64,000 nucleotides of DNA. Origin: Balneola sp. (GTDB lineage: Bacteria; Bacteroidota; Rhodothermia; Balneolales; Balneolaceae). The notes beneath the pieces are model-generated. The model saw only the letters and a list, made by a program, of their open reading frames with translations, was not told where the DNA came from and searched no databases. Shown piece after piece: positions 1 through 64,000 of this stretch. The translations under genes were made by a program, and so were the position numbers. The stretch lies in NCBI GenBank assembly GCA_002694685.1, contig NZMW01000004.1:740632-804631 (forward strand). The letters run 5' to 3'. Positions within the stretch are counted from its first letter, which is position 1; every line of letters begins with the position of its first letter.

Positions 1-726
<726 letters not shown>

Positions 727-860
727 TTAAAAAATTTGAACTTTGTGAGGTAGTTGATCATTAGAAAATACAATATTGAAGGTGTATTTGCGAATGTATG
801 AAGTACGAATATTTAGAAATTTTTGAAATGAGAAAATTCATTCATTTTTAACTAATATTT

Positions 861-2435
861 TTAGTGTTTAAAATGACGTTTCCCGGTGAATATCATAGCC
901 ATATCAAATTCATCTGCTTTCGCTATTACTTCTTCATCTCTGATGCTTCCGCCGGGTTGAATTACTGATTTTGCACCTGCTTTAGCTGCTGCCTCAACTC
1001 CATCTGCAAATGGGAAAAAAGCATCGGAAGCTATAGCAGATCCATTTAAGTCTAGACCCTCTTTTTCTGCTTTTATAACGGCAATCTCCGAAGAGTCAAC
1101 GCGGCTCGTTTGCCCCGATCCGATTCCAAGAGTTCTTCCGTCTTTAGCATACACAATAGCATTCGATTTAATATGGCGAACCACTTTCCAGGAAAAGAGT
1201 AAATCCTTCATTTCCTGTTCAGTTGGCTTTCGCTTACTTACAATTTGAAAATCATCCGGGTTTGCAGGGGTTAAATCTGAATCTTGATTCAACAATCCTC
1301 CAAAAATTGAACGGTATGATGAAGCTTGTACTTCACGAACAGACTTTTTGATCCTGATCAATCGGCGATTTTTTTTCTGCTTCAATAATGCCAAAGCATC
1401 GTCACTGTAAGACGGGGCAATGATGATTTCGGTAAAAATTTCATCAATGGCTTTAACGGTTTCAATATCCATTTCTTGGTTTACCACTACAATTCCGCCA
1501 AAAGGAGAGACCCGGTCAGTGCTAAAAGCTTTCTTATAAGCTTCAGTTAGATTCTCACCAACGCCTACACCGCTTGGGATGGTATGCTTGATGATAGCAC
1601 AAGCTTGCTCATCAGAATTAAAATCTGAGATGATATTTAGTGCGGCATCTACATCCAGGTAATTATTGTAACTCAGTTGTTTGCCATGGAAGCAATCGAT
1701 GAAGTCATTTTGGTTCCCGTAAACTGCGGCTTTCTGGTGAGGATTCTCGCCATAGCGAAGTCCCTGAGAAAGTGGGAGAGAAGCGTTGAACTGTTTAGCC
1801 GGCTCTTCCTCAATCAATCCAGTAAAGTAATTAGCAATCGCGCTGTCATAATCTGCTGTATGCGCAAAAGCAGCTTTAGCTAATTTTTGGCGAGTCTCAA
1901 AAGAGACAGCCATTTGTTCTTCAAGTTCTTCAACAAAATTCTCGTATTGGTCTGGTGAACTGAGAATAGAAACATGAGCAAAGTTCTTAGCAGCAGCACG
2001 TATCATGGTTGGTCCACCAATGTCGATAAACTCGGTAGCTTCTGCAGGACTGACATTTGAGTCAGCTACTTTATTTTTGAAAGGGTATAAATTTACAACA
2101 ACCAACTCGATTGGCTGAATCCCTAACTCTTCAATCTCATTAACATCGTCTTGGTGCGATGTTCTTGCGAGGATTCCTCCATGAACCATGGGATGCAGAG
2201 TCTTCACTCTTCCATCCAAACATTCCTGAAAACCGGTTATTTCAGATACATCCTTAACAGGAATTCCTTCAGCTTTTATCGCTTTTGCAGTACCACCTGT
2301 TGAAATTAACTCAACTCCGCTTGCATGCAGTGCTTTAGCTAATTCAGGTAATCCGGTTTTATCAGATACTGAGAGAAGGGCGCGTTTAATTTTTAGAGGT
2401 GTTTTGGGAAGTGATGCGAGAGGTTTTAGAGCCAC
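861..2435 (-). CDS. purH: Bifunctional AICAR transformylase / IMP cyclohydrolase
   Basis: Catalyses the last two steps of de novo IMP synthesis: formylation of AICAR with 10-formyl-THF, then ring closure. 524 residues, the usual family length. The N-terminal IMP cyclohydrolase (MGS-like) domain covers about residues 15-150 with STGGTA and DGRVKTLHPMVHGG. The transformylase domain follows with LRYGENPHQ (226-234), the catalytic Lys283-His284 pair, SGQTSRVDS and SDAFFPFADGVE. The segment after the KH pair reads TIPSG where most bacterial homologues have xNPCG. The start is GTG at 2435, eleven bases after the purN stop, so the two genes probably form one transcript. No other start places the MGS domain better. 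Confidence 0.97.
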   Translation of the reverse strand: MALKPLASLPKTPLKIKRALLSVSDKTGLPELAKALHASGVELISTGGTAKAIKAEGIPVKDVSEITGFQECLDGRVKTLHPMVHGGILARTSHQDDVNEIEELGIQPIELVVVNLYPFKNKVADSNVSPAEATEFIDIGGPTMIRAAAKNFAHVSILSSPDQYENFVEELEEQMAVSFETRQKLAKAAFAHTADYDSAIANYFTGLIEEEPAKQFNASLPLSQGLRYGENPHQKAAVYGNQNDFIDCFHGKQLSYNNYLDVDAALNIISDFNSDEQACAIIKHTIPSGVGVGENLTEAYKKAFSTDRVSPFGGIVVVNQEMDIETVKAIDEIFTEIIIAPSYSDDALALLKQKKNRRLIRIKKSVREVQASSYRSIFGGLLNQDSDLTPANPDDFQIVSKRKPTEQEMKDLLFSWKVVRHIKSNAIVYAKDGRTLGIGSGQTSRVDSSEIAVIKAEKEGLDLNGSAIASDAFFPFADGVEAAAKAGAKSVIQPGGSIRDEEVIAKADEFDMAMIFTGKRHFKH

Positions 2436-2446
2436 GTCTAAGTTGG

Positions 2447-3031
2447 TTATAAGGTTTGGATGTGTTGTTTGATGGTTTTAGGAAAGAGCTTGTGCTCTTC
2501 TTTCAAAACCCGTTCGGCTAGAACTTCTGGAGTATCATCCTCAAGAACGGGAACTTTAGCTTGGTCCAAAATTGGACCTTTATCAAATTCTTCTGTTACA
2601 ATATGAACCGTACATCCCGATTCGGTATCGCCGGCTTCTAAAACAGCTTTATGTACGTTAGATCCGTAAAACCCTTTGCCTCCAAATTTAGGAAGCAGTG
2701 ATGGATGAATATTTAATATCCTGTTTGGATATTTTTTTATGATACCTGAAGGGATTTTTTTCAGATATCCCGCCAGTACAATCAAATCGGCTTTCCATTC
2801 TAAAAGCTGGCTTAAGAGAATTTCGTCAAAATCAGAATCCTCAGAAAGTGAATCCGGATTTATAACACGGGAAGGGATATTTTCTTTATCAGCCCTTTCA
2901 ATAGCTCCAATATCGGGTTTATTTGAAATCAGGCCGGTTATGCGGGCAGGAATATCACCACGCTTAACAGCGTCAATGATAGATTGAAAATTAGAGCCTG
3001 AGCCGGAGGCAAAAACAACGATATTCTTCAA
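2447..3031 (-). CDS. purN: Phosphoribosylglycinamide formyltransferase (GART)
   Basis: Transfers a formyl group from 10-formyl-THF to GAR in purine synthesis. 194 residues, typical for PurN. It shows the N-terminal phosphate loop FASGSGSNFQSI, the catalytic NIHPSLLP segment (Asn-His pair), the GSNVHKAVLEAG stretch, GCTVHIV and the DKGPILDQ motif carrying the conserved Asp. The start is a TTG at 3031; no in-frame ATG lies near the N-terminus and the phosphate loop begins at residue 8, so no later start is possible. It directly precedes purH on the minus strand and both act in the same pathway, supporting a purN-purH operon. Confidence 0.96.
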   Translation of the reverse strand: MKNIVVFASGSGSNFQSIIDAVKRGDIPARITGLISNKPDIGAIERADKENIPSRVINPDSLSEDSDFDEILLSQLLEWKADLIVLAGYLKKIPSGIIKKYPNRILNIHPSLLPKFGGKGFYGSNVHKAVLEAGDTESGCTVHIVTEEFDKGPILDQAKVPVLEDDTPEVLAERVLKEEHKLFPKTIKQHIQTL

Positions 3032-3107
3032 AAAACTGTGAAATTAAGCAGTGCCTGATTGGGCGTTGAAGATAGCAAATGTTTAGGTAGGATGAAGATT
3101 TTATTCT

Positions 3108-4196
3108 TTATGCAGGAGGGTCGGAAGTGGAGTTAACGTCTCGTCTAAAAATATGGTAGTTGTTGAAGCTCCAGCTGACCTGAGTGATGGTGATTTTTAC
3201 AACCGTGGCAATCGGAATAGCAATTAACATCCCGATAATTCCAGCTGTTTCAGCACCTACAAGAATAATAAACAGGATCGCAACGGGATGCATATCCGCT
3301 GATCGTGAGAATAGCATAGGCTGGAATATGATGTTATCCAGCATTTGGACAGCAAAAATAGCTAACATACATGCGGCAACAAGTGAGAAGTTTCCTGTTT
3401 CAATAATGGAAATAATAATAGATAGGAAATATCCGAGTATGGGCCCAAAGTAGGGGATAGTATTAGCAACACCCACGGCGATGCCTACCGACATAGAATT
3501 TTCCAGACCGGCAATACTAAGTGTAGTCCAGGAAGAAAGGGCGACTAACAAACTCTGAAGAAGAACGCTGCGGAAGTATAAACCAAGACGTTGTTCAATT
3601 TTATCAATAACAGTAAGTGTAGTTTCAAAATACTTGTTTGGAACCAATTGGAGTAGATCTCTTCTGATTTTGGTACCATCTTTCAAAAAGAAGAATGCTG
3701 CAAATGGAACAACTAACACCGCTGAGAAGATATTTGTAAAAATACTGAGGGCATCGCTAACGATAGCCGAAATCTGATCAACATTAAGAAGATCATTGAA
3801 AACAGTAGTGGTGTTGTCGACCAAAAAATTGTCAGGTAAGAAAGTGAATTTAGCGGTGAGCTGATTTTCAACTTTAACAGCTATTTCCCGAATGTTATCT
3901 AAAGTTAATTGTGCAGTTAACTCCGCCATTTGATTCGCAACAATCGGTATGACGCTGGTTGAGATAAAGACCAAAACAAGAATTACCGTAGCTAGTATGA
4001 CAGTAATTGCAAAGGTGCGATTCAAACCGGCAGCCTGCAAACGGTTGGCAAAAGGATCAAGGATGTAGCTTAAAATGGTAGCTAAAATCAGGAAAACAAC
4101 AAGGGTGGAGTAGTTATAGAGTACAAGTAAAGCCAGCCCAACTGCACCCGCCCCAAGTATAAATCGTACTACCCGCTCTAAAGTTATATTCGTCAT
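3108..4196 (-). CDS. AI-2E family (PerM-like) membrane permease
   Basis: Polytopic inner-membrane protein of 362 residues in the AI-2E/PerM transporter family. Several hydrophobic helices are visible: two near residues 12-45, one near 60-85, a cluster at about 155-180, and four or more between about 215 and 335. The sequence has the family's GVANTIPYFGPILG segment and the LDNIIFQPMLFSRS region, and ends in a polar tail. Substrates in this family differ (AI-2 export, Na+/H+ exchange, unknown), so none is assigned. The start codon overlaps the recX stop by four bases (ATGA, 4193-4196), suggesting translational coupling with recX. Confidence 0.88.
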   Translation of the reverse strand: MTNITLERVVRFILGAGAVGLALLVLYNYSTLVVFLILATILSYILDPFANRLQAAGLNRTFAITVILATVILVLVFISTSVIPIVANQMAELTAQLTLDNIREIAVKVENQLTAKFTFLPDNFLVDNTTTVFNDLLNVDQISAIVSDALSIFTNIFSAVLVVPFAAFFFLKDGTKIRRDLLQLVPNKYFETTLTVIDKIEQRLGLYFRSVLLQSLLVALSSWTTLSIAGLENSMSVGIAVGVANTIPYFGPILGYFLSIIISIIETGNFSLVAACMLAIFAVQMLDNIIFQPMLFSRSADMHPVAILFIILVGAETAGIIGMLIAIPIATVVKITITQVSWSFNNYHIFRRDVNSTSDPPA

Positions 4197-4885
4197 GATG
4201 AGATGATATCTAAAAGTTCATCCAGATGCTTTAAAATATTTCCTGAATCATAGCCTTTTCTCATTAAATAATCGAAAACTTTCTTTCGCCGCTTTTCTTC
4301 CGGCTCTCGGAGATACCTCTTTTTCCTTTTTGAGATTAGGGAGGTCATACTCTCTTTAATGGCTTCATCCCCAAAAGCATGTTTGATGACTTCTTCTACA
4401 ACGTTTTTCCGAATTCCTTTTTTGAATAGCTGCGTCCTGATTTTATAAGGTCCCCAGTCGTTGAACTCAAACTTATCAGCGACATATTTTTTAGCAAATT
4501 TTTCGTCGTTGATGTACTCCTTTTGTTCAAATTCATCCAAGATCTCTTCAATAAACCCGCCCGAATATCCTTTTTTATAAGCTTTGTCTTTGAGTTCTTT
4601 TCGGGAATGGTCGCGGCGGGAGAGGATGCGAAACATATATTCTCGTGCTGCCCACTCATCTTCTTTATTAGCAATTTGCTGTAATAAAGAAGGCGTTATT
4701 TCAACGCCTTTCTTTAGATTAAGTTTGGTAAGAGTAGCATCAGAGACGCCAATTAAAAACTTGTCATTTATAAAGAGGGAGTATCTGCTGGAATTTTTTT
4801 TCTGAACTTGTATTCCAGAGATAGGAGCCGGAAGAAGCTTGGCTGCTTCTTCCGAATACCGTTGGTATTTATCCTTTGTCTTCAA
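4193..4885 (-). CDS. recX: Regulatory protein RecX
   Basis: RecX binds RecA filaments and limits strand exchange. The protein has the tandem three-helix repeats of the family: [39 protein letters not shown] and [15 protein letters not shown] with a following helical repeat. I place the start at TTG 4885 (230 residues), overlapping the end of recA by 17 bases. An open frame runs upstream to an ATG at 4981, but that stretch reads the Lys/Glu-rich 3' end of recA out of frame and gives an implausible Lys/Arg tract, so I reject it. A purine-rich AGAAAGAAG precedes the TTG. Overlap with recA implies coupled expression. Confidence 0.88.
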
Positions 4886-5936
4886 CAGCTTCTTTTTCTT
4901 TCTCTTTCTTCTCCTTTTCTTGCTCCTCAATCTCTTCATCCAGTAATTCGCCCCTGAGCTTTTTGCGTACCTGACCTTCAATCTTCTTAGCTAATTCAGG
5001 ATCTTCTTCAAGGAACTGCATTGCAGCATCAGAACCCTGCCCGATTGGTTCACCACCATGACGGAACCAGCTTCCTCGCTTCTCGATGATGTCATATTCT
5101 ACAGCAAGGTCGAGGATTTCAGAAATACGCGAAATGCCTTTGCCATACATGATATTAAACTCGACCACTTTGAAAGGAGGAGCCACCTTGTTCTTAGCAA
5201 TTTTGACTTTGGTTCGGTTCCCAATTACTTCGTCTCCGGATTTAATAGAACCAATCCGGCGAATATCGATACGGACGGAAGAATAGAACTTCAGTGCTCG
5301 TCCACCAGTAGTGGTTTCAGGATTTCCAAACATCACCCCAATTTTCTCACGCACCTGGTTAATAAAAATACAAGATGTGCGGCTCTTGTTGATGATACCG
5401 GTAATCTTTCTCATAGCTTGCGACATCAATCGAGCCTGAAGCCCCATGTGTGAGTCACCCATTTCGCCCTCAAGCTCAGCGCGGGGGACAAGAGCGGCAA
5501 CGGAGTCAACTACAACTACGTCTAATGCTCCCGAACGAATTAGCGTCTCAGTAATTTCAAGAGCTTGCTCACCGCTATCAGGTTGAGACACTAAAAGCTC
5601 TTCAACATTAATGCCAAGTGCTTTGGCATAGCGAGGGTCAAACGCATGCTCAGCATCAATAAAGGCAGCATAACCGCCGGCTTTTTGTGCTTCTGCAATT
5701 ACCTGAAGGGCGAGAGTTGTTTTACCACTAGCCTCAGGACCGTAGATTTCTGTTACTCGTCCACGTGGAATTCCCTGAACCCCAAGTGCATAATCTACCA
5801 TGATGGAGCCGGTAGATATCACATCGATATCCTGAATTGCTTCAGCTCCCAATTTCATAATGGTTCCTTTGCCGTGTTGTTTTTCAATTTGCCCTACGGC
5901 GATGTCGAGGGCTTTTACTCTGTCGTCTTTAGCCAT
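4869..5936 (-). CDS. recA: Recombinase RecA
   Basis: Homologous-recombination ATPase and SOS coprotease. 355 residues, the standard length. Walker A is GPEASGKT (66-73), Walker B is [10 protein letters not shown], followed by the [22 protein letters not shown] segment covering the DNA-binding loop 1 region, [28 protein letters not shown], and an acidic/basic C-terminal tail rich in Glu and Lys that is typical for RecA. The start is ATG 5936-5934. The recX gene overlaps the 3' end. A 17-base palindrome with a TAnnTTTG -7 element lies just upstream (5968-6002) and is a candidate SOS operator. Confidence 0.98.
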
Positions 5937-5967
5937 GATTGTTTCTTATTTTTGAATTTGTTTTAGG

Positions 5968-6002
5968 CAAATATAAAGTAGACCAGTGACAATTCATGTC
6001 AC
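5968..6002 (-). promoter_or_regulatory. Candidate recA promoter with overlapping palindromic operator
   Basis: On the minus strand the octamer TATATTTG (5975-5968) matches the TAnnTTTG -7 element of Bacteroidota-type promoters. Ten bases upstream lies a perfect inverted repeat GTGACA-N5-TGTCAC (5986-6002), placed over the spacer/-33 region where a repressor would block RNA polymerase. Position ahead of recA suggests a LexA-type SOS operator of this lineage; this is inference. Confidence 0.5.
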
Positions 6003-6019
6003 CTTCATTTGAACGGATT

Positions 6020-6110
6020 TAATATATGTTCAATATATGTGATTGCCAAATTATTGACTCGTCCGATATCATAATTTCCCCAAAAAGTTGTTTATGTGTG
6101 ATATATGTTA
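6020..6110. repeat. Three direct copies of ATATATGT upstream of recA
   Basis: Within the recA upstream region, ATATATGT occurs at about 6023, 6033 and 6101. The first two lie in near-identical 10-base units (aATATATGTt, cAATATATGTg) in tandem. They could be additional regulator sites for recA or part of an AT-rich upstream element. No known family is recognised. Confidence 0.35.
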
Positions 6111-6153
6111 GAGCGACTCGGAGAGGATTCCTTACAAAATATTTTTATAGCTG

Positions 6154-7266
6154 CTAATTTTCTTCCAATTTGTAATTAATCGGTAGTAAGTCTGCGAGTA
6201 CTTCAAAAGCCCAATAGCCTCCAACAAGGTAGTTTTGAGGATTGTAGACATAACCCGATTGATCAATAAGAAGAGACTCTGTTTTTAAGGTTAACACTGA
6301 GTTTTGCAGGTTTACCGTCCGCGGTTTCTGCTCTACAGAAAGCACGGACTGCCACATCCGGTATTCATAGCTTTCAATTTCTTTTTGGTAGGTGACATTC
6401 AGAAAGTGCTTAAAAGAAAGTTCATAGGTTGTGTCATCTTTTCTGTAAAAAATGTCACTGATTCTTACCGTGTCTTTGGAAACTTCACGAAACCGCCGGT
6501 TTTCTCTGATTTCTGCCTTTATCTCAAATCCCTGTTCGTGGTAGGTTCCCTCAATTAGAGATTCTATGAAATGCTGTAAAGAACCCCAGTAGGCAAACTT
6601 TCGATTTTTAATCCACTTTTCCTGGGTTTCTTTGTCGCCTGGCTCCATTTCATTAAAGAATGGAATTCCATAGTAAGCCGAGGTAAAGTTCTTTTCATCG
6701 AAAAAGAATTCTTTAAGGTAAAACTTAATTTCATACCCCAGACCATTGTTGTGAATGATTAGCGGCTCATACGCTGTAGCTGTTAAAATTCGGTTTTTTT
6801 CATCGAATTCAAATTGGAGGATTTCAGGATTTAGAATCTCCGTTTGCTCTGCATTCTTACTAACCCCGAGGAATTTAGTCTCAAAGGTTTCCAGCCTTTC
6901 TAGCCACTGCTTCCGATTTGAGATTACATTAATTTCACCCAGTTCATACAAATCTTCTCTAAGGTAAATAGTAAGGTTATCTTCTGAATCTTCAGTATTG
7001 ATTTGCTGACCGTATTCCTGAAAGCCTACATACCTTATCACTAATTGGTAAATGCCTTCAGGAATATCAGGTAATTTAAAGGTTCCGTCATTTCCGGTTA
7101 CAGTACCTAAAGTAGTTCCATTCAAAAATACATGTGCACCGATGATCGGCTGATCAGTTTCAGCATCAAATACCGCTCCCGATATCTGAGACTTGTTTTG
7201 AGCATGAGCAGTACTCGAGAATAGAAGTAATAATAATCCTGTTATGAGTACTAAGAATCTATGCAT
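6154..7266 (-). CDS. Secreted carboxypeptidase-regulatory-like domain protein
   Basis: 370 residues with a clear signal peptide (about residues 1-22, ending AHAQ). Residues about 27-110 form a carboxypeptidase-D regulatory-like beta-sandwich: ISGAVFDAETDQPIIGAHVF, GTVTGNDGTFKLPDIPEG and YQLVIRYVGFQ. This domain usually opens TonB-dependent receptors and other surface proteins of this phylum. The remaining 260 residues show no TonB-dependent barrel and no catalytic motif I recognise. It is therefore a periplasmic or outer-membrane-associated protein of unknown role. Its ATG shares one base with the stop of the upstream kynureninase-like gene (TAATG at 7264-7268), so the two are translationally coupled. 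Confidence 0.8.
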   Translation of the reverse strand: MHRFLVLITGLLLLLFSSTAHAQNKSQISGAVFDAETDQPIIGAHVFLNGTTLGTVTGNDGTFKLPDIPEGIYQLVIRYVGFQEYGQQINTEDSEDNLTIYLREDLYELGEINVISNRKQWLERLETFETKFLGVSKNAEQTEILNPEILQFEFDEKNRILTATAYEPLIIHNNGLGYEIKFYLKEFFFDEKNFTSAYYGIPFFNEMEPGDKETQEKWIKNRKFAYWGSLQHFIESLIEGTYHEQGFEIKAEIRENRRFREVSKDTVRISDIFYRKDDTTYELSFKHFLNVTYQKEIESYEYRMWQSVLSVEQKPRTVNLQNSVLTLKTESLLIDQSGYVYNPQNYLVGGYWAFEVLADLLPINYKLEEN

Positions 7267-8450
7267 TACATCACTTCGACTGCTTTATGAAGTTCATTCA
7301 TGGCTTGCTGAATTTGGCCGGTAGTAGTGTAGGGTGCCGGACCAAATCTTAGAATTTCACCTCTTGCATCGGTGAACACTCTATTCTCTAAAAGTTCAGC
7401 TCTTATTTCTCTGGCTTTAGGTGAAGTTAGTGACAGAAAGCCTCCGTTGCGTTCCAACGATTCTGTATGAGTTAACCGTATTACTGATGGATCAAAATCC
7501 TTTTCCTCAAAAAGGGCACGGAGTAAGCTTACCTGGGCTTTGTATTGTTCTCTAAGAATATTTGGTGAAAGTCCCTGTTCCTGGAAAAATTCTACAACCC
7601 GTGCTGCCCGAAATTGGGAGGAGGGATCGTACGTGCCGCTGGCGAATCGCTGGTTGCCGTTATCGTATTCAACAGGATCATCGTTTCGGGGTTTATCCAA
7701 CGTACTAAATGAAGCAAACCATCCGGTAATGGCGGGGCGATACTGACAGTCTTTAGGAAAACGGAGGTAGCAATTAGCTTCTCCCCATTGTAAATATTTA
7801 TAGCCGCCAATCAGAATAAAGCAATCTTCAAGTCCGGCTTCACGAATAGATAGGGGAACGACATTTGTACCGTGGTAATCATCAATTAAAACAGGGATGC
7901 CTTTTTTTCTGGCAGCTGCAGCAATTTCGGTCAAATGTGTATTTACCAAACAGGTTTCAAAATAGACTCTGGATAACATGATTGCTGAAGTGCGGTCATC
8001 CATTTCTCCAATAATACGTTCCGCAAAGCTATCATCCGGTTCGGTAGGTACCTGAACGAATTCCAGACCTTCTTCCTCAAGTCTGTGCAATTGACGAAAA
8101 AGAGAATGAAACTCTCCATCAGTAGAAATGATCTTGGGCTTATTCTTCAAATCCAGGCTGCTCATCCAGCTAACAAAAAGAATGTGTGTACTTTCTTCGC
8201 GACAGTAGAGTCCGTCCGGATCGTCATAAAAGTCGCGGAGGTAGTTGCGTAGTATTTCTGTCTTTTCAAAAGCTACATCCCATTTGTTGTCCACTTCCCG
8301 GGCACAAACATCAAAATATTCGAGCTGACCTTCGCGGGCTAAATCCGGCCAGGCCTGATGGGAATGTCCGGTGAAAAGCAAGCGCTCTGAAACGTTAAAA
8401 CGAGAATAATGGGGGACAAGCTTGTTGGCTAAAAAATCAATATCTGACAT
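7266..8450 (-). CDS. Kynureninase-like PLP enzyme (class V aminotransferase fold)
   Basis: 394-residue fold-type I PLP enzyme. The PLP-anchoring lysine is K218 in GGYKYLQWGEA, and the pocket Asp/His lie in LIDDYHG (190-194); the C-terminal domain carries the FGPAPYTT segment. GGYKYL and the overall layout fit the kynureninase branch, and a tryptophan 2,3-dioxygenase gene lies 0.75 kb upstream on the same strand, so hydrolysis of kynurenine to anthranilate plus alanine is the most likely reaction. The N-terminal motif (LLFTGHSHQAWP) differs from the usual kynureninase NSLG..P region, so another carbon-sulfur or carbon-carbon lyase activity is possible. The downstream gene overlaps by one base. 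Confidence 0.7.
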   Translation of the reverse strand: MSDIDFLANKLVPHYSRFNVSERLLFTGHSHQAWPDLAREGQLEYFDVCAREVDNKWDVAFEKTEILRNYLRDFYDDPDGLYCREESTHILFVSWMSSLDLKNKPKIISTDGEFHSLFRQLHRLEEEGLEFVQVPTEPDDSFAERIIGEMDDRTSAIMLSRVYFETCLVNTHLTEIAAAARKKGIPVLIDDYHGTNVVPLSIREAGLEDCFILIGGYKYLQWGEANCYLRFPKDCQYRPAITGWFASFSTLDKPRNDDPVEYDNGNQRFASGTYDPSSQFRAARVVEFFQEQGLSPNILREQYKAQVSLLRALFEEKDFDPSVIRLTHTESLERNGGFLSLTSPKAREIRAELLENRVFTDARGEILRFGPAPYTTTGQIQQAMNELHKAVEVM

Positions 8451-8538
8451 TCGAAATTTGGTATGGTTAGTACTGCTGAGTCTATAAACAAGATAGCCGT
8501 AGCAACGTTCTTTTTCAGATTAGTTTTTGAAATCAAAG

Positions 8539-9132
8539 CTATTTATCACCTTTTGGTTTGAAGAGGGAGGAATTCATAATCTGAAAGGCAATACCAATAC
8601 AAATTCCCATATAAGCCAAAGTGCTTAATACGTAAACCAACGGGCTAAAAGAATACTCGGTGGCATAATTACTCAATAATCCGAATCCAAAAATGGCGAG
8701 TATGGAATAACCCAGCATTAAGCCCATTCCAAGCCAGGATGCTTTTTCTTTATCCTCCTGTTCATCCTCAGGCTGATATATTTCAATGAGAATATATTTT
8801 CGGGATAAAAGCCCTCCGAAAAGACAAATGCTCATCATTCCAATAAACAAAATGATTATTCCTGTATCGTGTGACTCAGGCGTAAAAGCACCCTCAAGAT
8901 TCATTATAAGAGCCCACATTACGGTCATAATCGCAATAATAAGTACACTCAATAGAATATAGAATGGTGACTCAAAAGTATAGAATCCATTCTTTGTTTT
9001 TTGATAAGCTAATTCGGCGCCACACTTTCTACAGCTTAATCGACCTTTATAGTTTTTCTTGAGCTCTTCTCTTCCCGGAAAAATAGATTGAAAGAAAGTG
9101 TTAGGCTGTTCCCCACAATTTGGACATTTCAT
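8539..9132 (-). CDS. Zinc-ribbon membrane protein, function unknown
   Basis: A 197-residue protein when started at ATG 9132, which is preceded by a good GGGGGTAAG ribosome site; an upstream in-frame start at 9192 would add 20 unlikely residues. The N-terminus carries a CPNCG...CRKCG zinc ribbon, followed by four hydrophobic helices: two at about residues 55-105, then two after a charged EDEQEDKEK loop. No family name is recognised. It sits between the dioxygenase and kynureninase-like genes with gaps of 63 and 88 bases, so it may be cotranscribed with tryptophan catabolism, but nothing in the sequence ties it to that pathway. Confidence 0.75.
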   Translation of the reverse strand: MKCPNCGEQPNTFFQSIFPGREELKKNYKGRLSCRKCGAELAYQKTKNGFYTFESPFYILLSVLIIAIMTVMWALIMNLEGAFTPESHDTGIIILFIGMMSICLFGGLLSRKYILIEIYQPEDEQEDKEKASWLGMGLMLGYSILAIFGFGLLSNYATEYSFSPLVYVLSTLAYMGICIGIAFQIMNSSLFKPKGDK

Positions 9133-9195
9133 ACTTACCCCCGTTGAATATTTATTAGAAATTAAATCTAACAAAAGAGAGGTAGAAATCAAGTT

Positions 9196-9975
9196 TTAGA
9201 ATTTAGACCGAATGGCCCACAGGTCGGGAAAAATAGCGTGGTTTAGTGTTTTGTGGAGATATTTGGCTCCGTCAGAACCGCCGGTTCCTTTCTTGGTTCC
9301 AATAGTCCGCTCAACCATTTTAACATGTCGGTATCGCCACTCCTGTAATCCCTCATCATAATCCACAAATAACTCTGCAATTACTGCAGCCTCAGGATCA
9401 TTTTGCATGGCTTCGACAAGAATATCCTGAATTTCTTCAGAGGGATTGTGAACGAGTCCTTGTTCATTTTCCCGCTTGGGGTTGACTTCATAACCACGGG
9501 TTCTCAGATACGCACAAAAACTTTCCCAAAGGGTGGCTTCCTTCATCCGCTTTTCCAAGACCTCGATGTGTTTGGGCTGATCTTTATGAGCTTCTTTCAT
9601 CAGTGGAAACCGTAAACCGCACAAAATTTCCATCTCCCTGAACTGCAATGACTGAAAACCACTTGACTGACCCAAGAATTTCCGGAAGCTGTTAAATTCA
9701 AGCGGCGTCATCGTTTCGAGGATGTCGATCTGAGATACCATCGTCTTTAAAATAGTAAGTACGCGACGCATGGTTTTTAATGCGCCCCAGGTATTTCCGT
9801 CTTGCAGGTTATTCCGAAGCTTATCAAACTCATGAAGAACCTGTTTAAACCACAATTCATAGGTTTGGTGGATGATGATAAACAGAACTTCATCATGTTC
9901 TTTGGGATCCGATTTAAGCTGCTGAAGTTCAAGCAGTTCGTCAATTTTTAGGTAATTGGTATAAGTCAGGCTCAT
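9196..9975 (-). CDS. kynA: Tryptophan 2,3-dioxygenase
   Basis: Heme enzyme that opens the indole ring of L-tryptophan to N-formylkynurenine, the first step of the kynurenine pathway. 259 residues, slightly shorter than the commonest bacterial versions (about 280). Diagnostic motifs are FIIIHQTYELWFKQ, the SGFQSLQFREME substrate-loop region, and RHVKMVERTIGTKKGTGGSDG, which carries the proximal heme-binding His and the substrate-closing loop. The start is ATG 9975. With the kynureninase-like gene downstream it suggests degradation of tryptophan to anthranilate-type products. No kynurenine formamidase gene is visible in the window. Confidence 0.95.
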   Translation of the reverse strand: MSLTYTNYLKIDELLELQQLKSDPKEHDEVLFIIIHQTYELWFKQVLHEFDKLRNNLQDGNTWGALKTMRRVLTILKTMVSQIDILETMTPLEFNSFRKFLGQSSGFQSLQFREMEILCGLRFPLMKEAHKDQPKHIEVLEKRMKEATLWESFCAYLRTRGYEVNPKRENEQGLVHNPSEEIQDILVEAMQNDPEAAVIAELFVDYDEGLQEWRYRHVKMVERTIGTKKGTGGSDGAKYLHKTLNHAIFPDLWAIRSKF

Positions 9976-10112
9976 AAGCGGTTTTTTATTTAGGGAATAA
10001 TAGTCAGATCATAATAGTATTGCTAAGTTTGAATTTATAGAAAAAAGGGCTTTTTTAGAGTTTTAAGGAATAAAAAAGTTCAGATCTAATACTTTTTCAG
10101 TACTATTGACGC

Positions 10113-10955
10113 ATGAATATTTTAGTTGGTGATAGCGGAGCTACAAAAACAGATTGGGTTTTATTGGGAGGCGAAGAGCCTCAATTCATTCAAACAGAAG
10201 GACTTAACCCTCATTTGCTAACCGCAGAGGAGTTTTTTCAGATCTTAGTTAAAGAGTTGAAGCCGAACCTATTAGGGAAATCTATTAACCGAATTTATTT
10301 TTTTGGGGCAGGATGTGGTGCATCCGAAAAGAAAAAAGAAGTTGAGAAATATCTCTCCAAGGTTTTTGAAGAATCAGCCATTCATGTTCAAACCGATCTT
10401 GATGGAGCGGGACTTGCCTTGTTCGGCCAAAGAGAAGGCATTGTATGCATACTTGGTTCGGGATCCAGCGCGGGCTTCTACAAAGAGGGCAGATTGGTTA
10501 AACAAATGCCATCCATTGGCTATCCTTTTGGTGATGAGGGCAGCGCAAGTCAGATCGGGCAAAAGTTACTAATCTCCTACCTGGATGGCTCAATGGATAA
10601 AAAATTAAGAACCTATTTTGAGGATCAGGAAGATATAGATTACCCAGAGTTGTTTTATCGGCTTCAGCAACCTCGCGAGGCAAAGTTATATGTTGGGCAC
10701 GTATGCAAGGTGTTTGCAAAGAAGTCTTCTCACCGGGAAGTGCAGGCAATTATCTATGACGGGTTTTCTGAATTTCTGGACAATGTAATCGAATTCTTTC
10801 CTGAAGAATCGAAGTCTTACGAACTTGGCTTTGTAGGTTCTATTGCATCCGTTTTTGAAAGTGAACTCCGGGCTTGTGCCAAGCAAAAAGGGGTAGAAAT
10901 TTACTCCGTAATACGCAGTCCCATTGAGCATATCGCCCTACAATTTTCGCGATAA
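10113..10955 (+). CDS. N-acetylglucosamine kinase-like protein (BadF/BadG ATPase family)
   Basis: 280 residues with the ASKHA (actin/hexokinase) fold. The phosphate 1 loop is GDSGATKTDW at residues 6-15, phosphate 2 is ILGSGSSAGFY, and PFGDEGSASQIG follows. These match the eukaryotic-type GlcNAc kinase/BadF-BadG family, common in this phylum as a single-domain protein. The probable role is phosphorylating an amino sugar recovered from cell wall or chitin, but the substrate is not shown by sequence. It is monocistronic: the neighbour upstream is divergent, and a 677-base gap rich in repeats follows. Confidence 0.82.
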   Translation: MNILVGDSGATKTDWVLLGGEEPQFIQTEGLNPHLLTAEEFFQILVKELKPNLLGKSINRIYFFGAGCGASEKKKEVEKYLSKVFEESAIHVQTDLDGAGLALFGQREGIVCILGSGSSAGFYKEGRLVKQMPSIGYPFGDEGSASQIGQKLLISYLDGSMDKKLRTYFEDQEDIDYPELFYRLQQPREAKLYVGHVCKVFAKKSSHREVQAIIYDGFSEFLDNVIEFFPEESKSYELGFVGSIASVFESELRACAKQKGVEIYSVIRSPIEHIALQFSR

Positions 10956-10962
10956 CACTTAG

Positions 10963-11037
10963 TCCAAACCAAAGTCATCCTGAGGATACTTCCGAAGGAT
11001 CTTCCCATGCCTGAGCCTGTTCAGATGTTGAATTAAG
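10963..11037. repeat. Dispersed repeat A, copy 1
   Basis: About 75 bases, with a core that includes AAGTCATCCTGAGGATACTT followed by CCGAAGGAT, and a more variable right part ending AATTAAG. A second copy of the same length lies at 11386-11460. It resembles the short intergenic repeats seen in marine Bacteroidota genomes. Confidence 0.75.
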
Positions 11038-11111
11038 TTCAGGATTGTAGATTTCAGGGAATTCGTTAACAGAAATATTGGAGCTATTTCGTTGTTCAGA
11101 AGCAGATACCT

Positions 11112-11244
11112 CCGACCTCTCTAAATCTCTCCTTCTCAAGGAGAGACTTGTTCGAGCCCATTTATAGTTTTTATGCGGAGTTAAAGTGTAGAAATTTTAT
11201 CAACGCGTCTTTCTCCTTGATAAGGAGAAAACAAAAGAGGTCGG
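11112..11244. repeat. Inverted-repeat element B, full copy 1
   Basis: A 133-base element bounded by the perfect terminal inverted repeat CCGACCTCT / AGAGGTCGG. Inside each end is a second small palindrome around CTCCTTCTCAAGGAG on the left and CTCCTTGATAAGGAG on the right. The middle (GGAGTTAAAGTGTAGAAA and following) is shared with copy 3 at 42928-43084. No ORF is present. It looks like a non-autonomous, MITE-like or REP-like element. Confidence 0.75.
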
Positions 11245-11330
11245 GATGCCGGATTTGGATTCTACAGTGTGGTTCATAATTTGTTTAAAAAATGAGTTTT
11301 CGAGTGGGATAAGATTCAAAGCCCTATAAC

Positions 11331-11380
11331 TCCGACCTCTCTAAATCTCTCCTTCACAAGGAGAGACTTGTCCGGACCTA
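11331..11380. repeat. Inverted-repeat element B, truncated copy 2
   Basis: The left 50 bases of element B (CCGACCTCTCTAAATCTCTC onwards) in the same orientation as copy 1, without the middle or the right inverted repeat. It is joined almost directly to repeat A copy 2. The flank CAAGCCCTAT.ACT also precedes copy 3 in similar form. Confidence 0.7.
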
Positions 11381-11385
11381 TTCAT

Positions 11386-11460
11386 TCCAAGCCAAAGTCA
11401 TCCTGAGGATACTTCCGAAGGATTTTCCTATTCTTGGGACTGTTCAGGTGCTAAATTAAG
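11386..11460. repeat. Dispersed repeat A, copy 2
   Basis: Second 75-base copy of repeat A, direct orientation relative to copy 1 and colinear over its full length, with differences mostly in the right half. The core is AAGTCATCCTGAGGATACTT followed by CCGAAGGAT. Confidence 0.75.
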
Positions 11461-11560
11461 TAGGGGTTATATATTTTGAGATCTCTCGCGTTGGTAAATC
11501 TCACCTTAAATAAAAAAGAGGCGCTCGGGATGACAAAGCTGGAAACATTAATTATTGACC

Positions 11561-11597
11561 AAGCTTGTCATGCTGAACTTGATTCAGCATCTTTGAG
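11561..11597. repeat. Palindromic repeat C upstream of tatD
   Basis: Contains the perfect inverted repeat ATGCTGAA-N5-TTCAGCAT (11570-11590) in an AAGCTTGTC...CTTTGAG context, a form common among intergenic repeats of this group. A diverged copy (GTGCTGAACTCGATTCAGTA) lies inside element B copy 3 near 43049. The 10956-11632 gap holds only these repeats and no supported gene. Confidence 0.65.
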
Positions 11598-11632
11598 CTC
11601 CTCAGAAAATTCAAGAAGAAAAAGTACAACCC

Positions 11633-12391
11633 GTGATAGACACCCATTCTCATATTTACCTCCCCAAGTTTGATGAAGACCGAGACGAAGTAAACCGGCG
11701 AGCGGTTGAGGCCGGAGTCGAGGCTATCTTAATGCCGGCCATAGATTTCGGTTCATTGAAGCAGATGGAGATGATGAATCACCCTGAAATATCGTTTTAT
11801 AAAATGGCAGGGCTCCATCCTTGTGATGTAGAAGAACTGGAAGACGGTTTCGAAAAGCAGCTGCTGGATTTATGTTCTCAGGATGATATTTATGGAGTGG
11901 GAGAGACGGGTCTCGATTACTACTGGAGCACCGATCATGTTACAGAGCAAAAGCTGAGCCTGCATGCTCACTGCCGGGTAGCCAAGAAAGTAAAGAAGCC
12001 GATCATCATCCATAACCGGGAAAGCACCGACGATATGCTGAAGGTTTTAGAGCAGGAGCAAGACGGCAGCCTGACGGGAATCTGGCACTGCTTTAACGGC
12101 ACGTTGGAAGAGGGGAAGCGCGCTATCGATTTGGGTTTTCATTTGGGGATTGGAGGTGTTGCTACTTTTAAAAACGCCGGTGTAGATAAAACCGTAGCCC
12201 AATTACCTTTGGACAAGATGGTGCTGGAAACCGATGCTCCCTACCTTTCCCCAACCCCCAAAAGGGGCAAACGCAACGAACCCGCCTTTATGAAATATAC
12301 CGCTGAGAAGTTAGCGGAGTTGTTTGAGCTGAGCTTAGAGGAAGTAGATGCTAAAACTTCCGCCACGGCGAAGCGGTTATTTAGGATTTAG
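11633..12391 (+). CDS. tatD: TatD family metal-dependent hydrolase / DNase
   Basis: 252-residue TIM-barrel amidohydrolase of the TatD family, whose members act as Mg-dependent 3'-5' exonucleases on DNA. Metal and catalytic residues are all visible: H5 and H7 (DTHSH), E91 (GVGETGLDY), H127 (IIHNRE), H152 (WHCFNG) and D201 (LETDAPYLSP). The start is GTG at 11633; the HxH motif begins at residue 5, so no later start is possible, and the upstream sequence is repeat C. The gene is intact and in an ordinary base composition. Nearest upstream gene is 677 bases away, so it probably has its own promoter within or after the repeat cluster. Confidence 0.93.
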   Translation: MIDTHSHIYLPKFDEDRDEVNRRAVEAGVEAILMPAIDFGSLKQMEMMNHPEISFYKMAGLHPCDVEELEDGFEKQLLDLCSQDDIYGVGETGLDYYWSTDHVTEQKLSLHAHCRVAKKVKKPIIIHNRESTDDMLKVLEQEQDGSLTGIWHCFNGTLEEGKRAIDLGFHLGIGGVATFKNAGVDKTVAQLPLDKMVLETDAPYLSPTPKRGKRNEPAFMKYTAEKLAELFELSLEEVDAKTSATAKRLFRI

Positions 12392-12454
12392 AAAAGTTTG
12401 AAGTAGGATCTGCAGAAAGCCTCTTTATAATGTGCAATAACAAGGCATTTAGGA

Positions 12455-12548
12455 GGGGTACGATTGAAACTTGATTGCCAGAAATTAATTTTGCTTTTTC
12501 AACCAAATCATTATCCCAGCGCTGTTTCAACGCTGGGTCATTAATTGC
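12455..12548. repeat. Flanking repeat S, copy 1
   Basis: A 94-base sequence starting GGGGTACGATTGAAACTTGA and ending GGGTCATTA, containing the perfect hairpin CCCAGCG-N9-CGCTGGG (12515-12537). The same arrangement recurs at 13047-13141, after the next gene, and its right end again at 14531-14564. No ORF is present. Confidence 0.7.
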
Positions 12549-12559
12549 TTATTCCTTTT

Positions 12560-13009
12560 ATGAACATCCAAACTGAAATAAATAATTTTCTTGATTTAGT
12601 TTTAGAACGGGACTCAAAGCTCGAAAAATTGAGTGATTTAATTTCTGCTTTGGACAAATTGGCAATTTCCACCCACCAAATTGAATTCGAATTCGATGAC
12701 AAAGACTATTTAGATAATTCAACCTTTGAGTATTCTGAAATTCGTAAAAAAGTAGAAAATAGATTTCCAGATCTTGGTTTATATAATATCGTACGTGATG
12801 TCTGTGATAAGGTTGGTGATACTCAAATTTGCACAGGTGATGCTATAGATGACATTACAGATATTACTTTAGATTTATTGAACATTCGTTGGCGATTTGA
12901 AAATACTTCTACAAATGATGCACTATGGAATTATGAATTATTATTCAGAACTCATTGGGGAAGACATTTAAGAAATTTACAATTGTACTTACATGACCTT
13001 TACTTGTAA
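12560..13009 (+). CDS. DUF5063-like small protein
   Basis: 149 residues from ATG 12560; an in-frame TTG at 12545 lies inside the preceding repeat and is less likely. All-helical, acidic, no signal peptide or membrane segment, hence probably cytoplasmic. The C-terminal WNYELLFRTHWGRHLRNLQLYLHDL stretch resembles the HWGxH...ALxALH ending of the DUF5063 family as I recall it; the function of that family is unknown. The gene is strongly AT-rich compared with the next one and is bracketed by two copies of repeat S, suggesting an accessory, possibly mobile, insertion. An immunity-type role is imaginable but not supported by the sequence. Confidence 0.6.
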   Translation: MNIQTEINNFLDLVLERDSKLEKLSDLISALDKLAISTHQIEFEFDDKDYLDNSTFEYSEIRKKVENRFPDLGLYNIVRDVCDKVGDTQICTGDAIDDITDITLDLLNIRWRFENTSTNDALWNYELLFRTHWGRHLRNLQLYLHDLYL

Positions 13010-13046
13010 TCGGCAAATAGTAACGCGTTTTAAATCGGACGCGGAC

Positions 13047-13141
13047 GGGGTGCGATGGAAACTTGATTGGCAGGAATTAATTTCGCTACTTCAAAGGATA
13101 CTCATAACCCTGCGCCCGTAATATTTTGGGTCATTACATCC
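13047..13141. repeat. Flanking repeat S, copy 2
   Basis: Direct copy of repeat S: GGGGTGCGATGGAAACTTGA, then AATTAATTTCGCT, ending GGGTCATTACATCC. The central hairpin is degraded here (CCCTGCGCCC...GGG). It lies between the DUF5063-like gene and the GC-rich barrel gene. Confidence 0.7.
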
Positions 13142-13154
13142 TTAATTGAGAACC

Positions 13155-14462
13155 ATGCCGCGACAAGTCCATGATCTAAACACTGCAACCTTAGTTTGTC
13201 TGATAGTACTTTTATGGTTCAGTGCTGCCGTCCATCCTGTGGTTGCACAGGAGGTCGAAATGGAACCACCTACGCGACTAGCCCTCTTCCTCGACTGTGG
13301 CTTCTGCGATGAGACCTTTATACGGCAGGAGATGCCCTATCTGGACCATGTCCGTGACCGTGAAGTCGCTGATGTCCATGTCCTCGTTACCCGGGAGGGC
13401 ACAGGGTCCGGTGGCGAGGCACAGACCATCGACATTATCGGCTTGGGGGTATTTGACGGGTTGAATTTCTCGACCGTCTTCAACACACCCGCCAACACCA
13501 CTGAGGCTGAAGAGCGGAACGGTTTCCTCCAAACCCTCGAAGCAGCACTCGTACCGTACCTGATGCAAACATCCATGCGAGACCGACTGTTTGTGGATAT
13601 TGCACCATCCGAAGAGGATGCCGTGGATCAGCCGCAAACAACGGAAGACCCCTGGAACCATTGGACCATCGAGGTTTATGCCGACGGAAGCGCCGACTTT
13701 GAGTCCCAGCAGCGCTCCTTCGACACGCGCTACGGGGTGTACGTCAGCCGCGTGACTGAGGAGTGGAAGCTTCGGTTCCGTCCCTTCTTCAACTACAATT
13801 ACGACCGGTTTGAGCGGGAAGAAGGAACGATCACGAACTCGGCCCGGCGTGACGGATTTACCAGCTATGCCGTTCGGAGCATCTCGCCACACTGGTCCGT
13901 TGGTGCTTACGGAGATGTACTTACATCAACCTTCTCCAACGTAGACTGGCGCTACCGTTTTATGGGCGCAGTGGAGTGGAGTCTTTTCCCTTACCGGGAG
14001 GCAAACCGGCGACAGCTCACGGTTGCTTATCGCCTGGGAGCCTCGCACATTACTTATAGAGACACAACCATTTACAACGAAATCGAAGAATTACTTCCAC
14101 AGCATCTCCTCAATGCAGGCTACGAAGTGATACAGCCGTGGGGAGGGATCGAAGTCGGCATCAATGCCTCTCAGTATCTGCACGAACCCTCACGGCACAG
14201 TCTTCAGTTTGATGCAGAGTTCGATATTCGTATCACCAGAGGTCTTTCCGTGGAGATTGGCGGATTTCTCGAATTGATCCGAGATCAGATCAATCTTCCA
14301 AAAGGCAATGCAGACCTCGAAGATGTACTTCTCCGACGCACACAGCTTAAAACCAACTACGAGGCGGGATTCAGCTTCGGATTCCGCTACCGCTTCGGAT
14401 CGGTGCTTAATAACGTGGTTAACCCGCGCTTTGGGGGCATCGGCAACCGGGATCGGTTCTGA
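13155..14462 (+). CDS. Outer-membrane beta-barrel protein, atypically GC-rich
   Basis: 435 residues from ATG 13155 (an in-frame TTG at 13146 is the alternative). A signal peptide ends near VVAQ, about residue 33. Residues about 40-130 hold FLDCGFCDETFIRQEMPYL and VRDREVADVHVLVTREGTGSGG, motifs I recall from uncharacterised secreted proteins in Gemmatimonadota and Rhodothermota; the pair of Cys in CGFC is notable. The rest alternates aromatic and polar residues and ends in strands such as EAGFSFGFRYRFGS, typical of an outer-membrane barrel. Codon use (CTC, GTC, ACC, CGG) is clearly more GC-rich than in all neighbours and repeat S flanks it, suggesting horizontal acquisition. Function unknown. 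Confidence 0.8.
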   Translation: MPRQVHDLNTATLVCLIVLLWFSAAVHPVVAQEVEMEPPTRLALFLDCGFCDETFIRQEMPYLDHVRDREVADVHVLVTREGTGSGGEAQTIDIIGLGVFDGLNFSTVFNTPANTTEAEERNGFLQTLEAALVPYLMQTSMRDRLFVDIAPSEEDAVDQPQTTEDPWNHWTIEVYADGSADFESQQRSFDTRYGVYVSRVTEEWKLRFRPFFNYNYDRFEREEGTITNSARRDGFTSYAVRSISPHWSVGAYGDVLTSTFSNVDWRYRFMGAVEWSLFPYREANRRQLTVAYRLGASHITYRDTTIYNEIEELLPQHLLNAGYEVIQPWGGIEVGINASQYLHEPSRHSLQFDAEFDIRITRGLSVEIGGFLELIRDQINLPKGNADLEDVLLRRTQLKTNYEAGFSFGFRYRFGSVLNNVVNPRFGGIGNRDRF

Positions 14463-14530
14463 CACGAGGACGAGCTATTGGTTACTAAAGTTGTTTGTTT
14501 TGAAATTTTAGCCTTTTATTAACTTATAGT

Positions 14531-14564
14531 CTCCGCGCAGTTTAAACGCAGGGTCCTTACATCC
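14531..14564. repeat. Flanking repeat S, partial copy 3
   Basis: CTCCGCGCAGTTTAAACGCA followed by GGGTCCTTACATCCCAAC matches only the right part of repeat S, including the hairpin position and the GGTC.TTA.ATCC end shared with copy 2. It follows the GC-rich barrel gene, so each of the two accessory genes is bounded by this sequence on both sides. Confidence 0.5.
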
Positions 14565-14595
14565 CAACAGAAATAAATAACCTGAGGTAAATCCA

Positions 14596-15030
14596 ATGAA
14601 GAAGACTACATGTTTATTAGCAATTCTGGCACTAACATCAGTAACCTTGTTTGCTCAGTCTGAAAAAAAGAGTGATGGCGATAAGTTTACCATTAAGAAT
14701 ACAGTCAGCACCTTCAACCTTGAGGAAGTGGATTCTACAGAGGTGGGGTATCAGTTTTGGTTTGTCGACAAGACATATCTGGATGGCCGGACGCTGAAAA
14801 TGAGTGTGGTTGAACCTCAAAAAGCAACTCATGCTCCTCACTCTCATGAAGAAGATGAATTCTTTTTTGTGCTTGAAGGCACGGCTGAGTTTTACCTGGA
14901 TGGGGAAACAACTGAAGCAGGTCCATATTCCAGTTTTTACTGTCCACCATACAGCAAACATGGAATCCGGAATGTTGGAGACACTGAATTGAAATATTTA
15001 GTTATTAAAAAATACCTGTCGGTAGATTGA
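14596..15030 (+). CDS. Secreted cupin-domain protein
   Basis: 144 residues with an N-terminal signal peptide (about 1-21, ending LFAQ), so periplasmic or exported. A single cupin barrel covers about residues 65-135: motif 1 is APHSHEEDEFFFVLEGTAEF, motif 2 is GPYSSFYCPPYSKHGIRN, giving a probable metal site of two His, one Glu and a further His. Cupins of this kind may be isomerases, dioxygenases or sugar-binding proteins; none can be chosen. Start ATG 14596 follows a CTGAGG site. The oxidoreductase gene begins 27 bases downstream, so both are likely cotranscribed, hinting at sugar metabolism. Confidence 0.82.
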   Translation: MKKTTCLLAILALTSVTLFAQSEKKSDGDKFTIKNTVSTFNLEEVDSTEVGYQFWFVDKTYLDGRTLKMSVVEPQKATHAPHSHEEDEFFFVLEGTAEFYLDGETTEAGPYSSFYCPPYSKHGIRNVGDTELKYLVIKKYLSVD

Positions 15031-15056
15031 TCATCTAAATCATAAAGGAACTACTC

Positions 15057-16037
15057 GTGAAATACGTCATTATTGGAACTGGAAATATCAGCAATACTTA
15101 TGTGAATGCAATTTCAGAATTGAAGGACTCTGAAATTGTAGCTTGTGTAAGCCGAAGCGGGAACCGTATTGCTGCAAATACTGACATTCCTGACTTCCCA
15201 AGCCTGGAATCGATATCGGCAGATTTTGATGCTGTAATCGTGACTACCCCAAACGGATTACATTGTAAAGGAATATTAGCTGCCGCCCGAAACGGAAAGC
15301 ATGTGATCACAGAAAAGCCACTTGGCATTGACAGTGATGAAATGGAGGCAGCCATCACAGCTTGTGAGGAAAATAATCTGACACTGGCCGTAGCTTATCA
15401 GCGCCGAACCACACCGGACAATCAAACGGTAAAACAATTACTTGAACAGGGTGTTTTGGGAAAAGTATTTGCAGCCGATTTAACCGCAAAATTTTATCGG
15501 GATCAGGCTTACTATGACAGCGCAGACTATCGAGGAGGGTATAGCATTGACGGAGGCGGACCCTTTATGCAACAGGCTTGTCATAATATAGATATTTACG
15601 TTTGGTTCTTTGGCCTCCCTGCAAAAGTTGTGAGTATGATGGATACCTTTACCCACGACATGGAAGCTGAAGATCATGGTGCCGCTCTATTGAAATACGA
15701 TAATGGAATGATTGGCACCATCATCGCCTCAACAGCAACAAAGCCGGGATTCGCAGCACGCCTGGAAGTCCATACTGAAAAAGGAAGTTTTATCATGGTT
15801 GATGATACCATAAGCGAATGGCATTTCGATGGCATTCCCAACCCGGGAAACACGGATTTCGAATACCAGCATGACGGGGCTACAAGTGCTTCCGTGAGTG
15901 ATGTAAGCGCACATAAAGAGATCATTCTGGATTTTGAGGAAGCCGTGAAAAAGGGAGGGACTCCAATAGCAGATCCGGTAAGTGCCAAAGCAACCTCCGA
16001 ATTGATTCTGGATATATATGGATCGGCAGTGAAGTAA
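15057..16037 (+). CDS. Gfo/Idh/MocA family NAD(P)-dependent oxidoreductase
   Basis: 326 residues. An N-terminal Rossmann fold starts with VIIGTGNISNTY, and the family's VTTPNGLHCKGILAAARNGKHVITEKP stretch carries the catalytic-region Glu-Lys-Pro. The C-terminal alpha/beta domain includes GGGPFMQQACHNIDIYVWF, with the conserved His. Members oxidise sugars, inositols or their derivatives with NAD(P); the substrate is not evident. Start is GTG 15057 with AAAGGA upstream; the Rossmann loop at residue 6 excludes a later start. It is likely cotranscribed with the preceding cupin. A 200-base gap with no gene separates it from the convergent Na/Pi symporter. Confidence 0.9.
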   Translation: MKYVIIGTGNISNTYVNAISELKDSEIVACVSRSGNRIAANTDIPDFPSLESISADFDAVIVTTPNGLHCKGILAAARNGKHVITEKPLGIDSDEMEAAITACEENNLTLAVAYQRRTTPDNQTVKQLLEQGVLGKVFAADLTAKFYRDQAYYDSADYRGGYSIDGGGPFMQQACHNIDIYVWFFGLPAKVVSMMDTFTHDMEAEDHGAALLKYDNGMIGTIIASTATKPGFAARLEVHTEKGSFIMVDDTISEWHFDGIPNPGNTDFEYQHDGATSASVSDVSAHKEIILDFEEAVKKGGTPIADPVSAKATSELILDIYGSAVK

Positions 16038-16241
16038 GGCTTGCTTATAATTTCGTAAACAGTGCCTGTGTCTGACAAATATTCGCGAAATTAGCGTTAA
16101 GGATCAGGCCACCTGCATTTTCATTACTTCCACCTTCTCAAGAGAATTAGGAATTGGCAAAGTAGAATGGGAATCTCACAGATGAGTTTTAATTCATTAC
16201 CAGCCAAAAGGCTATGCCGGTAAAACCGCAGGTTGTTAAAG

Positions 16242-17987
16242 TTACCCGCGCTCTTCAATCACTTTTTCATATGCTGCTTTTACTTTAATACCTGCCATTG
16301 CTTCATTTACGTTGAATAAGTGGTCACCGATTTTTTCCATTCGGTTCACGTAATCCAAAAAGATGAATCCGGCTTTATTACTGTAAGCTTTATTTTCTAA
16401 CTGACTGTAATGGAATTCGAGGAGTTCATCACGGTAGGCATCAATATATCCTTCTACTTCAATTGCATCGTCAAGGTCTACAGTCCCGTAATCTTTTTTG
16501 AGATTATTGCGGACCAGCTGTATATCCTCAAGGATAAGGTTAAGCATTTCTTTAAGGCGAATAAGTACGGGTTCCTTAAAATCAGTTCCCTCAGATTGCA
16601 TTTGCTCGAATGTTTTAGACATTTGATAGTAGATGTCGGCAACCCGCTCTAAATCATTTATGATGCTGTGCATCCCGCGAATGCGCCTTGTTGAACTTTC
16701 AGTGAGGTTAGTACTCGATATCTTAGTTAGATATTCGGCCACTTCCAGTTCAATGGTATCTGTGATATTCTCTCTTTCTTTAATCTTCTTTAAGAACTTG
16801 CTTTGCTTACCCTGTTTATTAAAAAGCAGTGCTTCGAAGCTGTAGTGAATTTTTTCGATAAGCTTACCGAATAGCTGAATTTCTTTATGAGCCTGTGATA
16901 TTGAAAGTTCCGGTGAAGACATCATTCCTGAAGAAATATACTGAAGGCGGTAAGTGCTGTCGTCTCCTTTTTTCTCCTTTTGGTAACGTTCTATCAGGGT
17001 TACGATCCGTGGTACAAAGGCAACCAGAAAAAGCACATTCAATACGTTGAAAGTAGTATGGAAAAGGGAGAGGGCTAGTGTAGCGTTTGCCCTGCCCATC
17101 TCGTCTGTGGTGTTGAAAACTGATCCTGCTTCAGGCGAGAAATAACCCATCACACTGTCAATACCCATCAGGAAGGGTTGCATAAGCAACAACATCCATA
17201 TCACCCCAAATACATTGAAAACGAAGTGAAAGCGAGCTGCTCTTTTTGCATAAACATTACCAACTACAGCAGCAATATTCGCAGTAACCGTAGTTCCGAT
17301 ATTCTCGCCTAAAACCATGGCTGCGGCAATTGGGAAATCAATCCAGCCTTGAAATAACATAACCAGCGTAATAGCTGTAGAGGCCGATGAAGATTGTGTT
17401 ACAAGCGTGAGAAGAGTACCTGCAAAAACGAATATGATAATTGATAAAAAGCCGAATTCGGTAAACTGATCTACAAACATGAACATCTCAGGGTTGTTCT
17501 GAATGTTTGGTACAGCATTTTTAATGAAATCGAGTCCGATAAAAAGAATACCAAAGCCAATCATAGCTTCAGCAAGATTTCTTAACCGCTCCTTGCCGGC
17601 AAACATAAAGGGGAAGAAAATACCTATGAGCATTATCGCGATTGGAGTGATCTGCATCTTGAACCCAAAAATAGAGACCATCCATGCTGTAACTGTAGTA
17701 CCGATATTAGCACCCATCACCACTCCGGTAGACTCTAGAAAAGTAAGAAGACCTGCGTTCACAAAACTCACCACCATTACGGTGGTTGTACTGGAAGATT
17801 GTGTGATTGTAGTAGCAGCAAAACCGGTAAAAACACCACGAAAGCGCGTGGTTGTCATACCTTTAAGAATACCACGAAGCCTATTTCCAGCTACTTTCTG
17901 AAGACCATCGCTGAACACCTTCATGCCATAAATAAAAATCCCAAGCGAACCTATCAGTTGGAAAAAGTCGAAGAAAGTGTAGGTCAT
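16242..17987 (-). CDS. Na/Pi cotransporter family protein with PhoU-like tail
   Basis: 581 residues. The N-terminal two thirds form the SLC34/NptA-like membrane domain with its two inverted repeats, each marked by a QSSS motif (ITQSSSTTTVMVV and LVTQSSSASTAITLV) and by GANIGTTVTA and GENIGTTVTA. Roughly eight membrane segments are seen up to residue 340. The C-terminal 230 residues are helical and charged, with a PhoU-like RGMHSIINDLERVADIYYQMS region. It should import phosphate with sodium, with the PhoU-like domain regulating flux. It stands alone, convergent with the oxidoreductase gene and divergent from the next plus-strand gene. Confidence 0.92.
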   Translation of the reverse strand: MTYTFFDFFQLIGSLGIFIYGMKVFSDGLQKVAGNRLRGILKGMTTTRFRGVFTGFAATTITQSSSTTTVMVVSFVNAGLLTFLESTGVVMGANIGTTVTAWMVSIFGFKMQITPIAIMLIGIFFPFMFAGKERLRNLAEAMIGFGILFIGLDFIKNAVPNIQNNPEMFMFVDQFTEFGFLSIIIFVFAGTLLTLVTQSSSASTAITLVMLFQGWIDFPIAAAMVLGENIGTTVTANIAAVVGNVYAKRAARFHFVFNVFGVIWMLLLMQPFLMGIDSVMGYFSPEAGSVFNTTDEMGRANATLALSLFHTTFNVLNVLFLVAFVPRIVTLIERYQKEKKGDDSTYRLQYISSGMMSSPELSISQAHKEIQLFGKLIEKIHYSFEALLFNKQGKQSKFLKKIKERENITDTIELEVAEYLTKISSTNLTESSTRRIRGMHSIINDLERVADIYYQMSKTFEQMQSEGTDFKEPVLIRLKEMLNLILEDIQLVRNNLKKDYGTVDLDDAIEVEGYIDAYRDELLEFHYSQLENKAYSNKAGFIFLDYVNRMEKIGDHLFNVNEAMAGIKVKAAYEKVIEERG

Positions 17988-18230
17988 AAGTGCAGGTTGA
18001 TTCAGGCTTGGTTATTAAAAATGTCGGGTCGCCAATATACTGAGATGTAGCTTTCAAACTAAAAAGTAATTTGAGGACTTTGGGATTATGAAACTAAATA
18101 TAAAAGACAGCAGTCCCATCTCTATTTCAAATACTGGAATCTTGACTGGTAGAGTAAGATCAAGTTTGTTTTTATCATTCAATAGTTCGAATATGATGAT
18201 TGATACATAAAATCTTGATAACTATGAGAT

Positions 18231-18770
18231 ATGAAACTCTTTAATTACTTCTTCAAAAGCCTTTTTTTTATATCAATTATTGCAACTGGTTTTCTGAAAG
18301 CTCAGCCCGTTGATGAAAAAAAAGCTCTAAAAGTTATTGGAATTTGGGAAGTAAAAGGAGATACAATGATAACCTGGATTAGAAATCATGAAAGTTATTT
18401 AACGATATCCTTTACCTATGAGCCACCCGTTTTAATTCGTTCTACTAATCCTAGAGTTCGGTTCAGCTTTATTGATAGTTCATTTTCGGCTAAAGATGCT
18501 GAAGATCTTGATGTATTAAATATGGAACACCGCTTCTCAACTTTACAGCAGTTTGATCTGATATCCAGAAGTGTAGAGAGCAGTTTTAAAGGCAGTACAA
18601 GGTCTCTTGAATATCAAAGTGTTCACGAGGTTATTTGTGTGAAGAACAGTACGACTGATGAAATTACTTATGAGTTTTATAACGGCGATTTCAAAAAGCA
18701 ATATTACAAGTACACTATAGATTCCAGAGGCATAGGAGAGGCAATTAAATATATTGCCTGCAAGGAATAG
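18231..18770 (+). CDS. Secreted protein of unknown function
   Basis: 179 residues with a signal peptide (about 1-24, ending FLKAQ). The mature part is mixed beta/alpha with no Cys-rich, catalytic or repeat motif that I recognise. It includes a lipocalin-like opening (KVIGIWEVKGDTMITWIRN), but that is too short to assign. The gene is AT-rich and isolated: about 240 bases of empty sequence precede it and it converges with the lipoprotein gene ending 5 bases downstream. Start ATG 18231 gives a complete signal peptide. Confidence 0.65.
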   Translation: MKLFNYFFKSLFFISIIATGFLKAQPVDEKKALKVIGIWEVKGDTMITWIRNHESYLTISFTYEPPVLIRSTNPRVRFSFIDSSFSAKDAEDLDVLNMEHRFSTLQQFDLISRSVESSFKGSTRSLEYQSVHEVICVKNSTTDEITYEFYNGDFKKQYYKYTIDSRGIGEAIKYIACKE

Positions 18771-18775
18771 CCAGA

Positions 18776-19318
18776 TCAGTTTGTGCGTTTAACCACCGTA
18801 CCTTCAACTTTAATATCCACTGCGGCAGGAGTAAAGAGAGCGGCCAGTGTTGACCCGGCGGCAATGGCGGTAAATTCAGGACGGTGATCTGAATCTGAAA
18901 TGGCTAAAAAAGTAAATAAGGCAGAGGCTGAAATCGTAATCACCTTTGAAAACCATAGAAGCCCATTTTTCCCGGACGGATTATTAATAGAGATTTTCAG
19001 GTTGGTGATGGCATCGCCATTTTCTTTTTCAATGATTTTATTGAGCCGATTAGAAATGTCTTCGCTGTTTCGGATTTCTATCCAGGAAGAAACTCCCCAT
19101 TTAGTGAAAGTGAAGCTGAAGTCTTTGAGTTCTTCATAACTACCGGAAACCACAAGTTCGTCATTTGAGTTATAGAAGCTGTGTGTATATGAAACCGGGT
19201 GATCGACTTCTTTGGCAGTAACAGCAACGGTAGCGCCTACGGAACATCCGTTCAAAAAAACGAGTGTTGGCATCAAGAGTATCAAAAGCACGAAATGCAT
19301 GCGACTAGTCATCATCAT
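18776..19318 (-). CDS. Predicted lipoprotein of unknown function
   Basis: 180 residues. A signal peptide ends in the lipobox LNGC (Cys about residue 25), so the protein is lipid-anchored. A glycine/alanine-rich hydrophobic region near residues 125-165 (ITISASALFTFLAIS and ASTLAALFTPAAV type) may be a membrane hairpin. Three consecutive ATG codons start the frame at 19318, and they overlap the end of the upstream lipoprotein gene by 14, 11 or 8 bases depending on which is used. This tight overlap marks a two-gene unit. No family is recognised. Confidence 0.68.
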   Translation of the reverse strand: MMMTSRMHFVLLILLMPTLVFLNGCSVGATVAVTAKEVDHPVSYTHSFYNSNDELVVSGSYEELKDFSFTFTKWGVSSWIEIRNSEDISNRLNKIIEKENGDAITNLKISINNPSGKNGLLWFSKVITISASALFTFLAISDSDHRPEFTAIAAGSTLAALFTPAAVDIKVEGTVVKRTN

Positions 19319-19811
19319 TGTCCTCCGTACTTTCTTTACTTTCTTTGTTGATGGTATAAACTACGCCGGTATAGTGAATTTTTTCGGTAGAATATTCTCC
19401 ACCTTCCGATTCCCCGCCCGTGATGGCTCCGGCAATCATAGTTCTCAGAAAAGCCCAAAATGTGACCCCTCTTTCAACTTTCACCTCAACTAATCCATCT
19501 GCAATAAAGTGATCAGGGTGGTCATCAAGCGACTTGTAGATAGTGGCACTTAGGTTTTCTTCGAGATATTCATCTCCACCCATCGTTACGCTCAAGCTGG
19601 CGTTGTCAGACTCAGAATAGATGGCATCCTCAGAATGTTGCTTATAATAACCGGAAATAATACCCAGCGTATCAGCTCCTGCAGTTGTATGATGCGGACC
19701 AAATTGAATGGGCTGGGATTCGGTATCAAACTCAAGAGTATGCCAGGTCTTGCACCCGGAAAACCCCACAAGTAAGCCAGCCAGCAATAGGGTTGAGATA
19801 AGCTTATTCAT
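19305..19811 (-). CDS. Predicted lipoprotein of unknown function
   Basis: 168 residues with a lipoprotein signal peptide ending FSGC (Cys about residue 20). The mature part is rich in acidic and Ser/Thr residues, with a short hydrophobic segment around FWAFLRTMIAGAITGG and a very acidic C-terminus (STEDNDDD). The next gene starts inside its last codons. The shared size, lipoboxes and overlap suggest the two lipoproteins act together at the cell envelope, but no family or function is recognised. The 274 bases upstream, to pdxB, hold no visible gene. Confidence 0.68.
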   Translation of the reverse strand: MNKLISTLLLAGLLVGFSGCKTWHTLEFDTESQPIQFGPHHTTAGADTLGIISGYYKQHSEDAIYSESDNASLSVTMGGDEYLEENLSATIYKSLDDHPDHFIADGLVEVKVERGVTFWAFLRTMIAGAITGGESEGGEYSTEKIHYTGVVYTINKESKESTEDNDDD

Positions 19812-20085
19812 ATGCAGGAGTGAAGGTTAGAATGAAATGCCTAACCTGATTATGCAAAAAAATTGGAAATTTTGCTACTGCTTATAGTAACTCAGGTAAG
19901 ACTTTTCGCAAGGATGACAAAACGGTCATCAGGGGCAGCTGCAGGTCTGAATACCTTTGCTGGTTTATGATCTTGACCAAAAAGTATTTCAAGGCTTTTA
20001 AGCCAAAAAGAGTAAACACATACCAGATAGGCTTATAGATTGATCGGAAATAGATAAGGAAAGCACTTCAAAGCTGCAGCAAAGG

Positions 20086-21198
20086 TTAAAAACCCTGAAT
20101 ACCAATTTTTTTCAATTCAGGAAACTCATCCAATAATCCTTGTCGTATTCTTAGAGAACTATATTCAAACCGATAGGGCCATTCATTCCGAAGATTGCGA
20201 AACAGGACTTTTCTGTCCGGTCGGCCAATTAAATCTCTAAGTGCCTTGTCATATCCTAAGATAGGATGGAGGCGGGTTATGATTTTGGTGAGATCATACT
20301 GTATATGGGCCAAATCTTCAGTCCGGGGAGGTATTTGATAGTTCAGGGAGCCGGAGGATAATTCAAAAAAGTCAGCCATCTGATCACAGATCATTTTAGT
20401 AGCATTAACTTTGGCTTGTTCAGAATAGCCGGCAATATGAGGGGTTGCTATAAATGCGTGTTTAGCCACTTCTGTATTGAAATCAGGCTCACCTTCCCAA
20501 ACATCCAGCACGTAGTTTTTGACCCTGCCTTCCACATACGCTTTCATTAAAGCTATTTCGTTAATCACACCACCCCGCGCAGCATTGATAACTAGTTTAT
20601 ATGATCGGTTTGATAGTTTCTCCTCATTCAGCCAGTGGAATGTAGAGTACTTGCCTTTTTTATTGAATGGTACGTGAAATGTAAGAATCTCAGCTCCTAG
20701 TACTTCATTAAGAGAAGCAGATGTAAATTCAGCCTCTCTTTCTTCACGGGGAGGGTCATACTCAATGCATTCAATGCCGAAATCTTGCAAGAGCTCTGAT
20801 ACTGCAGAACCAGCTTTGCCAACTCCAATCACCCCAACTTTACCAAAAGGCGTATTCGGTTGATGTTTTTCTTTCCAGAGCAAAAGTGAGGTCATCACAT
20901 ATTCAGCAACCGTTCTGGCGTTACACCCATTGGAACTGGCCAGGGTAATACCTTTGCCTTCCAGGTACTCATTATCCAGATGATCGGTGCCGGAAGAAGC
21001 CGTACCTATAAACTTTAATTGATTGGGCGGGCTTGGGAAAGTGTCTTCATTCAGATGGGAAACGGTTCGAACAATTAAGGCATCGGCTTGATTTAGATCA
21101 GGAATCCCTTCTGAAAGATTATGAGTTGAGAGTTTACATTCTGAAGGAATGAGTTCCTCAATTTTATACAGATTTTGGTCAGCTGCAACGTATATCAA
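20086..21198 (-). CDS. pdxB: Erythronate-4-phosphate dehydrogenase
   Basis: Oxidises 4-phosphoerythronate in the DXP-independent branch of pyridoxal phosphate synthesis. 370 residues, matching PdxB length and domain order of the D-2-hydroxyacid dehydrogenase family. Motifs: IGTASSGTDHLD, SSNGCNARTVAEY, the Rossmann loop GVIGVGKAGSAV, the catalytic Arg in INAARGGVINE, the Glu in LDVWEGEPD and the His in ATPHIAGYS. A C-terminal PdxB dimerisation region follows. SSNGCNA and PHIAGYS separate it from generic 2-hydroxyacid dehydrogenases. The start is TTG at 21198; residues MIYVAAD form the first beta strand, so the start is well supported. It is divergent from the phosphorylase gene 52 bases away. 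Confidence 0.9.
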   Translation of the reverse strand: MIYVAADQNLYKIEELIPSECKLSTHNLSEGIPDLNQADALIVRTVSHLNEDTFPSPPNQLKFIGTASSGTDHLDNEYLEGKGITLASSNGCNARTVAEYVMTSLLLWKEKHQPNTPFGKVGVIGVGKAGSAVSELLQDFGIECIEYDPPREEREAEFTSASLNEVLGAEILTFHVPFNKKGKYSTFHWLNEEKLSNRSYKLVINAARGGVINEIALMKAYVEGRVKNYVLDVWEGEPDFNTEVAKHAFIATPHIAGYSEQAKVNATKMICDQMADFFELSSGSLNYQIPPRTEDLAHIQYDLTKIITRLHPILGYDKALRDLIGRPDRKVLFRNLRNEWPYRFEYSSLRIRQGLLDEFPELKKIGIQGF

Positions 21199-21250
21199 AA
21201 AGTCCTGTTTGAAATGAGAAATAAAGTTTTATAGTGTCTATACTTGAACC

Positions 21251-22594
21251 ATGGACACAAAATACAATATAGTATCACTTATACGCAAAAAGCGAGACGG
21301 GAAAACGCTGGAGAAAGAAGAAATTCAGCATCTCATTAACTTGTACACCGCTGATGAAATCCCTGATTACCAGATCAGTGCCTTTTTAATGGCGGCTTTT
21401 CTGAACGGGATGAATGATGAGGAATCGGCAGCTTTTACAGAAGCTATGCTCCATTCCGGTGAAATTGTTGACTTATCCCATGTAAAAGGTAAGAAAGTAG
21501 ATAAGCACTCAACCGGGGGAGTGGGAGATAAACTCTCGCTCATTTTAGCTCCTGTTGTTGCTTCAGCCGGTGTTCCGGTCCCAATGATTTCAGGACGAGG
21601 CTTAGGACATACGGGTGGGACGCTTGATAAACTGGAATCCATCCCAGGTTTTAATGTGGATATGGATTTGGCCAGATATAAAGAAATTATTGGGAAACAT
21701 GACTTGGTACTGGCTGGTCAGACCAAAGAAATAGCCCCAGCCGATAAACGCTTGTATGCTCTTCGGGATGTTACAGCCACGGTAGAATCTATTCCGCTTA
21801 TTGCCGGAAGTATCATGAGTAAGAAGCTTGCTGAAGGAATTGATGCTTTGGTTCTGGACGTGAAGGCAGGCTCCGGCGCCTTCATGAAAACAACAGAAGA
21901 TGCCATTAAACTTGGGGAAGCTTTAGTAGGGATTGGAACTCAGTTTGAGAAAGAGACCATCGCCTACATTACGAACATGAATCAGCCACTGGGATATAAA
22001 ATTGGTAATTGGCTGGAAGTGGAAGAGTGCATTGATGCCATGCATGGGGACGGTCCAGATGACATTATGGAGATAACCCACCTGTTGTCAGGGACGATGA
22101 TTTATCTGGGCGGAAAAGCAAAAGATGTTTCAGAAGGTATTGAAATCAGCAAAAAACAAATTGAAAGCGGTGCGGCCTTTCAGAAATGGCTGGATATTGT
22201 AGAAGAGCAAGGTGGTGATGTGGAAATGATTAAATCACCCGAAAATTATCCAATAGCTAAATATGAGTTTGAGATTAAGTCTGACAAAGACGGTTACGTA
22301 TCTGAGATGGATTCCTTTGAAATTGGGATGGCATCTGTAGAAATGGGAGCTGGACGAAAAACCAAAGAAGATGATGTAGATCCGCAGGCAGGAATTATCC
22401 TCAAAAAGAAAATTGGTGATAAAATCACTAAAGGTGAAACAATTTTGGCTGGTTATACGAACAAGCCATCAGCAATAGAGGCTGCAAGCGATCAATTATT
22501 CGGGGCAGTTACTATTGCGAACACTAAACCCGAGGCAGTGCATTTGGTGAGTCATACAATTGACAAAAAAGGCAGCAGAGCATTTGAGCTTTAA
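21251..22594 (+). CDS. Pyrimidine-nucleoside (thymidine) phosphorylase
   Basis: Cleaves pyrimidine nucleosides with phosphate in salvage. 447 residues, typical of Pdp/DeoA. Clear motifs: DKHSTGGVGDKLSLILAPVVAS (phosphate-binding), SGRGLGHTGGTLDKLESIPG, the SIMSKKLAEG segment and DVKAGSGAFMKT. The C-terminal pyrimidine-phosphorylase domain covers about residues 345-420. Sequence does not settle thymidine-only (DeoA) against broad uridine/thymidine (Pdp) specificity, so no symbol is given. Start ATG 21251. It precedes the pspA operon by 76 bases on the same strand and could be cotranscribed, with no functional link apparent. Confidence 0.93.
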   Translation: MDTKYNIVSLIRKKRDGKTLEKEEIQHLINLYTADEIPDYQISAFLMAAFLNGMNDEESAAFTEAMLHSGEIVDLSHVKGKKVDKHSTGGVGDKLSLILAPVVASAGVPVPMISGRGLGHTGGTLDKLESIPGFNVDMDLARYKEIIGKHDLVLAGQTKEIAPADKRLYALRDVTATVESIPLIAGSIMSKKLAEGIDALVLDVKAGSGAFMKTTEDAIKLGEALVGIGTQFEKETIAYITNMNQPLGYKIGNWLEVEECIDAMHGDGPDDIMEITHLLSGTMIYLGGKAKDVSEGIEISKKQIESGAAFQKWLDIVEEQGGDVEMIKSPENYPIAKYEFEIKSDKDGYVSEMDSFEIGMASVEMGAGRKTKEDDVDPQAGIILKKKIGDKITKGETILAGYTNKPSAIEAASDQLFGAVTIANTKPEAVHLVSHTIDKKGSRAFEL

Positions 22595-22670
22595 GTTGCT
22601 TGAAATACACTAATAATCGGTTAATTTAGTTGGTAGTTTAAACAGGGCATTTAAAATAAAGGAAAGTATT

Positions 22671-23423
22671 ATGTTTCAACGATTTATCCGTGCTATAAAA
22701 TCTATGTTCGGTGGTTTGATAAGCTCAATGGAAGATCCAAAACTCATTCTTGAGCAAAACATTCGGGATTTGAACGATCAAATTCCTCAAATGAATGAAA
22801 ACATTGCGACGGTAAAAGCTAATCTGTTGATGCTCCAAAAGGAGATGAATCGCAATGAAAAAGCGATACAGGATTTAACAGCTAAGGTTAAGTCAGCCAT
22901 TCAGGCCGACCGTGATGATATCGCAGAGGGATACGCTCTTCAGCTTGAAAAAGCCAAGGAGAATTACGCACACACCAAAGATCAGCTTCAGTTTGCAGAT
23001 AGAGCATACGAGAAAGCGATTAAGGTGAAAAAAGTATTTATGCGCGAAAAAGATCGCAAGATCCAGGAAGCTAAAGAAGCTCTTCGTGCAAGCGAGCGCT
23101 CAGAATGGCAAGCTAAAATTGCGGATACGCTGGAACAATTCGAAGTGGGCGGTATTGATCAAACCCATGACGAAATGATTAATCGTATCAACGAGCAGTC
23201 TGCCAAGAATGAAGCCCGTATGGAAATTGCTTTAGACAGCATTGATACGGAAACCATGGAAATTGAGGCAAATGCTGAGAAAATCAGAGCGAAGTCTTTG
23301 GTAGAGCAGTTCAAGATGGAAATGGGCGATAAAAGTGGTTCTATCAATATTGACGAGGAAGAACCAGCAAAAGAGAAAGACAGCTCTAAGACGGTTGGCA
23401 ATAAAGAAAAAAGCAGTTCATAG
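22671..23423 (+). CDS. pspA: PspA/IM30 family membrane-stress protein
   Basis: 250 residues. An N-terminal amphipathic helix (FQRFIRAIKSMFGGLISSM) is followed by the PspA start signature MEDPKLILEQNIRDL and then almost continuous coiled-coil helices to about residue 215. The tail is Ser/Lys/Glu-rich and ends KTVGNKEKSSS. PspA/IM30 proteins are the bacterial relatives of ESCRT-III; they polymerise on stressed inner membranes and stabilise or remodel them (established knowledge). ATG 22671 follows an AAAGGAAAG site. The next gene, nine bases on, encodes a protein matching the C-terminal half of this one, so the operon carries a full-length and a shortened paralogue. Confidence 0.92.
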   Translation: MFQRFIRAIKSMFGGLISSMEDPKLILEQNIRDLNDQIPQMNENIATVKANLLMLQKEMNRNEKAIQDLTAKVKSAIQADRDDIAEGYALQLEKAKENYAHTKDQLQFADRAYEKAIKVKKVFMREKDRKIQEAKEALRASERSEWQAKIADTLEQFEVGGIDQTHDEMINRINEQSAKNEARMEIALDSIDTETMEIEANAEKIRAKSLVEQFKMEMGDKSGSINIDEEEPAKEKDSSKTVGNKEKSSS

Positions 23424-23432
23424 GACATAGCC

Positions 23433-23912
23433 ATGAGCAGCAAAAGTGAACAAGAACGCGAACGCCTGAAAGAAGAATACAAAGAGCATTATCGGCGTAT
23501 TAAAGAGGCAAAGGAACGTCTTAAAAGAACGGAGCAGAAAGGTAAAATTGCGAAAGCAGTTGAGAATATGAACTCTGATAACCTGCTTGAGTCGGTTGAT
23601 GAGTTCTTGGGTAAAGTCCGTGATAAAGTTACTCACGTGGAAGCCCGCCTTGATGTTGCTATGGACAGTCTTGATGACGACGATTCTGAAATCAGCAATA
23701 AAGTGAAGCAGGAAGAGCTGGATGAAGAACTCAAAAAGCAGAAGGCTAAACAGACCCTAAAGCAGGTGAAAGCTGAAATGGGTATGTTATATAATGAGAT
23801 TGAGAAACATGCCGATGAAATTCGTACAGAGAAAACCATTGGTAACAAAAAGTCACCTTCCGACAGCGCTGACTCCAAAAGCACCGATAATTCATCAGAG
23901 CCCAACAAATGA
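23433..23912 (+). CDS. Shortened PspA paralogue, coiled-coil protein
   Basis: 159 residues, almost wholly charged coiled coil. It aligns with the C-terminal half of the preceding PspA: EAKERLKRTEQ...KIAKAVE corresponds to EAKEALRASER...KIADTLE, EARLDVAMDSLD to EARMEIALDSID, KQVKAEMG to EQFKMEMG, and the tails share KT(V/I)GNK. It lacks the amphipathic helix 0 and the first helical hairpin, so it could not insert into membrane like full PspA. It may cap or modulate PspA polymers (inference). The start lies nine bases after the pspA stop, and its stop overlaps the next start codon (ATGA), so all three genes are coupled. Confidence 0.8.
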   Translation: MSSKSEQERERLKEEYKEHYRRIKEAKERLKRTEQKGKIAKAVENMNSDNLLESVDEFLGKVRDKVTHVEARLDVAMDSLDDDDSEISNKVKQEELDEELKKQKAKQTLKQVKAEMGMLYNEIEKHADEIRTEKTIGNKKSPSDSADSKSTDNSSEPNK

Positions 23913-24796
23913 GTAATGACGAGCTAAACATCAACTATACCCGCGAAGCTTTTATGAACCCTATTAATTTAGGTGTTCTTCTGGTTTCTACATTGACGGC
24001 CTTTTTCATGTCAGGGTTAGGAGATGTCTCCAGTTTACTTTTAACATCGGTATTCGGTCTCGAGCTGATGTACCTCGGTATAGTTCCAAAATTGCCCCGT
24101 TTCCGCAAAAAACTGGAGCTTAAGAAAATCAAGGAACGCCATGCTGCTAATAACGAGAAAGAGCTGTTTCAGTCATTGGATACCAAATCTCAAAAGCGAT
24201 TCTTGGTCCTTAAGCATCTAGCCAAACTTGTTCAGGAAAACTTCGAGAAGCTTCCGTACAGCTCACAGGGATTATTAGACAACATCGGGAAGAAAATTGA
24301 TGAGCTCCTGGGTAATTACCTGACCCTTCTTGATTTAATTAAACGCTATGAAGTTTATCTGAATACGTCACTGGAAAGCAACCTGAAAGAGGAAGTGGTG
24401 CGTCAGATTGAAGAAATTAAAACACTGGATTCAGAGAAGCTGAAACGCACAAAAGCACGTCGCGTTGCCATCATGCAAAAGCGACTCAAGAAGTTTAATG
24501 TAGCAAAAGAGAAATATCTGGTTTGTGAAACACATCTTGAAACCATCGAAGATGCGGTCAGGTACATCTATGAGCAGTCTATGACCATGAGCAACCCGGA
24601 AGAAATTGGTTTCCAGCTGGATAACTTACTCACTGAAGTAGAAGAAACTTCACAATTGATTGACGACTTAGATCAGGATATTTTACCTGAGTACACAACC
24701 GAATGGGAAAAAGATCTGGATTTTGATTCGATTTTGGATGACCTGACCGGTGAAGTGGAAACGGAAATTAAACCTGCTAAAAAAGTCAAAGAATAA
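23909..24796 (+). CDS. Membrane-anchored coiled-coil protein of the PspA operon
   Basis: 295 residues. After a short polar N-terminus, a hydrophobic hairpin of two close helices covers about residues 18-62 (LGVLLVSTLTAFFMS...LLLTSVFGLELMYLGIV). The rest is long charged helices (about 70-270), including a Lys/Arg-rich stretch RTKARRVAIMQKRLKKF, and an acidic C-terminus. I know no family name. Its start overlaps the stop of the PspA paralogue by four bases, so it belongs to the same transcript and probably anchors or recruits PspA at the inner membrane (inference). The enoyl-CoA hydratase start follows after three bases. Confidence 0.72.
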   Translation: MSNDELNINYTREAFMNPINLGVLLVSTLTAFFMSGLGDVSSLLLTSVFGLELMYLGIVPKLPRFRKKLELKKIKERHAANNEKELFQSLDTKSQKRFLVLKHLAKLVQENFEKLPYSSQGLLDNIGKKIDELLGNYLTLLDLIKRYEVYLNTSLESNLKEEVVRQIEEIKTLDSEKLKRTKARRVAIMQKRLKKFNVAKEKYLVCETHLETIEDAVRYIYEQSMTMSNPEEIGFQLDNLLTEVEETSQLIDDLDQDILPEYTTEWEKDLDFDSILDDLTGEVETEIKPAKKVKE

Positions 24797-24799
24797 ACT

Positions 24800-25579
24800 A
24801 TGGATTCGACTTACGAAACGCTTCTTTTAGATGTTGATGAAACAGGAATTTGCACGCTTACCATTAATCGCCCGGATAAACTGAATGCTCTTAACAATTT
24901 GGTTTTAGAAGAGCTTGCAGAAGCGGTAGACGCGATCAAGGAAAATTTCAAAATAAAGTCTTTAATAATTACCGGCGCTGGAGAAAAAGGATTTGTAGCC
25001 GGAGCCGATATTAAAGAGTTGAGTTCACTTGATCCTGTTTCCGGACAAAAAGCTTCCCAAAAAGGACAGTCCGTATTTCAAAAAATTGAGGATCTCACCA
25101 TTCCTGTTATAGCAGCCGTTAATGGTTATGCTTTAGGAGGGGGATGTGAATTGGCTATGGCCTGCCATCTCCGTATTGCTTTTGATAAAGCAGCTTTTGG
25201 CTTGCCGGAAGTTAGTTTAGGATTGATTCCTGGCTATGGGGGAACACAGAGACTCACACAGCTTGTAGGTCGTGGTAAAGCTCTGGAGCTTATAATGACG
25301 GGCCGACAGGTTAAGGCAGACGAAGCATATGAAATTGGACTGATTAATCAGGTAACGGAGCATTCTCCTGTTGATGAAGCCAAATCCATGCTGAGTAAGA
25401 TCATGAAGCAAGGGCCGGTAGCTATTAAAAATGCACTGCTTGCTGTTAAAGAGGCTGGTTCAGGATCCGGTTATGAGGAAGAAGCAAAACTTTTTGGAGA
25501 ATTGTGCGGTACTGCTGATTTTAAAGAAGGAACCAGCGCATTTCTTGAAAAAAGAAAAGCTAACTTCTCCGGTAAATAG
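24800..25579 (+). CDS. Enoyl-CoA hydratase/isomerase family protein
   Basis: 259 residues with the crotonase fold. The oxyanion-hole segment is GAGEKGFVAGADIKEL, the second is AAVNGYALGGGCELAMACHLR, and the catalytic Glu pair of hydratases is in FGLPEVSLGLIPGYGGTQRL (both Glu positions retained). This fits a short-chain enoyl-CoA hydratase of fatty-acid or butyrate-type metabolism; the symbol (crt, fadB-like, paaF) cannot be decided. Start ATG 24800 comes three bases after the preceding stop, so it is cotranscribed with the PspA operon. Such tight linkage of a metabolic enzyme to membrane-stress genes may be incidental. Confidence 0.9.
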   Translation: MDSTYETLLLDVDETGICTLTINRPDKLNALNNLVLEELAEAVDAIKENFKIKSLIITGAGEKGFVAGADIKELSSLDPVSGQKASQKGQSVFQKIEDLTIPVIAAVNGYALGGGCELAMACHLRIAFDKAAFGLPEVSLGLIPGYGGTQRLTQLVGRGKALELIMTGRQVKADEAYEIGLINQVTEHSPVDEAKSMLSKIMKQGPVAIKNALLAVKEAGSGSGYEEEAKLFGELCGTADFKEGTSAFLEKRKANFSGK

Positions 25580-25667
25580 AAACTAATATTTGTTGAATGA
25601 AAGACGAACCTCCATCGGGTAGCACATCTTTATTTTTACTGTCACTTAATATCACGGGGATGAAGGA

Positions 25668-26945
25668 ATGTTTGAACTAGGCCTCATCACCTTAACAATT
25701 CTATTAAGTGGGTTCTTTTCAGGGTCAGAAATAGCTTTTGTTACAGCTAATAAACTTAAGCTTGAAGTAGCTTCCAGAAAGAATAATTTCCTTTCCAATT
25801 CCATAGAGTTTTTTACCAGAAAGCCGGAAACTTTTCTGACTACCACCTTAGTGGGAAATAATATCGTAAACGTGCTCTATGCTACGTTCATGGCTATTTT
25901 TTTAGTTGAACCTGTACAAGTTTATTCGGAAGCCTGGTTTGGGTTCATTCCCTCAGAACTAGAGGTTTTGCTGATACAGACCATCATAGCATCGGTTGTT
26001 ATTATGTTGTTCGGCGAGATTTTGCCCAAAGCCATTTTCAGAGCGCTCGCTGATAATATGATTTCAGTGATATCTATACCGCTTCGATTTGCCTACTACA
26101 TATTCAGGCCATTGATTGAAATCTCGAAAGGATCTTCAAATATATTAATTAAGTGGTTGGTTAAAGATGCTGAGGTTGTAGAAAGCTATTATCGACGTCA
26201 GGATGTGGAAATGATCTTTAAAGAGCTTCGCGATGGCGGGGGGAGTGAAGATATTGACGAAGACGATTCAGAGATCCTACATAACGTTTTGGAGCTATCC
26301 AATAAGAGAGTGAAGGATTCGATGATTCCCCGTATTGAAATTGAAGCCGTGGAAAAGGATACGGCAATAGATGAGGTGCTTAACATTTTTATTCAGTCAG
26401 GGCATTCAAAGCTCCCGGTATATCGCGAGTCAATTGACGATGTAATTGGCGTCGTGTTTGCTCATGATTTTTTCCATGTACCCAAGTCTTTAAATGAGAT
26501 TATTCGCCCTGTAAAACTGGTTCCTTCCAGTAAAAAATCCAAGGGCTTATTGACGGAATTTCGTCAGTCTAACATGTCTGTAGCTATTGTTTTGGATGAA
26601 TACGGAGGAACGGCCGGTATGGTGACTATCGAAGATTTGCTGGAAGAAGTAGTTGGAGATATTCAGGACGAATACGATGTGGAAGATGAGATCATGAAGA
26701 AGCTCTCTGAGAATACGTATGTGGTTAGCGGGAATGTCGAGATTCAGGAGCTAATTGATAAATTTAGTGAAATTGAACTCCCACTGGAACCTTCTGAATA
26801 TGATACCGTAGCGGGATTCATAATTAATCATTTAGGGCGGATTCCAAAAGTAAATGAGGAAGTGGTGATTGAGAGTAAAAAATTTATTATCAGTAAAGCC
26901 ACACCAAGCCGCATTGAAACGGTAAAGCTTATTTTAATTGAGTGA
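25668..26945 (+). CDS. CNNM/CorC-HlyC family membrane protein (DUF21-CBS pair)
   Basis: 425 residues. The N-terminal DUF21 (CNNM) membrane domain has three to four helices within about residues 1-150 (including GFFSGSEIAFVTANKLKLE and MLFGEILPKAIFRALADN). Two CBS domains cover about 205-330 (MIPRIEIEAVEKDTAIDEVL and the VLDEYGGTAGMVTIEDLLEEVVGDIQDE region), then a C-terminal CorC_HlyC domain ends the protein. The family takes part in Mg2+/Co2+ efflux or resistance; the hemolysin label is historical. The start follows a GATGAAGG site. It is on the same strand as the PspA operon and AAA+ gene; a strong hairpin separates it from the latter. Confidence 0.92.
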   Translation: MFELGLITLTILLSGFFSGSEIAFVTANKLKLEVASRKNNFLSNSIEFFTRKPETFLTTTLVGNNIVNVLYATFMAIFLVEPVQVYSEAWFGFIPSELEVLLIQTIIASVVIMLFGEILPKAIFRALADNMISVISIPLRFAYYIFRPLIEISKGSSNILIKWLVKDAEVVESYYRRQDVEMIFKELRDGGGSEDIDEDDSEILHNVLELSNKRVKDSMIPRIEIEAVEKDTAIDEVLNIFIQSGHSKLPVYRESIDDVIGVVFAHDFFHVPKSLNEIIRPVKLVPSSKKSKGLLTEFRQSNMSVAIVLDEYGGTAGMVTIEDLLEEVVGDIQDEYDVEDEIMKKLSENTYVVSGNVEIQELIDKFSEIELPLEPSEYDTVAGFIINHLGRIPKVNEEVVIESKKFIISKATPSRIETVKLILIE

Positions 26946-26963
26946 AAAAGTAGCAAAGTTGTC

Positions 26964-27018
26964 GAGTGAAAAAGTGACAGAGTTATCTTCACTTTGTAAC
27001 TCTGTCACTTTTTCACTC
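26964..27018. repeat. Perfect 22-bp inverted repeat (hairpin) between corC-like and AAA+ genes
   Basis: The arms 26964-26985 and 26997-27018 are perfectly complementary over 22 bases (starting GAGTGAAAAAGTGACAG) with an 11-base loop. The left arm is also preceded by a partial direct copy (GTGAAAAAGTAGCAAAGTT at 26942-26960). As RNA it would fold strongly and could act as terminator, processing site or bidirectional repeat; no long U tract follows. Confidence 0.75.
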
Positions 27019-27041
27019 CTTCACTTTGAAACTTATAAGAC

Positions 27042-28754
27042 ATGTTTGATCACTATCCGAAATGGTCTCAGGAATTTGCTAGAAAATATCTAAGCAGAAC
27101 CATCAATCAATTTATTTTGCATGGTAATGTGCATGATTTGGTTTCCCTCAAAACAGATAAAGGGACTGAGTTTCACCGCCTGAAATCATTTCTATCAGAT
27201 GAATTTTTTGGAGCCCGTGATTTTGTGATTTTCTATGATCGTGCTTCGGGCATCTATTTTAGGGATAAAGAATCGCAAGCTGATTTTAATCAGGCGATAG
27301 CTGGCCGGGATAGTTTGGTGGGCACTGATTTTGCCAAGAAAATGCCGAAAGATCCGGTGCGGGTAATGTCTTTATTGGAGCAGTATTTCCGCCTTAGACT
27401 CGATCAAAAGAAAAGCGTGGCTCTCATTATTGACTACGCGGAGACCATTATCCCGATGAGCGATGCAGCCTCTACAGGAAATGAAGATCGTACGGCCATG
27501 GTGTATTTATCGCGCTGGGCGCATGATCCGATGTTTCTGGCTTCGGACTTTACCACGGTGATGATCACCGAAAATCTTGCTGATCTTAATAAGACTATTG
27601 TTCAGAATCCTTACACAACCGATATCAAAATTAGTATTCCGGGGGAAGAGGAGCGAAAAGCATTTATTGAATACGAAACCAAAGATGATGAATGGAAAAA
27701 GATTTCTGCGGTAAAGGCTGATATCATTGCTCAGCAAACGGCGGGTTTGAACTTCGTAAATATCCGAAGTGTGCTTTCGAATGCTCGTGAGAATGAAGAG
27801 AAAATCACTTTCGAAGGACTTTCAGAAACTAAGAAAGAACTTATTGAGGCGGAAGCTTATGGCTTGCTTGAGTTCGTAGAAACCGAATATTCCCTGGATA
27901 ATGTAGCCGGTCATAAACATGTGAAAAACCATCTAAGACAAGCTGTGAAGGCACTTAAAGCTGGTAGGCAAGACGTAATGCCGATGGGGTATCTGGTTTG
28001 TGGTCCGGTAGGAACCGGTAAGACTTTTCTCGTTACTTGTTTTGCCAGTGAAGTGGGTATTCCCATGGTGAAATTGAAGAACTTCCGAAGCCAATGGCAG
28101 GGAGTTACGGAAGGAAATCTCGAAAAGATTTTGTCGCTGCTTAAAGCGATGTCGCCGGTTGCGGTTATGATTGATGAAGCGGATGCTTATTTAGGAGACC
28201 GTGATGCCAGCGGAGACAGTGGAGTTTCCAGTCGGGTATTTTCTCAGATCGCCACATTTATGAGTGATACGTCTAACCGTGGTCGAATTGTATGGTTCTT
28301 GATGACAGCTCGACCTGACCTTATGCCTATCGATTTAAAGCGGCAGGGTAGGGCAGAGGAGCATTTGGCGCTATTCCCTCCTCATACCAATGAGGAACGA
28401 ATAGAGCTTTTTAATGTCATGAAGAAGAAAACCGGACTACAAATGACGGAGGAATATATACCGGCCGTTATCGAAGAGGGCTTTAAAACGTTTTCAGGAG
28501 CTGATATGGAAGCGGCATTAACAAGAGCAAAATTCCGAGCAGCGGCAGCAGGTCGCAAGAAAGTCACTCCCGAAATTCTGGACGCCGCATTGGCTGATTT
28601 CATTCCACCTACTTATCCGGAAGAAGTTGAGCTTCAGACATTAAGCGCGGTGATCGAATGTACATCTAAAGAACTTCTCCCCGAGCGCTATCGCGAAATG
28701 AACCGGGATGAAATTCTTTCAAAGATTGATGAGCTGAAATTTAGGGTGGGGTAA
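27042..28754 (+). CDS. Two-lobed AAA+ ATPase (Ycf46-like architecture)
   Basis: 570 residues. The C-terminal lobe is a canonical AAA+ module: Walker A GPVGTGKT (321-328), Walker B VMIDEAD (375-381), sensor 1 region LMTARPDLMP, arginine-containing RQGRAEEH, and a helical lid with FSGADMEAALTRAKFRA. The N-terminal 280 residues look like a degenerate AAA domain: no Walker A, but a Walker-B-like ALIIDYAE (127-134) and a VMITENLADLNKTI sensor-like strand. This degenerate-plus-active layout recalls Ycf46-type and spastin/Vps4-like ATPases. No membrane segment. Lying downstream of pspA, it is a candidate disassembly or remodelling ATPase for PspA filaments, which is inference only. Confidence 0.82.
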   Translation: MFDHYPKWSQEFARKYLSRTINQFILHGNVHDLVSLKTDKGTEFHRLKSFLSDEFFGARDFVIFYDRASGIYFRDKESQADFNQAIAGRDSLVGTDFAKKMPKDPVRVMSLLEQYFRLRLDQKKSVALIIDYAETIIPMSDAASTGNEDRTAMVYLSRWAHDPMFLASDFTTVMITENLADLNKTIVQNPYTTDIKISIPGEEERKAFIEYETKDDEWKKISAVKADIIAQQTAGLNFVNIRSVLSNARENEEKITFEGLSETKKELIEAEAYGLLEFVETEYSLDNVAGHKHVKNHLRQAVKALKAGRQDVMPMGYLVCGPVGTGKTFLVTCFASEVGIPMVKLKNFRSQWQGVTEGNLEKILSLLKAMSPVAVMIDEADAYLGDRDASGDSGVSSRVFSQIATFMSDTSNRGRIVWFLMTARPDLMPIDLKRQGRAEEHLALFPPHTNEERIELFNVMKKKTGLQMTEEYIPAVIEEGFKTFSGADMEAALTRAKFRAAAAGRKKVTPEILDAALADFIPPTYPEEVELQTLSAVIECTSKELLPERYREMNRDEILSKIDELKFRVG

Positions 28755-28761
28755 CGTCTCC

Positions 28762-28869
28762 GGCTATGAGTAGTTGCGTGGTTTAGCACTTAACTTTGCA
28801 AGTACACACTAAACTGAAAATCTGCAAGGATTTTCAGAAGTAGGCGAGAACAAGCAATTACTTATAGCC
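28762..28869. repeat. Fold-back repeat element with imperfect terminal inverted repeats
   Basis: A 108-base element with 16-base ends GGCTATGAGTAGTTGC (28762-28777) and GCAATTACTTATAGCC (28854-28869), complementary at 14 of 16 positions, and an internal perfect 9-bp hairpin CTGAAAATC-N6-GATTTTCAG (28814-28837). It begins eight bases after the AAA+ stop and ends inside a truncated DUF6090 copy. Size and double-hairpin layout are like an integron attC site, but the GTTRRRY/RYYYAAC cores are not matched. Confidence 0.65.
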
Positions 28870-28909
28870 ATTGTTGTGCTTTCGTTATTTTTCTAAAGAA
28901 TTTAATCAT
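28862..28909 (-). pseudogene. Truncated second copy of the DUF6090 gene (N-terminal remnant)
   Basis: On the minus strand ATG 28909 starts MIKFFRKIT, nearly identical to the N-terminus of the intact DUF6090 protein upstream (MIKFFRTIRK), then reaches a stop after 15 codons on entering the fold-back element. Its ATG overlaps the stop of the intact gene (GATGATTAA), as expected of a tandem, translationally coupled paralogue whose body has been lost. Confidence 0.65.
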
Positions 28910-29669
28910 CTTTTATTGATAAGGTTGTAGCTATCCGAGGTCTATCACCGAGTTTTTCATTGATCAGATTGATCATTTCAACGGTTGATTCTAACTGTAA
29001 TTCGGTAATATCCTTAATAGCTTCTGAAAACTCCTTACGACCTGATAATTGGCTATTGATCGTAAATCGAAGTTCAGGATTAATTGAATAATCCTGCTGA
29101 ATACTACCATCTGGGTTTTGTCCAAATTTCATTCCATTATTTGACACGAAAACACCATAAATACTGTCGATTAGAAATAGATTGTTGTTTGTGATTACTG
29201 CCGTAAGATAATCCAGCTGTTGATAGTATCTAATGAGTTCATTTTTAAGCTCTTTGTCTTTAATGAGTACAATATTACCGGTTGATTCCAGATTGTTGAA
29301 GGTACCTTTATTTGCAATAAAGGTACGACGAGTTGTAAGTTCAAATAATAAAGGTGCTATATCCGAAGGAGAGGGAATTGGTTCTTGCATAAACATTAAA
29401 ATACTATCTGCCTTGGCAATCATTTCGGATTCATTGGCTAATTGCCCATCTATGATCTCCTTTTGTATTTCAAGGTCTTCGCGAAGGTTTTCCAAAGAAA
29501 TTCGAAGCAGTTCTTTATCTTGAACACTCTGGTTCCAGTTACCGATTTGTACAGCGATGATGATACCGATCACAACGAGGAGTATCTCACCCACAGCATA
29601 CAGGGCATACTTACCAACTTTGCTATCAGCAATGAGGTTCTTACGAATGGTTCTAAAGAATTTAATCAT
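28902..29669 (-). CDS. DUF6090 family membrane protein
   Basis: 255 residues. The N-terminus MIKFFRTIRKNLI followed by KVGKYALYAVGEILLVVIGIIIAVQIGNWNQ is the hallmark of DUF6090 proteins of Bacteroidota/Balneolota: a basic start, one membrane helix (about residues 20-45), then a helical extracytoplasmic domain with many Glu/Lys residues. The function of the family is unknown; members often occur in tandem. A start overlapping this gene's stop encodes only the first residues of a second copy, so the tandem has been cut back. ATG 29669 also matches the family start exactly. No other gene shares its transcript. Confidence 0.85.
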   Translation of the reverse strand: MIKFFRTIRKNLIADSKVGKYALYAVGEILLVVIGIIIAVQIGNWNQSVQDKELLRISLENLREDLEIQKEIIDGQLANESEMIAKADSILMFMQEPIPSPSDIAPLLFELTTRRTFIANKGTFNNLESTGNIVLIKDKELKNELIRYYQQLDYLTAVITNNNLFLIDSIYGVFVSNNGMKFGQNPDGSIQQDYSINPELRFTINSQLSGRKEFSEAIKDITELQLESTVEMINLINEKLGDRPRIATTLSIKDD

Positions 29670-29844
29670 TAGTTAGTTGTATCTGATAATGAAGCACAAC
29701 ATCGGCATATCGCCAGTGCTGATGAGGTTATCCATGCTTTGTATGCACGTTAGATGGATGTTATTCTAAAAATATTGAGGATAAAATGAAGAAATCAGAT
29801 TTAGTATCAAAGTACGAACATCAACTTACCTCACTTGATCAACA

Positions 29845-30942
29845 TCAATCCCCAAAAGAAATACCAACCCCTTTAGCTGCTTGAACCAAAAAACTATTGG
29901 GGTCGACAAGGTTTTGTCCCTTGGTCGCTTCTGATAATGGGACTGAAACTATATCATGATCCTGGAAGGCAACCATTTCCCCGTATTTCCCCTGAATAAC
30001 CATTTCCATGGCCTTCGCGCCAAACTGAGTAGCTAATACCCGGTCGAAGGCGATTGGAGTACCACCACGCTGTAAGTGACCAAGCACCATTTCACGTATA
30101 TCATGTTTAAAACCGGCATCTTTGAGCTGAGCCGAAAGTTGATAGGCTACACCGCCAAACCGAACATTTTTATAGCCCACTTCTTCACTCTCCCGCGAAA
30201 CAGTGGTTCCTTCTTTTGGTTTGGCTCCTTCCGCAATCACTATAATGGCAAAACCTTTGCCGCCTGCACTGTAGCGGTCGTGTAATTTCTCGAGTACTTT
30301 ATCGATATCGTAGGGGATTTCAGGGATAAGGCAAACTTCTGCTCCGCCGCCTAAAGCTGCATGCAGGGCAATCCAGCCGGCGTTGCGTCCCATTACTTCA
30401 AGTATCATAAGCCGGTGGTGACTTTCGGCTGTGGTAACCAATTTATCAACGGCATCAGTAGCAATATCTACGGCAGTCTGGAAACCAAAGGTGTAGTCGG
30501 TACAGGCCAGGTCATTGTCAATTGTTTTAGGAACACCAATTACATTCAGTCCTTTTTCATGCAGAGCCTGGCTGATTCTCTGAGAACCGTCACCGCCGAT
30601 GTTTATGACTACTTCAAATCCTTCATCCTTTAGATAGGAGATCATTTCATCAGAGCGATCTTCAGTGGTCCAGGAGCCGTCGCTTTTTTCAACCGGCCAG
30701 CTAAAAGGTCCGCCCTTATTTGTGGTTTGAAGGATGGTGCCACCTTTGGCATGAATACCGGCCACACGTTCGTTATCTAGCTTTATAATCTCTTTTGGAG
30801 TTCGTAAAACACCATTGAAGGCTTCTTTACTTCCATAAACTTCCCAATCTTGAGTTCTTCCTGCACGCTTTACAATAGCTCTGATAACCGCGTTTAATCC
30901 GGGGCAGTCTCCGCCGCCTGTAGTAACTAATACCTTCTTCAT
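29845..30942 (-). CDS. 6-phosphofructokinase (mixed ATP/PPi signature)
   Basis: Phosphorylates fructose 6-phosphate in glycolysis. 365 residues, longer than E. coli PfkA (320) and like the group often called PFK group III. Motifs: TTGGGDCPGLNAVIRA, NIGGDGSQ (Gly119 at the position of E. coli Gly104, favouring ATP), PKTIDND (Lys139 at the position of Gly124, a residue usual in PPi-dependent enzymes), catalytic Asp142, and MGRNAGWIALHAAL. Donor specificity is therefore uncertain. ATG 30942. It stands alone between DUF6090 and the CE15-type esterase, with a 66-base gap to the latter's end. Confidence 0.93.
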   Translation of the reverse strand: MKKVLVTTGGGDCPGLNAVIRAIVKRAGRTQDWEVYGSKEAFNGVLRTPKEIIKLDNERVAGIHAKGGTILQTTNKGGPFSWPVEKSDGSWTTEDRSDEMISYLKDEGFEVVINIGGDGSQRISQALHEKGLNVIGVPKTIDNDLACTDYTFGFQTAVDIATDAVDKLVTTAESHHRLMILEVMGRNAGWIALHAALGGGAEVCLIPEIPYDIDKVLEKLHDRYSAGGKGFAIIVIAEGAKPKEGTTVSRESEEVGYKNVRFGGVAYQLSAQLKDAGFKHDIREMVLGHLQRGGTPIAFDRVLATQFGAKAMEMVIQGKYGEMVAFQDHDIVSVPLSEATKGQNLVDPNSFLVQAAKGVGISFGD

Positions 30943-31008
30943 AGTGAATTATTTTTTATTAAAAAACTTATTTGAGTTGATCTAGAACTAGCTTTTAGAA
31001 CAGATTTG

Positions 31009-32568
31009 TTAATTACCCCAGCCTCTTGCTTTCATTTCATAACCCAATTTTTTGCTAGCCCATGGAATAAAATGTTGGAAATTAGGAGCATCAGTATGGC
31101 CTCCGATATGTTGGCGCCAGGCAAGCTCGCCATCCATTAATTCAGTTTGTGGCTCCGGCATATCTTCATTCATATAGTCATTGGACTTACCAAGTCCTTC
31201 GGCTCCCAATAAGGTGAAAGCAGGTTGTGCAGCGATCGTTGCCATATAACTTCCTGTTTGATCAAGCCATAATGCATCGCCTTGTTCAGGTATTCCATAG
31301 CTTATAAAAGTGAGTCTTGGAGCAGCAAGAGCTATAAGCTGATGAGAATCAACGGGCAGATCACATCCGGTTTTCTTTCCAAAATCAGATTCCTCTGTTC
31401 CGTACTTGAGGTAGTTACCGGCCATCCAGTGATATTCACCTGATCCTGTAATACTTTCAACTGCTTCACCAAACACACGACGATGCAGGGTAGCACCTCC
31501 TTTACCAGAAGAACCAATCAATCCTACTGCGAAGCGTTCCTCAAAGGCAAGAGTAACCAATGCTGCTTTTCCGTATCTGGATACACCTTCGATGCCAACT
31601 TTTGAAGCATCCACCAGTGTGTCTGTTTCCAGGTAATCGAGTCCGCGAGCAGCGCCCCAGGCCCATGCTCTTAAAGATCCCCATTGTTCGGGAGTGCGGG
31701 GCTGACCTTTGTTTGTCAAGCCAATGATTCCCCGTGTTAACCCGGCACCGTTATCAGCTTGAATGCTGGAAGGACTTATTGTCGCATAACCCCATCCGGC
31801 CGCTAACAATTGTTCAGTTCGTGGGGAATCTCCATTAACAGTAGGGGCGAACCAATTTGGACCGCTTTGTCCTGCTTGTATAGGTTGATAGGCCGGATAC
31901 TTTTCAAACATCTTCTTCATTTCAGGATCATTTTTAATCATCATGTCCTTAAAAGAATCATTGATTTGCTCGAGGTCATCTTTATTCGGTTGAGCCGGAG
32001 CCGGAAATTCCGGTTGACCAAACATCATCAAAACAGGAACCGGGCCTTCCACATGTGTTGGAACTACAACCATCATCTCGATTTCCACATCAATGAGTGG
32101 ATAGTTACTGTTATCTACAAATCCGGTTACTTTTTTGGCCACCACAGGAATTCGCCCAACCCATTCATTATCTGTAATTTCGACTTCCCAGTTTACTTTG
32201 GGTACGTTGTCCGGAATACGACCATAAACTTCACGATCGAAACTTTCGATCAATTCCGGTCTGCGTTGATTCCACCACATTGAAGAGTTTGTTACTTGTT
32301 TGCCATCTTCTGTGATCATGAGTGCCGGAAGTTCAGGGCAGGGGTTTGCCTTAGCTTCGTCATAATTAGCCGCATTGGGAGCGGAAGGGTTTCCGCTTGG
32401 GCCGTGTCTTAATTCACTGATCCCAAGCTGTTTCATCATGTTCGCATGATCCTCCTGAGTAGAAAAAGTAGTGAGTGGAAGATATTTAGAGGTATCAACA
32501 GGGGCGTTCTGGGCTATTAACTGGTTAACTGAAAAAAGGAACAACAGCGAAAGGCAGAAATATTTCAT
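31009..32568 (-). CDS. Secreted CE15-type glucuronoyl esterase-like hydrolase
   Basis: 519 residues with a signal peptide (about 1-20, ending LIAQ). The alpha/beta-hydrolase domain has the nucleophile motif GVSRYGKAAL with Ser330, matching the G-x-S-R-x-G-K motif of carbohydrate esterase family 15, and a His-rich end (WRQHIGGHTDAPNFQHF, 485-501) that supplies the catalytic His. Family members cut the ester between lignin and glucuronic acid in xylan, or related uronate esters from algal or plant material. The motif has Val where the fungal enzymes have Cys. ATG 32568. Its neighbours do not form a polysaccharide utilisation locus. Confidence 0.85.
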   Translation of the reverse strand: MKYFCLSLLFLFSVNQLIAQNAPVDTSKYLPLTTFSTQEDHANMMKQLGISELRHGPSGNPSAPNAANYDEAKANPCPELPALMITEDGKQVTNSSMWWNQRRPELIESFDREVYGRIPDNVPKVNWEVEITDNEWVGRIPVVAKKVTGFVDNSNYPLIDVEIEMMVVVPTHVEGPVPVLMMFGQPEFPAPAQPNKDDLEQINDSFKDMMIKNDPEMKKMFEKYPAYQPIQAGQSGPNWFAPTVNGDSPRTEQLLAAGWGYATISPSSIQADNGAGLTRGIIGLTNKGQPRTPEQWGSLRAWAWGAARGLDYLETDTLVDASKVGIEGVSRYGKAALVTLAFEERFAVGLIGSSGKGGATLHRRVFGEAVESITGSGEYHWMAGNYLKYGTEESDFGKKTGCDLPVDSHQLIALAAPRLTFISYGIPEQGDALWLDQTGSYMATIAAQPAFTLLGAEGLGKSNDYMNEDMPEPQTELMDGELAWRQHIGGHTDAPNFQHFIPWASKKLGYEMKARGWGN

Positions 32569-32695
32569 TACAATAGGCTAAGTTTTCGAACGTAAGTGGA
32601 TGAGTAAAATCACAACGTGATTGAATTAACAATTTGAGCAGATAAAAACCAATTTTTTACCTACACTCTATCAAACTTATATCAAAATCGGAGTC

Positions 32696-33457
32696 ATGCG
32701 AAAATTAACCCTCTCTTTTTTACTCATTGCAATTGCTGTACCTACAATGGTTAGTGCACAACCTCAATTCAAAGCATTATTGTTTACGAAAACAGCAGGG
32801 TGGCATCATGAATCTATTAATGAAGGAGTAGATGGGATACGGAAACTCGCAGACCGTCATCAATTTCAGGTTGACTGGCAAGAACAAGCCAACCGAATTA
32901 GTAGTGAAAACCTTAAACAGTATGATGTAATTATTTTTCTGAGCACTACCGGTGATATTCTGAATGAGGAGCAACAAAAGGCGATGGAAGAGTTTATTCA
33001 ATCCGGGAAAGGATTTGTAGGAATTCATGCGGCCTCTGATACCGAATATGAGTGGGAGTGGTATACACAGCTGGTGGGGCGGATGTTTGAAATTCATCCC
33101 GCTAACCAAACAACAAGAGTAACGGTCTTAGATTCCAGTTTTCCCGGGATGGAGCGGATGCCTGAGTCTTACCTATGGACCGACGAGCTCTATGAATTCG
33201 GGGAAGAGAAGGTAGAGGGCTTGAATTACCTCATGACAATAGACGAATCTTACTATGAGGTGCAGCCAGCTTGGGGAGATAAGAAGACGGAAGGAATGGG
33301 TGACTTCCATCCGGTGGCTTGGTATCATGAGTTTGATGGAGGGCGATCTTTTTATACCGCTTTTGGTCACATGCCTCAAACCTACTCGGATAATATGTTT
33401 CTGGAACATATCTATGGCGGAATTTACTGGGCCGCTACAGGAAAGGGCATAGAATAG
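32696..33457 (+). CDS. Secreted ThuA domain protein
   Basis: 253 residues with a signal peptide (about 1-21, ending VSAQ). The whole mature part is one ThuA (trehalose utilisation) domain with a glutamine-amidotransferase-like flavodoxin fold: LLFTKTAGWHHESI, a GKGFVGIHAASDTEYEWEWYTQLVGRMFEIHPANQ block, and HPVAWYHEFDGGRSFYTAFGHMPQTYSD. The family is widespread in secreted form in this phylum, often beside glycoside hydrolases, and the biochemical role is unknown. The gene is divergent from the CE15-type esterase and separated by 127 bases, so shared regulation around sugar-ester use is possible. Confidence 0.92.
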   Translation: MRKLTLSFLLIAIAVPTMVSAQPQFKALLFTKTAGWHHESINEGVDGIRKLADRHQFQVDWQEQANRISSENLKQYDVIIFLSTTGDILNEEQQKAMEEFIQSGKGFVGIHAASDTEYEWEWYTQLVGRMFEIHPANQTTRVTVLDSSFPGMERMPESYLWTDELYEFGEEKVEGLNYLMTIDESYYEVQPAWGDKKTEGMGDFHPVAWYHEFDGGRSFYTAFGHMPQTYSDNMFLEHIYGGIYWAATGKGIE

Positions 33458-33532
33458 CCTTAATCTACAAGCTGAACGATTACTGACTTAGATCTTTTTT
33501 TCTTTACTGAAGTTAAATCAAATAAGAAAAAA

Positions 33533-34180
33533 ATGAATGTATTGGTAATTGGTGCTAATGGACAAATTGGAAAAAAATTAGTTCATCAGCTTAAAGAAAA
33601 GGGTCATCAGCCCAAGGCGATGATTCGCAAGAAAGAGCAAATCGATCAGTTTGAAAAGAATGGAATTGATACGGTTTTAGCTGATCTGGAAGAAGACATT
33701 AGCCATGCTTTTGAAGGTGTGGATGCCGTCGTATTTACAGCAGGTTCCGGAGGGAATACCCCAAAATCACAAACAAAAGTGATAGATCGGGATGGTGCAA
33801 TCAAGGCAATAGATGAAACTAAGAAGTCGGGAGCAGATCGGTTTATAATGGTTAGTGCCCTGAAAGCCAATCGAGATGAAAATACATGGTCCAAGCCTAT
33901 GGAACATTATTATGAGGCTAAAGCCAAAGCAGATGAGTACCTCCGAAATACAGACCTGAATTATACAGTACTGATGCCCGGTCGGCTAACAAATAAGGAA
34001 GGAAATTCACAAGTAATACTACAGGAAAGAATTGATCCTATTCAGGATGAAACCATTACCCGTTCGGATGTAGCTTCTGTGATTACTGAAATCATGGAAG
34101 AGAAGGCTACTTTTAGGAAGAGCTTAGAACTTCTTCAAGGCGAAGACACAATTAAGAAGGCTATCGAAAAGTTGGGGTAA
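33533..34180 (+). CDS. NAD(P)-binding atypical SDR protein (YwnB/YhfK-like)
   Basis: 215 residues. The N-terminal Rossmann motif is VIGANGQIGKKLV and the NAD(P)-dependent SDR_a5-type features follow: VVFTAGSGG, DRDGAIKAIDETKKSGADRFIMVSAL and YYEAKAKADEYLRNTDLNYTVLMPGRLTN. The YxxxK dyad of classical SDRs is represented by Tyr in HYYEAKAKAD. Such proteins are NAD(P)H-dependent reductases or redox sensors of unknown substrate. ATG 33533. A strong terminator follows eight bases after the stop. Confidence 0.88.
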   Translation: MNVLVIGANGQIGKKLVHQLKEKGHQPKAMIRKKEQIDQFEKNGIDTVLADLEEDISHAFEGVDAVVFTAGSGGNTPKSQTKVIDRDGAIKAIDETKKSGADRFIMVSALKANRDENTWSKPMEHYYEAKAKADEYLRNTDLNYTVLMPGRLTNKEGNSQVILQERIDPIQDETITRSDVASVITEIMEEKATFRKSLELLQGEDTIKKAIEKLG

Positions 34181-34186
34181 AAAAAT

Positions 34187-34216
34187 AGCCCCGAATATGG
34201 ATCGATATCCGGGGCT
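34187..34216. terminator. Bidirectional terminator between convergent genes
   Basis: Stem AGCCCCGAATAT (34187-34198) pairs with ATATCCGGGGCT (34205-34216), one mismatch, six-base loop, with A-rich sequence to the left and TTTAA to the right. It sits between the convergent NAD(P)-binding protein and azurin genes and can serve both. Confidence 0.85.
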
Positions 34217-34243
34217 TTAAATAGAATAAGCAGTTAGCGAAAC

Positions 34244-34684
34244 TTACTCTACGATAAATTTACCTTTCATTAGGGCATAGTGTCCTGGAAAGCTACAAAT
34301 GAAATCGTAAGTTCCGGCTTCAGGTGCAGTAAACTCTATAGTTGTTTCCTGACCACCACCAATTAATTCAGTAGTAGCAATAACCTGATCTGAGCCTTCA
34401 GGAACATATCCGTTATCTTTGAATTTGGCAGCAGCAGCACCAAATTTTTGAATGTCTGTGCCTTCCGTTAGAAGTACCCAGTTATGTCCCATAGCAGCAG
34501 CTGGTAATTTCCCAACGTGCTTTAAAGTTAATACGACTGTTTGGCCAGCCTCTACTTTGATTTCATCCATGTTAAATTGCATTCGGTCGTTACCTTCGAT
34601 GGTGATTTCGACCTTATCCTGAGCTTGTGCCAGGTTGGTGAAAGCAAGAGCAAAAATAGCCAGTAAAGAAAATAATGTTCTCAT
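34244..34684 (-). CDS. Azurin (blue copper protein)
   Basis: Periplasmic type 1 copper electron carrier. From ATG 34684 it has 146 residues with a signal peptide ending AQAQ near residue 22; an in-frame ATG at 34717 would prefix the signal peptide with polar residues and is unlikely. All copper ligands are present: H67 in MGHNWVL, then C130, H135 and M139 in CSFPGHYALMKG. The paired Cys of classical azurins (near residue 3 of the mature form) is not obvious. It probably shuttles electrons to a terminal oxidase or reductase. It is monocistronic. Confidence 0.93.
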   Translation of the reverse strand: MRTLFSLLAIFALAFTNLAQAQDKVEITIEGNDRMQFNMDEIKVEAGQTVVLTLKHVGKLPAAAMGHNWVLLTEGTDIQKFGAAAAKFKDNGYVPEGSDQVIATTELIGGGQETTIEFTAPEAGTYDFICSFPGHYALMKGKFIVE

Positions 34685-34842
34685 AGTGATATATGTATTT
34701 GAAATTTGCGGTGCCATACTTTTGGCCTCCGACCTGTTTTATTCGTTGAAATTAAACTATCCTTTTAATGTGAATATTTTGTGAAGTTAAATAGAAAAGT
34801 TTTTACTGTAAGTACAACTCGGAATAACAAAGAATTAGGCAG

Positions 34843-35808
34843 ATGAAAAAGGTGAATTGGGGCGTATTGAGCACAGCTAATATTGGGATTAAACATGTGA
34901 TTCCTGCTATGCAGAAAGGGACATTTTCGAGCGTAGAAGGGATAGCTTCAAGAAGTGAGGTTAAGGCTAAAGAGGCAGCTGATAAGCTTGGTATCTCTAA
35001 GTATTATGGCTCTTATGAAGAATTATTAGCGGATGAAGAAATCGATGCTATTTATAATCCCTTACCTAATCATCTGCATGTGCCATTGACTTTGAAAGCT
35101 TTGGAGGCAGGCAAACATGTTCTTTGTGAGAAGCCGATTGCTATGGATGCTAAAGAAGCACAGGAATTACTTCAGGCCACTAAGAAGTACCCTGATCTTA
35201 AAGTAATGGAAGCCTTTATGTACCGGTTTCATCCGCAATGGGAACTGGTCAAAACATGGATTAAAAACGGGGAAATAGGAAAGATTCAAACCATTCATTC
35301 CATATTTACTTATTACAATGATGATCCGGACAATATTAGGAATAAAGCTGATGTCGGCGGTGGAGGCTTGATGGATATTGGCTGCTATAATATTTCTGCG
35401 TCCCGATATTTGTTTGAAGAAGAGCCCGTCGATGTAATGGGCGAAGTTAAACTGGATCCGGATTTTGGGGTAGATGTTTTGACTTCAGGAATCTTAAAAT
35501 TCCCCAGCGGAACAGCAACATTTACTTGTTCAACGCAGGCAAGTCCTGAGCAACAGCTTACCGTATTTGGAACAGAAGGATTAATCAGAATGGAAATTCC
35601 TTTCAATCCACTTGAAGACAACTCCGAGGTAACGCTTAAAAAGAATGGAGAAATCATTAAGCAGGAAGACACTCAGGCCAACCAATATACGCTGCAAGGG
35701 GACGCTTTCTCCAAAGCTATTCTAAATGACACCCCGGTACCGACTCCTATAGAGGATGCAGTTGCAAATATGAAAGTAATTGACGCGCTTCTTTCAGGCT
35801 CCTCTTAA
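34843..35808 (+). CDS. Gfo/Idh/MocA family NAD(P)-dependent oxidoreductase
   Basis: 321 residues. The Rossmann loop is GVLSTANIGIKHVIPAM, then IYNPLPNHLHVPLTLKALEAGKHVLCEKPIAM with the conserved Glu-Lys-Pro, MEAFMYRFHPQW, and GGGGLMDIGCYNISASRYLF containing the active-site Asp and Tyr. This combination fits the dehydrogenase subgroup close to dihydrodiol/xylose dehydrogenases and glucose-fructose oxidoreductase. The substrate cannot be told. It shares no operon with the other oxidoreductase at 15.1 kb. ATG 34843 follows a TTAGGCAG stretch. Confidence 0.91.
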   Translation: MKKVNWGVLSTANIGIKHVIPAMQKGTFSSVEGIASRSEVKAKEAADKLGISKYYGSYEELLADEEIDAIYNPLPNHLHVPLTLKALEAGKHVLCEKPIAMDAKEAQELLQATKKYPDLKVMEAFMYRFHPQWELVKTWIKNGEIGKIQTIHSIFTYYNDDPDNIRNKADVGGGGLMDIGCYNISASRYLFEEEPVDVMGEVKLDPDFGVDVLTSGILKFPSGTATFTCSTQASPEQQLTVFGTEGLIRMEIPFNPLEDNSEVTLKKNGEIIKQEDTQANQYTLQGDAFSKAILNDTPVPTPIEDAVANMKVIDALLSGSS

Positions 35809-35912
35809 ATTTTGTTACTCAGAAACCGGAATAACTAATCTGATATAATCTACTCTATCCCATTGTTTTGTATGAGATAGGTATGTCATAGAATTTGCCA
35901 ACTATAAAGTTT

Positions 35913-35938
35913 AACCAAATGGTTGAATCAAATGGTTA
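35913..35938. promoter_or_regulatory. Candidate TetR operator
   Basis: AACCAAATGGTT (35913-35924) is a near-palindrome and AAATGGTT recurs 13 bases later (35930-35937). It lies 40-65 bases before the TetR start, where autoregulated repressors bind, so it probably controls the whole efflux operon. Inference from position and symmetry. Confidence 0.5.
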
Positions 35939-35977
35939 GCTTTTATAATTTGTTCTCAGAATCAAACAGATCAAATT

Positions 35978-36595
35978 ATGACAGACAAACAGAAGGCAAC
36001 GGAAGATCAAATTTTCGAAGCGGCAGCAAGAGTATTTCAACGGGATGGCTATGCGGGTGCAAGGATGCAGGAAATAGCAGATGAGGCCAACATCAACAAG
36101 TCGATGCTGCATTACTACTTTCGAAGTAAGGATCAGCTTTTCCGGGAAGTATTTCAGAAAGAAATGATGCGGTTTTTTCCGAGCATTTTTAAGGTTCTGG
36201 GATCTGATGATAAACTGGATCAGAAGTTGCCAAAGCTTATCGATGCTTATTATGAGTTCCTACAGGATAATCCTACCCTAGTGCAATTTGTGATTCAGGA
36301 GATGAATAACCATCCAAAGGAGTTACGGAATTTCATGAGTGAAAATGATATCCATCCACCGGCTAGTTTTGGAGTTCAGATTAAGAAAGAGATAGAAGAG
36401 GGAAATATGGATCCCATTGATCCTCGTCAACTGCTCATCAGTATAGTGGGGCTGATTCTGTTTCCATTTATTGCCCAAGTGATGGTCACAACAGTTTTTG
36501 ATTTGGAAGAAGAGGACTATCTGGGATTTCTAAAGAATCGAAAAGAGTTTCTCACCGACTTCATTTTAAACGCCATAAACTATAAAAGGTCATGA
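35978..36595 (+). CDS. TetR/AcrR family transcriptional regulator
   Basis: 205 residues. The N-terminal helix-turn-helix spans about residues 8-55: ILE-type start ATEDQIFEAAARVFQRDGYAGARMQEIADEANINKSMLHYYFRSKDQLFREVF, the classic TetR profile. The C-terminal ligand-binding domain (60-205) is helical and of the CecR/YbiH-like kind. It heads the efflux operon, its TGA overlapping the TolC-like start (ATGA), so it is the likely local repressor. A palindromic candidate operator lies upstream. In E. coli the related regulator CecR (YbiH) controls ybhGFSR, supporting the analogy. Confidence 0.93.
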   Translation: MTDKQKATEDQIFEAAARVFQRDGYAGARMQEIADEANINKSMLHYYFRSKDQLFREVFQKEMMRFFPSIFKVLGSDDKLDQKLPKLIDAYYEFLQDNPTLVQFVIQEMNNHPKELRNFMSENDIHPPASFGVQIKKEIEEGNMDPIDPRQLLISIVGLILFPFIAQVMVTTVFDLEEEDYLGFLKNRKEFLTDFILNAINYKRS

Positions 36596-37860
36596 ATGCG
36601 CTAATCACAGCTTTACTTCTATTTTCGGTCAATTATCAGGCAGCTCCTGCAGACTCTATAACGCTGAAGTATTGTTACCAACAAGCTGAGGCTAACTATC
36701 CAATGGCCGAGAATGTTGAACTGCAGCAACAGATTTCAGATCTGAATGTCCGGATTGTTAACACGAGGAACTACCCACAGATTTCTATAAACGGCCGTGC
36801 AAGCTATCAGTCAGAAGTAACGGAATTTGGATTACCGGGTGGCGGAGGGCCTTCCGCGATCAGTATAGATCAATATGAGGCCGCGCTACAGGTAAATCAG
36901 AATATATTTAACGGCGGGGCTGTAGGAATTCAGAAAGAGTTAGAACGAGTGAAGGGAGAGCAGGAAATACAGTCAACCAAGATTGAACTGCATCAAATTC
37001 GAGCGCAAATAGATCAGGTTTATTTTGGGATTTTACTTTCAAACCAACAACAAGAGGCTGTAAGGTTATTTACCAAGGATATAACGGAGCGTATTGATGA
37101 TGTTCGCTCGAAAGTTGAAAACGGAGTTTTACTCAAGAGTCAGCAGTTAATTTTAGAAGCTGAGCTTCTGAAAGCCCAACAAGATTCCATTGAAATAGCG
37201 TCAAATGTAAAAGCGGGATATGCAGTTCTTGGTCAACTTATTGGGGAGACAATAGGAGAGGATAGAGAGCTATTGCTTCCAAATCCGTCGTATGAAATGG
37301 GAACTGCTCAACCTGCCCGCCCTGAACTTGCTTTGTTTGAAAGCAGCAGAAATGCGATTGAGGAGCAAAAGAAATTAGCTCAAACAAAGAAATTACCCAG
37401 CGTTTCTGCTTTTGGGACGGCCGGTTATGGGAGGCCCGGATTCAATTTTCTGAATGATGATTTTCATGACTACTACATGATTGGATTGCGGGTGAATTGG
37501 AACTTCATAGACTTCCTGAATTCCAACGAGCAGGATGAATTGCTAACCATCAGGCAAAGGACTATCACCCAAAATGAGGCATCCTTTAACCTTCAGCTGG
37601 AAGCAGCTCTAAATAAGATTAGTGAGCGTATTTCCGCCATAGAACAGAAGATTATCCGGGATGAAGAAATCATTGAGATCAGAGAAAAGATTGTAGCAGA
37701 AAGTGTTTTACAGCTTGAGAACGGGGTGATTACGGCCCGGGAATATGTAGCTGAACTTACTAATGCGAACAGAGCCCGGCTTTCACTTTTCACCAATCGA
37801 ATAAAACTGATACAAGCTCAGGCTGACTATAGAACAGCAATGGGATTAGAAATTCAGTAA
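36592..37860 (+). CDS. TolC family outer-membrane efflux protein
   Basis: 422 residues, with a short hydrophobic N-terminus acting as signal peptide (about 1-18). Two outer-membrane efflux repeats follow, rich in Gln and Asn with long helical tracts: one around ALQVNQNIFNGGAVGIQKELERVKGEQ and the second around GLRVNWNFIDFLNSNEQDELLTIRQR, the typical strand-helix pattern of TolC trimers. It is the outer-membrane channel for the ABC exporter encoded downstream. ATG 36592 overlaps the TetR stop by four bases. Confidence 0.92.
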   Translation: MNALITALLLFSVNYQAAPADSITLKYCYQQAEANYPMAENVELQQQISDLNVRIVNTRNYPQISINGRASYQSEVTEFGLPGGGGPSAISIDQYEAALQVNQNIFNGGAVGIQKELERVKGEQEIQSTKIELHQIRAQIDQVYFGILLSNQQQEAVRLFTKDITERIDDVRSKVENGVLLKSQQLILEAELLKAQQDSIEIASNVKAGYAVLGQLIGETIGEDRELLLPNPSYEMGTAQPARPELALFESSRNAIEEQKKLAQTKKLPSVSAFGTAGYGRPGFNFLNDDFHDYYMIGLRVNWNFIDFLNSNEQDELLTIRQRTITQNEASFNLQLEAALNKISERISAIEQKIIRDEEIIEIREKIVAESVLQLENGVITAREYVAELTNANRARLSLFTNRIKLIQAQADYRTAMGLEIQ

Positions 37861-37886
37861 AGGACATCAACAATAGAACCAAGATT

Positions 37887-38783
37887 ATGAATACACGAAC
37901 CTATTATTTCAAACTTCCACTGCTTCTGGGGCTACTGATTTTCATGATTGGCTGTGGGAGTGAACAAAAATCGGATGCTTACGGTCAATTTGAAGCAGAA
38001 GAAGTCACTATTTCAGCAGAAGCATCCGGTACCCTAAATAGCTTCATGGTGAAAGAGGGCATGAAATTGAATGCTGGAGAAAAAGTAGGGCAGATTGATT
38101 CTACTCAAACTCATCTTAGAAAGCAAGAACTCCAAGCCACCGTAAAATCGATCCAAACAAATATATCAAAGCTGGATGCGCAGGCTGAAGTTTATCAGGA
38201 ACAGCTTCAAACAGCAAAGAAGGATCTTCAGCGATTCACCAATCTCAAGCAAAGTAATGCAGCTACACAGCAGCAAATTGATCAGGCTCAGGGGCAAGTG
38301 AATGTGCTTCAAAAGCAAATTTCATCAGTAAACGTGCAGAAGCAATCGGTGTATGCCGAACTGGAAACAATGGAAACACGCATTGCTCAAATTCAGGATC
38401 AACTGGAAAAAACTAAGGTTATCAATCCATTAGCCGGAACGGTGCTTTCGAGTTATGCTGAGCCGAACGAGTTGGTATCAACCGGCAAACCACTGTACGA
38501 ACTAGCTAATTTAGAAGAGATGATTTTGCGGGTTTATATATCGGGAGCCCAACTCCCAACGGTTAGTTTAGGGCAAGAAGTAGAGGTGCTTATAGATAAG
38601 AACGCTGAAGAGAATGAATCGCTGAAAGGTCAGGTTCGGTGGATTGCTTCTGAGGCTGAGTTCACGCCGCGCATGATTCAAACCAAAGAAGAGCGGGTTA
38701 CCCAGGTGTACGCGGTTGAGATAGCGGTTGCCAACCCTGATGGGAAATTGAAAATTGGCATGCCCGGCGAAGTAAACTTTTAA
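37887..38783 (+). CDS. HlyD family periplasmic adaptor (lipoprotein)
   Basis: 298 residues with a lipoprotein-type signal peptide ending IGCG (Cys about residue 23). The biotinyl-lipoyl-like half is seen at EEVTISAEASGTLNSFMVKEGMKLNAGEKVGQIDS, followed by a long coiled-coil hairpin of Gln-rich helices (about 70-175), the second lipoyl half (VINPLAGTVLSSYAEPNELVSTGKPLYELA) and a beta-barrel with ISGAQLPTVSLGQEV. It bridges the ABC transporter and the TolC-like channel. YbhG of E. coli has the same layout. A 156-base interval to the next ABC gene contains a small ORF. Confidence 0.93.
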   Translation: MNTRTYYFKLPLLLGLLIFMIGCGSEQKSDAYGQFEAEEVTISAEASGTLNSFMVKEGMKLNAGEKVGQIDSTQTHLRKQELQATVKSIQTNISKLDAQAEVYQEQLQTAKKDLQRFTNLKQSNAATQQQIDQAQGQVNVLQKQISSVNVQKQSVYAELETMETRIAQIQDQLEKTKVINPLAGTVLSSYAEPNELVSTGKPLYELANLEEMILRVYISGAQLPTVSLGQEVEVLIDKNAEENESLKGQVRWIASEAEFTPRMIQTKEERVTQVYAVEIAVANPDGKLKIGMPGEVNF

Positions 38784-38799
38784 TGCAAACATCTCCTGA

Positions 38800-38943
38800 A
38801 TGATCTGCCCGGATACACACAACAATAAGTCCTTTTCTCACTGGCTGAGGCATAATATCAAGGAATGGGATGAAAGTATTGATAGTAAAATCCAAAGAAT
38901 CATAAACGAGATTGAAGAGGTATATCAGAACGAAATAAATTGA
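38800..38943 (+). CDS. Possible 47-residue protein within the efflux operon
   Basis: ATG 38800 opens a 47-codon frame rich in charged residues (NIKEWDESIDSKIQRIINEIEEVYQNEIN at its end, in two parts: NIKEWDESIDSKIQR and IINEIEEVYQNEIN), predicted to be one amphipathic helix. Its TGA overlaps the TTG start of the ABC gene by three bases, the same coupling used elsewhere in the operon. It fills what would otherwise be the only long gap (156 bases) in a cluster where genes overlap. No good ribosome site or known family is visible, so it may also be a non-coding spacer. Confidence 0.42.
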   Translation: MICPDTHNNKSFSHWLRHNIKEWDESIDSKIQRIINEIEEVYQNEIN

Positions 38944-39872
38944 ATAATGTAGTTTCCATATCGTCAGTCTACAAGGGTTTTGGGAAAGTGGAAGCACTCA
39001 AAGAAATCTCCTTTGAAGTTCAAAAAGGAGAGCTTTTTGGAGTGATTGGTCCCGATGGTGCCGGAAAGACCACCTTGTTCAGAATCCTAAACACCTTGCT
39101 GATTCCGGACGCTGGGAAAGCTACGGTATTAGGACTGGATGTTGTTGATGACTACAAAAAAATCAGGCCACAGCTTGGGTATATGCCCGGGAAGTTTTCG
39201 CTTTATCAGGACTTAACGGTAGAAGAGAATATGAATTTCTTCGCCTCTGTTTTTGGAACGACTATTGAAGCGAATTACGAATTGGTAAAGCCAATTTACG
39301 GTCAGCTGGAAAAGTTTAAAAACAGGCTGGCAGGAGACCTATCCGGAGGAATGAAGCAGAAGCTGGCGCTGAGTTGTGCGCTTATTCATAAACCGGAATT
39401 GTTGCTGTTAGATGAACCAACCACCGGAGTTGATGCTGTTTCCCGCAAGGAATTCTGGGAAATGCTAAAGATGCTTAAATCGGAAGGGATTACCATTATC
39501 GTTTCTACTCCTTACATGGATGAAGCAGATTTATGTGATCGGGTGGCGTTAATTCAGGAAGGAGAAATCATGCAAATTGATACTCCCTATGCAATTGTCG
39601 AGTCTTTCAGAAAACCCCTTTTGGGAGTGAAAGCAAGCAACAAGTACAAGCTCCTGAAAGCACTGCAACGATATGATAAGGCCTATTCAGTACATCCTTT
39701 TGGGGAATACATTCACTATACAGAAAAGGGAGATTCTGTTGATACCGCTGCTTTGAAAGCTTATTTAACTGATCAGGGTATACAGGATATCGATATCGAA
39801 AAGATCAAACCTGATATCGAAGATAGCTTCATGGAGTTAATGCATAGTCAGGGGGAAGCTAATCATGCCTGA
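38940..39872 (+). CDS. ABC transporter ATP-binding protein (first half of YbhF-like pair)
   Basis: 310 residues. Walker A GPDGAGKTT, Q-loop region, signature LSGGMKQKLALS, Walker B LLLLDEPTTGVD and the H-loop replaced in context by STPYMDEAD, where the usual His-containing THYMDEAE reads STPYMDEAD. A C-terminal 80-residue extension follows the nucleotide-binding domain. In E. coli YbhF the two ATP-binding domains are fused; here they are separate genes that overlap by eight bases. Start is TTG 38940, overlapping the stop of the small ORF; no in-frame ATG is near. It powers the two permeases downstream. Confidence 0.93.
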   Translation: MNNVVSISSVYKGFGKVEALKEISFEVQKGELFGVIGPDGAGKTTLFRILNTLLIPDAGKATVLGLDVVDDYKKIRPQLGYMPGKFSLYQDLTVEENMNFFASVFGTTIEANYELVKPIYGQLEKFKNRLAGDLSGGMKQKLALSCALIHKPELLLLDEPTTGVDAVSRKEFWEMLKMLKSEGITIIVSTPYMDEADLCDRVALIQEGEIMQIDTPYAIVESFRKPLLGVKASNKYKLLKALQRYDKAYSVHPFGEYIHYTEKGDSVDTAALKAYLTDQGIQDIDIEKIKPDIEDSFMELMHSQGEANHA

Positions 39873-40608
39873 GCTAGCCATACAAACCGAAAATTTAACC
39901 CGAACCTTTGGTGACTTCACTGCTGTAGATAACATCACCTTTGAAGTAAAACAGGGCGAGATATTTGGTTTTTTAGGAGCCAACGGAGCTGGTAAGACTA
40001 CAGCAATGCGGATGCTCACCGGACTACTCACACCAAGTTCGGGAAAGGCTTTAGTATCAGGTAAGGATGTGTACACCGAAGCCGAGTCTATCAAAAAGAA
40101 TATTGGTTATATGAGCCAAAAATTTTCGCTCTACGATGACCTCACTTCCGAAGAAAATATTCAGTTTTATGGAGGGATTTACGGCATTCCAGACAAAGAA
40201 CTTGCCAAGAAGATTGATGAAGTGATTGAATCTGTTGGTTTGGGTGATGTCCGTAAAAAACTAGTTCGCTCTTTACCCCTTGGATGGAAGCAAAAACTCG
40301 CCTTTTCTATTTCCATTCTGCATAACCCAAAAATCGTTTTTTTAGATGAACCGACAGGCGGAGTGGATCCGGTCACCCGACGACAGTTTTGGGAGAAAAT
40401 CTATGAGGTTTCAGATCAGGGAATTACGGTATTTGTGACCACGCACTACATGGACGAAGCTGAATATTGTGACCGTATTTCAATCATGGTTGATGGAAGA
40501 ATGGACGCAATTGGTACCCCGAAAGAGTTGAAAGAAAACATGAATGCTGAATCAATTGAAGATGTATTCATTCAGCTAGCCAGATCAGCAGAAAGGGGGG
40601 TTGGATGA
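39865..40608 (+). CDS. ABC transporter ATP-binding protein (second half of YbhF-like pair)
   Basis: 247 residues, one nucleotide-binding domain. Walker A is GANGAGKTT, Walker B IVFLDEPTGGVDP and the H-loop TTHYMDEAEYCD is normal. The signature motif is SLPLGWKQKLAFS, so the canonical LSGGQ is altered to LPLGW, as I recall from the second domain of YbhF/YhiH-type proteins. With the first protein this makes an asymmetric pair: one has a standard signature but no H-loop His, the other the reverse. It overlaps both neighbours (eight bases before, four bases after). Confidence 0.93.
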   Translation: MPELAIQTENLTRTFGDFTAVDNITFEVKQGEIFGFLGANGAGKTTAMRMLTGLLTPSSGKALVSGKDVYTEAESIKKNIGYMSQKFSLYDDLTSEENIQFYGGIYGIPDKELAKKIDEVIESVGLGDVRKKLVRSLPLGWKQKLAFSISILHNPKIVFLDEPTGGVDPVTRRQFWEKIYEVSDQGITVFVTTHYMDEAEYCDRISIMVDGRMDAIGTPKELKENMNAESIEDVFIQLARSAERGVG

Positions 40609-41714
40609 ATTCATTTTCGGGCTTTGTAACAAAAGAGTTCAAACAGATTTATCGTGACAAACGGACTTTGGCCGTACTTTTTGGGATGCCAATCATCATG
40701 CTGGTACTGTTTGGATTCGCCATTCGAAATGAAGTAACCAATGCTCAAATAGGAATTTTGGATTTATCGAAAGATGAAGTCACCCGAACCCTTACCCAAA
40801 AACTCGAAGCTTCTTCCTCATTTCAAATACAAGCTTACCTGGAAAGTTATGAAGAGGTGGAAGGGTTGTTCAAACAAGGTAATATCAAAGAGATCGTAGT
40901 TTTTGAGGCTGATTTCAAAGAGAAGTTGATCGGAAATAACAAGGCCGATATTCAAATCATCACCGATGCGACTGATCCAAATCTGGCAAATCTGGTTCAG
41001 TCATATACATCGAATATTATCAGGGATTATGTGCAGGAATTGAATGAGACCAGTGGTGTTCAGCAGGCTGGTTTAAACCCGAAGGTAAGGATGATGTATA
41101 ATCCAGAACTTCGGAGCGTAAACCTTTTTGTGCCCGGGCTTATTGCTGTGATTCTGATGCTGATTTCAGCCCTCATGACTTCCATCTCCATTACCCGTGA
41201 GAAAGAGCTGGGGAATATGGAAATTCTGCTCGTTTCTCCGCTTAAACCTTACCATATCATTATAGGAAAAGTGTTGCCCTATTTGGTGCTTTCGGTGGTT
41301 AATGTGGTCACGATTCTGGTTCTTGCGAGTTTTGTATTCCAGGTGCCTTTCCAGGGCTCTTATTTTCTTTTTTTCATGGAAGCCATTCTCTTCATTTTAA
41401 CCGCACTGGCTTTAGGTGTATTTATTTCCTCGGCTGCGAACAACCAGCAAACGGCAATGATGGTATCCCTGGCTGGACTTTTACTGCCAACGGTTCTGCT
41501 TTCAGGATTTATTTTTCCGGTAGACAGCATGCCGGTTCCGCTTCAAATAGTTTCCCATGCTATCCCGGCTAAATGGTTCCTGATCATCGTCCGAAGCATT
41601 ATGCTTAAAGGCTCTGAGTTTATGTTGATCTGGAAAGAGACAGCCATTTTAGTTGGTATCACACTCTTCTTTATTGCACTGAGTCTTAAAAAATTTAAGG
41701 TGAGGCTGCAATGA
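40605..41714 (+). CDS. ABC-2 type permease (YbhS-like)
   Basis: 369 residues of the ABC-2 membrane family: one N-terminal membrane helix (about 22-42), a periplasmic domain of about 130 residues, then five or six helices (about 175-365) including PGLIAVILMLISALMTSISITREKELG, the conserved ABC-2 segment, and GFIFPVDSMP. It forms one half of the membrane channel of the exporter. Start ATG 40605 overlaps the ATP-binding protein stop (ATGA) and has a strong GGGGGG site directly upstream. The substrate may be a drug, dye or sodium ion as in YbhFSR homologues; not determined. Confidence 0.93.
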   Translation: MNSFSGFVTKEFKQIYRDKRTLAVLFGMPIIMLVLFGFAIRNEVTNAQIGILDLSKDEVTRTLTQKLEASSSFQIQAYLESYEEVEGLFKQGNIKEIVVFEADFKEKLIGNNKADIQIITDATDPNLANLVQSYTSNIIRDYVQELNETSGVQQAGLNPKVRMMYNPELRSVNLFVPGLIAVILMLISALMTSISITREKELGNMEILLVSPLKPYHIIIGKVLPYLVLSVVNVVTILVLASFVFQVPFQGSYFLFFMEAILFILTALALGVFISSAANNQQTAMMVSLAGLLLPTVLLSGFIFPVDSMPVPLQIVSHAIPAKWFLIIVRSIMLKGSEFMLIWKETAILVGITLFFIALSLKKFKVRLQ

Positions 41715-42841
41715 GAACGATTAAGTTTTTACTTCGAAAAGAGTTTCTGCAGATTTTCAGGAATCGGGCCATGCTGCCTATTCTTTTTGTGATGCCTATC
41801 ATCCAGCTACTGGTGCTTTCATTCGCTGCAACATACGAGTTGAAAGAAGTAGATTTTGCCCTCATCGACATGGATCAATCCAGCCTCTCCAGAGAGCTGA
41901 CGGCTAAATTTCAGGCTACGGGATATTTTAATTTAGAGTTAGAGACTTTTGACGAAAGTGAGGCGCAGGAGTCCATGAATGCCGGAGATATCAAGATGAT
42001 ACTTCGCATTCCGCCAGATTTTGAGAATCAGTTGTCTTCAGGAAAACAGGCCGATCTTCAGCTTATTATTGATGCAGTTGATGGCAGTACAGCGGGGCTT
42101 ATCCAATCTTACAGTTCATCCATTTTAAATGACCTGAATGCTTCAAAACTGGCTGAACTTAGAATTGAATCACCGAGTCAACAGACTCAACAGGCTAAGG
42201 CGATCAACATAATTCCTCAAAATTGGTACAATCCTGATCTTGATTATATCACTTATATGGTGCCCGGAATTTTGGTAGTGCTGGTTTCAATGATCGGAAT
42301 ATTTTTGTCTGGGATGAACATTGTACGTGAGTATGAAATAGGTACCATCGAGCAGCTGAACGTTACGCCTATTCAGAAGTATCAATTTATGATCGGAAAA
42401 TTGCTTCCTTTTTGGGTAATTGGGATGTTTGATTTACTCATTGGGTTGGCATTAGCTCGCTTTGGTTTCCAGATTCCTTTTCTTGGAAGTTTAACAACCA
42501 TTTTAGTGGTGGCGGGTATTTATTTGGTTGTGCTGCAATCACTTGGGCTGCTTATTTCAACCCTAACCCATACTCAGCAGCAAGCTATGTTCATCGCCTG
42601 GTTTATTATGGTGATTTTCATACTGATGGGAGGACTATTCACCCCCATCGAAAGTATGCCTCAATGGGCACAAAACCTCACACTTGCTAATCCGATAGCC
42701 TACTTCATCAAGATCATGCGCATGGTGCTGCTGAAAGGCGCAGGCTGGAAAGAGATACAGTTTATGGTTTATGCTTTGGCAGCAATGGGAAGTGGACTAT
42801 TATGGATTTCAATAAATCGTTACAAGAAAACGACGGCCTAG
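41711..42841 (+). CDS. ABC-2 type permease (YbhR-like)
   Basis: 376 residues, paralogous to the preceding permease with the same layout: N-terminal helix near residues 22-42, periplasmic domain to about 175, then five or six helices containing VPGILVVLVSMIGIFLSGMNIVREYEIGTIEQL, the conserved ABC-2 segment, and GGLFTPIESMPQWAQ. The two permeases should form a heterodimer. ATG 41711 overlaps the previous stop (ATGA). It is the last gene of the operon; repeat element B follows 87 bases later. Confidence 0.93.
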   Translation: MRTIKFLLRKEFLQIFRNRAMLPILFVMPIIQLLVLSFAATYELKEVDFALIDMDQSSLSRELTAKFQATGYFNLELETFDESEAQESMNAGDIKMILRIPPDFENQLSSGKQADLQLIIDAVDGSTAGLIQSYSSSILNDLNASKLAELRIESPSQQTQQAKAINIIPQNWYNPDLDYITYMVPGILVVLVSMIGIFLSGMNIVREYEIGTIEQLNVTPIQKYQFMIGKLLPFWVIGMFDLLIGLALARFGFQIPFLGSLTTILVVAGIYLVVLQSLGLLISTLTHTQQQAMFIAWFIMVIFILMGGLFTPIESMPQWAQNLTLANPIAYFIKIMRMVLLKGAGWKEIQFMVYALAAMGSGLLWISINRYKKTTA

Positions 42842-42927
42842 CCGAACATTGAATATTCAACACAGAATGTTGAAGTGTTTTGAGGTAACAATCATTGCTC
42901 AGCGGTAACTATTTCAAGCCCTATACT

Positions 42928-43084
42928 CCGACCTCTCTAAATCTCTCCTTCTCAAGGAGAAACTTTTACGAGCCTATTCGCAGTATTTATGTGGAGTTAA
43001 AGTATAGAAATCTTATCAAAGCGTCCTTCTCCTTGTTGAAGGAAGCTAGTGCTGAACTCGATTCAGTAAAGACAGAAGAGGTCG
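42928..43084. repeat. Inverted-repeat element B, copy 3
   Basis: A 157-base copy bounded by CGACCTCT / AGAGGTCG, sharing the left palindrome (CTCCTTCTCAAGGAG), the GGAGTTAAAGTATAGAAA middle and the CTCCTTGTTGAAGGA right palindrome with the copy at 11.1 kb. A repeat-C-like stretch (GTGCTGAACTCGATTCAGTA) is nested near its right end. The 404-base gap 42842-43245 contains this and a terminator, and no supported gene; a 72-codon open frame over it is just the repeat read through. Confidence 0.72.
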
Positions 43085-43205
43085 AAAGCTTTATGGAGCT
43101 TTCTAAAGAATAATTTTTAATCAGTCAACCAAGGACAAATTATTTATCGAACCCACCTTAGAATACTTCAGTAATTAAATGCCTATCTTCAAGTTCACTT
43201 TTCTT

Positions 43206-43230
43206 AGCCCGGCTCAGATCCGGGCTTTTT
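43206..43230 (+). terminator. Intrinsic terminator or attenuator just before the DEAD-box gene
   Basis: AGCCCGG (43206-43212) pairs with CCGGGCT (43220-43226), seven-base loop, followed by TTTTT. The stem ends only about 16 bases before the helicase ATG at 43246, leaving no room for a promoter after it, so it may be a leader attenuator for that gene. Confidence 0.8.
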
Positions 43231-43245
43231 CATTTAATACCCTAT

Positions 43246-44529
43246 ATGTCTTTTAAATCACTGAACCTCAGTACCCCCATCCTAAAATCTTTGGAAGAAG
43301 AAGGATACACTCACCCTACACCCATTCAATCACAAGCTATTCCCATCGCACTTAAAGGCACTGATGTGCTTGGTTGTGCGCAAACCGGAACGGGGAAAAC
43401 AGCCGCATTTGCCATTCCGATATTACAGTTACTAAGCAAGAGTAAATCCCGTGGTCAGAACCGAAAAATTCGAAGCTTAATTGTTACGCCAACAAGAGAA
43501 CTTGCCATCCAAATTGATGAGAGTTTCAAAAGCTACGGACGATATACAAATTTAGAAACCACAGTAGTTTTTGGCGGTGTTAGCCAAAAAGGACAGGTAA
43601 AGAAGCTGAATAGAGGCGTAGATATTCTTACCGCTACACCGGGCCGACTGCTTGACCTTATGAATCAGGGATTTATATCTCTTTCGGATATCGAAATATT
43701 TGTATTGGATGAAGCTGACCGTATGCTGGACATGGGTTTCATTCACGACATTAAGAAATTACTGAAAGTAATTCCTAACAAGCGCCAGACCTTGTTCTTC
43801 TCGGCAACCATGCCCAATGAGATTGTAAAGCTTTCGAAGTCGATGCTTAACAATCCGACTCGAGTTGAAGTGACTCCGGAATCTTCTACGGTAGAAATTA
43901 TTGAGCAAGGCATCTACTATGTAGACAAAGGAAATAAGAAGAATTTATTGGTAGATGTGTTAAAAGAAGCAGGCTCAAAATCAGCGCTGGTTTTTACACG
44001 CACAAAGCACCGGGCTAATAAAGTAGTAAAATTGCTGAATAGCCAAAATATTCAAGCTGAAGCTATTCATGGCAACAAATCCCAGAAGGCAAGGCAACGG
44101 GCACTCGGTAATTTTAAGGATCAGGCAACCCGGGTATTGGTTGCTACCGATATTGCTGCTCGTGGAATTGATGTGGATGAATTACAGTATGTCATTAACT
44201 ACGAAATTCCCAATGTTCCGGAAACCTACGTACACCGAATAGGCCGAACAGGCCGAGCAGGAGCAGAAGGAACAGCGCTATCTTTCTGTGATGCTGAGGA
44301 AAAAGCTTATGTAAAGGATATTGAGAAACTAATTGATCAGAACATCCCGGTGATAGATGATCATAAATATCCAATGACAGACCATAATCCGGCTCCAGCT
44401 GAAAAACAAAAACGTCGTCCGTCCAGAAAACACAAAAGTGAAAAAAGGAAGACAAGTAATGGCGGCAATCCTAGAAACAATAACAAGAAGAGAAGAAGGA
44501 AAAGCTCAAATAACAGTAACAGCAGATAG
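43246..44529 (+). CDS. DEAD-box RNA helicase (RhlE-like)
   Basis: 427 residues. ATP-dependent RNA unwinding enzyme with all motifs in order: Q motif around [21 protein letters not shown], Ia PTRELAIQ, Ib [23 protein letters not shown] region [11 protein letters not shown] and [12 protein letters not shown]. The C-terminal 60 residues are a basic, Asn/Arg/Lys-rich unstructured tail, as in RhlE proteins. A terminator-like hairpin lies directly before the start. Start ATG 43246 puts the Q motif at about residue 20. Likely roles: ribosome assembly, RNA decay, cold adaptation. Confidence 0.94.
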
Positions 44530-44543
44530 GATGAGACACTGAA

Positions 44544-45239
44544 CTAATCAAACTTTGGGTGAACAATCAGATTCTTGTAAGCGTGAACCATGGTTTGTTG
44601 GGAAGCTCCGGCAAAGTACATCATAAAAACAATCAGGTTTGCGATGTTGACCTGAAAATATCCGTTTACATCATACTTCCTCGCAGAAACGGTTGCATTT
44701 TTTGGGATGATTTTAAAAGGGCTGCATGACTGAATTTTCTCAATCAGATCGTAGTCTTCCATAATCATATAATCCTCCCGAAAGCCTCCCAACTCATCAA
44801 ACAAAGAACGGGTAATAAAGAGTGTTTGATCACCGCCCCTGCACATTAACCGATCATACCGGGTGCAGTGGGCGTTAATGTTTAGCAGGGGATGGTCGAT
44901 ATCAAATTGATATCGGTAGCAGCCTGATTTGTAGCCTTCGGAAATAGCACCATCAATATCAGCGGGAAACGAAGAAGGCGGAATGGTATCGGCATGTACA
45001 AAATAGAGAATATCACCTTGGGCTTGCTGAGCTCCATAATTCATTTGAGCAGCCCGTCCTTTTCTTGGTGACTCCAAGCATGTAAACCCATTTTCTTTAA
45101 CTAAGTTTACGGTTTGGTCAGAACTGCCACCATCAACAACAAACAACTGATCTGTGGTTGTTAACGAATTTTTTAAATGGATCAATAAATCCAAAATGGT
45201 CTTTTCTTCGTTGTATGTAGGGACAATGATGCTTAGCAT
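44544..45239 (-). CDS. Family 2 glycosyltransferase (TIGR04283-like)
   Basis: 231 residues. GT-A fold with IIVPTYNEEKTI at the N-terminus, VVDGGSSDQTV, the SPRKGRAAQMNYGA segment and VHADTIPPSS, which holds the DxD-like metal site. The C-terminal part contains GGDQTLFITRSLFDELGGF and MEDYDLIEKI. This combination, including RGRAxQMNxGA, defines the TIGR04283 subfamily (arsenosugar-associated GT2) found in marine bacteria. The acceptor is unknown here. ATG 45239. It converges with the helicase and diverges from the DUF547 gene. Confidence 0.9.
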   Translation of the reverse strand: MLSIIVPTYNEEKTILDLLIHLKNSLTTTDQLFVVDGGSSDQTVNLVKENGFTCLESPRKGRAAQMNYGAQQAQGDILYFVHADTIPPSSFPADIDGAISEGYKSGCYRYQFDIDHPLLNINAHCTRYDRLMCRGGDQTLFITRSLFDELGGFREDYMIMEDYDLIEKIQSCSPFKIIPKNATVSARKYDVNGYFQVNIANLIVFMMYFAGASQQTMVHAYKNLIVHPKFD

Positions 45240-45335
45240 TCAAATACTTAGTAAGACTGTAAGGGTTCAGTAGGTCTATACGATATGTAAAGGAACTTAG
45301 ATGTACTTGCGAATATTCAAAAAAAGAAAAGCAAA

Positions 45336-46154
45336 ATGAAGAATTTTATTTTTGGACTGACAATCTTAATGGCAGCTGTGATATCAATTTATGATGTCAA
45401 GGCCCAAGGAGAAGCAATGATGGATTCAGTGAATATAGAAGAACAGACAATCCCTGAATTATCAGTTCAGTTGATTGAGAACCTGCAGGCGGGTGAATCA
45501 ACAGAAGAAATAGAGTCGATATTGGCTAACATTTCAGAGTCCGAACTAAAGGAAGCACTCGATACAGAAGGAAAACGAAAAGCTTTTTGGCTGAATGTGT
45601 ACAATGCGTATGTGCAGATAATACTGATAGAAAATCCGGATTTATTCAAAGACCGTGATTCAATTTTTGGATACAATTTCTTTTCATCACCCCAAGTTAC
45701 CATCGCCGGGAAAGAACTGAGTTTTGATGATATCGAACATGGCATTATTCGTCGCTCTAAGAATAAACTTTCCGGTGGGTATGCCAATAAAATTTTTGTA
45801 GGAGATTTTGAGAAGAAATTCCGCTGGGAAAAAGTAGATCCTCGTATCCATTTTGCACTGAATTGTGGAGCGGCCGCTTGTCCGTTTATCGCTGCATATT
45901 ATCCTGAGCGTGTAAACGAGCAATTGGATATCAGCTCTAAGCAGTATCTGGAGAAAACAACGGATTACTATCCCGAAGAAAACCGCGTGGTCGTAAACAA
46001 ATTGATGAGTTGGTTCCGGGCTGATTTTGGTGGAAAAGACGGTTCAGTAAAAATGCTAAAGGAATATGGGATTATTCCCCAGGATGCTGACCCATCTGTT
46101 GACTTTAAAGAATACGACTGGACTCTTGAATTAGGCAACTACAAAGAGATCTAG
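45336..46154 (+). CDS. DUF547 domain secreted protein
   Basis: 272 residues with a signal peptide (about 1-23, ending VKAQ). The DUF547 domain covers about residues 80-230 and has its hallmarks: KAFWLNVYNAYV, DDIEHGIIR, DPRIHFALNCGAAACP (the conserved HFALNCGAxSCP signature) and the LMSWFRADFGG region. The activity is unknown; the conserved Asn, His and Cys suggest a papain-like or related fold. The gene lies divergent to a TIGR04283-like glycosyltransferase, an association I recall from other marine bacteria. Confidence 0.93.
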   Translation: MKNFIFGLTILMAAVISIYDVKAQGEAMMDSVNIEEQTIPELSVQLIENLQAGESTEEIESILANISESELKEALDTEGKRKAFWLNVYNAYVQIILIENPDLFKDRDSIFGYNFFSSPQVTIAGKELSFDDIEHGIIRRSKNKLSGGYANKIFVGDFEKKFRWEKVDPRIHFALNCGAAACPFIAAYYPERVNEQLDISSKQYLEKTTDYYPEENRVVVNKLMSWFRADFGGKDGSVKMLKEYGIIPQDADPSVDFKEYDWTLELGNYKEI

Positions 46155-46159
46155 TCCAG

Positions 46160-47236
46160 TTAAAAAGCCTCACCAATAGTTAAGGCAAAACCACTGACTC
46201 CTTTTCCGAAGCCTGCATCCAGGCGAATATTGACTTTCCGTTCGGTATCGATCATGTATCGAAGTCCGGGTCCAACGGTCCATTTAAATTCGGAGAGGGT
46301 AAAGTCTGAAAGGGAAGGGGCTACATCACCTACAGAGGCAAAGGCTACGAAACCAAAGCGTTTGTAAATTGGAATACGGTATTCTGATTGAAGGGTAAGG
46401 TAGTTATTATCCCTATAGCGACCTTCGAGGTAACCGCGCATCTGTTTGGGCCCGCCAAGCAGTGCAAGCCGCTGAAAGGGAACCTCGCCGCCGGTAGTCT
46501 CAGCAAAGAAGTTGATGCCAAGCGTATGATCAAATTTATTGGTTTGAAAAGTGCTGGCGTCTATTGTTATTTGATGGAATTTAAAATCACTCCCCATCCA
46601 TTTACGGTCCATTTGAGCTTTGAATTCAAGGAATTCTCCATCTTTGGTATAAAAGATATTGTCACGGGTATCATAGATGGAAGTTATGCCAAAACCTGAA
46701 TTAATCCCTCCGGATACGCCATCAGGTTCATTGGAATCAAGTAATCCATTCTGTTTTATGCTTGTGATGTCATATCCGTCGTACCAGTAACTGAGTCCGG
46801 CATATATATCATCACTTACTTTCCGTAAAGCTGAAACTTGAACCCGCGGGAAATTTACCCGGTAGGTTTCTTCATTACTATCTGGTGTGTTATTACCAAT
46901 GCCATAGTATTTGTAGGTATATCGGTAGTAACCAACTTCACCCTCAAACCGCCAGTCATTATCGTAAAGATAAAGTTCGTAGGGAAAGTAGATCAGAAGC
47001 TGATTCTCCAGAGTGTATGCAGCTCCGAAATTGATCTGGGAAGGTTTCAGTGAAGTTAGATTACTCTCGAAATCAAAGGTTAAAATTCCAAGGCCGCCAA
47101 AGGCAAAGCTGGTTTCCTCGGTATAAAAAGCGACAGGAAATCCCCGTAGAGATGTATTCTTAATTTGAGCCTGAACGCTATATATAGAAGATAATGCGAT
47201 AGCGATTGAAAGGAAGAAAAGCTTCAAAGCTCGCAT
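46160..47236 (-). CDS. BamA/TamA-like outer-membrane beta-barrel protein
   Basis: 358 residues with a signal peptide (about 1-23, ending VQAQ). No POTRA domain is seen; the whole mature protein is a barrel domain of the bacterial surface antigen (D15/Omp85) type. Supporting features are the repeated aromatic/polar strands, SIYDTRDNIFYTKDGEFLEFKAQ, the RGYLEGRYRDNNYLTLQSEYRIPIYKRFG segment with the barrel-lumen RGY motif (VRGF-like), and a C-terminal strand ending in Phe. Such short forms may be translocation-independent porins or lipid-related barrels. The histidine kinase gene lies 12 bases upstream on the same strand. Confidence 0.85.
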   Translation of the reverse strand: MRALKLFFLSIAIALSSIYSVQAQIKNTSLRGFPVAFYTEETSFAFGGLGILTFDFESNLTSLKPSQINFGAAYTLENQLLIYFPYELYLYDNDWRFEGEVGYYRYTYKYYGIGNNTPDSNEETYRVNFPRVQVSALRKVSDDIYAGLSYWYDGYDITSIKQNGLLDSNEPDGVSGGINSGFGITSIYDTRDNIFYTKDGEFLEFKAQMDRKWMGSDFKFHQITIDASTFQTNKFDHTLGINFFAETTGGEVPFQRLALLGGPKQMRGYLEGRYRDNNYLTLQSEYRIPIYKRFGFVAFASVGDVAPSLSDFTLSEFKWTVGPGLRYMIDTERKVNIRLDAGFGKGVSGFALTIGEAF

Positions 47237-47248
47237 TAAAGATCCCTT

Positions 47249-48457
47249 CTATAGTTCCAGAGGAATTGAAATGGTGATATGTGTTCCTTTTCCTTTTTCA
47301 GATTCTATTTGAAGTGTCCCCTTCATCGTTTCAACCAGATGGCGGGCCAGTTTAAAACCAAACCCAAATCCACGCTCATGATCAGTTCCTTGCGTAGATT
47401 CTGCCTCATCGGCTAAAATATCATTAATCTGAGCCTCGGTCATGCCCACTCCACTGTCTTTTACAGAAGCAACTAATTCGATCTCGGGTCTCTTAATACT
47501 CAAATCCACCTCAACGGAGCCATTTTCGGGTGTGAATTTGATTGAGTTTGAAATCAGGTTTCCAAGAATCTGAAGTATTTTGTGTTTAGAAAAAGAGAGG
47601 TCCTGATGGTTACTCTCTAATTCCACTGTATAATTTATGGATTTATTTAACGCCTGAGGCTGATAAAGGTCTTTGAGCTTTTTCTGTAGAAGCTCGAGTG
47701 ATAGTTGGTTTTGAGTAAGCTTCTTTGACTCGGATTCTCCCTTATAGTTACTTAATATTTCATCAGCAAGATCAAGTACCGAGCGCCCACCTTTATTGAT
47801 AAGCTCAAGCAACTGCATGAACTCATCCATTTTACTATCCTCGGCTTGGTCCCGAAGAATTTCAGCAATACCAATAATTCCACCAATAGGGCCGCGTATA
47901 TCATGGCTGACTTTACGCTGAATTTCTTTCAGTTCTTCAACATTATGCCGCATCAGTTTTAGCTTATGCTCATACTCAATACGAGTGATGACCTCATTGG
48001 CAATAATCTTCAGAAAGGCTTCTTTTTCAGGGGTAAGATCGTGTGCACCTTTATCCATCACACACAAAGCTCCAATACGATGTCCATCAGGAGTTTCTAA
48101 AGGAACGCCATAGTAATAACGAATATGAGGATCTTTAGTAACGTAGTCCTTGTCTTTGAAACGCTCATCACTCGTCATGTCTTCCACTTCCACAGAATCT
48201 TCTTCCAGGATTACGTACTGACATACTGTTTCTTCACGAGGAATTTGCTGGAGGTCTAATCCAACGTTTGATACCGTCCATTGCGTGGTAGTATCCAGCA
48301 GGTTAATTAAAGAAATAGGGGTTCCGGCAACATGAGCGGCAAGACGAGTTAGATCGTCTAGCTTACCATGTATTTCAGAGTAATCGATATCATATTCTGA
48401 TAGTTTAAGAGCTCGCTCAAATTCGTTATTAGGGATCGGAGCTATTTGTTTGGACAT
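47249..48457 (-). CDS. Soluble GAF-domain sensor histidine kinase
   Basis: 402 residues, no membrane segment, hence cytoplasmic. A GAF domain covers about residues 28-165 (LTRLAAHVAGTPISLINLLD, VCQYVI, YYYGVPLETPDGHRIGALCVMD), of the type that begins with a Cys-containing pocket. The HisKA helix holds the phosphorylated His185 in RKVSHDIRGPIGGI. The ATP-binding domain shows N box LGNLISNSIKFTP, G1 KDSGVGM and G2 GFGFGFKLARHLVE. No response regulator is adjacent, so the partner is unknown. ATG 48457. It may be cotranscribed with the barrel gene downstream. Confidence 0.92.
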   Translation of the reverse strand: MSKQIAPIPNNEFERALKLSEYDIDYSEIHGKLDDLTRLAAHVAGTPISLINLLDTTTQWTVSNVGLDLQQIPREETVCQYVILEEDSVEVEDMTSDERFKDKDYVTKDPHIRYYYGVPLETPDGHRIGALCVMDKGAHDLTPEKEAFLKIIANEVITRIEYEHKLKLMRHNVEELKEIQRKVSHDIRGPIGGIIGIAEILRDQAEDSKMDEFMQLLELINKGGRSVLDLADEILSNYKGESESKKLTQNQLSLELLQKKLKDLYQPQALNKSINYTVELESNHQDLSFSKHKILQILGNLISNSIKFTPENGSVEVDLSIKRPEIELVASVKDSGVGMTEAQINDILADEAESTQGTDHERGFGFGFKLARHLVETMKGTLQIESEKGKGTHITISIPLEL

Positions 48458-48473
48458 GTAAAGGGGTAAAAAG

Positions 48474-49370
48474 TTATTCTTTGTTTAGGTTCCAAATATC
48501 TACGCGGTCTAAAGCAATATACGGAACAGCCACATGGTTCAGATTGGTATTAATTCCAATATCGGCAGGTCTTCCCGGAGTTTTAATTAGAATTTTGTTA
48601 ACAACTCCGTCATAAAAACGAATGCTTGAGTCCTGCTGACTTGCAACCAGTAAATTTTGTGACAAGAACTCCAGTCCGTCAAAAAAGCCGCCATCTAATG
48701 TTCCATATTCGCTTAGTGTTTTATCACCATCGAATGATCGGAAAATCTGGTTACCACCCCAAGGGGCCAACACGAACTCATTATTATCCGGGTTTAAGGT
48801 AATACCATTTGGAGCTTCAGGGAGGGAGTCAAGGAATATTGTAGCTGTACCGTTCATCACCTGATAAACTCTTGGATTTCCAGTATCGGTGACAAAAAGA
48901 GTGCCATCACTATTAGCTGATACATCATTCAGAAAACCAATTTCAAAATCAGTAAAATCAACAAAATCAGTTTGCTCTCCGGTTGTTTTGTTGAAGCCAT
49001 GAACTCCCAAAACATCAGCAGCCCAGAGTGTTTCATTTACAATAAACATCCCGCGGGGAGCATGAAGGGGATATTCAGTAGTGCCGGTCATAAATTCACG
49101 ATCTAATATATTTCCCTCAGCGTCAGTCTTGGTTATAAATCCGTTTGAATCCTGAGTGTTGCCACCTCCGGTAAAGTTGGAAATGAAATAAACCTGCTGG
49201 TCAGGGTCATAACGAACGGCTTCAGGCCCGTCAAGACCGGTAACTGTGAATGCAATGTGGGAAGAATCCTGAACGGTCTCCCAATCTATGTTCGAGGATT
49301 GGTTTTGATCAGGAGCACATGAAGTAATGAATAGCGCTGCGAGTAAAAGGGATACAAACGATTTAAGCAT
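48474..49370 (-). CDS. SMP-30/NHL-like beta-propeller lipoprotein
   Basis: From ATG 49370 it has 298 residues with a lipoprotein signal peptide (LLLAALFITSC, Cys about residue 18); an in-frame start at 49412 would add 14 polar residues and is less likely. The mature part is a six-bladed propeller of the SMP-30/gluconolactonase or NHL type: GPEAVRYDPDQQVYFISNF, APRGMFIVNETLWAADVLGVHGF, NDVSANSDGTLFVTDTGN and PNGITLNPDNNEFVLAPWGGN. A lactonase activity is possible but the metal-binding Glu/Asn/Asp set was not confirmed. The kinase gene starts 16 bases after its stop-side neighbour. Confidence 0.82.
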   Translation of the reverse strand: MLKSFVSLLLAALFITSCAPDQNQSSNIDWETVQDSSHIAFTVTGLDGPEAVRYDPDQQVYFISNFTGGGNTQDSNGFITKTDAEGNILDREFMTGTTEYPLHAPRGMFIVNETLWAADVLGVHGFNKTTGEQTDFVDFTDFEIGFLNDVSANSDGTLFVTDTGNPRVYQVMNGTATIFLDSLPEAPNGITLNPDNNEFVLAPWGGNQIFRSFDGDKTLSEYGTLDGGFFDGLEFLSQNLLVASQQDSSIRFYDGVVNKILIKTPGRPADIGINTNLNHVAVPYIALDRVDIWNLNKE

Positions 49371-49453
49371 ATCTATAAAATTTAATAAGTGATTGTTATC
49401 ATTATACCCCAAGCAGAAAAGGGAAGCACCAAGAATGATGCAGAATGTACGTT

Positions 49454-50140
49454 TTAGTTGTTGAATGTGGAAATATCCCGGATTTCGAAATAGTCTTCTT
49501 TATCCCAGTCAGTATTTATTACAATTCCGCCAATCAATAAGAGGGGGCTTTCGCCTAAGTTCTCTGCACTGGTTGACGTTATGTCGGTCAACTCTCGTTT
49601 AATCTGATTGTAAGCTATATCCGTTGTTGTTTTGATAGGGTCATCAGCTTCTTTGATTTCATTATAGTTTTCAATCAGTAGCTTATTTACCTGTCCTTGC
49701 TGGTAATCATTATGAGAAATCATCAGCACGCTGCCTTCCTTAACATTTTGAAGTCCTGCTATTAATGAACCACAACAGGTTGAGTTTCCACTTTGGCCTT
49801 CACGATTAATTTCTCCGGTTGTTCCGTTTTCCGAAATGCCAATGTGAGGTCCGTATAGAATGACTGCTCCGCCATTTTCAGGGATGTGACTGGCAAAAGC
49901 TCCAAAGCCGGTTTTTCCTGTAAAAGGAATTCCCGAAATACCGCCAAAACGAAAGGGTCCTGGTCCTGCAAATATCTTGCTTAAAGCGTTAAAAGAATTA
50001 TTGACCTCATCGCTGCAAATGGAGGTCCCCCAAATACACTGTTCAGGGTCCATATTATTTTTGCCTAGTTCCTCAAGTATGGTTTTTTCAAGGGTTGAAA
50101 GAGATTGAGCTTTGGGATATTGCTTAGTTATATAATCCAT
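49454..50140 (-). CDS. LCIB-like protein (probable beta-carbonic-anhydrase fold)
   Basis: 228 residues, no signal peptide. The core motifs are SICSDEVNNSF (C42, D44), FGGISGIPFTGKTGFGAFASHIPE (in two parts, FGGISGIPF and GKTGFGAFASHIPE), ILYGPHIGIS (H99) and NSTCCGSLIAG (C122, C123). These match what I recall of the algal limiting-CO2-inducible protein LCIB/LCIC family, a carbonic-anhydrase-like fold in which zinc is held by Cys-His-Cys with an Asp beside it. The order C42-D44 ... H99 ... C122/C123 fits such a site. If active it would hydrate CO2 in the cytoplasm. ATG 50140. It lies upstream of the SMP-30-like gene with an 83-base gap. Confidence 0.68.
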   Translation of the reverse strand: MDYITKQYPKAQSLSTLEKTILEELGKNNMDPEQCIWGTSICSDEVNNSFNALSKIFAGPGPFRFGGISGIPFTGKTGFGAFASHIPENGGAVILYGPHIGISENGTTGEINREGQSGNSTCCGSLIAGLQNVKEGSVLMISHNDYQQGQVNKLLIENYNEIKEADDPIKTTTDIAYNQIKRELTDITSTSAENLGESPLLLIGGIVINTDWDKEDYFEIRDISTFNN

Positions 50141-50234
50141 GCCTTATTTTTTTAGATGATTTGAGTGAATATAACGAAATCTGTATTTCATGTTTCACTC
50201 TCAAAAAGTACCTAAATAGCCATTACAGGCCATT

Positions 50235-50264
50235 TATGGAACCGCTTCTCAAAACGCTTCCATA
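50235..50264. repeat. Imperfect palindrome in the 50.14-50.54 kb gap
   Basis: TATGGAA (50235-50241) and TTCCATA (50258-50264) are inverted around CCGCTTCTC...AAAACGC, with a related TTATGGTACCGC about 60 bases on. The function is unknown. Apart from this and a possible 20-codon frame, nothing is seen in the gap between the LCIB-like gene and the next plus-strand gene. Confidence 0.4.
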
Positions 50265-50419
50265 AGACCAATCATATTAATTTATTGTAAACAGCTGTTT
50301 AATTTACCCTTATGGTACCGCTTTTTAGGCTGCTCTGGCGGTTATAGGGGATTCTGTGGAAGATCATAGATTTCATCTATCGAGAGAAGCATGACTTCTG
50401 TTGAAAAGGGGGATAAATT

Positions 50420-50482
50420 ATGGGTGTAGTAAAAATCAAAGGACATCAACACAGACGTAAACTTAAAAGAGAGACAAATTAA
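50420..50482 (+). CDS. Possible 20-residue basic peptide
   Basis: ATG 50420, preceded by AAAAGGGGGATAAATT with a strong G-rich ribosome site rare in this window, opens a 20-codon frame with eight Lys/Arg and two His residues, ending TAA at 50482. It lies 56 bases before the secreted adhesin-like gene and could be a leader peptide or chance. No homologue is recognised. Confidence 0.25.
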   Translation: MGVVKIKGHQHRRKLKRETN

Positions 50483-50537
50483 CACTCCGAAAGACTTGAT
50501 TTGGTTACTACTCACTCACTCAAATAACATAAGACTC

Positions 50538-51062
50538 ATGAAGAAAGCTACTTACATATTATCTGCACTATTATTGACAACAATCTTTGCAACGAATGCT
50601 GTTGCCCAGGTAACTCACCTTAGAACTTTTGAATTAAAACCATTTAATGAAATTGTTTTCGACTCTGAAACGGAGATAATAATTATCAAAAGCACCAGAA
50701 ATCAACTATCCATTTCCGGTGATTCAACTTTTATTGCTGAATTTGAAGTAGAAAACAGTGAGAATAAGCTCTCCTTTGAGCTGGATAAAGATCAAAGTGA
50801 AAAAGTAGTTCGCGTAATTGTTGAATACACAACACTTGACCGAGCAGTAACTTCAGGAAGTGGCCAGTACTACTTTGTGAAGCTCGACGAAGAAAATCTG
50901 AAGATCTATAATGAAGACGGGAAAATAAGCCTGCGGGGAAGAACCGATAGCATAAAAATCTATTCTGAAAAAGGGGAGAATGATTTCAGCAACCTTACCG
51001 TCAAAAACATGTTGGCCTATCTGGGAGAGGCTGCTACCATCCTTGAGCCAAAGAACCAATAA
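50538..51062 (+). CDS. Secreted GIN/DUF2807-like protein
   Basis: From ATG 50538 the protein has 174 residues with a signal peptide (MKKATYILSALLLTTIFAT...AVAQ, about 24 residues); an in-frame start at 50496 would place polar residues before it. The mature part is a beta-helix-like run (FNEIVFDSETEIIIIKSTRNQLSISGD and so on, in strand-turn repeats) as in the head-GIN (DUF2807) domain of putative autotransporter-adhesin-like proteins, but it is shorter than usual (about 150 against 200 or more residues). Surface or periplasmic location is expected. A terminator follows 19 bases after the stop. Confidence 0.65.
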   Translation: MKKATYILSALLLTTIFATNAVAQVTHLRTFELKPFNEIVFDSETEIIIIKSTRNQLSISGDSTFIAEFEVENSENKLSFELDKDQSEKVVRVIVEYTTLDRAVTSGSGQYYFVKLDEENLKIYNEDGKISLRGRTDSIKIYSEKGENDFSNLTVKNMLAYLGEAATILEPKNQ

Positions 51063-51080
51063 TTTCCGAATAACAATACT

Positions 51081-51118
51081 AACCACAGTAATCGAGATAA
51101 AGATTGTTGTGGTTTTTT
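51081..51118 (+). terminator. Intrinsic terminator after the DUF2807-like gene
   Basis: AACCACA (51081-51087) pairs with TGTGGTT (51108-51114), with an inner AATC/GATT pairing extending the stem, followed by TTTTTAT-type T tract. It closes the preceding transcript and separates it from the deaD leader. Confidence 0.8.
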
Positions 51119-51376
51119 ATTTTAAATAAGAAAGAGAATTGGCAGGATTAATGCGTATCTTTAAGGCTTACTGAATTTGTGAGTTCACGATAAGACTGGA
51201 ACAATACATTTCCGAAAGGAAACTTTTCAGGTTTATAGAACCTTGCTGGCCTTTATGAATCAAGCAGTCGTGCTTGCCTCTTGTCATTAGCTCACCTCAT
51301 AATTAATGATTCCGGGCAAGATCTACGCGCAGCACAAATTTCTTTGAACGGGATAACAACGTTTAAAAATATATAT
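51119..51376 (+). promoter_or_regulatory. Long leader region of the deaD-like gene
   Basis: About 258 bases between the terminator and the ATG hold no supported gene. They contain the perfect hairpin CAAGCA-GTCG-TGCTTG (51261-51276) and the imperfect GAAAGGAAAC region. Long structured leaders are typical of cold-shock csdA/deaD messages, which autoregulate (established for Enterobacteria); here it is inference. Confidence 0.45.
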
Positions 51377-53182
51377 ATGTCATCGTTCAAAGAACTGGGC
51401 TTGTCGCCCGAAATATGCCAAGCCGTTGAAGATCTTGGCTTCGAAACCCCAACTGAAGTACAAGAGAGAGCTATTCCTACTATTTTAGCATCTCAGCGCG
51501 ACTTGATTGCGCTTGCTCAAACCGGGACCGGAAAAACGGGTGCATTTGGAATGCCCGTGCTTCAACAAGTGGATGCTAACTCAAGTAACGTGCAAGTATT
51601 AGTACTTTCACCAACTCGTGAATTAGCTATACAGATAGAAAAAGATTTGAAGGCTTTTGCCAAACATCAGAAGGGAATTAAAACGGTTGCGGTATATGGT
51701 GGAGCTAATATCTCTACTCAAATCCGTGCGCTAAATAAAGGTACTCAAGTTGTAATCGGAACACCCGGCCGTATGCTGGATTTGATCCGCCGCCGTAAAC
51801 TTGACGTAACCAACGTTCGTTCTCTCATTTTGGATGAAGCGGATGAAATGCTGAATATGGGATTCCAGGACGACTTGGATGCTATTCTCCATGACACGCC
51901 GAAGGAAAAACAAACTCTGCTATTCTCGGCTACCATGCCTAAGCAGATTTCCAAAATGGCGCATAAGTACATGAACAATCCGGAAGAAATTCAGGTGAAT
52001 GCCCGAAACTCCGGCGCGCTTAACGTAGAGCACCATTATTATATGGTGAATGCAAAAGATCGCTATGACGCATTAAAGCGTATTGCTGATGTGAATCCTG
52101 ATGTATATGGAATTATTTTCTGCAGAACACGTCGTGAGACCTCAGAAGTAGCTTCAAAGCTATCAAAAGAAGGATATAATGCTGATCTGTTGAACGGAGA
52201 CTTGTCTCAGTCACAGCGTGATGAAGTGATGAATCGCTTTCGAAGTAAAGAATTACAACTGCTTGTGGCCACTGATGTTGCTGCTCGCGGACTTGATGTT
52301 GATAACCTTACCCATGTAATTAACTACAACCTTCCGGATGATCTGGAAGTATATATTCACCGTAGTGGCCGAACCGGCCGTGCAGGAAATAGCGGTATAG
52401 CTGTTTCAATTATTCACACCCGGGAAATGGGCAGAATTCGTGCTTTAGAAAAAATGTCCGGTAAAGAATTCATCAAGCAGGATGTTCCAAAGGGAGCTGA
52501 AGTTTGTGGAGTTCGAATGATGGACATGGTAGAGAAACTTCGTGCTACTGAAGTAAATGAAAAGCAGATCGAGAAGTATTTGCCTGAAGTGTATGAGAAA
52601 TTGGCTGATTTAGGATGGCAAGATCTTATTAAGCACTTTGTATCCATGGAATTCAACCAAATTCTTGAATACTACGAACAAGCCGGAGATATCAATGCTA
52701 CTGCTGGCCGTTCTAAGAATAATAATAACCGTAAAAACAACTCTCGTAAGAGTAACGGCAGAAGCAATTCTGGTGGCGGTGTTAATAGTAACCGACTTGC
52801 AGAAGAGGGCTTTACACGCTATTTCTTAAACATCGGTAATCGTGATGGATTGAATCCGGCGAGATTGATGGGTGTTGTGAACGAACAAATGAATGGCAAA
52901 AAGCCTGACTTTGGTAAAATCGATATCCAGAATAACTTCTCATTCTTTGAAGTAGAAGAAGGGTTCGACTCTAAATTATTTGATGCTATGAACGGCACTC
53001 ATTTTGAGGGACGTGAAATTGGTGTTGAGCTGGCAAAGCCGGATACGAGCGGTAACGGCTCAGGCGGTTCATCCAATTCTAATGGTTCAGGTAAAAGAGG
53101 TGGATCGAGCAGCAAAGGAGACGGTGGCTTTAAAAAGAAAGGCCGTAATAAGAGACAACGCAAAAATAGATCTTACTCATAA
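51377..53182 (+). CDS. deaD: DEAD-box RNA helicase DeaD/CsdA with DbpA RNA-binding domain
   Basis: 601 residues from ATG 51377; an in-frame TTG at 51281 would add 32 residues unlike the family. Helicase motifs: Q motif [71 protein letters not shown] dimerisation-like helical region follows, then a DbpA RNA-binding domain (RYFLNIGNRDGLNPARLMGVV ... GREIGVELA) at about residues 470-555. The C-terminus is Gly/Ser/Lys/Arg-rich. This order is that of DeaD/CsdA, which works in ribosome assembly and cold shock. A strong terminator follows the stop. Confidence 0.93.
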   Translation: MSSFKELGLSPEICQAVEDLGFETPTEVQERAIPTILASQRDLIALAQTGTGKTGAFGMPVLQQVDANSSNVQVLVLSPTRELAIQIEKDLKAFAKHQKGIKTVAVYGGANISTQIRALNKGTQVVIGTPGRMLDLIRRRKLDVTNVRSLILDEADEMLNMGFQDDLDAILHDTPKEKQTLLFSATMPKQISKMAHKYMNNPEEIQVNARNSGALNVEHHYYMVNAKDRYDALKRIADVNPDVYGIIFCRTRRETSEVASKLSKEGYNADLLNGDLSQSQRDEVMNRFRSKELQLLVATDVAARGLDVDNLTHVINYNLPDDLEVYIHRSGRTGRAGNSGIAVSIIHTREMGRIRALEKMSGKEFIKQDVPKGAEVCGVRMMDMVEKLRATEVNEKQIEKYLPEVYEKLADLGWQDLIKHFVSMEFNQILEYYEQAGDINATAGRSKNNNNRKNNSRKSNGRSNSGGGVNSNRLAEEGFTRYFLNIGNRDGLNPARLMGVVNEQMNGKKPDFGKIDIQNNFSFFEVEEGFDSKLFDAMNGTHFEGREIGVELAKPDTSGNGSGGSSNSNGSGKRGGSSSKGDGGFKKKGRNKRQRKNRSYS

Positions 53183-53208
53183 GCAGTAAGACTTTATTAA
53201 AAAGTTTA

Positions 53209-53242
53209 AGCACAAATCCAGTAATGGGTTTGTGCTTTTTTT
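53209..53242 (+). terminator. Intrinsic terminator after deaD
   Basis: AGCACAAATCC (53209-53219) pairs with GGGTTTGTGCT (53226-53236) with a single G-T pair and a six-base loop, followed by TTTTTT. A convincing rho-independent terminator for the helicase transcript. Confidence 0.9.
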
Positions 53243-53276
53243 ATGTGAATGAATTTGGGATACGGATCAAAAAAAT

Positions 53277-53417
53277 GCTCCGACGCAGAGCGTCAGAGCA
53301 AGGTTGGTTAGATAGCCTAAATCATCTTCTTTTAGGATTAAATGGCTGCACATAAAATCAGAGCAATGATGCAATCCTAAAAGAAGGTTTCCTCGCTCAG
53401 ACGCTCTGCGTCGGAGC
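53277..53417. repeat. Nested 141-bp inverted repeat downstream of hisI
   Basis: Outer arms GCTCCGACGCAGAGCGTC (53277-53294) and its exact complement (53400-53417) enclose inner perfect 14-bp arms CTTCTTTTAGGATT (53326-53339) and AATCCTAAAAGAAG (53373-53386). Each outer arm is itself a palindrome around GACGC-AGA-GCGTC. It ends eight bases from the hisI stop. Related units occur at 54006-54086. Confidence 0.85.
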
Positions 53418-53424
53418 GGATAGG

Positions 53425-53907
53425 TTAGAGTTTCGTCGGATTTGGAGCATCACCATACACTTCCTTAGGATCAAAGACTTTTTCGTCTTCTTCGTAGTGT
53501 AATTCACCTTTTTTGATATCAAAATCTTCACCGGTAGGTACGCTTCGGTAAAAGCAAGAGCGATAACCTACGTGGCAACTAGCACCATTGCCTTGAACTT
53601 CCACACGTAACCAAACACAGTCCTGATCATCATCAATACGCATTTCTTTAATGATCTGAGTCAGCCCCGAAGTAGCTCCTTTGTGCCATAGCGTTTCACG
53701 GCTTCGGCTGTAATAGACAGCTTCACCTAGTTCAATGGTCTTTTTTAGAGCCTCTTCGTTCATGTATCCGTGCATCAGTAATTCGCCGGATTTAAAATCA
53801 GTGGTAACTACCGGAATCAATCCATTTTCCTGGAATTTAGGAGCCAGATCATTTCCTTCTTCAACTTGTTCTACCGTTTTTCGTTCTTTGAATTTGATTT
53901 CGTTCAT
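53425..53907 (-). CDS. hisI: Phosphoribosyl-AMP cyclohydrolase
   Basis: Opens the adenine ring of PR-AMP, the third step of histidine synthesis. 160 residues, a stand-alone HisI without the HisE domain. Motifs: [34 protein letters not shown], the Mg-binding DDDQD (92-96) with Cys97, and [13 protein letters not shown] containing Zn-binding Cys111 and Cys118. This DDDQDC form resembles the Alphaproteobacteria-type HisI. ATG 53907. No other early his genes are near (hisN is at 63 kb), and the gene lies alone between two clusters of palindromic repeats. Confidence 0.94.
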
Positions 53908-54005
53908 TAATCTAAATTAGTTGGTCAATATTTTTTGCCACCAAAACTTTAAAGCACAAAAGAAATAATTGATTTCGCGTTCTTGAAATTTTGTAGCATG
54001 AAATT

Positions 54006-54086
54006 GGTTCCGACGCGGAGCGTACGGAACCAGATAGGTTCTCAGTTTCTAAGTTCAACTCGCTCAGACGCTCTGCGTCGAAGCGG
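54006..54086. repeat. Pair of palindromic repeat units upstream of hisI
   Basis: Unit 1, GGTTCCG-ACGC-GGA-GCGT-A-CGGAACC (54006-54031), is a near-perfect hairpin. Unit 2, CGCTCAGACGCTCTGCGTCG (54061-54080) plus AAGCGG, is the same family as the arms at 53277 and 53400. The two are in opposite orientation, so hisI is flanked on both sides by GACGC-N3-GCGTC palindromes. Confidence 0.75.
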
Positions 54087-54135
54087 ATGTATACATACAA
54101 GGAAGATCTGACTGTAAGGTCCAATCATAAGAATT

Positions 54136-54414
54136 TTATTCTCGTTCGTCATTCATTGTTGAATGTTCCTTGTTCAATGTTTTCTTAGGAACGGGATCAT
54201 ATCCATCACCGCCCCAGGGATGACATCGCCCGATTCGTTTGATGCCCATCCAAAATCCTTTTAAAGGTCCCCACTCATCAACGGCTTCAATCATATAATG
54301 TGAACACGTTGGGGAGTATCGGCAGCTTCGACCCAGCCAGGGAGAAATTGCTGCTTGGTAAAATTTCACTAAACCAATAATTAATAGGCTGAATATGTTT
54401 TTCAGCAGATCCAT
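54136..54414 (-). CDS. yidD: Membrane protein insertion efficiency factor YidD
   Basis: 92 residues. An N-terminal amphipathic helix is followed by the family signature [27 protein letters not shown], with its three Cys, and [18 protein letters not shown]. YidD acts with YidC in inserting inner-membrane proteins (established). The last 15 residues ([15 protein letters not shown]) extend beyond the usual end and are encoded by a sequence (ACATTGAACAAGGAACATTC and on) that recurs in intergenic DNA near 56.67 kb, so the C-terminus seems to have been extended by a repeat. The ATG shares one base with the cysS stop (TAATG), indicating coupling. Confidence 0.94.
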
Positions 54415-55877
54415 TACTTGATTTCGAAGGTCGTGCCTTCTTTGCCATCCATCAGCTGAACGCCCAGCTCCTCCAGTTCGTCTCTGATTTTATCAGAAAG
54501 CTCGAAGTTTTTGTTAGCACGAGCGTCTTTTCTGATATCAATTAACAGCTCAACCAATCCTTCGGTTACTTTCTCATTTCCACCGGATTTTTCTTTTGGC
54601 CAGATTCCTAATACTTCCTCTACAACACTATGAAGAAAGACTTTAATAGTATCAAGGTTTGATGGAGCCTTTTTATCATTAATCAGCTTTCGGATTTCCT
54701 TCAGTCTTTCAAAAAGAACTGCTATTGCTTGGGCTGAATTGAAATCATCATTCATGGATGATTCAAAGGCATTCTTAAAGCTTTCAAGATCATACTCTTC
54801 GCCACTTCCCGGCTTTGATTTATCAATCGTTAAAATCATGGATTGAAGGTTTTTCAATCCTGTTTCAGCTCCTGAAAGAGCATCTTCAGAAAAATCAGTA
54901 GTACTGCGATAGTGGCTTTGCAGCAGGAAGAAGCGGATTACTTCTGCCGGCCACGCTCTGGTTAGCAGTTTGTGATCGCCGGAAATGAATTCATGAAGGC
55001 TAATAGCATTGCCCAACGATTTACCCATTTTCTGCCCTTCCAACGTCACCATGTTGTTATGGAGCCAGTACTTCACAAATTGTTTATCATGGGCACACTC
55101 GGATTGAGCAATTTCACATTCATGATGTGGAAACTGGTTATCAAGCCCGCCACCATGTATATCAAAACTTTCACCCAAATATTTGGTGCTCATGGCGGAA
55201 CATTCCACATGCCAACCGGGATAACCCACGCTCCATGGCGAATCCCATTTCATTATATGTCCGTCGTCAGCCTTTTTCCATAAAGCAAAATCTTCAGGGC
55301 TGCGCTTATCAGAAGCAGTTTCAACACGAGTGCCGGCTTCTGCATCTTCCGTTTTACGGCCACTTAGCTTACCGTATTCTTCATCGGAAGAAACATCGAA
55401 GTAAACATTACCGTCGGCATTATATGCGTGGCCATTCTCGATCAATTTTTTGACCATGGCAATTTGCTCAGGAATATGTCCCGATGCACGAGGAGCAATA
55501 TCTGGGCGGAGTACATTCAAAGCATCCATATCCCGGAAATAGGTGTAGGTATATTTTTCAGCAATTTCCATCGGCTGTACTTTCTCGATACGAGCCTGCT
55601 TGCTGAGTTTATCTTCACCTTCTTCGGCATCATCAACAAGATGCCCAACGTCGGTAATATTTTGAACATACCGAACTTTGTAGCCTAAATAGCGGAGATA
55701 GCGCAACACTACATCAAAAGAAACATAGCTTTTGGCGTGCCCTAAATGTGCATCACCATAAACGGTGGGACCACAAACATACATCCCCACATGTGGAGCA
55801 TTTAACGGCTCGAACTGTTCTTTTTTGCGGGTGAGGGTATTATAAACGTGAAGTTCTTTATTGCCTTTATCAGCCAC
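54414..55877 (-). CDS. cysS: Cysteinyl-tRNA synthetase
   Basis: Class I aminoacyl-tRNA synthetase charging tRNA-Cys. 487 residues, normal length. Motifs: [17 protein letters not shown], with the zinc-binding Cys and the HIGH variant HLGH (44-47), the conserved [10 protein letters not shown] and [19 protein letters not shown] zinc-site segments, and KMGKSLGN as the KMSKS loop. An anticodon-binding helical region follows to the end. Start is GTG 55877, nine bases after the folE stop; residues HVYNTL begin the first strand, so it is well placed. It is coupled to yidD by TAATG. Confidence 0.97.
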
Positions 55878-55885
55878 AGCGATTA

Positions 55886-56569
55886 TTAGATGTCAGTGTT
55901 TGTTTTGATGTAATCAATGAATTTCTGCTGAGTAGCTTCTTCCTTAAAAGCACCACGATACTCAGATGTAATAGTTGTAGAAGTAATATCTTTAATTCCG
56001 CGGGTTGAAACGCAAAGGTGCTTGCTGTCAATAAAAACAGCAATGTCGTCAGTTTCTAACGCAGCGCTGAGTTCATCAGCAATTTGCAGGGTAAGTCTTT
56101 CCTGAACCTGAGGGCGTCGGGAGTAATAATCTACAATGCGATTAATTTTAGAGAGTCCGATAACTTTCTTTCCAGAAGAAATATATCCAACATGAGCTTT
56201 ACCTATAAAAGGGAGGAAGTGATGCTCACAAAATGAAGTCACCTGAATATTCTTTTCTACAACCATGCCATTATAGTCATAGTCGTTATTGAACTGACGA
56301 GCTACCGGCTTGTTCTTAGGATTCAGGCCTTCAAAAATTTCTTTCACATACATCTTGGCTACACGGTAAGGTGTGCCTTTAAGGCTGTCATCATTTAAAT
56401 CCAGACCCAGCGTATGCATGATTTCAGCAAAATGCTCCTGAATAATTTCAATCTTTTCGTCGTCAGTTTTCTCAAAAGCATCTTGGCGTAATGGAGTTTG
56501 TACTCCGGTGCTGAGATGATCTTCACCGATTTCCTCGGCAGTGATTTTGTCTAAATCCAATGTTTTCAA
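55886..56569 (-). CDS. folE: GTP cyclohydrolase I (FolE type)
   Basis: Converts GTP to dihydroneopterin triphosphate for folate or other pteridines. 227 residues. Zinc ligands and active-site motifs: SFCEHHFLPFIGKAHVGY (Cys and His), KVIGLSKINRIVDYYSRRPQVQERLT (conserved family block) and SKHLCVSTRGI (second Cys, GTP binding). The first 45 residues are a variable extension. The start is TTG 56569 giving MKTLDLD; no ATG is available before the conserved region begins. It is eight bases upstream of cysS and on the same strand, so folE-cysS-yidD probably form one operon. Confidence 0.96.
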   Translation of the reverse strand: MKTLDLDKITAEEIGEDHLSTGVQTPLRQDAFEKTDDEKIEIIQEHFAEIMHTLGLDLNDDSLKGTPYRVAKMYVKEIFEGLNPKNKPVARQFNNDYDYNGMVVEKNIQVTSFCEHHFLPFIGKAHVGYISSGKKVIGLSKINRIVDYYSRRPQVQERLTLQIADELSAALETDDIAVFIDSKHLCVSTRGIKDITSTTITSEYRGAFKEEATQQKFIDYIKTNTDI

Positions 56570-56753
56570 TATTTCTGAATTATAAATCTTAGGTAACAGG
56601 AGCTATCCTGCACTTTTTCAAACAGAACCCCAAAGTTAAGGGTTCCTACTATTAATTGACAGCAGTAGAATAACGAACATTGAACAAGGACAATGAATTT
56701 CGAAGAGAAGTATTTTGGGAATTGGAGTGCTTACTATAGATATTTGACTTAAC

Positions 56754-56788
56754 GACTAACGACTAACGACTAACGACTAACGACTAAC
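56754..56788. repeat. Heptanucleotide array 1, (GACTAAC)5
   Basis: Five perfect GACTAAC units, preceded by a degenerate GACTTAAC, end 11 bases before the Dabb gene ATG, so they occupy its leader. A related array follows the same gene. An ACATTGAACAAGGA stretch, also present in the yidD tail, lies about 75 bases before it. Confidence 0.9.
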
Positions 56789-56799
56789 AACGGATCAAA

Positions 56800-57108
56800 A
56801 TGATCAAACATGTGGTAATGTGGAAACTGAAGGATGTAGCGGAAGGCAAAACAAAAGCTGAGAATGCTGAGGTGATGAAAGAATTGCTGGAAGACCTTCC
56901 TAATAAAATTGAAGAATTAAGCAGTGCTGAAGTAGGAATTAATATCTTAGAAGGGAATGAGGATGCCATTTGCGATGTGGTTTTGACAACGGAATGTGAT
57001 TCTAAGGAAGATCTAAAAGCCTACGGAGTTCATCCAGATCATCAAAAAGTGGTTGAGTTCATCAAGAAAGTTGTGATGGAAAGAAGGGTTGTTGACTATA
57101 TTAGTTAA
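56800..57108 (+). CDS. Dabb (stress-responsive alpha-beta barrel) domain protein
   Basis: 102 residues forming one Dabb ferredoxin-like domain: IKHVVMWKLKDVAEG at the start, the LSSAEVGINI strand, CDVVLTTECDSKEDLKAYGVHPDHQKVVEFIKKV with the conserved YxxHPxH, and VVDY at the end. Family members are small dimeric proteins of varied activity (olivetolic-acid-cyclase-like, stress response) and the function here is unknown. Its ATG stands 11 bases after one heptanucleotide array and its stop 2 bases before another, so changes in unit number could affect both its leader and its 3' end. Confidence 0.92.
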   Translation: MIKHVVMWKLKDVAEGKTKAENAEVMKELLEDLPNKIEELSSAEVGINILEGNEDAICDVVLTTECDSKEDLKAYGVHPDHQKVVEFIKKVVMERRVVDYIS

Positions 57109-57110
57109 AT

Positions 57111-57215
57111 GACCAATGACCAATGACCAATGACCAATGACCAATGACCAATGACCAATGACCAATGACCAACGACTAACGAATAACGAATAACGAATAA
57201 CGAGTAACGAGTAAC
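57111..57215. repeat. Heptanucleotide array 2, 15 units of GA(C/A/G)(C/T)AA(T/C) type
   Basis: Fifteen consecutive 7-base units: eight GACCAAT, then GACCAAC, GACTAAC, three GAATAAC and two GAGTAAC, a graded array. One more GAATAAC lies at 57224-57230 and the Smr ATG (57233) directly follows. The order suggests slippage plus mutation spreading through the array. Confidence 0.92.
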
Positions 57216-57232
57216 GAAAACACGAATAACGA

Positions 57233-57508
57233 ATGAATGAGCCCGATCCCATAGAAATCCCAATTAACGGAATACTGGATTTACACTTGTTCAACCCCAA
57301 AGAACTAGGTGAGTTAATTCCAGATTACATTGAAGCCTGTCTGGAGAAAGGCATTTTCTCCATCAGGATTATACATGGGAAGGGCAAAGGGGTGTTGAGA
57401 AGAACCGTACATAGCTTATTGGACAGAAACGAGCATGTTAAATCATACAGCTTGGCCAGCGACCGTAGTGGATGGGGAGCTACGATAGCAGAATTGAATA
57501 GAACTTAG
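57233..57508 (+). CDS. Small Smr-domain protein
   Basis: 91 residues comprising one Smr (small MutS-related) domain: ILDLHLF (LDLH motif), a central helix, then IRIIHGKGKGVLRRTVHSLL with the HGxGxG motif. Smr domains nick DNA or RNA; free-standing forms have been linked to mRNA quality control and recombination suppression in other bacteria. The start ATG 57233 is formed at the very end of the heptanucleotide array, so its ribosome-binding region consists of repeat units. It overlaps by four bases, tail to tail, with the acetyltransferase gene on the other strand. Confidence 0.9.
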   Translation: MNEPDPIEIPINGILDLHLFNPKELGELIPDYIEACLEKGIFSIRIIHGKGKGVLRRTVHSLLDRNEHVKSYSLASDRSGWGATIAELNRT

Positions 57509-58080
57509 CCTTCAACTTTTGTGACTTCTCCGAATTTTAGCTGGTAATCATCTTTAGACTCAGGACAGGTTGCCTTACCGTCTTGTCCAAAATCAAGGCG
57601 GTGGCCATATTCACTGACCCAGCCAATTTGCTTAGCGGGATTCCCTACCATTAAAGCATAAGGAAGCACAGGCTTGGTAATAACTGCTCCAGCGCCAATC
57701 AAACAATACTTACCTAATTCATTACCGCAAATGATGGTAGCATTTGCTCCAATTGAAGCACCTTGTCGGACCTGTGTTTCTACATATTCATCCCGCCGAA
57801 CCACGGCACTTCGTGGGTTTACAATATTGGTGAATACCATGCTTGGCCCCAGAAATACATCATCCTCACAAATAACCCCGGTATATATGGACACATTATT
57901 CTGAACTTTGACGTTATTGCCTAGCTTAACTTTAGGCGAAACCACCACGTTCTGACCAAGATTACAGTTTTCACCTAGCTCAGATTCGGGCATGACGTGT
58001 GTGAAGTGCCAGATTTTAGTTCCTTTTCCGATTTTAGCTCCATCATCAATAACAGCGGTTTCGTGTGCGAAGTAATCCAT
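57505..58080 (-). CDS. Left-handed beta-helix N-acetyltransferase (WlbB/WbpD-like)
   Basis: 191 residues from ATG 58080 (TTG 58086 is two codons upstream). The whole protein is hexapeptide repeats: KIGKGTKIWHFTHVMPESELGENCNLGQNVVV, then NNVKVQNNVSIYTGVICEDDVFLGPSMVFTNIVNPRSAV, and a C-terminal GAGAVITKPVLPYALMVGNPAKQIGWVSEYGHRLDF. KIWHFxHV and the NPR segment are marks of the UDP-2-acetamido-3-amino-dideoxyglucuronate N-acetyltransferases (WlbB/WbpD) that build O-antigen or capsule sugars. The partner dehydrogenase and aminotransferase are not in this window. Confidence 0.9.
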   Translation of the reverse strand: MDYFAHETAVIDDGAKIGKGTKIWHFTHVMPESELGENCNLGQNVVVSPKVKLGNNVKVQNNVSIYTGVICEDDVFLGPSMVFTNIVNPRSAVVRRDEYVETQVRQGASIGANATIICGNELGKYCLIGAGAVITKPVLPYALMVGNPAKQIGWVSEYGHRLDFGQDGKATCPESKDDYQLKFGEVTKVEG

Positions 58081-58222
58081 ATCCAATTATTTAGTTCGAT
58101 GTATATTAGCAATAGTTTGGATGTAGTGAAAGGGAAGTAAGCTTTTGGTTGATTCTTTTTTTATCCTCAATCCTCCAAAAAATAACATAGAGATTTTAGA
58201 AAGTAGCAGGACGTATCAAAAT

Positions 58223-60049
58223 ATGAGTCAAGATACATTGAAAAAATTACTGCAAAGGCATTGCCAGCGTATTGACGAGAACATTGCAAGATTCAAGAGT
58301 TTCAGTAAAAAATATACCTGGTCAAGATCTATAGTATTTTTTACTGGGTTAGGATTCGCTCTTTCGGCAACAGGGATTTTGAATGATTTCAGCTATTTCC
58401 TAGGACTCATTGTTTTTATAACGGGTTTTATCGTTTTGGTAGATCGTCATCAAAAGGTGCACGAGTCTATTGACAAGTTTGAGCACTTAAAGAAAATTAA
58501 GCAAAGGCATATTGCTCGCCTTGAACTGAATTGGTCTGAAATTCCGGTAAGGCACTCAGGTATAGAGATTAAAGATCATTCTTTTGCTAATGATTTAGAT
58601 ATAGTAGGAGAATACTCTCTCCATCAGCTAATAGATACATCAATATATGAGGGCAGTTCAGAGAAATTGGTGAACTGGCTATTGAAGGAATCTCCCGAAA
58701 AAGAAGAAATAAACCGTCGACAGAAGCTCGTTAAAGAATTAATTCCGCTTCAGGGATTTCGTGACAAACTAGCTGTGGTTGGGGAATTCACAAAGGGTAA
58801 AAGCTCTGATAAAGACTGGAGCATGGATAAAATGCTCAAGTGGTTAAAAAATTCACCGATCACAGGTTTTACTGGACCTTTAATTGTACTGTCGATTCTT
58901 AGCATATCAAATGTAACCTTAGGAGCGCTTGCATGGATTGGAATTGTGCCTGCACTTATTCCTATTATCACACTGGTTATTTATTTGAGCTATTACAATT
59001 ACAATAGCGATAAAATATCCGGGCTTTTTGAGGCTGCATATCAAATAGATAAGCTGCTGGGCAGGTTTCGGTACTTATTATTAGAAGTGGAAGAATTTAA
59101 AGTTAAGGGGGAGTCAGATCTAAAGGTGCTGTTAGCTGAGTATCAAAAATCGGATACAAAACCTTCTATATATATAAAGAAGGTAAAAAAGCTTACAGGA
59201 CCGGCCTCGCTGCAATCGAATCAAGTAATATGGCCACTGGTAAATTTAATTATGCCTTGGGATATGTTTTATTCCATGAAGATGGAGAGCCTGAAACAAG
59301 AACTAGAACCTAAGCTAGCTAAATGGCTGGATGTTTTTTATGAACTCGAAGCCCTAAATAGCCTGGCGAATTTCGGAGCCCTTCATACTGAATACAATTT
59401 TCCTGAATTAGTAGAGAATGAAGAAGTACTATTTAAAGCTAAAGATCTTGGTCACCCGCTTATTCCTTCATCCCAGAAAGTAACTAACGATTTTAAAGTG
59501 CAAGAAGGAAAAGATCTCTTTCTTATTACTGGATCTAATATGGCGGGTAAGAGTACTTTTCTAAGGACTATAGGTATCAATCTCTGTTTAGCTTTTGCCG
59601 GAGCTCCGGTGAATGCAGAGTCTTTGGAAACTAACTTATTCAGGATCTTCACGAGCATCAATGTGAAGGATTCTTTGGAAGGCGGCCTTTCTCATTTCTA
59701 TGCGGAGGTACGGCGACTACGAACGCTACTGGATAAACTTGACCAGAACGATGAACTCCCGCTTTTCTTTTTTGTGGATGAAATTTTCAAAGGCACTAAC
59801 AATAGAGAGCGATTTCAGGGAAGTACAGCATTCTTAAAAGAAATAGCTGGAAAAAATGGAGTAGGAATGGTATCCACTCATGATCTGGAGTTAGCTTCTT
59901 TGGAGAAGGATATATCGGAACTGAGTAACTGGCACTTTGCCGAAACTATAGAAGACGGAAAAATGAGTTTTGAGTACAAACTCAAATCGGGTCCATGCCC
60001 AACAACCAATGCTCTAAAGATTATGGAGATGGAAGGGTTACCCATTTAA
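58223..60049 (+). CDS. Membrane-anchored MutS-like ATPase
   Basis: 608 residues from ATG 58223; an in-frame TTG at 58145 would add 26 residues. Four hydrophobic helices are seen: a pair at about residues 38-82 and a pair at about 215-262, which classical MutS1/MutS2 lack. The C-terminal 200 residues are a MutS ABC-type ATPase: Walker A TGSNMAGKSTFLRT, a KDSLEGGLSHFYAEVRRL signature-like segment, Walker B FFVDEIFKGTNNRER and the STHDLELA His loop. The mismatch-binding domain I is absent. Such membrane MutS-like proteins occur in Bacteroidota and related phyla, with unknown function; DNA mismatch repair is unlikely. Confidence 0.88.
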   Translation: MSQDTLKKLLQRHCQRIDENIARFKSFSKKYTWSRSIVFFTGLGFALSATGILNDFSYFLGLIVFITGFIVLVDRHQKVHESIDKFEHLKKIKQRHIARLELNWSEIPVRHSGIEIKDHSFANDLDIVGEYSLHQLIDTSIYEGSSEKLVNWLLKESPEKEEINRRQKLVKELIPLQGFRDKLAVVGEFTKGKSSDKDWSMDKMLKWLKNSPITGFTGPLIVLSILSISNVTLGALAWIGIVPALIPIITLVIYLSYYNYNSDKISGLFEAAYQIDKLLGRFRYLLLEVEEFKVKGESDLKVLLAEYQKSDTKPSIYIKKVKKLTGPASLQSNQVIWPLVNLIMPWDMFYSMKMESLKQELEPKLAKWLDVFYELEALNSLANFGALHTEYNFPELVENEEVLFKAKDLGHPLIPSSQKVTNDFKVQEGKDLFLITGSNMAGKSTFLRTIGINLCLAFAGAPVNAESLETNLFRIFTSINVKDSLEGGLSHFYAEVRRLRTLLDKLDQNDELPLFFFVDEIFKGTNNRERFQGSTAFLKEIAGKNGVGMVSTHDLELASLEKDISELSNWHFAETIEDGKMSFEYKLKSGPCPTTNALKIMEMEGLPI

Positions 60050-60289
60050 AATGCCGAGCAGGCACCCTGGCTTATCACTAAAAAAAGAGAGAGAAATAGC
60101 GGGCTGAAAAGTTTATTAAATGCCTTCATATAATCTTCACAAAACCTATTCTGGTAATCTCGCAACTTGTTGTAGTTTAATAACTTGAAAGAGGGAAAAA
60201 ATATTTTTTTCTTCACAATCCCTTCATGAATAATTGGTTTCTTTAAAGCGAGTTAATTAAACAACTCCTAAAACAAAAATGAGGTCGTA

Positions 60290-60850
60290 ATGTATAAATC
60301 AATTTCCGCACTAATTTTAACACTTCTACTGAGTACAGCAGTTTTTTCTCAAACCTACACTATTGTTCCTGATGAAAGCGAGATAATCGTTTGGGGAACT
60401 TCTAATGTTCACGATTGGGAAGCTCCGGCTGAAGAGTTCTCCGGTTCTGCAACTATAGAACTAGCAGATGATTCACTGGTTTCAATTACAAGCCTGGAAT
60501 TTAGCGTCGTAGCTGAAGAAATAAATAGTGGAAAAGGTGGAATGGACAAACGTATAGATGATGCGCTTAAAGTTAATAAGCACAAAAATATCACGTTTGT
60601 ATTAACTGACATCACAGACGTAGAATCTTCTACACTAACTGCTAATGGAGAATTATCTATAGCAGGTGTAACTAAGAATGTACAAATGAAAGTTGAGTAC
60701 CAACTTCAAGCAGACGGTACTATACTTTTTAATGGAAAGCAGAATATAGACATGACTGAGTTTAATATTGACCCACCAACCGCCGTATTCGGTACAATTA
60801 AAGCCGGTGAAAAGGTAGACGTGGAATTCAATGCTAAATTCGCTCAATAA
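60290..60850 (+). CDS. Secreted YceI family protein
   Basis: 186 residues with a signal peptide (about 1-20, ending VFSQ). One YceI lipocalin-like domain follows: YTIVPDESEIIVWGTSNVHDWEAPAEEFSG, GKGGMDKRIDDALKVNKHKNITFVLTDI and GELSIAGVTKNVQMKVEY. The family binds isoprenoid or quinone-like lipids in the periplasm (structures of TT1927b), though physiological roles vary. The gene is 48 bases before the porin-like gene on the same strand, so both are likely cotranscribed. A second YceI protein is encoded convergently downstream of the porin. Confidence 0.92.
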   Translation: MYKSISALILTLLLSTAVFSQTYTIVPDESEIIVWGTSNVHDWEAPAEEFSGSATIELADDSLVSITSLEFSVVAEEINSGKGGMDKRIDDALKVNKHKNITFVLTDITDVESSTLTANGELSIAGVTKNVQMKVEYQLQADGTILFNGKQNIDMTEFNIDPPTAVFGTIKAGEKVDVEFNAKFAQ

Positions 60851-60898
60851 ATTTAAAAAACAATCAACCAATCAATAACATAACCAAATCCTAAGGTC

Positions 60899-62137
60899 AT
60901 GAAATCACAAGCCAAATATATCACAGTATTTCTATTAGCCCTTGTGTTGGGAACTAGCGCAGCTATGGCCCAACAAAAATCTTTACAATACTTCAAAGAT
61001 CCCGGCAAATCCGGTCTGAACGTATTCGAAACACCTAAAACAACAAACGTTGAATTCGACGGTCTGTATGTACGTGTCGGTGGAGACTTTGCACTACAGT
61101 TTCAGGGTATATCACAAAGCAATGCCGGAGACTCTCTTGCAGAGTTAGGTAACAACTTTAACCTTCCAACAGCTAACCTAAACCTTGATGTTCAACTGGA
61201 CGAAGGTTTAAGAATGCACCTCCGTACATATCTGTCATCTCGTCACCACACAGAGTCTTATGTGAAAGGTGGTTATATGCAGATTGACCGACTAGACTTC
61301 ATCGAAGAAGGTTTTATGGACGGTTTGATGGATGTTTTGACCATCCGAGTAGGTATGGATCAAATCAACTATGGTGATGCACACTTCCGCAGATCAGATA
61401 ACGCTGCTGCTCTCTACAATCCATTTGTAGGTAACTACATCATGGACAACTTCACTACTGAGCCTTTCATGGAATTAACTTACCAGAATTCAGGCATCAT
61501 TGGTGTGATAGGTGCAACTAATGGCCGACTAAACCAAAGCGTAACTTCTACTGATGATGGTATTGTACTCTTCGGTAAGTTAGGATACGACAAGCAGCTG
61601 AACGAAGACCTGAGATTCCGTCTCACCGGTTCTTTCTACAATAGCTCCGAAGAAAGCACACGTGACTATATCTACGGTGGTGACCGTGCCGGTGGACGTT
61701 ACTACGCAGTAATGGAAGGAGGCGACTTCTCCGGACGATTCAATCCTGGCTTTGGCTCTCAAACAGCTTTCCAAATCAACCCATTCGTAAAATTCCAGGG
61801 ACTTGAATTTTTTGGAATCTTTGAGCAAACAAGCAACAGCGCTGATGCAGGTGGCTCTTTCACTCAACTTGGTGGAGAAGTTATCTACCGATTTGGAGCT
61901 GACGAAGACATCTACCTAGGTGGACGTTATAACATGATAAGCGGCGAAAGAACTGATGCTGCCGCAACTCAGGAAATTAGCAGAATCAACTTCGGTGGTG
62001 GCTGGTTCATGACTGACAACGTACTTACAAAACTAGAATATGTCTCACAATCTTACGATGGTGACGGCTGGAACACTAGCCTATACAACGGTGGCGAATT
62101 TAGCGGAATCATGTTAGAAGCTGTGATAAGCTTCTGA
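60899..62137 (+). CDS. Outer-membrane porin-like beta-barrel protein
   Basis: 412 residues with a signal peptide (about 1-24, ending AMAQ). The mature protein is a continuous barrel: repeated 10-residue strands alternating with Gly/Asp loops, GLYVRVGGDFALQFQGIS at the N-terminus, TIRVGMDQINYGDAHFRRSD, LFGKLGYDKQLNEDLRFRLTGSFYN and a C-terminal strand ending in Phe. It resembles the OprO/phosphate-selective-porin fold in general layout, but the substrate is unknown. Codons are rich in frequent forms (TCT, GGT, AAC), suggesting high expression. Two hairpins follow as terminators. Confidence 0.85.
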   Translation: MKSQAKYITVFLLALVLGTSAAMAQQKSLQYFKDPGKSGLNVFETPKTTNVEFDGLYVRVGGDFALQFQGISQSNAGDSLAELGNNFNLPTANLNLDVQLDEGLRMHLRTYLSSRHHTESYVKGGYMQIDRLDFIEEGFMDGLMDVLTIRVGMDQINYGDAHFRRSDNAAALYNPFVGNYIMDNFTTEPFMELTYQNSGIIGVIGATNGRLNQSVTSTDDGIVLFGKLGYDKQLNEDLRFRLTGSFYNSSEESTRDYIYGGDRAGGRYYAVMEGGDFSGRFNPGFGSQTAFQINPFVKFQGLEFFGIFEQTSNSADAGGSFTQLGGEVIYRFGADEDIYLGGRYNMISGERTDAAATQEISRINFGGGWFMTDNVLTKLEYVSQSYDGDGWNTSLYNGGEFSGIMLEAVISF

Positions 62138-62155
62138 TATACCGACCTCATAGGA

Positions 62156-62241
62156 AAAGGGCGCGCTGTGAAAGGCTCGCCCTTTCTGCGTCAATGAGTT
62201 TCTAAACCAAACCGTCAGCTGATTAAATCAGCTGACGGTTT
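62156..62241 (+). terminator. Tandem hairpins terminating the YceI-porin transcript
   Basis: Hairpin 1 has AAAGGGCG (62156-62163) pairing with CGCCCTTT (62178-62185). Hairpin 2 has a perfect 14-16-bp stem (62209-62224 with 62226-62241, core CCGTCAGCTGATT) and a T tract. Hairpin 2 can also end the convergent YceI gene. Confidence 0.9.
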
Positions 62242-62288
62242 TTTTATTTGGGAGAAATTGCTGGAAGAGATAATTAGGAAGAGGAATA

Positions 62289-62888
62289 TCAGGAATCCAA
62301 ACGGATTGCCAAATCAAAAACGATGTTGAGCTCATCGCTTACCTGAACAAGACCAAAAAGGGGAGATGGAGGCGTAAGACCAAAGTCAGTCATATACAGA
62401 ATTTTATTTCCTCCTACAATTACCCGGTCCTCCATGCTGGAAAAAGCGTTTAAGGGTACATTATATTTTCGTTCAACTCCGGCAATAGTGATAGTGACTT
62501 TTGCTGTTTGTGGAATCAGGTCCAGTGAGTCTTTCAGAACTAATTCATTCAGGGTGATTTGTATGAAAGGATGTTCTTCATATTTGAGTGTACTGCGGAA
62601 ATCTCTGTTGATAGCTTTTTTCCCACAGTCAAACTTGTTCACTTCCAAAAATAAGGAAACACCACTCACATCAATAGTTTCACCAATGTATTGATAGGTG
62701 AAATTGAGAGAGTCCCGTTGCAGCTCATGCTCAGAGAGACAGCGGAAATCATTCACATTTGATTTTCCATTAATGCTTAACTTACTCTGATTCGTAAACT
62801 GAACCTGTCCGGTTTGTGCGAGGGCATAAGCAGGAAGGGTACAGATTGCCGGAATCAGTATTTTTTGAAGAATTTTTTTCGTTCTCAT
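62289..62888 (-). CDS. Secreted YceI-like protein
   Basis: 199 residues with a signal peptide (about 1-25, ending ALAQ). The mature part is YceI-like but diverged: SKLSINGKSNVNDFRCLSE matches the G.SNVHDW strand, and KYEEHPFIQITLNEL, VTITIAGVERKYNVPLNAF and MTDFGLTPPSPLFGLVQVSDELNIVFDL match the later strands. It also has two extra Cys (FRCL and FDCGK) that could pair. It is convergent to the porin and divergent from hisN. A role with the other YceI protein in handling a periplasmic lipid or redox carrier is possible (inference). Confidence 0.85.
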   Translation of the reverse strand: MRTKKILQKILIPAICTLPAYALAQTGQVQFTNQSKLSINGKSNVNDFRCLSEHELQRDSLNFTYQYIGETIDVSGVSLFLEVNKFDCGKKAINRDFRSTLKYEEHPFIQITLNELVLKDSLDLIPQTAKVTITIAGVERKYNVPLNAFSSMEDRVIVGGNKILYMTDFGLTPPSPLFGLVQVSDELNIVFDLAIRLDS

Positions 62889-62943
62889 AGTTTAAGCGGA
62901 AAGTAACGTACTATTTTAAATTTTTGATGAATCTTTAAGTTTA

Positions 62944-63714
62944 ATGAACCAAGAATTATTACAAGCAGCAACTGAAATAGCCAAAATTGGCGGACATCAC
63001 ACCTTAAAATACTTTAAAAAAAATGTAGAGGTAATAAGTAAAGCAGATGATTCGCCTGTAACTATTGCAGACAAAGAAACTGAGCAGATAATCCGAAAAG
63101 AAATCCAGAAAAGATATCCTGATCATGGAATTATTGGAGAAGAATTTGGGAGGACTAACGAAGACAGCAACATACAGTGGGTGCTTGACCCTATTGACGG
63201 GACAAAGTCTTTTATCCATGGAATACCTTTCTATACAACTCTGATTGGCATTTTGATAGATAACGAGCCACAGGTTGGAATCATTTACGCACCGGCACTT
63301 GAAGAGATTTGTGTCGCGGCCATTGGTGAGGGAGCTACCTTAAATGGAGAGCCTTGCAAAGTACGTGATACGGAACAACTCGAGGATGCCACGCTGTTGG
63401 TAACAGAGATATACCGCTTTAAAGAAATGGATCAACAGGAAGTTTTTGAGGAACTCATGTCCAAAACTAAACTACATAGAACATGGGGTGATGCCTATGG
63501 ACACATGATGGTTGCTACCGGTAGGGCTGACGTTATGTACGATCCCATTCTTAATATTTGGGATGCAGCCGCGTTATTACCCGTGATGCGAGAAGCCGGT
63601 GGCGTATTCAGTGATATTGAAGGAAATGAAACTATCCATTCCGGAAATGGATTTTCGACAAATAAAGCATTATTCCCGGAAGTAAAGAAAATATTTGAAG
63701 CACACAGCAAATAA
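62944..63714 (+). CDS. hisN: Inositol-monophosphatase family; probable histidinol-phosphatase
   Basis: 256 residues with the Mg-dependent phosphatase motifs: VTIADKETEQIIR, GEEFG (Glu ligands), the DPIDGTKSFIHGIPFYTTLIG motif that holds two Asp ligands, and WDAAALLPVMREAGG near the C-terminus. The IDGTKSF and WGDAYGHMMVATGRAD segments are the pattern of HisN-type histinol-phosphate phosphatases rather than SuhB or CysQ. It would finish histidine biosynthesis (hisI is at 53.4 kb). ATG 62944; its stop shares a base with the next ATG (TAATG). Confidence 0.88.
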   Translation: MNQELLQAATEIAKIGGHHTLKYFKKNVEVISKADDSPVTIADKETEQIIRKEIQKRYPDHGIIGEEFGRTNEDSNIQWVLDPIDGTKSFIHGIPFYTTLIGILIDNEPQVGIIYAPALEEICVAAIGEGATLNGEPCKVRDTEQLEDATLLVTEIYRFKEMDQQEVFEELMSKTKLHRTWGDAYGHMMVATGRADVMYDPILNIWDAAALLPVMREAGGVFSDIEGNETIHSGNGFSTNKALFPEVKKIFEAHSK

Positions 63715-64000
63715 TGAATAAACTACTGACCGCACTTTTTCTGTTTCTTTTTTCAACCGTTACCTTTGCTCAAAGTCAGGTAGACTGGAAGTATCAATCC
63801 TATCCTGAATTACCATTTGAACTGAGTCATATTCAGCTTGATTTAAATATTGAGGCTGAGTCTTCTCTGGTTAAAGGAGTAGGAAGATATGAACTGACTT
63901 CCCGCAGGCCAGATTTAGCTCAAATCATTTTCAATACCTCCGACCTGGATGTGAAAGAGATTTCATCAGAAGGTAATGCCATGGATTTTGAGGTAAGTAA
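63714..64000 (+). CDS. Secreted M1-type aminopeptidase, N-terminal part (cut by window)
   Basis: Only 95 codons are visible before the right edge. A signal peptide (about 1-19, ending FAQS) is followed by ELPFELSHIQLDLNIEAESSLVKGVGRYELTSRRPDLAQIIFNTSDLDVKEI (here read in parts HIQLDLNIEAESSL, VKGVGRYELTS and IIFNTSDLDVKEI), the saddle-like beta domain that opens M1 (aminopeptidase N) peptidases. The zinc-binding HExxH would lie beyond the window, so the class is inferred. ATG 63714 overlaps the hisN stop (TAATG), showing translational coupling. Confidence 0.72.
   Translation, partial: MNKLLTALFLFLFSTVTFAQSQVDWKYQSYPELPFELSHIQLDLNIEAESSLVKGVGRYELTSRRPDLAQIIFNTSDLDVKEISSEGNAMDFEVS

Follow-up and report, generated by a model that had tools for sequence, protein, structure and literature searches.

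A truncated PspA paralogue in a conserved bacterial operon, and a C-terminal tail motif that co-occurs with an AAA+ ATPase

Background

What use does a bacterium have for half of a PspA? The question is raised by a locus within a 64,000-nucleotide stretch of DNA from Balneola sp. (hereafter the window), whose host genome measures 3.95 Mb. A full-length PspA gene is followed there by a gene whose short product resembles the C-terminal half of its neighbor, and then by a gene encoding a membrane protein. An earlier note on this DNA had read the three genes as a compact unit in which a partial ESCRT-III-fold subunit could cap or regulate PspA polymers. The three open reading frames are those given in that note, with products of 250, 159 and 295 residues. 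They belong to a block with the gene order PdxB-like (minus strand), thymidine-phosphorylase-like, PspA, half-PspA paralogue (the half protein), membrane protein, enoyl-CoA hydratase family, CNNM/CBS and AAA+ ATPase, the PdxB-like and thymidine-phosphorylase-like labels being our assumption. The features discussed below are the following:

22671..23423, plus strand: PspA, 250 residues, with helix 0, hairpin, helices 4-5 and a tail with KTVGNK
23388..23405, plus strand: tail motif KTVGNK of PspA (residues 240-245)
23433..23912, plus strand: half-PspA paralogue, 159 residues, with the end of helix 3, helices 4 and 5, and a tail
23832..23849, plus strand: tail motif KTIGNK of the half protein (residues 134-139)
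23909..24796, plus strand: membrane partner, 295 residues, with two N-terminal membrane helices and a long, mostly helical domain
24800..25579, plus strand: enoyl-CoA hydratase family gene (PF00378, 208 bits), a syntenic neighbor whose position is kept in most loci
25668..26945, plus strand: CNNM/CBS/CorC_HlyC membrane protein (PF01595, PF00571, PF03471), a syntenic neighbor
27042..28754, plus strand: class-specific AAA+ ATPase, 570 residues, with a C-terminal AAA domain (PF00004, 87.8 bits)

The gap between the PspA gene and the half gene is 9 bases, and the half gene overlaps the membrane-protein gene by 4 bases, with the downstream start codon inside the overlap.

The half protein as a truncated PspA paralogue

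The full-length protein of the window belongs to the PspA/IM30 family, matching Pfam PF04012 with 59.2 bits (cut-off 33.9) over residues 2-208 of 250, and it is the sole PF04012 match in the genome at E-values up to 0.001. The profile built from PspAs of the window's class aligns to Vipp1 structures over positions 1-201. Outside the class, 29 phylum genomes have a PF04012 match above the cut-off, the best in each scoring 114-187 bits.

The half protein had been assigned in the earlier note, from an alignment by eye, to the C-terminal half of PspA, and profile comparison bears this out. BLASTP aligns it with the adjacent PspA at an E-value of 2e-13 (32% identity over 134 columns). An hhalign comparison of 38 half orthologues plus the window protein with 40 PspA orthologues plus the window PspA gives a probability of 99.2% and an E-value of 6e-20, positions 21-145 of the half protein falling on positions 131-258 of PspA; a repeat with 20 + 20 rows gives 99.3% and 7e-21. 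With both tails removed, the E-value is still 4e-17. The probability is 0.3% when the half protein is compared with PspA residues 1-130, 0.2% with reversed PspA, and 0.3% when a neighboring long-helix protein is taken as a control. Block shuffling does not abolish the score in every case: among 100 heptad-block shuffles, the best reached an E-value of 1.4e-7 and a probability of 94%. Taken together, the tail-cut, reversed, 1-130, shuffle and neighbor controls show that the match is neither that of a generic coiled coil nor due to the tail alone. The missing match to PspA residues 1-130 also agrees with the claim that helix 0 and the first hairpin are lacking.

The alignment starts at PspA residue 125-131, and the helix 1-2/3 hairpin of the ESCRT-III superfamily is absent from the half protein. 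Judged by its sequence, the half protein is a PspA derivative that is incomplete as an ESCRT-III subunit, having neither helix 0 nor the hairpin (helix names in both proteins were assigned by comparison with Vipp1). The half protein alone has no PF04012 match at E-values up to 1, and PF04012 is likewise absent for 20 aligned half relatives among the matches listed (25 of 50 families). Sequence searches of Pfam, NCBIfam and PDB yielded no credible match to either the half protein or the membrane protein. AlphaFold2 predicts three helices in the half protein (residues 2-45, 48-82 and 87-130) and a low-confidence tail, with a pTM of only 0.30. The EARxxxAL residues, the helix-5 residues and the tail are conserved among half proteins, and a tree of C-terminal halves, which has few columns and long branches, is compatible with one old origin of the half protein.

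Conservation of the gene block

Used as a single-protein query, the half protein has matches in 49 of 198 phylum genomes, none of them outside the class to which the window belongs. Its profile, which also finds PspA, matches in 150 of 155 class genomes, with two matches in 140 and one in 10. The membrane-protein profile has a match in 149 of these 155 genomes and the AAA profile in 144. Neither the membrane protein nor the AAA was found in any of the 149 phylum genomes outside the class, 29 of which have a PspA over the Pfam cut-off.

The idea of a compact three-gene unit holds among relatives. The order PspA-half-membrane protein is kept in 38 of 40 fetched loci, the other two being without the half gene, and 77 of 80 named loci have both PspA and the membrane protein, with the half gene between them in 75 of the 77. 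Two Balneolales loci (L137 and L138) have PspA and the membrane protein and no half gene. The AAA gene stands after the CNNM gene in 19 of 20 fetched loci of the window's order and in none of 20 fetched loci of other families, in whose genomes it lies elsewhere.

The membrane partner

The third gene had been described as encoding a two-helix membrane protein. Two N-terminal membrane helices are indeed present (residues 18-33 and 39-61, from hydropathy and AlphaFold2), but the description undersold the protein, in which about 230 mostly helical residues follow, with a well conserved stretch at about residues 209-247. This helical domain would lie on the cytosolic side of the membrane. The nearest named relatives of the protein include Gracilimonas and Balneola (Balneolota). 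No Snf7 profile is among the matches listed for eight members of this family at E-values up to 10.

The AlphaFold2 model of the membrane protein has a pLDDT of 78 and a pTM of 0.57. With this model as the query, the best Foldseek match is an F-BAR chain (E-value 0.19), and a Vipp1 chain ranks 28th (E-value 0.61). The best VIA-align match is a designed protein (Z 12.3), and BAR-like proteins score 8.3-9.8, which is helical-bundle noise. A BAR fold is not claimed because Foldseek E-values of 0.19 or worse and these Z scores are at noise level. At locus L192 (genome G258) the membrane-protein gene has a tandem, diverged second copy (164 vs 327 bits). At L097 and L058 (genome G065, a chromosome record) the gene occupies two overlapping frames, through a frameshift or a sequencing error.

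The AAA+ ATPase and the common tail

The AAA+ gene and the meaning of the common tail, both absent from the earlier note, are the most informative part of the analysis. The AAA+ protein contains Walker A and B sequences, as read from its residues, and its nearest solved relatives are VCP-like/CDC48. An MIT domain and a Vps4 C-terminal domain are both missing from its list of 10 Pfam matches (E-values up to 1). A second AAA copy in the N-terminal part was considered and none was detected: Pfam matched the C-terminal AAA domain only, and hhalign, with shallow profiles, gives a probability of 0.3% between the N-terminal and C-terminal parts.

The shared KTVGNK and KTIGNK tails, already pointed out for the two window proteins, are real. 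In PspA and the half protein alike, a variable linker leads to the C-terminal motif [KR]-[TS]-[ILVM]-G, which was sought in the last 70 residues of PspA and the last 110 of the half protein. In genomes in which the AAA was found, the motif is present at the C-terminus of 71 of 80 PspAs, within the last 40 residues, and in 69 of 71 half proteins within the last 50 residues (70 of 71 within the last 110); shuffled tails would be expected to yield 1.1 of 80 and 0.8 of 71, respectively. The half protein of G119 has no motif, and two PspAs of family f47 that were scored as motif-less read KTAG. The first motif position is K in 70 of 71 PspAs and 65 of 70 half proteins. Right after the motif, 66 of 71 PspAs have K, R or N, and 46 of 70 half proteins have R. 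The linker between helix 5 and the motif spans 20 to 47 residues in the 60 PspAs in which it could be measured. The motif does not occur in the last 90 residues of 41 membrane proteins or 20 AAA proteins. It is also absent from all 29 PspAs read from the rest of the phylum (of 30 genes, L249 being left out), where the AAA profile found nothing.

Co-occurrence of the motif and the AAA

Motif and AAA were counted together in 99 genomes, a subset of the 155 class genomes built from chosen loci: G000, sets of 40, 40 and 18 (three of the 18 being repeats) and three more. Loci L072-L151, which served for synteny and structure alignments, were left out of this count owing to overlap, and G251, G285, G287, G291, G300, G308 and G318 were left out for having no PspA match. 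G304, G309 and G318 have AAA matches of about 74 bits, which were assigned to other AAA proteins.

The AAA was found in 80 of the 99 genomes, and each of these 80 carries at least one motif; in 71 it is PspA that bears it, and in the remaining 9 the half protein alone does. Among the 19 genomes in which the AAA was not found, the motif is missing in 16, nine of which are also under 90% complete; the three exceptions with the motif are G256, G277 and G290 (92%, 89% and 89% complete). In all nine AAA-positive genomes with a motif-less PspA (families f4, f8, f44 and f47) the half protein carries two motif copies, vs 9 of 62 half proteins from genomes whose PspA has the motif (Fisher p 7e-7, not corrected for descent). 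This hand-over between PspA and the half protein amounts to only two changes on the tree.

The motif does not simply follow the half protein. Nine genomes keep the AAA without the half protein (G316, G317 and seven more), and all nine retain the motif; thus, the reading that the motif tracks the half protein was rejected.

One loss lies in family f42 (20 genomes), where a full AAA match exists only in G289, G316 and G317, with PspA tails reading KTVG or KTMG. G316 and G317 have no half protein, yet keep both AAA and motif. The other 15 f42 genomes with PspA have no found AAA, no half protein and no motif; PspA (370-387 bits) and the membrane protein remain. Six of these 15 genomes are at least 90% complete and nine are 51-88% complete, and the absence of the AAA from f42 genomes is unsure. 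Ten of their 15 motif-less PspAs still read KTVH, NTVH, STVH or QTVH near the end. A mechanical loss of the tail together with deletion of the half gene was considered for this family, but these remnants look like drift and not like deletion. Nine of the 15 motif-less PspAs (L203-L217) end in another conserved run, [KNS]TVHV[NK]..NHV, as if KTVG had drifted to KTVH or been re-used. Since the membrane protein persists beside PspA in f42 genomes that lack both the half protein and the AAA, it probably anchors PspA.

The second loss is of a different kind. G237 (L224:5099-9549) is a reduced genome of 2.2 Mb with the order thymidine phosphorylase-PspA-hydratase-CNNM; the half protein, membrane protein and AAA are missing and the PspA tail is shortened. 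One deletion may therefore explain the state of the tail, and its loss by deletion is likely.

The 15 f42 genomes in which no AAA was found group as a single clade on a tree built from the PspA core and the membrane protein, the tail being excluded. If the three exceptions are set aside, the tree shows two losses of the AAA and two of the motif, which coincide each time (sign test p 0.5); if they are counted, there are five changes of the AAA and two of the motif. The chance that two random motif losses both fall on the AAA-loss branches is about 2 x 0.022 x 0.0039 = 1.7e-4 from branch lengths, G237 being deletion-scarred. Because the independent events are few, G237 bears a deletion scar and descent is shared, the link between tail motif and AAA is rated as a strong lead.

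A proposed mechanism and its alternatives

The homology, the synteny, the conservation of the tail and its co-occurrence with the AAA are directly supported. They can be combined in a proposal to which we give slightly less than an even chance, namely a PspA-based, ESCRT-III-like membrane-remodeling system with a dedicated AAA+ motor, in which the half protein would be an accessory or capping subunit and the tails would be handles for the AAA+.

Full-length PspA would form a membrane-bound polymer, which the two-TM protein may anchor or nucleate at the membrane. The half protein, possibly an old partial duplicate that kept helices 4-5, would dock on PspA hairpins, with its helix 5 on the hairpin tip; it would offer helix 4-5 contacts and accept none, behaving as an end cap or a side-bound accessory. 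Having no hairpin of its own, it should be unable to extend the polymer, which argues for an accessory or capping role. That the half protein caps or regulates PspA polymers is plausible by analogy, because the helices 4-5 that it retains form Interfaces 1, 3 and 4 of Vipp1 polymers according to the structural description in PMC8281802, which also reports that Vipp1 truncated ahead of helix 5 does not assemble into rings or filaments.

The tails of PspA and the half protein would hang flexibly from the polymer and end in the motif, nearly always with K, and the 570-residue AAA+ ATPase would grip them, extract subunits and so disassemble the polymer. The half protein would supply extra handles for the AAA+ and would be their sole carrier in some lineages. 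Co-occurrence suggests this recognition of the PspA or half tail by the AAA+: tails persist wherever the AAA does, with or without the half protein, and are mostly missing otherwise, so a grip of the AAA on the tail is the most economical interpretation. The true reader of the tail could also be some other partner that disappeared along with the AAA.

The half protein might instead be purely a cap or inhibitor of PspA polymers, its tail binding the two-TM protein, PspA or something else, with the link to the AAA a coincidence of descent. We regard this as unlikely, even though helices 4-5 kept without a hairpin fit a cap and AAA losses are independent only twice: in the 15 f42 genomes where no AAA was found, PspA and the membrane protein persist but the motif does not, and G316 and G317 retain AAA and motif without the half protein. 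Thus, neither the membrane protein nor the half protein explains why the tail is retained.

Less probable still is a tail recognized, through phosphothreonine or otherwise, by a regulator unrelated to the AAA, the half protein then being a decoy with extra sites. The motif is short, centered on T or S and present in several copies in places, all of which would suit such a role; however, a scan of six genes of the block matched neither a kinase nor an FHA-type domain, and the loss of the motif together with the AAA points elsewhere. That the half gene is a decaying, functionless pspA duplicate, as its absence from several lineages (five changes on the tree) might suggest, is hardly credible given the 140 of 155 class genomes with matches for both PspA and the half protein (one match in 10), the conserved residues and tail, the overlap with the downstream start codon and a C-half tree that allows one old origin.

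Relation to known systems

Like canonical PspA and Vipp1/IM30, the window PspA has a PF04012 match, and the profile of its class aligns with Vipp1 structures. It differs from canonical PspA in being divergent (59 bits), in having a tail motif of its own and in being accompanied by a truncated paralogue.

A related neighborhood has been mentioned before, around CBH24266.1, which we take to be a Salinibacter ruber protein. One sentence of Ravi et al. (2024, PMC11237479) names PspA, Snf7 and a coiled-coil gene resembling PspA as neighbors in Bacteroidetes (CBH24266.1), and another part of the same paper describes PspA with a two-domain AAA+ ATPase whose N-terminal copy is inactive (AEY64321.1). 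The likeness thus extends to PspA, a PspA-like coiled-coil gene and a third gene, and elsewhere to an AAA+ linked to PspA; our membrane protein may be the gene that these authors called Snf7. The statement in the earlier note that no such system had been described therefore stands in part. The neighborhood itself was already known, but sections 15 and 18 of that paper do not describe the coiled-coil gene as a truncated PspA paralogue and do not mention the tail motif common to both proteins, the AAA link or the hand-over between PspA and the half protein. No other paper on this operon was found by title or abstract start in the open-access literature, searched without supplements. The truncated-paralogue assignment, the class-wide conservation, the common tail and its relation to the AAA look new.

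The proposed system would work like the ESCRT-III of eukaryotes and archaea with Vps4, sharing with it subunits that polymerize and expose their C-terminal tails, an accessory type of subunit and an AAA+ motor. The arrangement of half protein and AAA can be compared to that of Vps2/Vps24 and Vps4. The tail motif is presumably not a helical MIM. In ESCRT-III, the tails of polymerized subunits bind MIT domains (as outlined in PMC9477494), Vps4 removes and unfolds subunits (as summarized in PMC11746142), and an early B-type subunit of Asgard archaea recruits a later A-type subunit (as reported in PMC11804906). Unlike Vps4, the AAA of this block is nearest to VCP-like/CDC48 and has no MIT domain in Pfam, and unlike in ESCRT-III, the accessory subunit lacks the hairpin.

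For the disassembly of bacterial PspA/Vipp1 polymers without Vps4, the relevant passage of PMC11746142 suggests only PspF or chaperones, and a passage of PMC11237479 calls the regulation of assembly unknown for PspAs that have no AAA linked to them. The present proposal predicts a specific motor, a specific tail motif and an accessory subunit jointly, and lineages with natural losses serve as controls. The AAA+-driven system proposed above can be carried a step further, in a form that we hold only tentatively and think somewhat doubtful: that Balneolota/Rhodothermota evolved, separately from Vps4, an ESCRT-like machine made of a PspA polymer, a hairpin-less paralogue acting as an AAA+ adaptor, and a motor reading a K-[TS]-[ILVM]-G code that shifts between subunits. 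If true, the block would be a compact bacterial parallel of the division of labor between ESCRT-III and Vps4.
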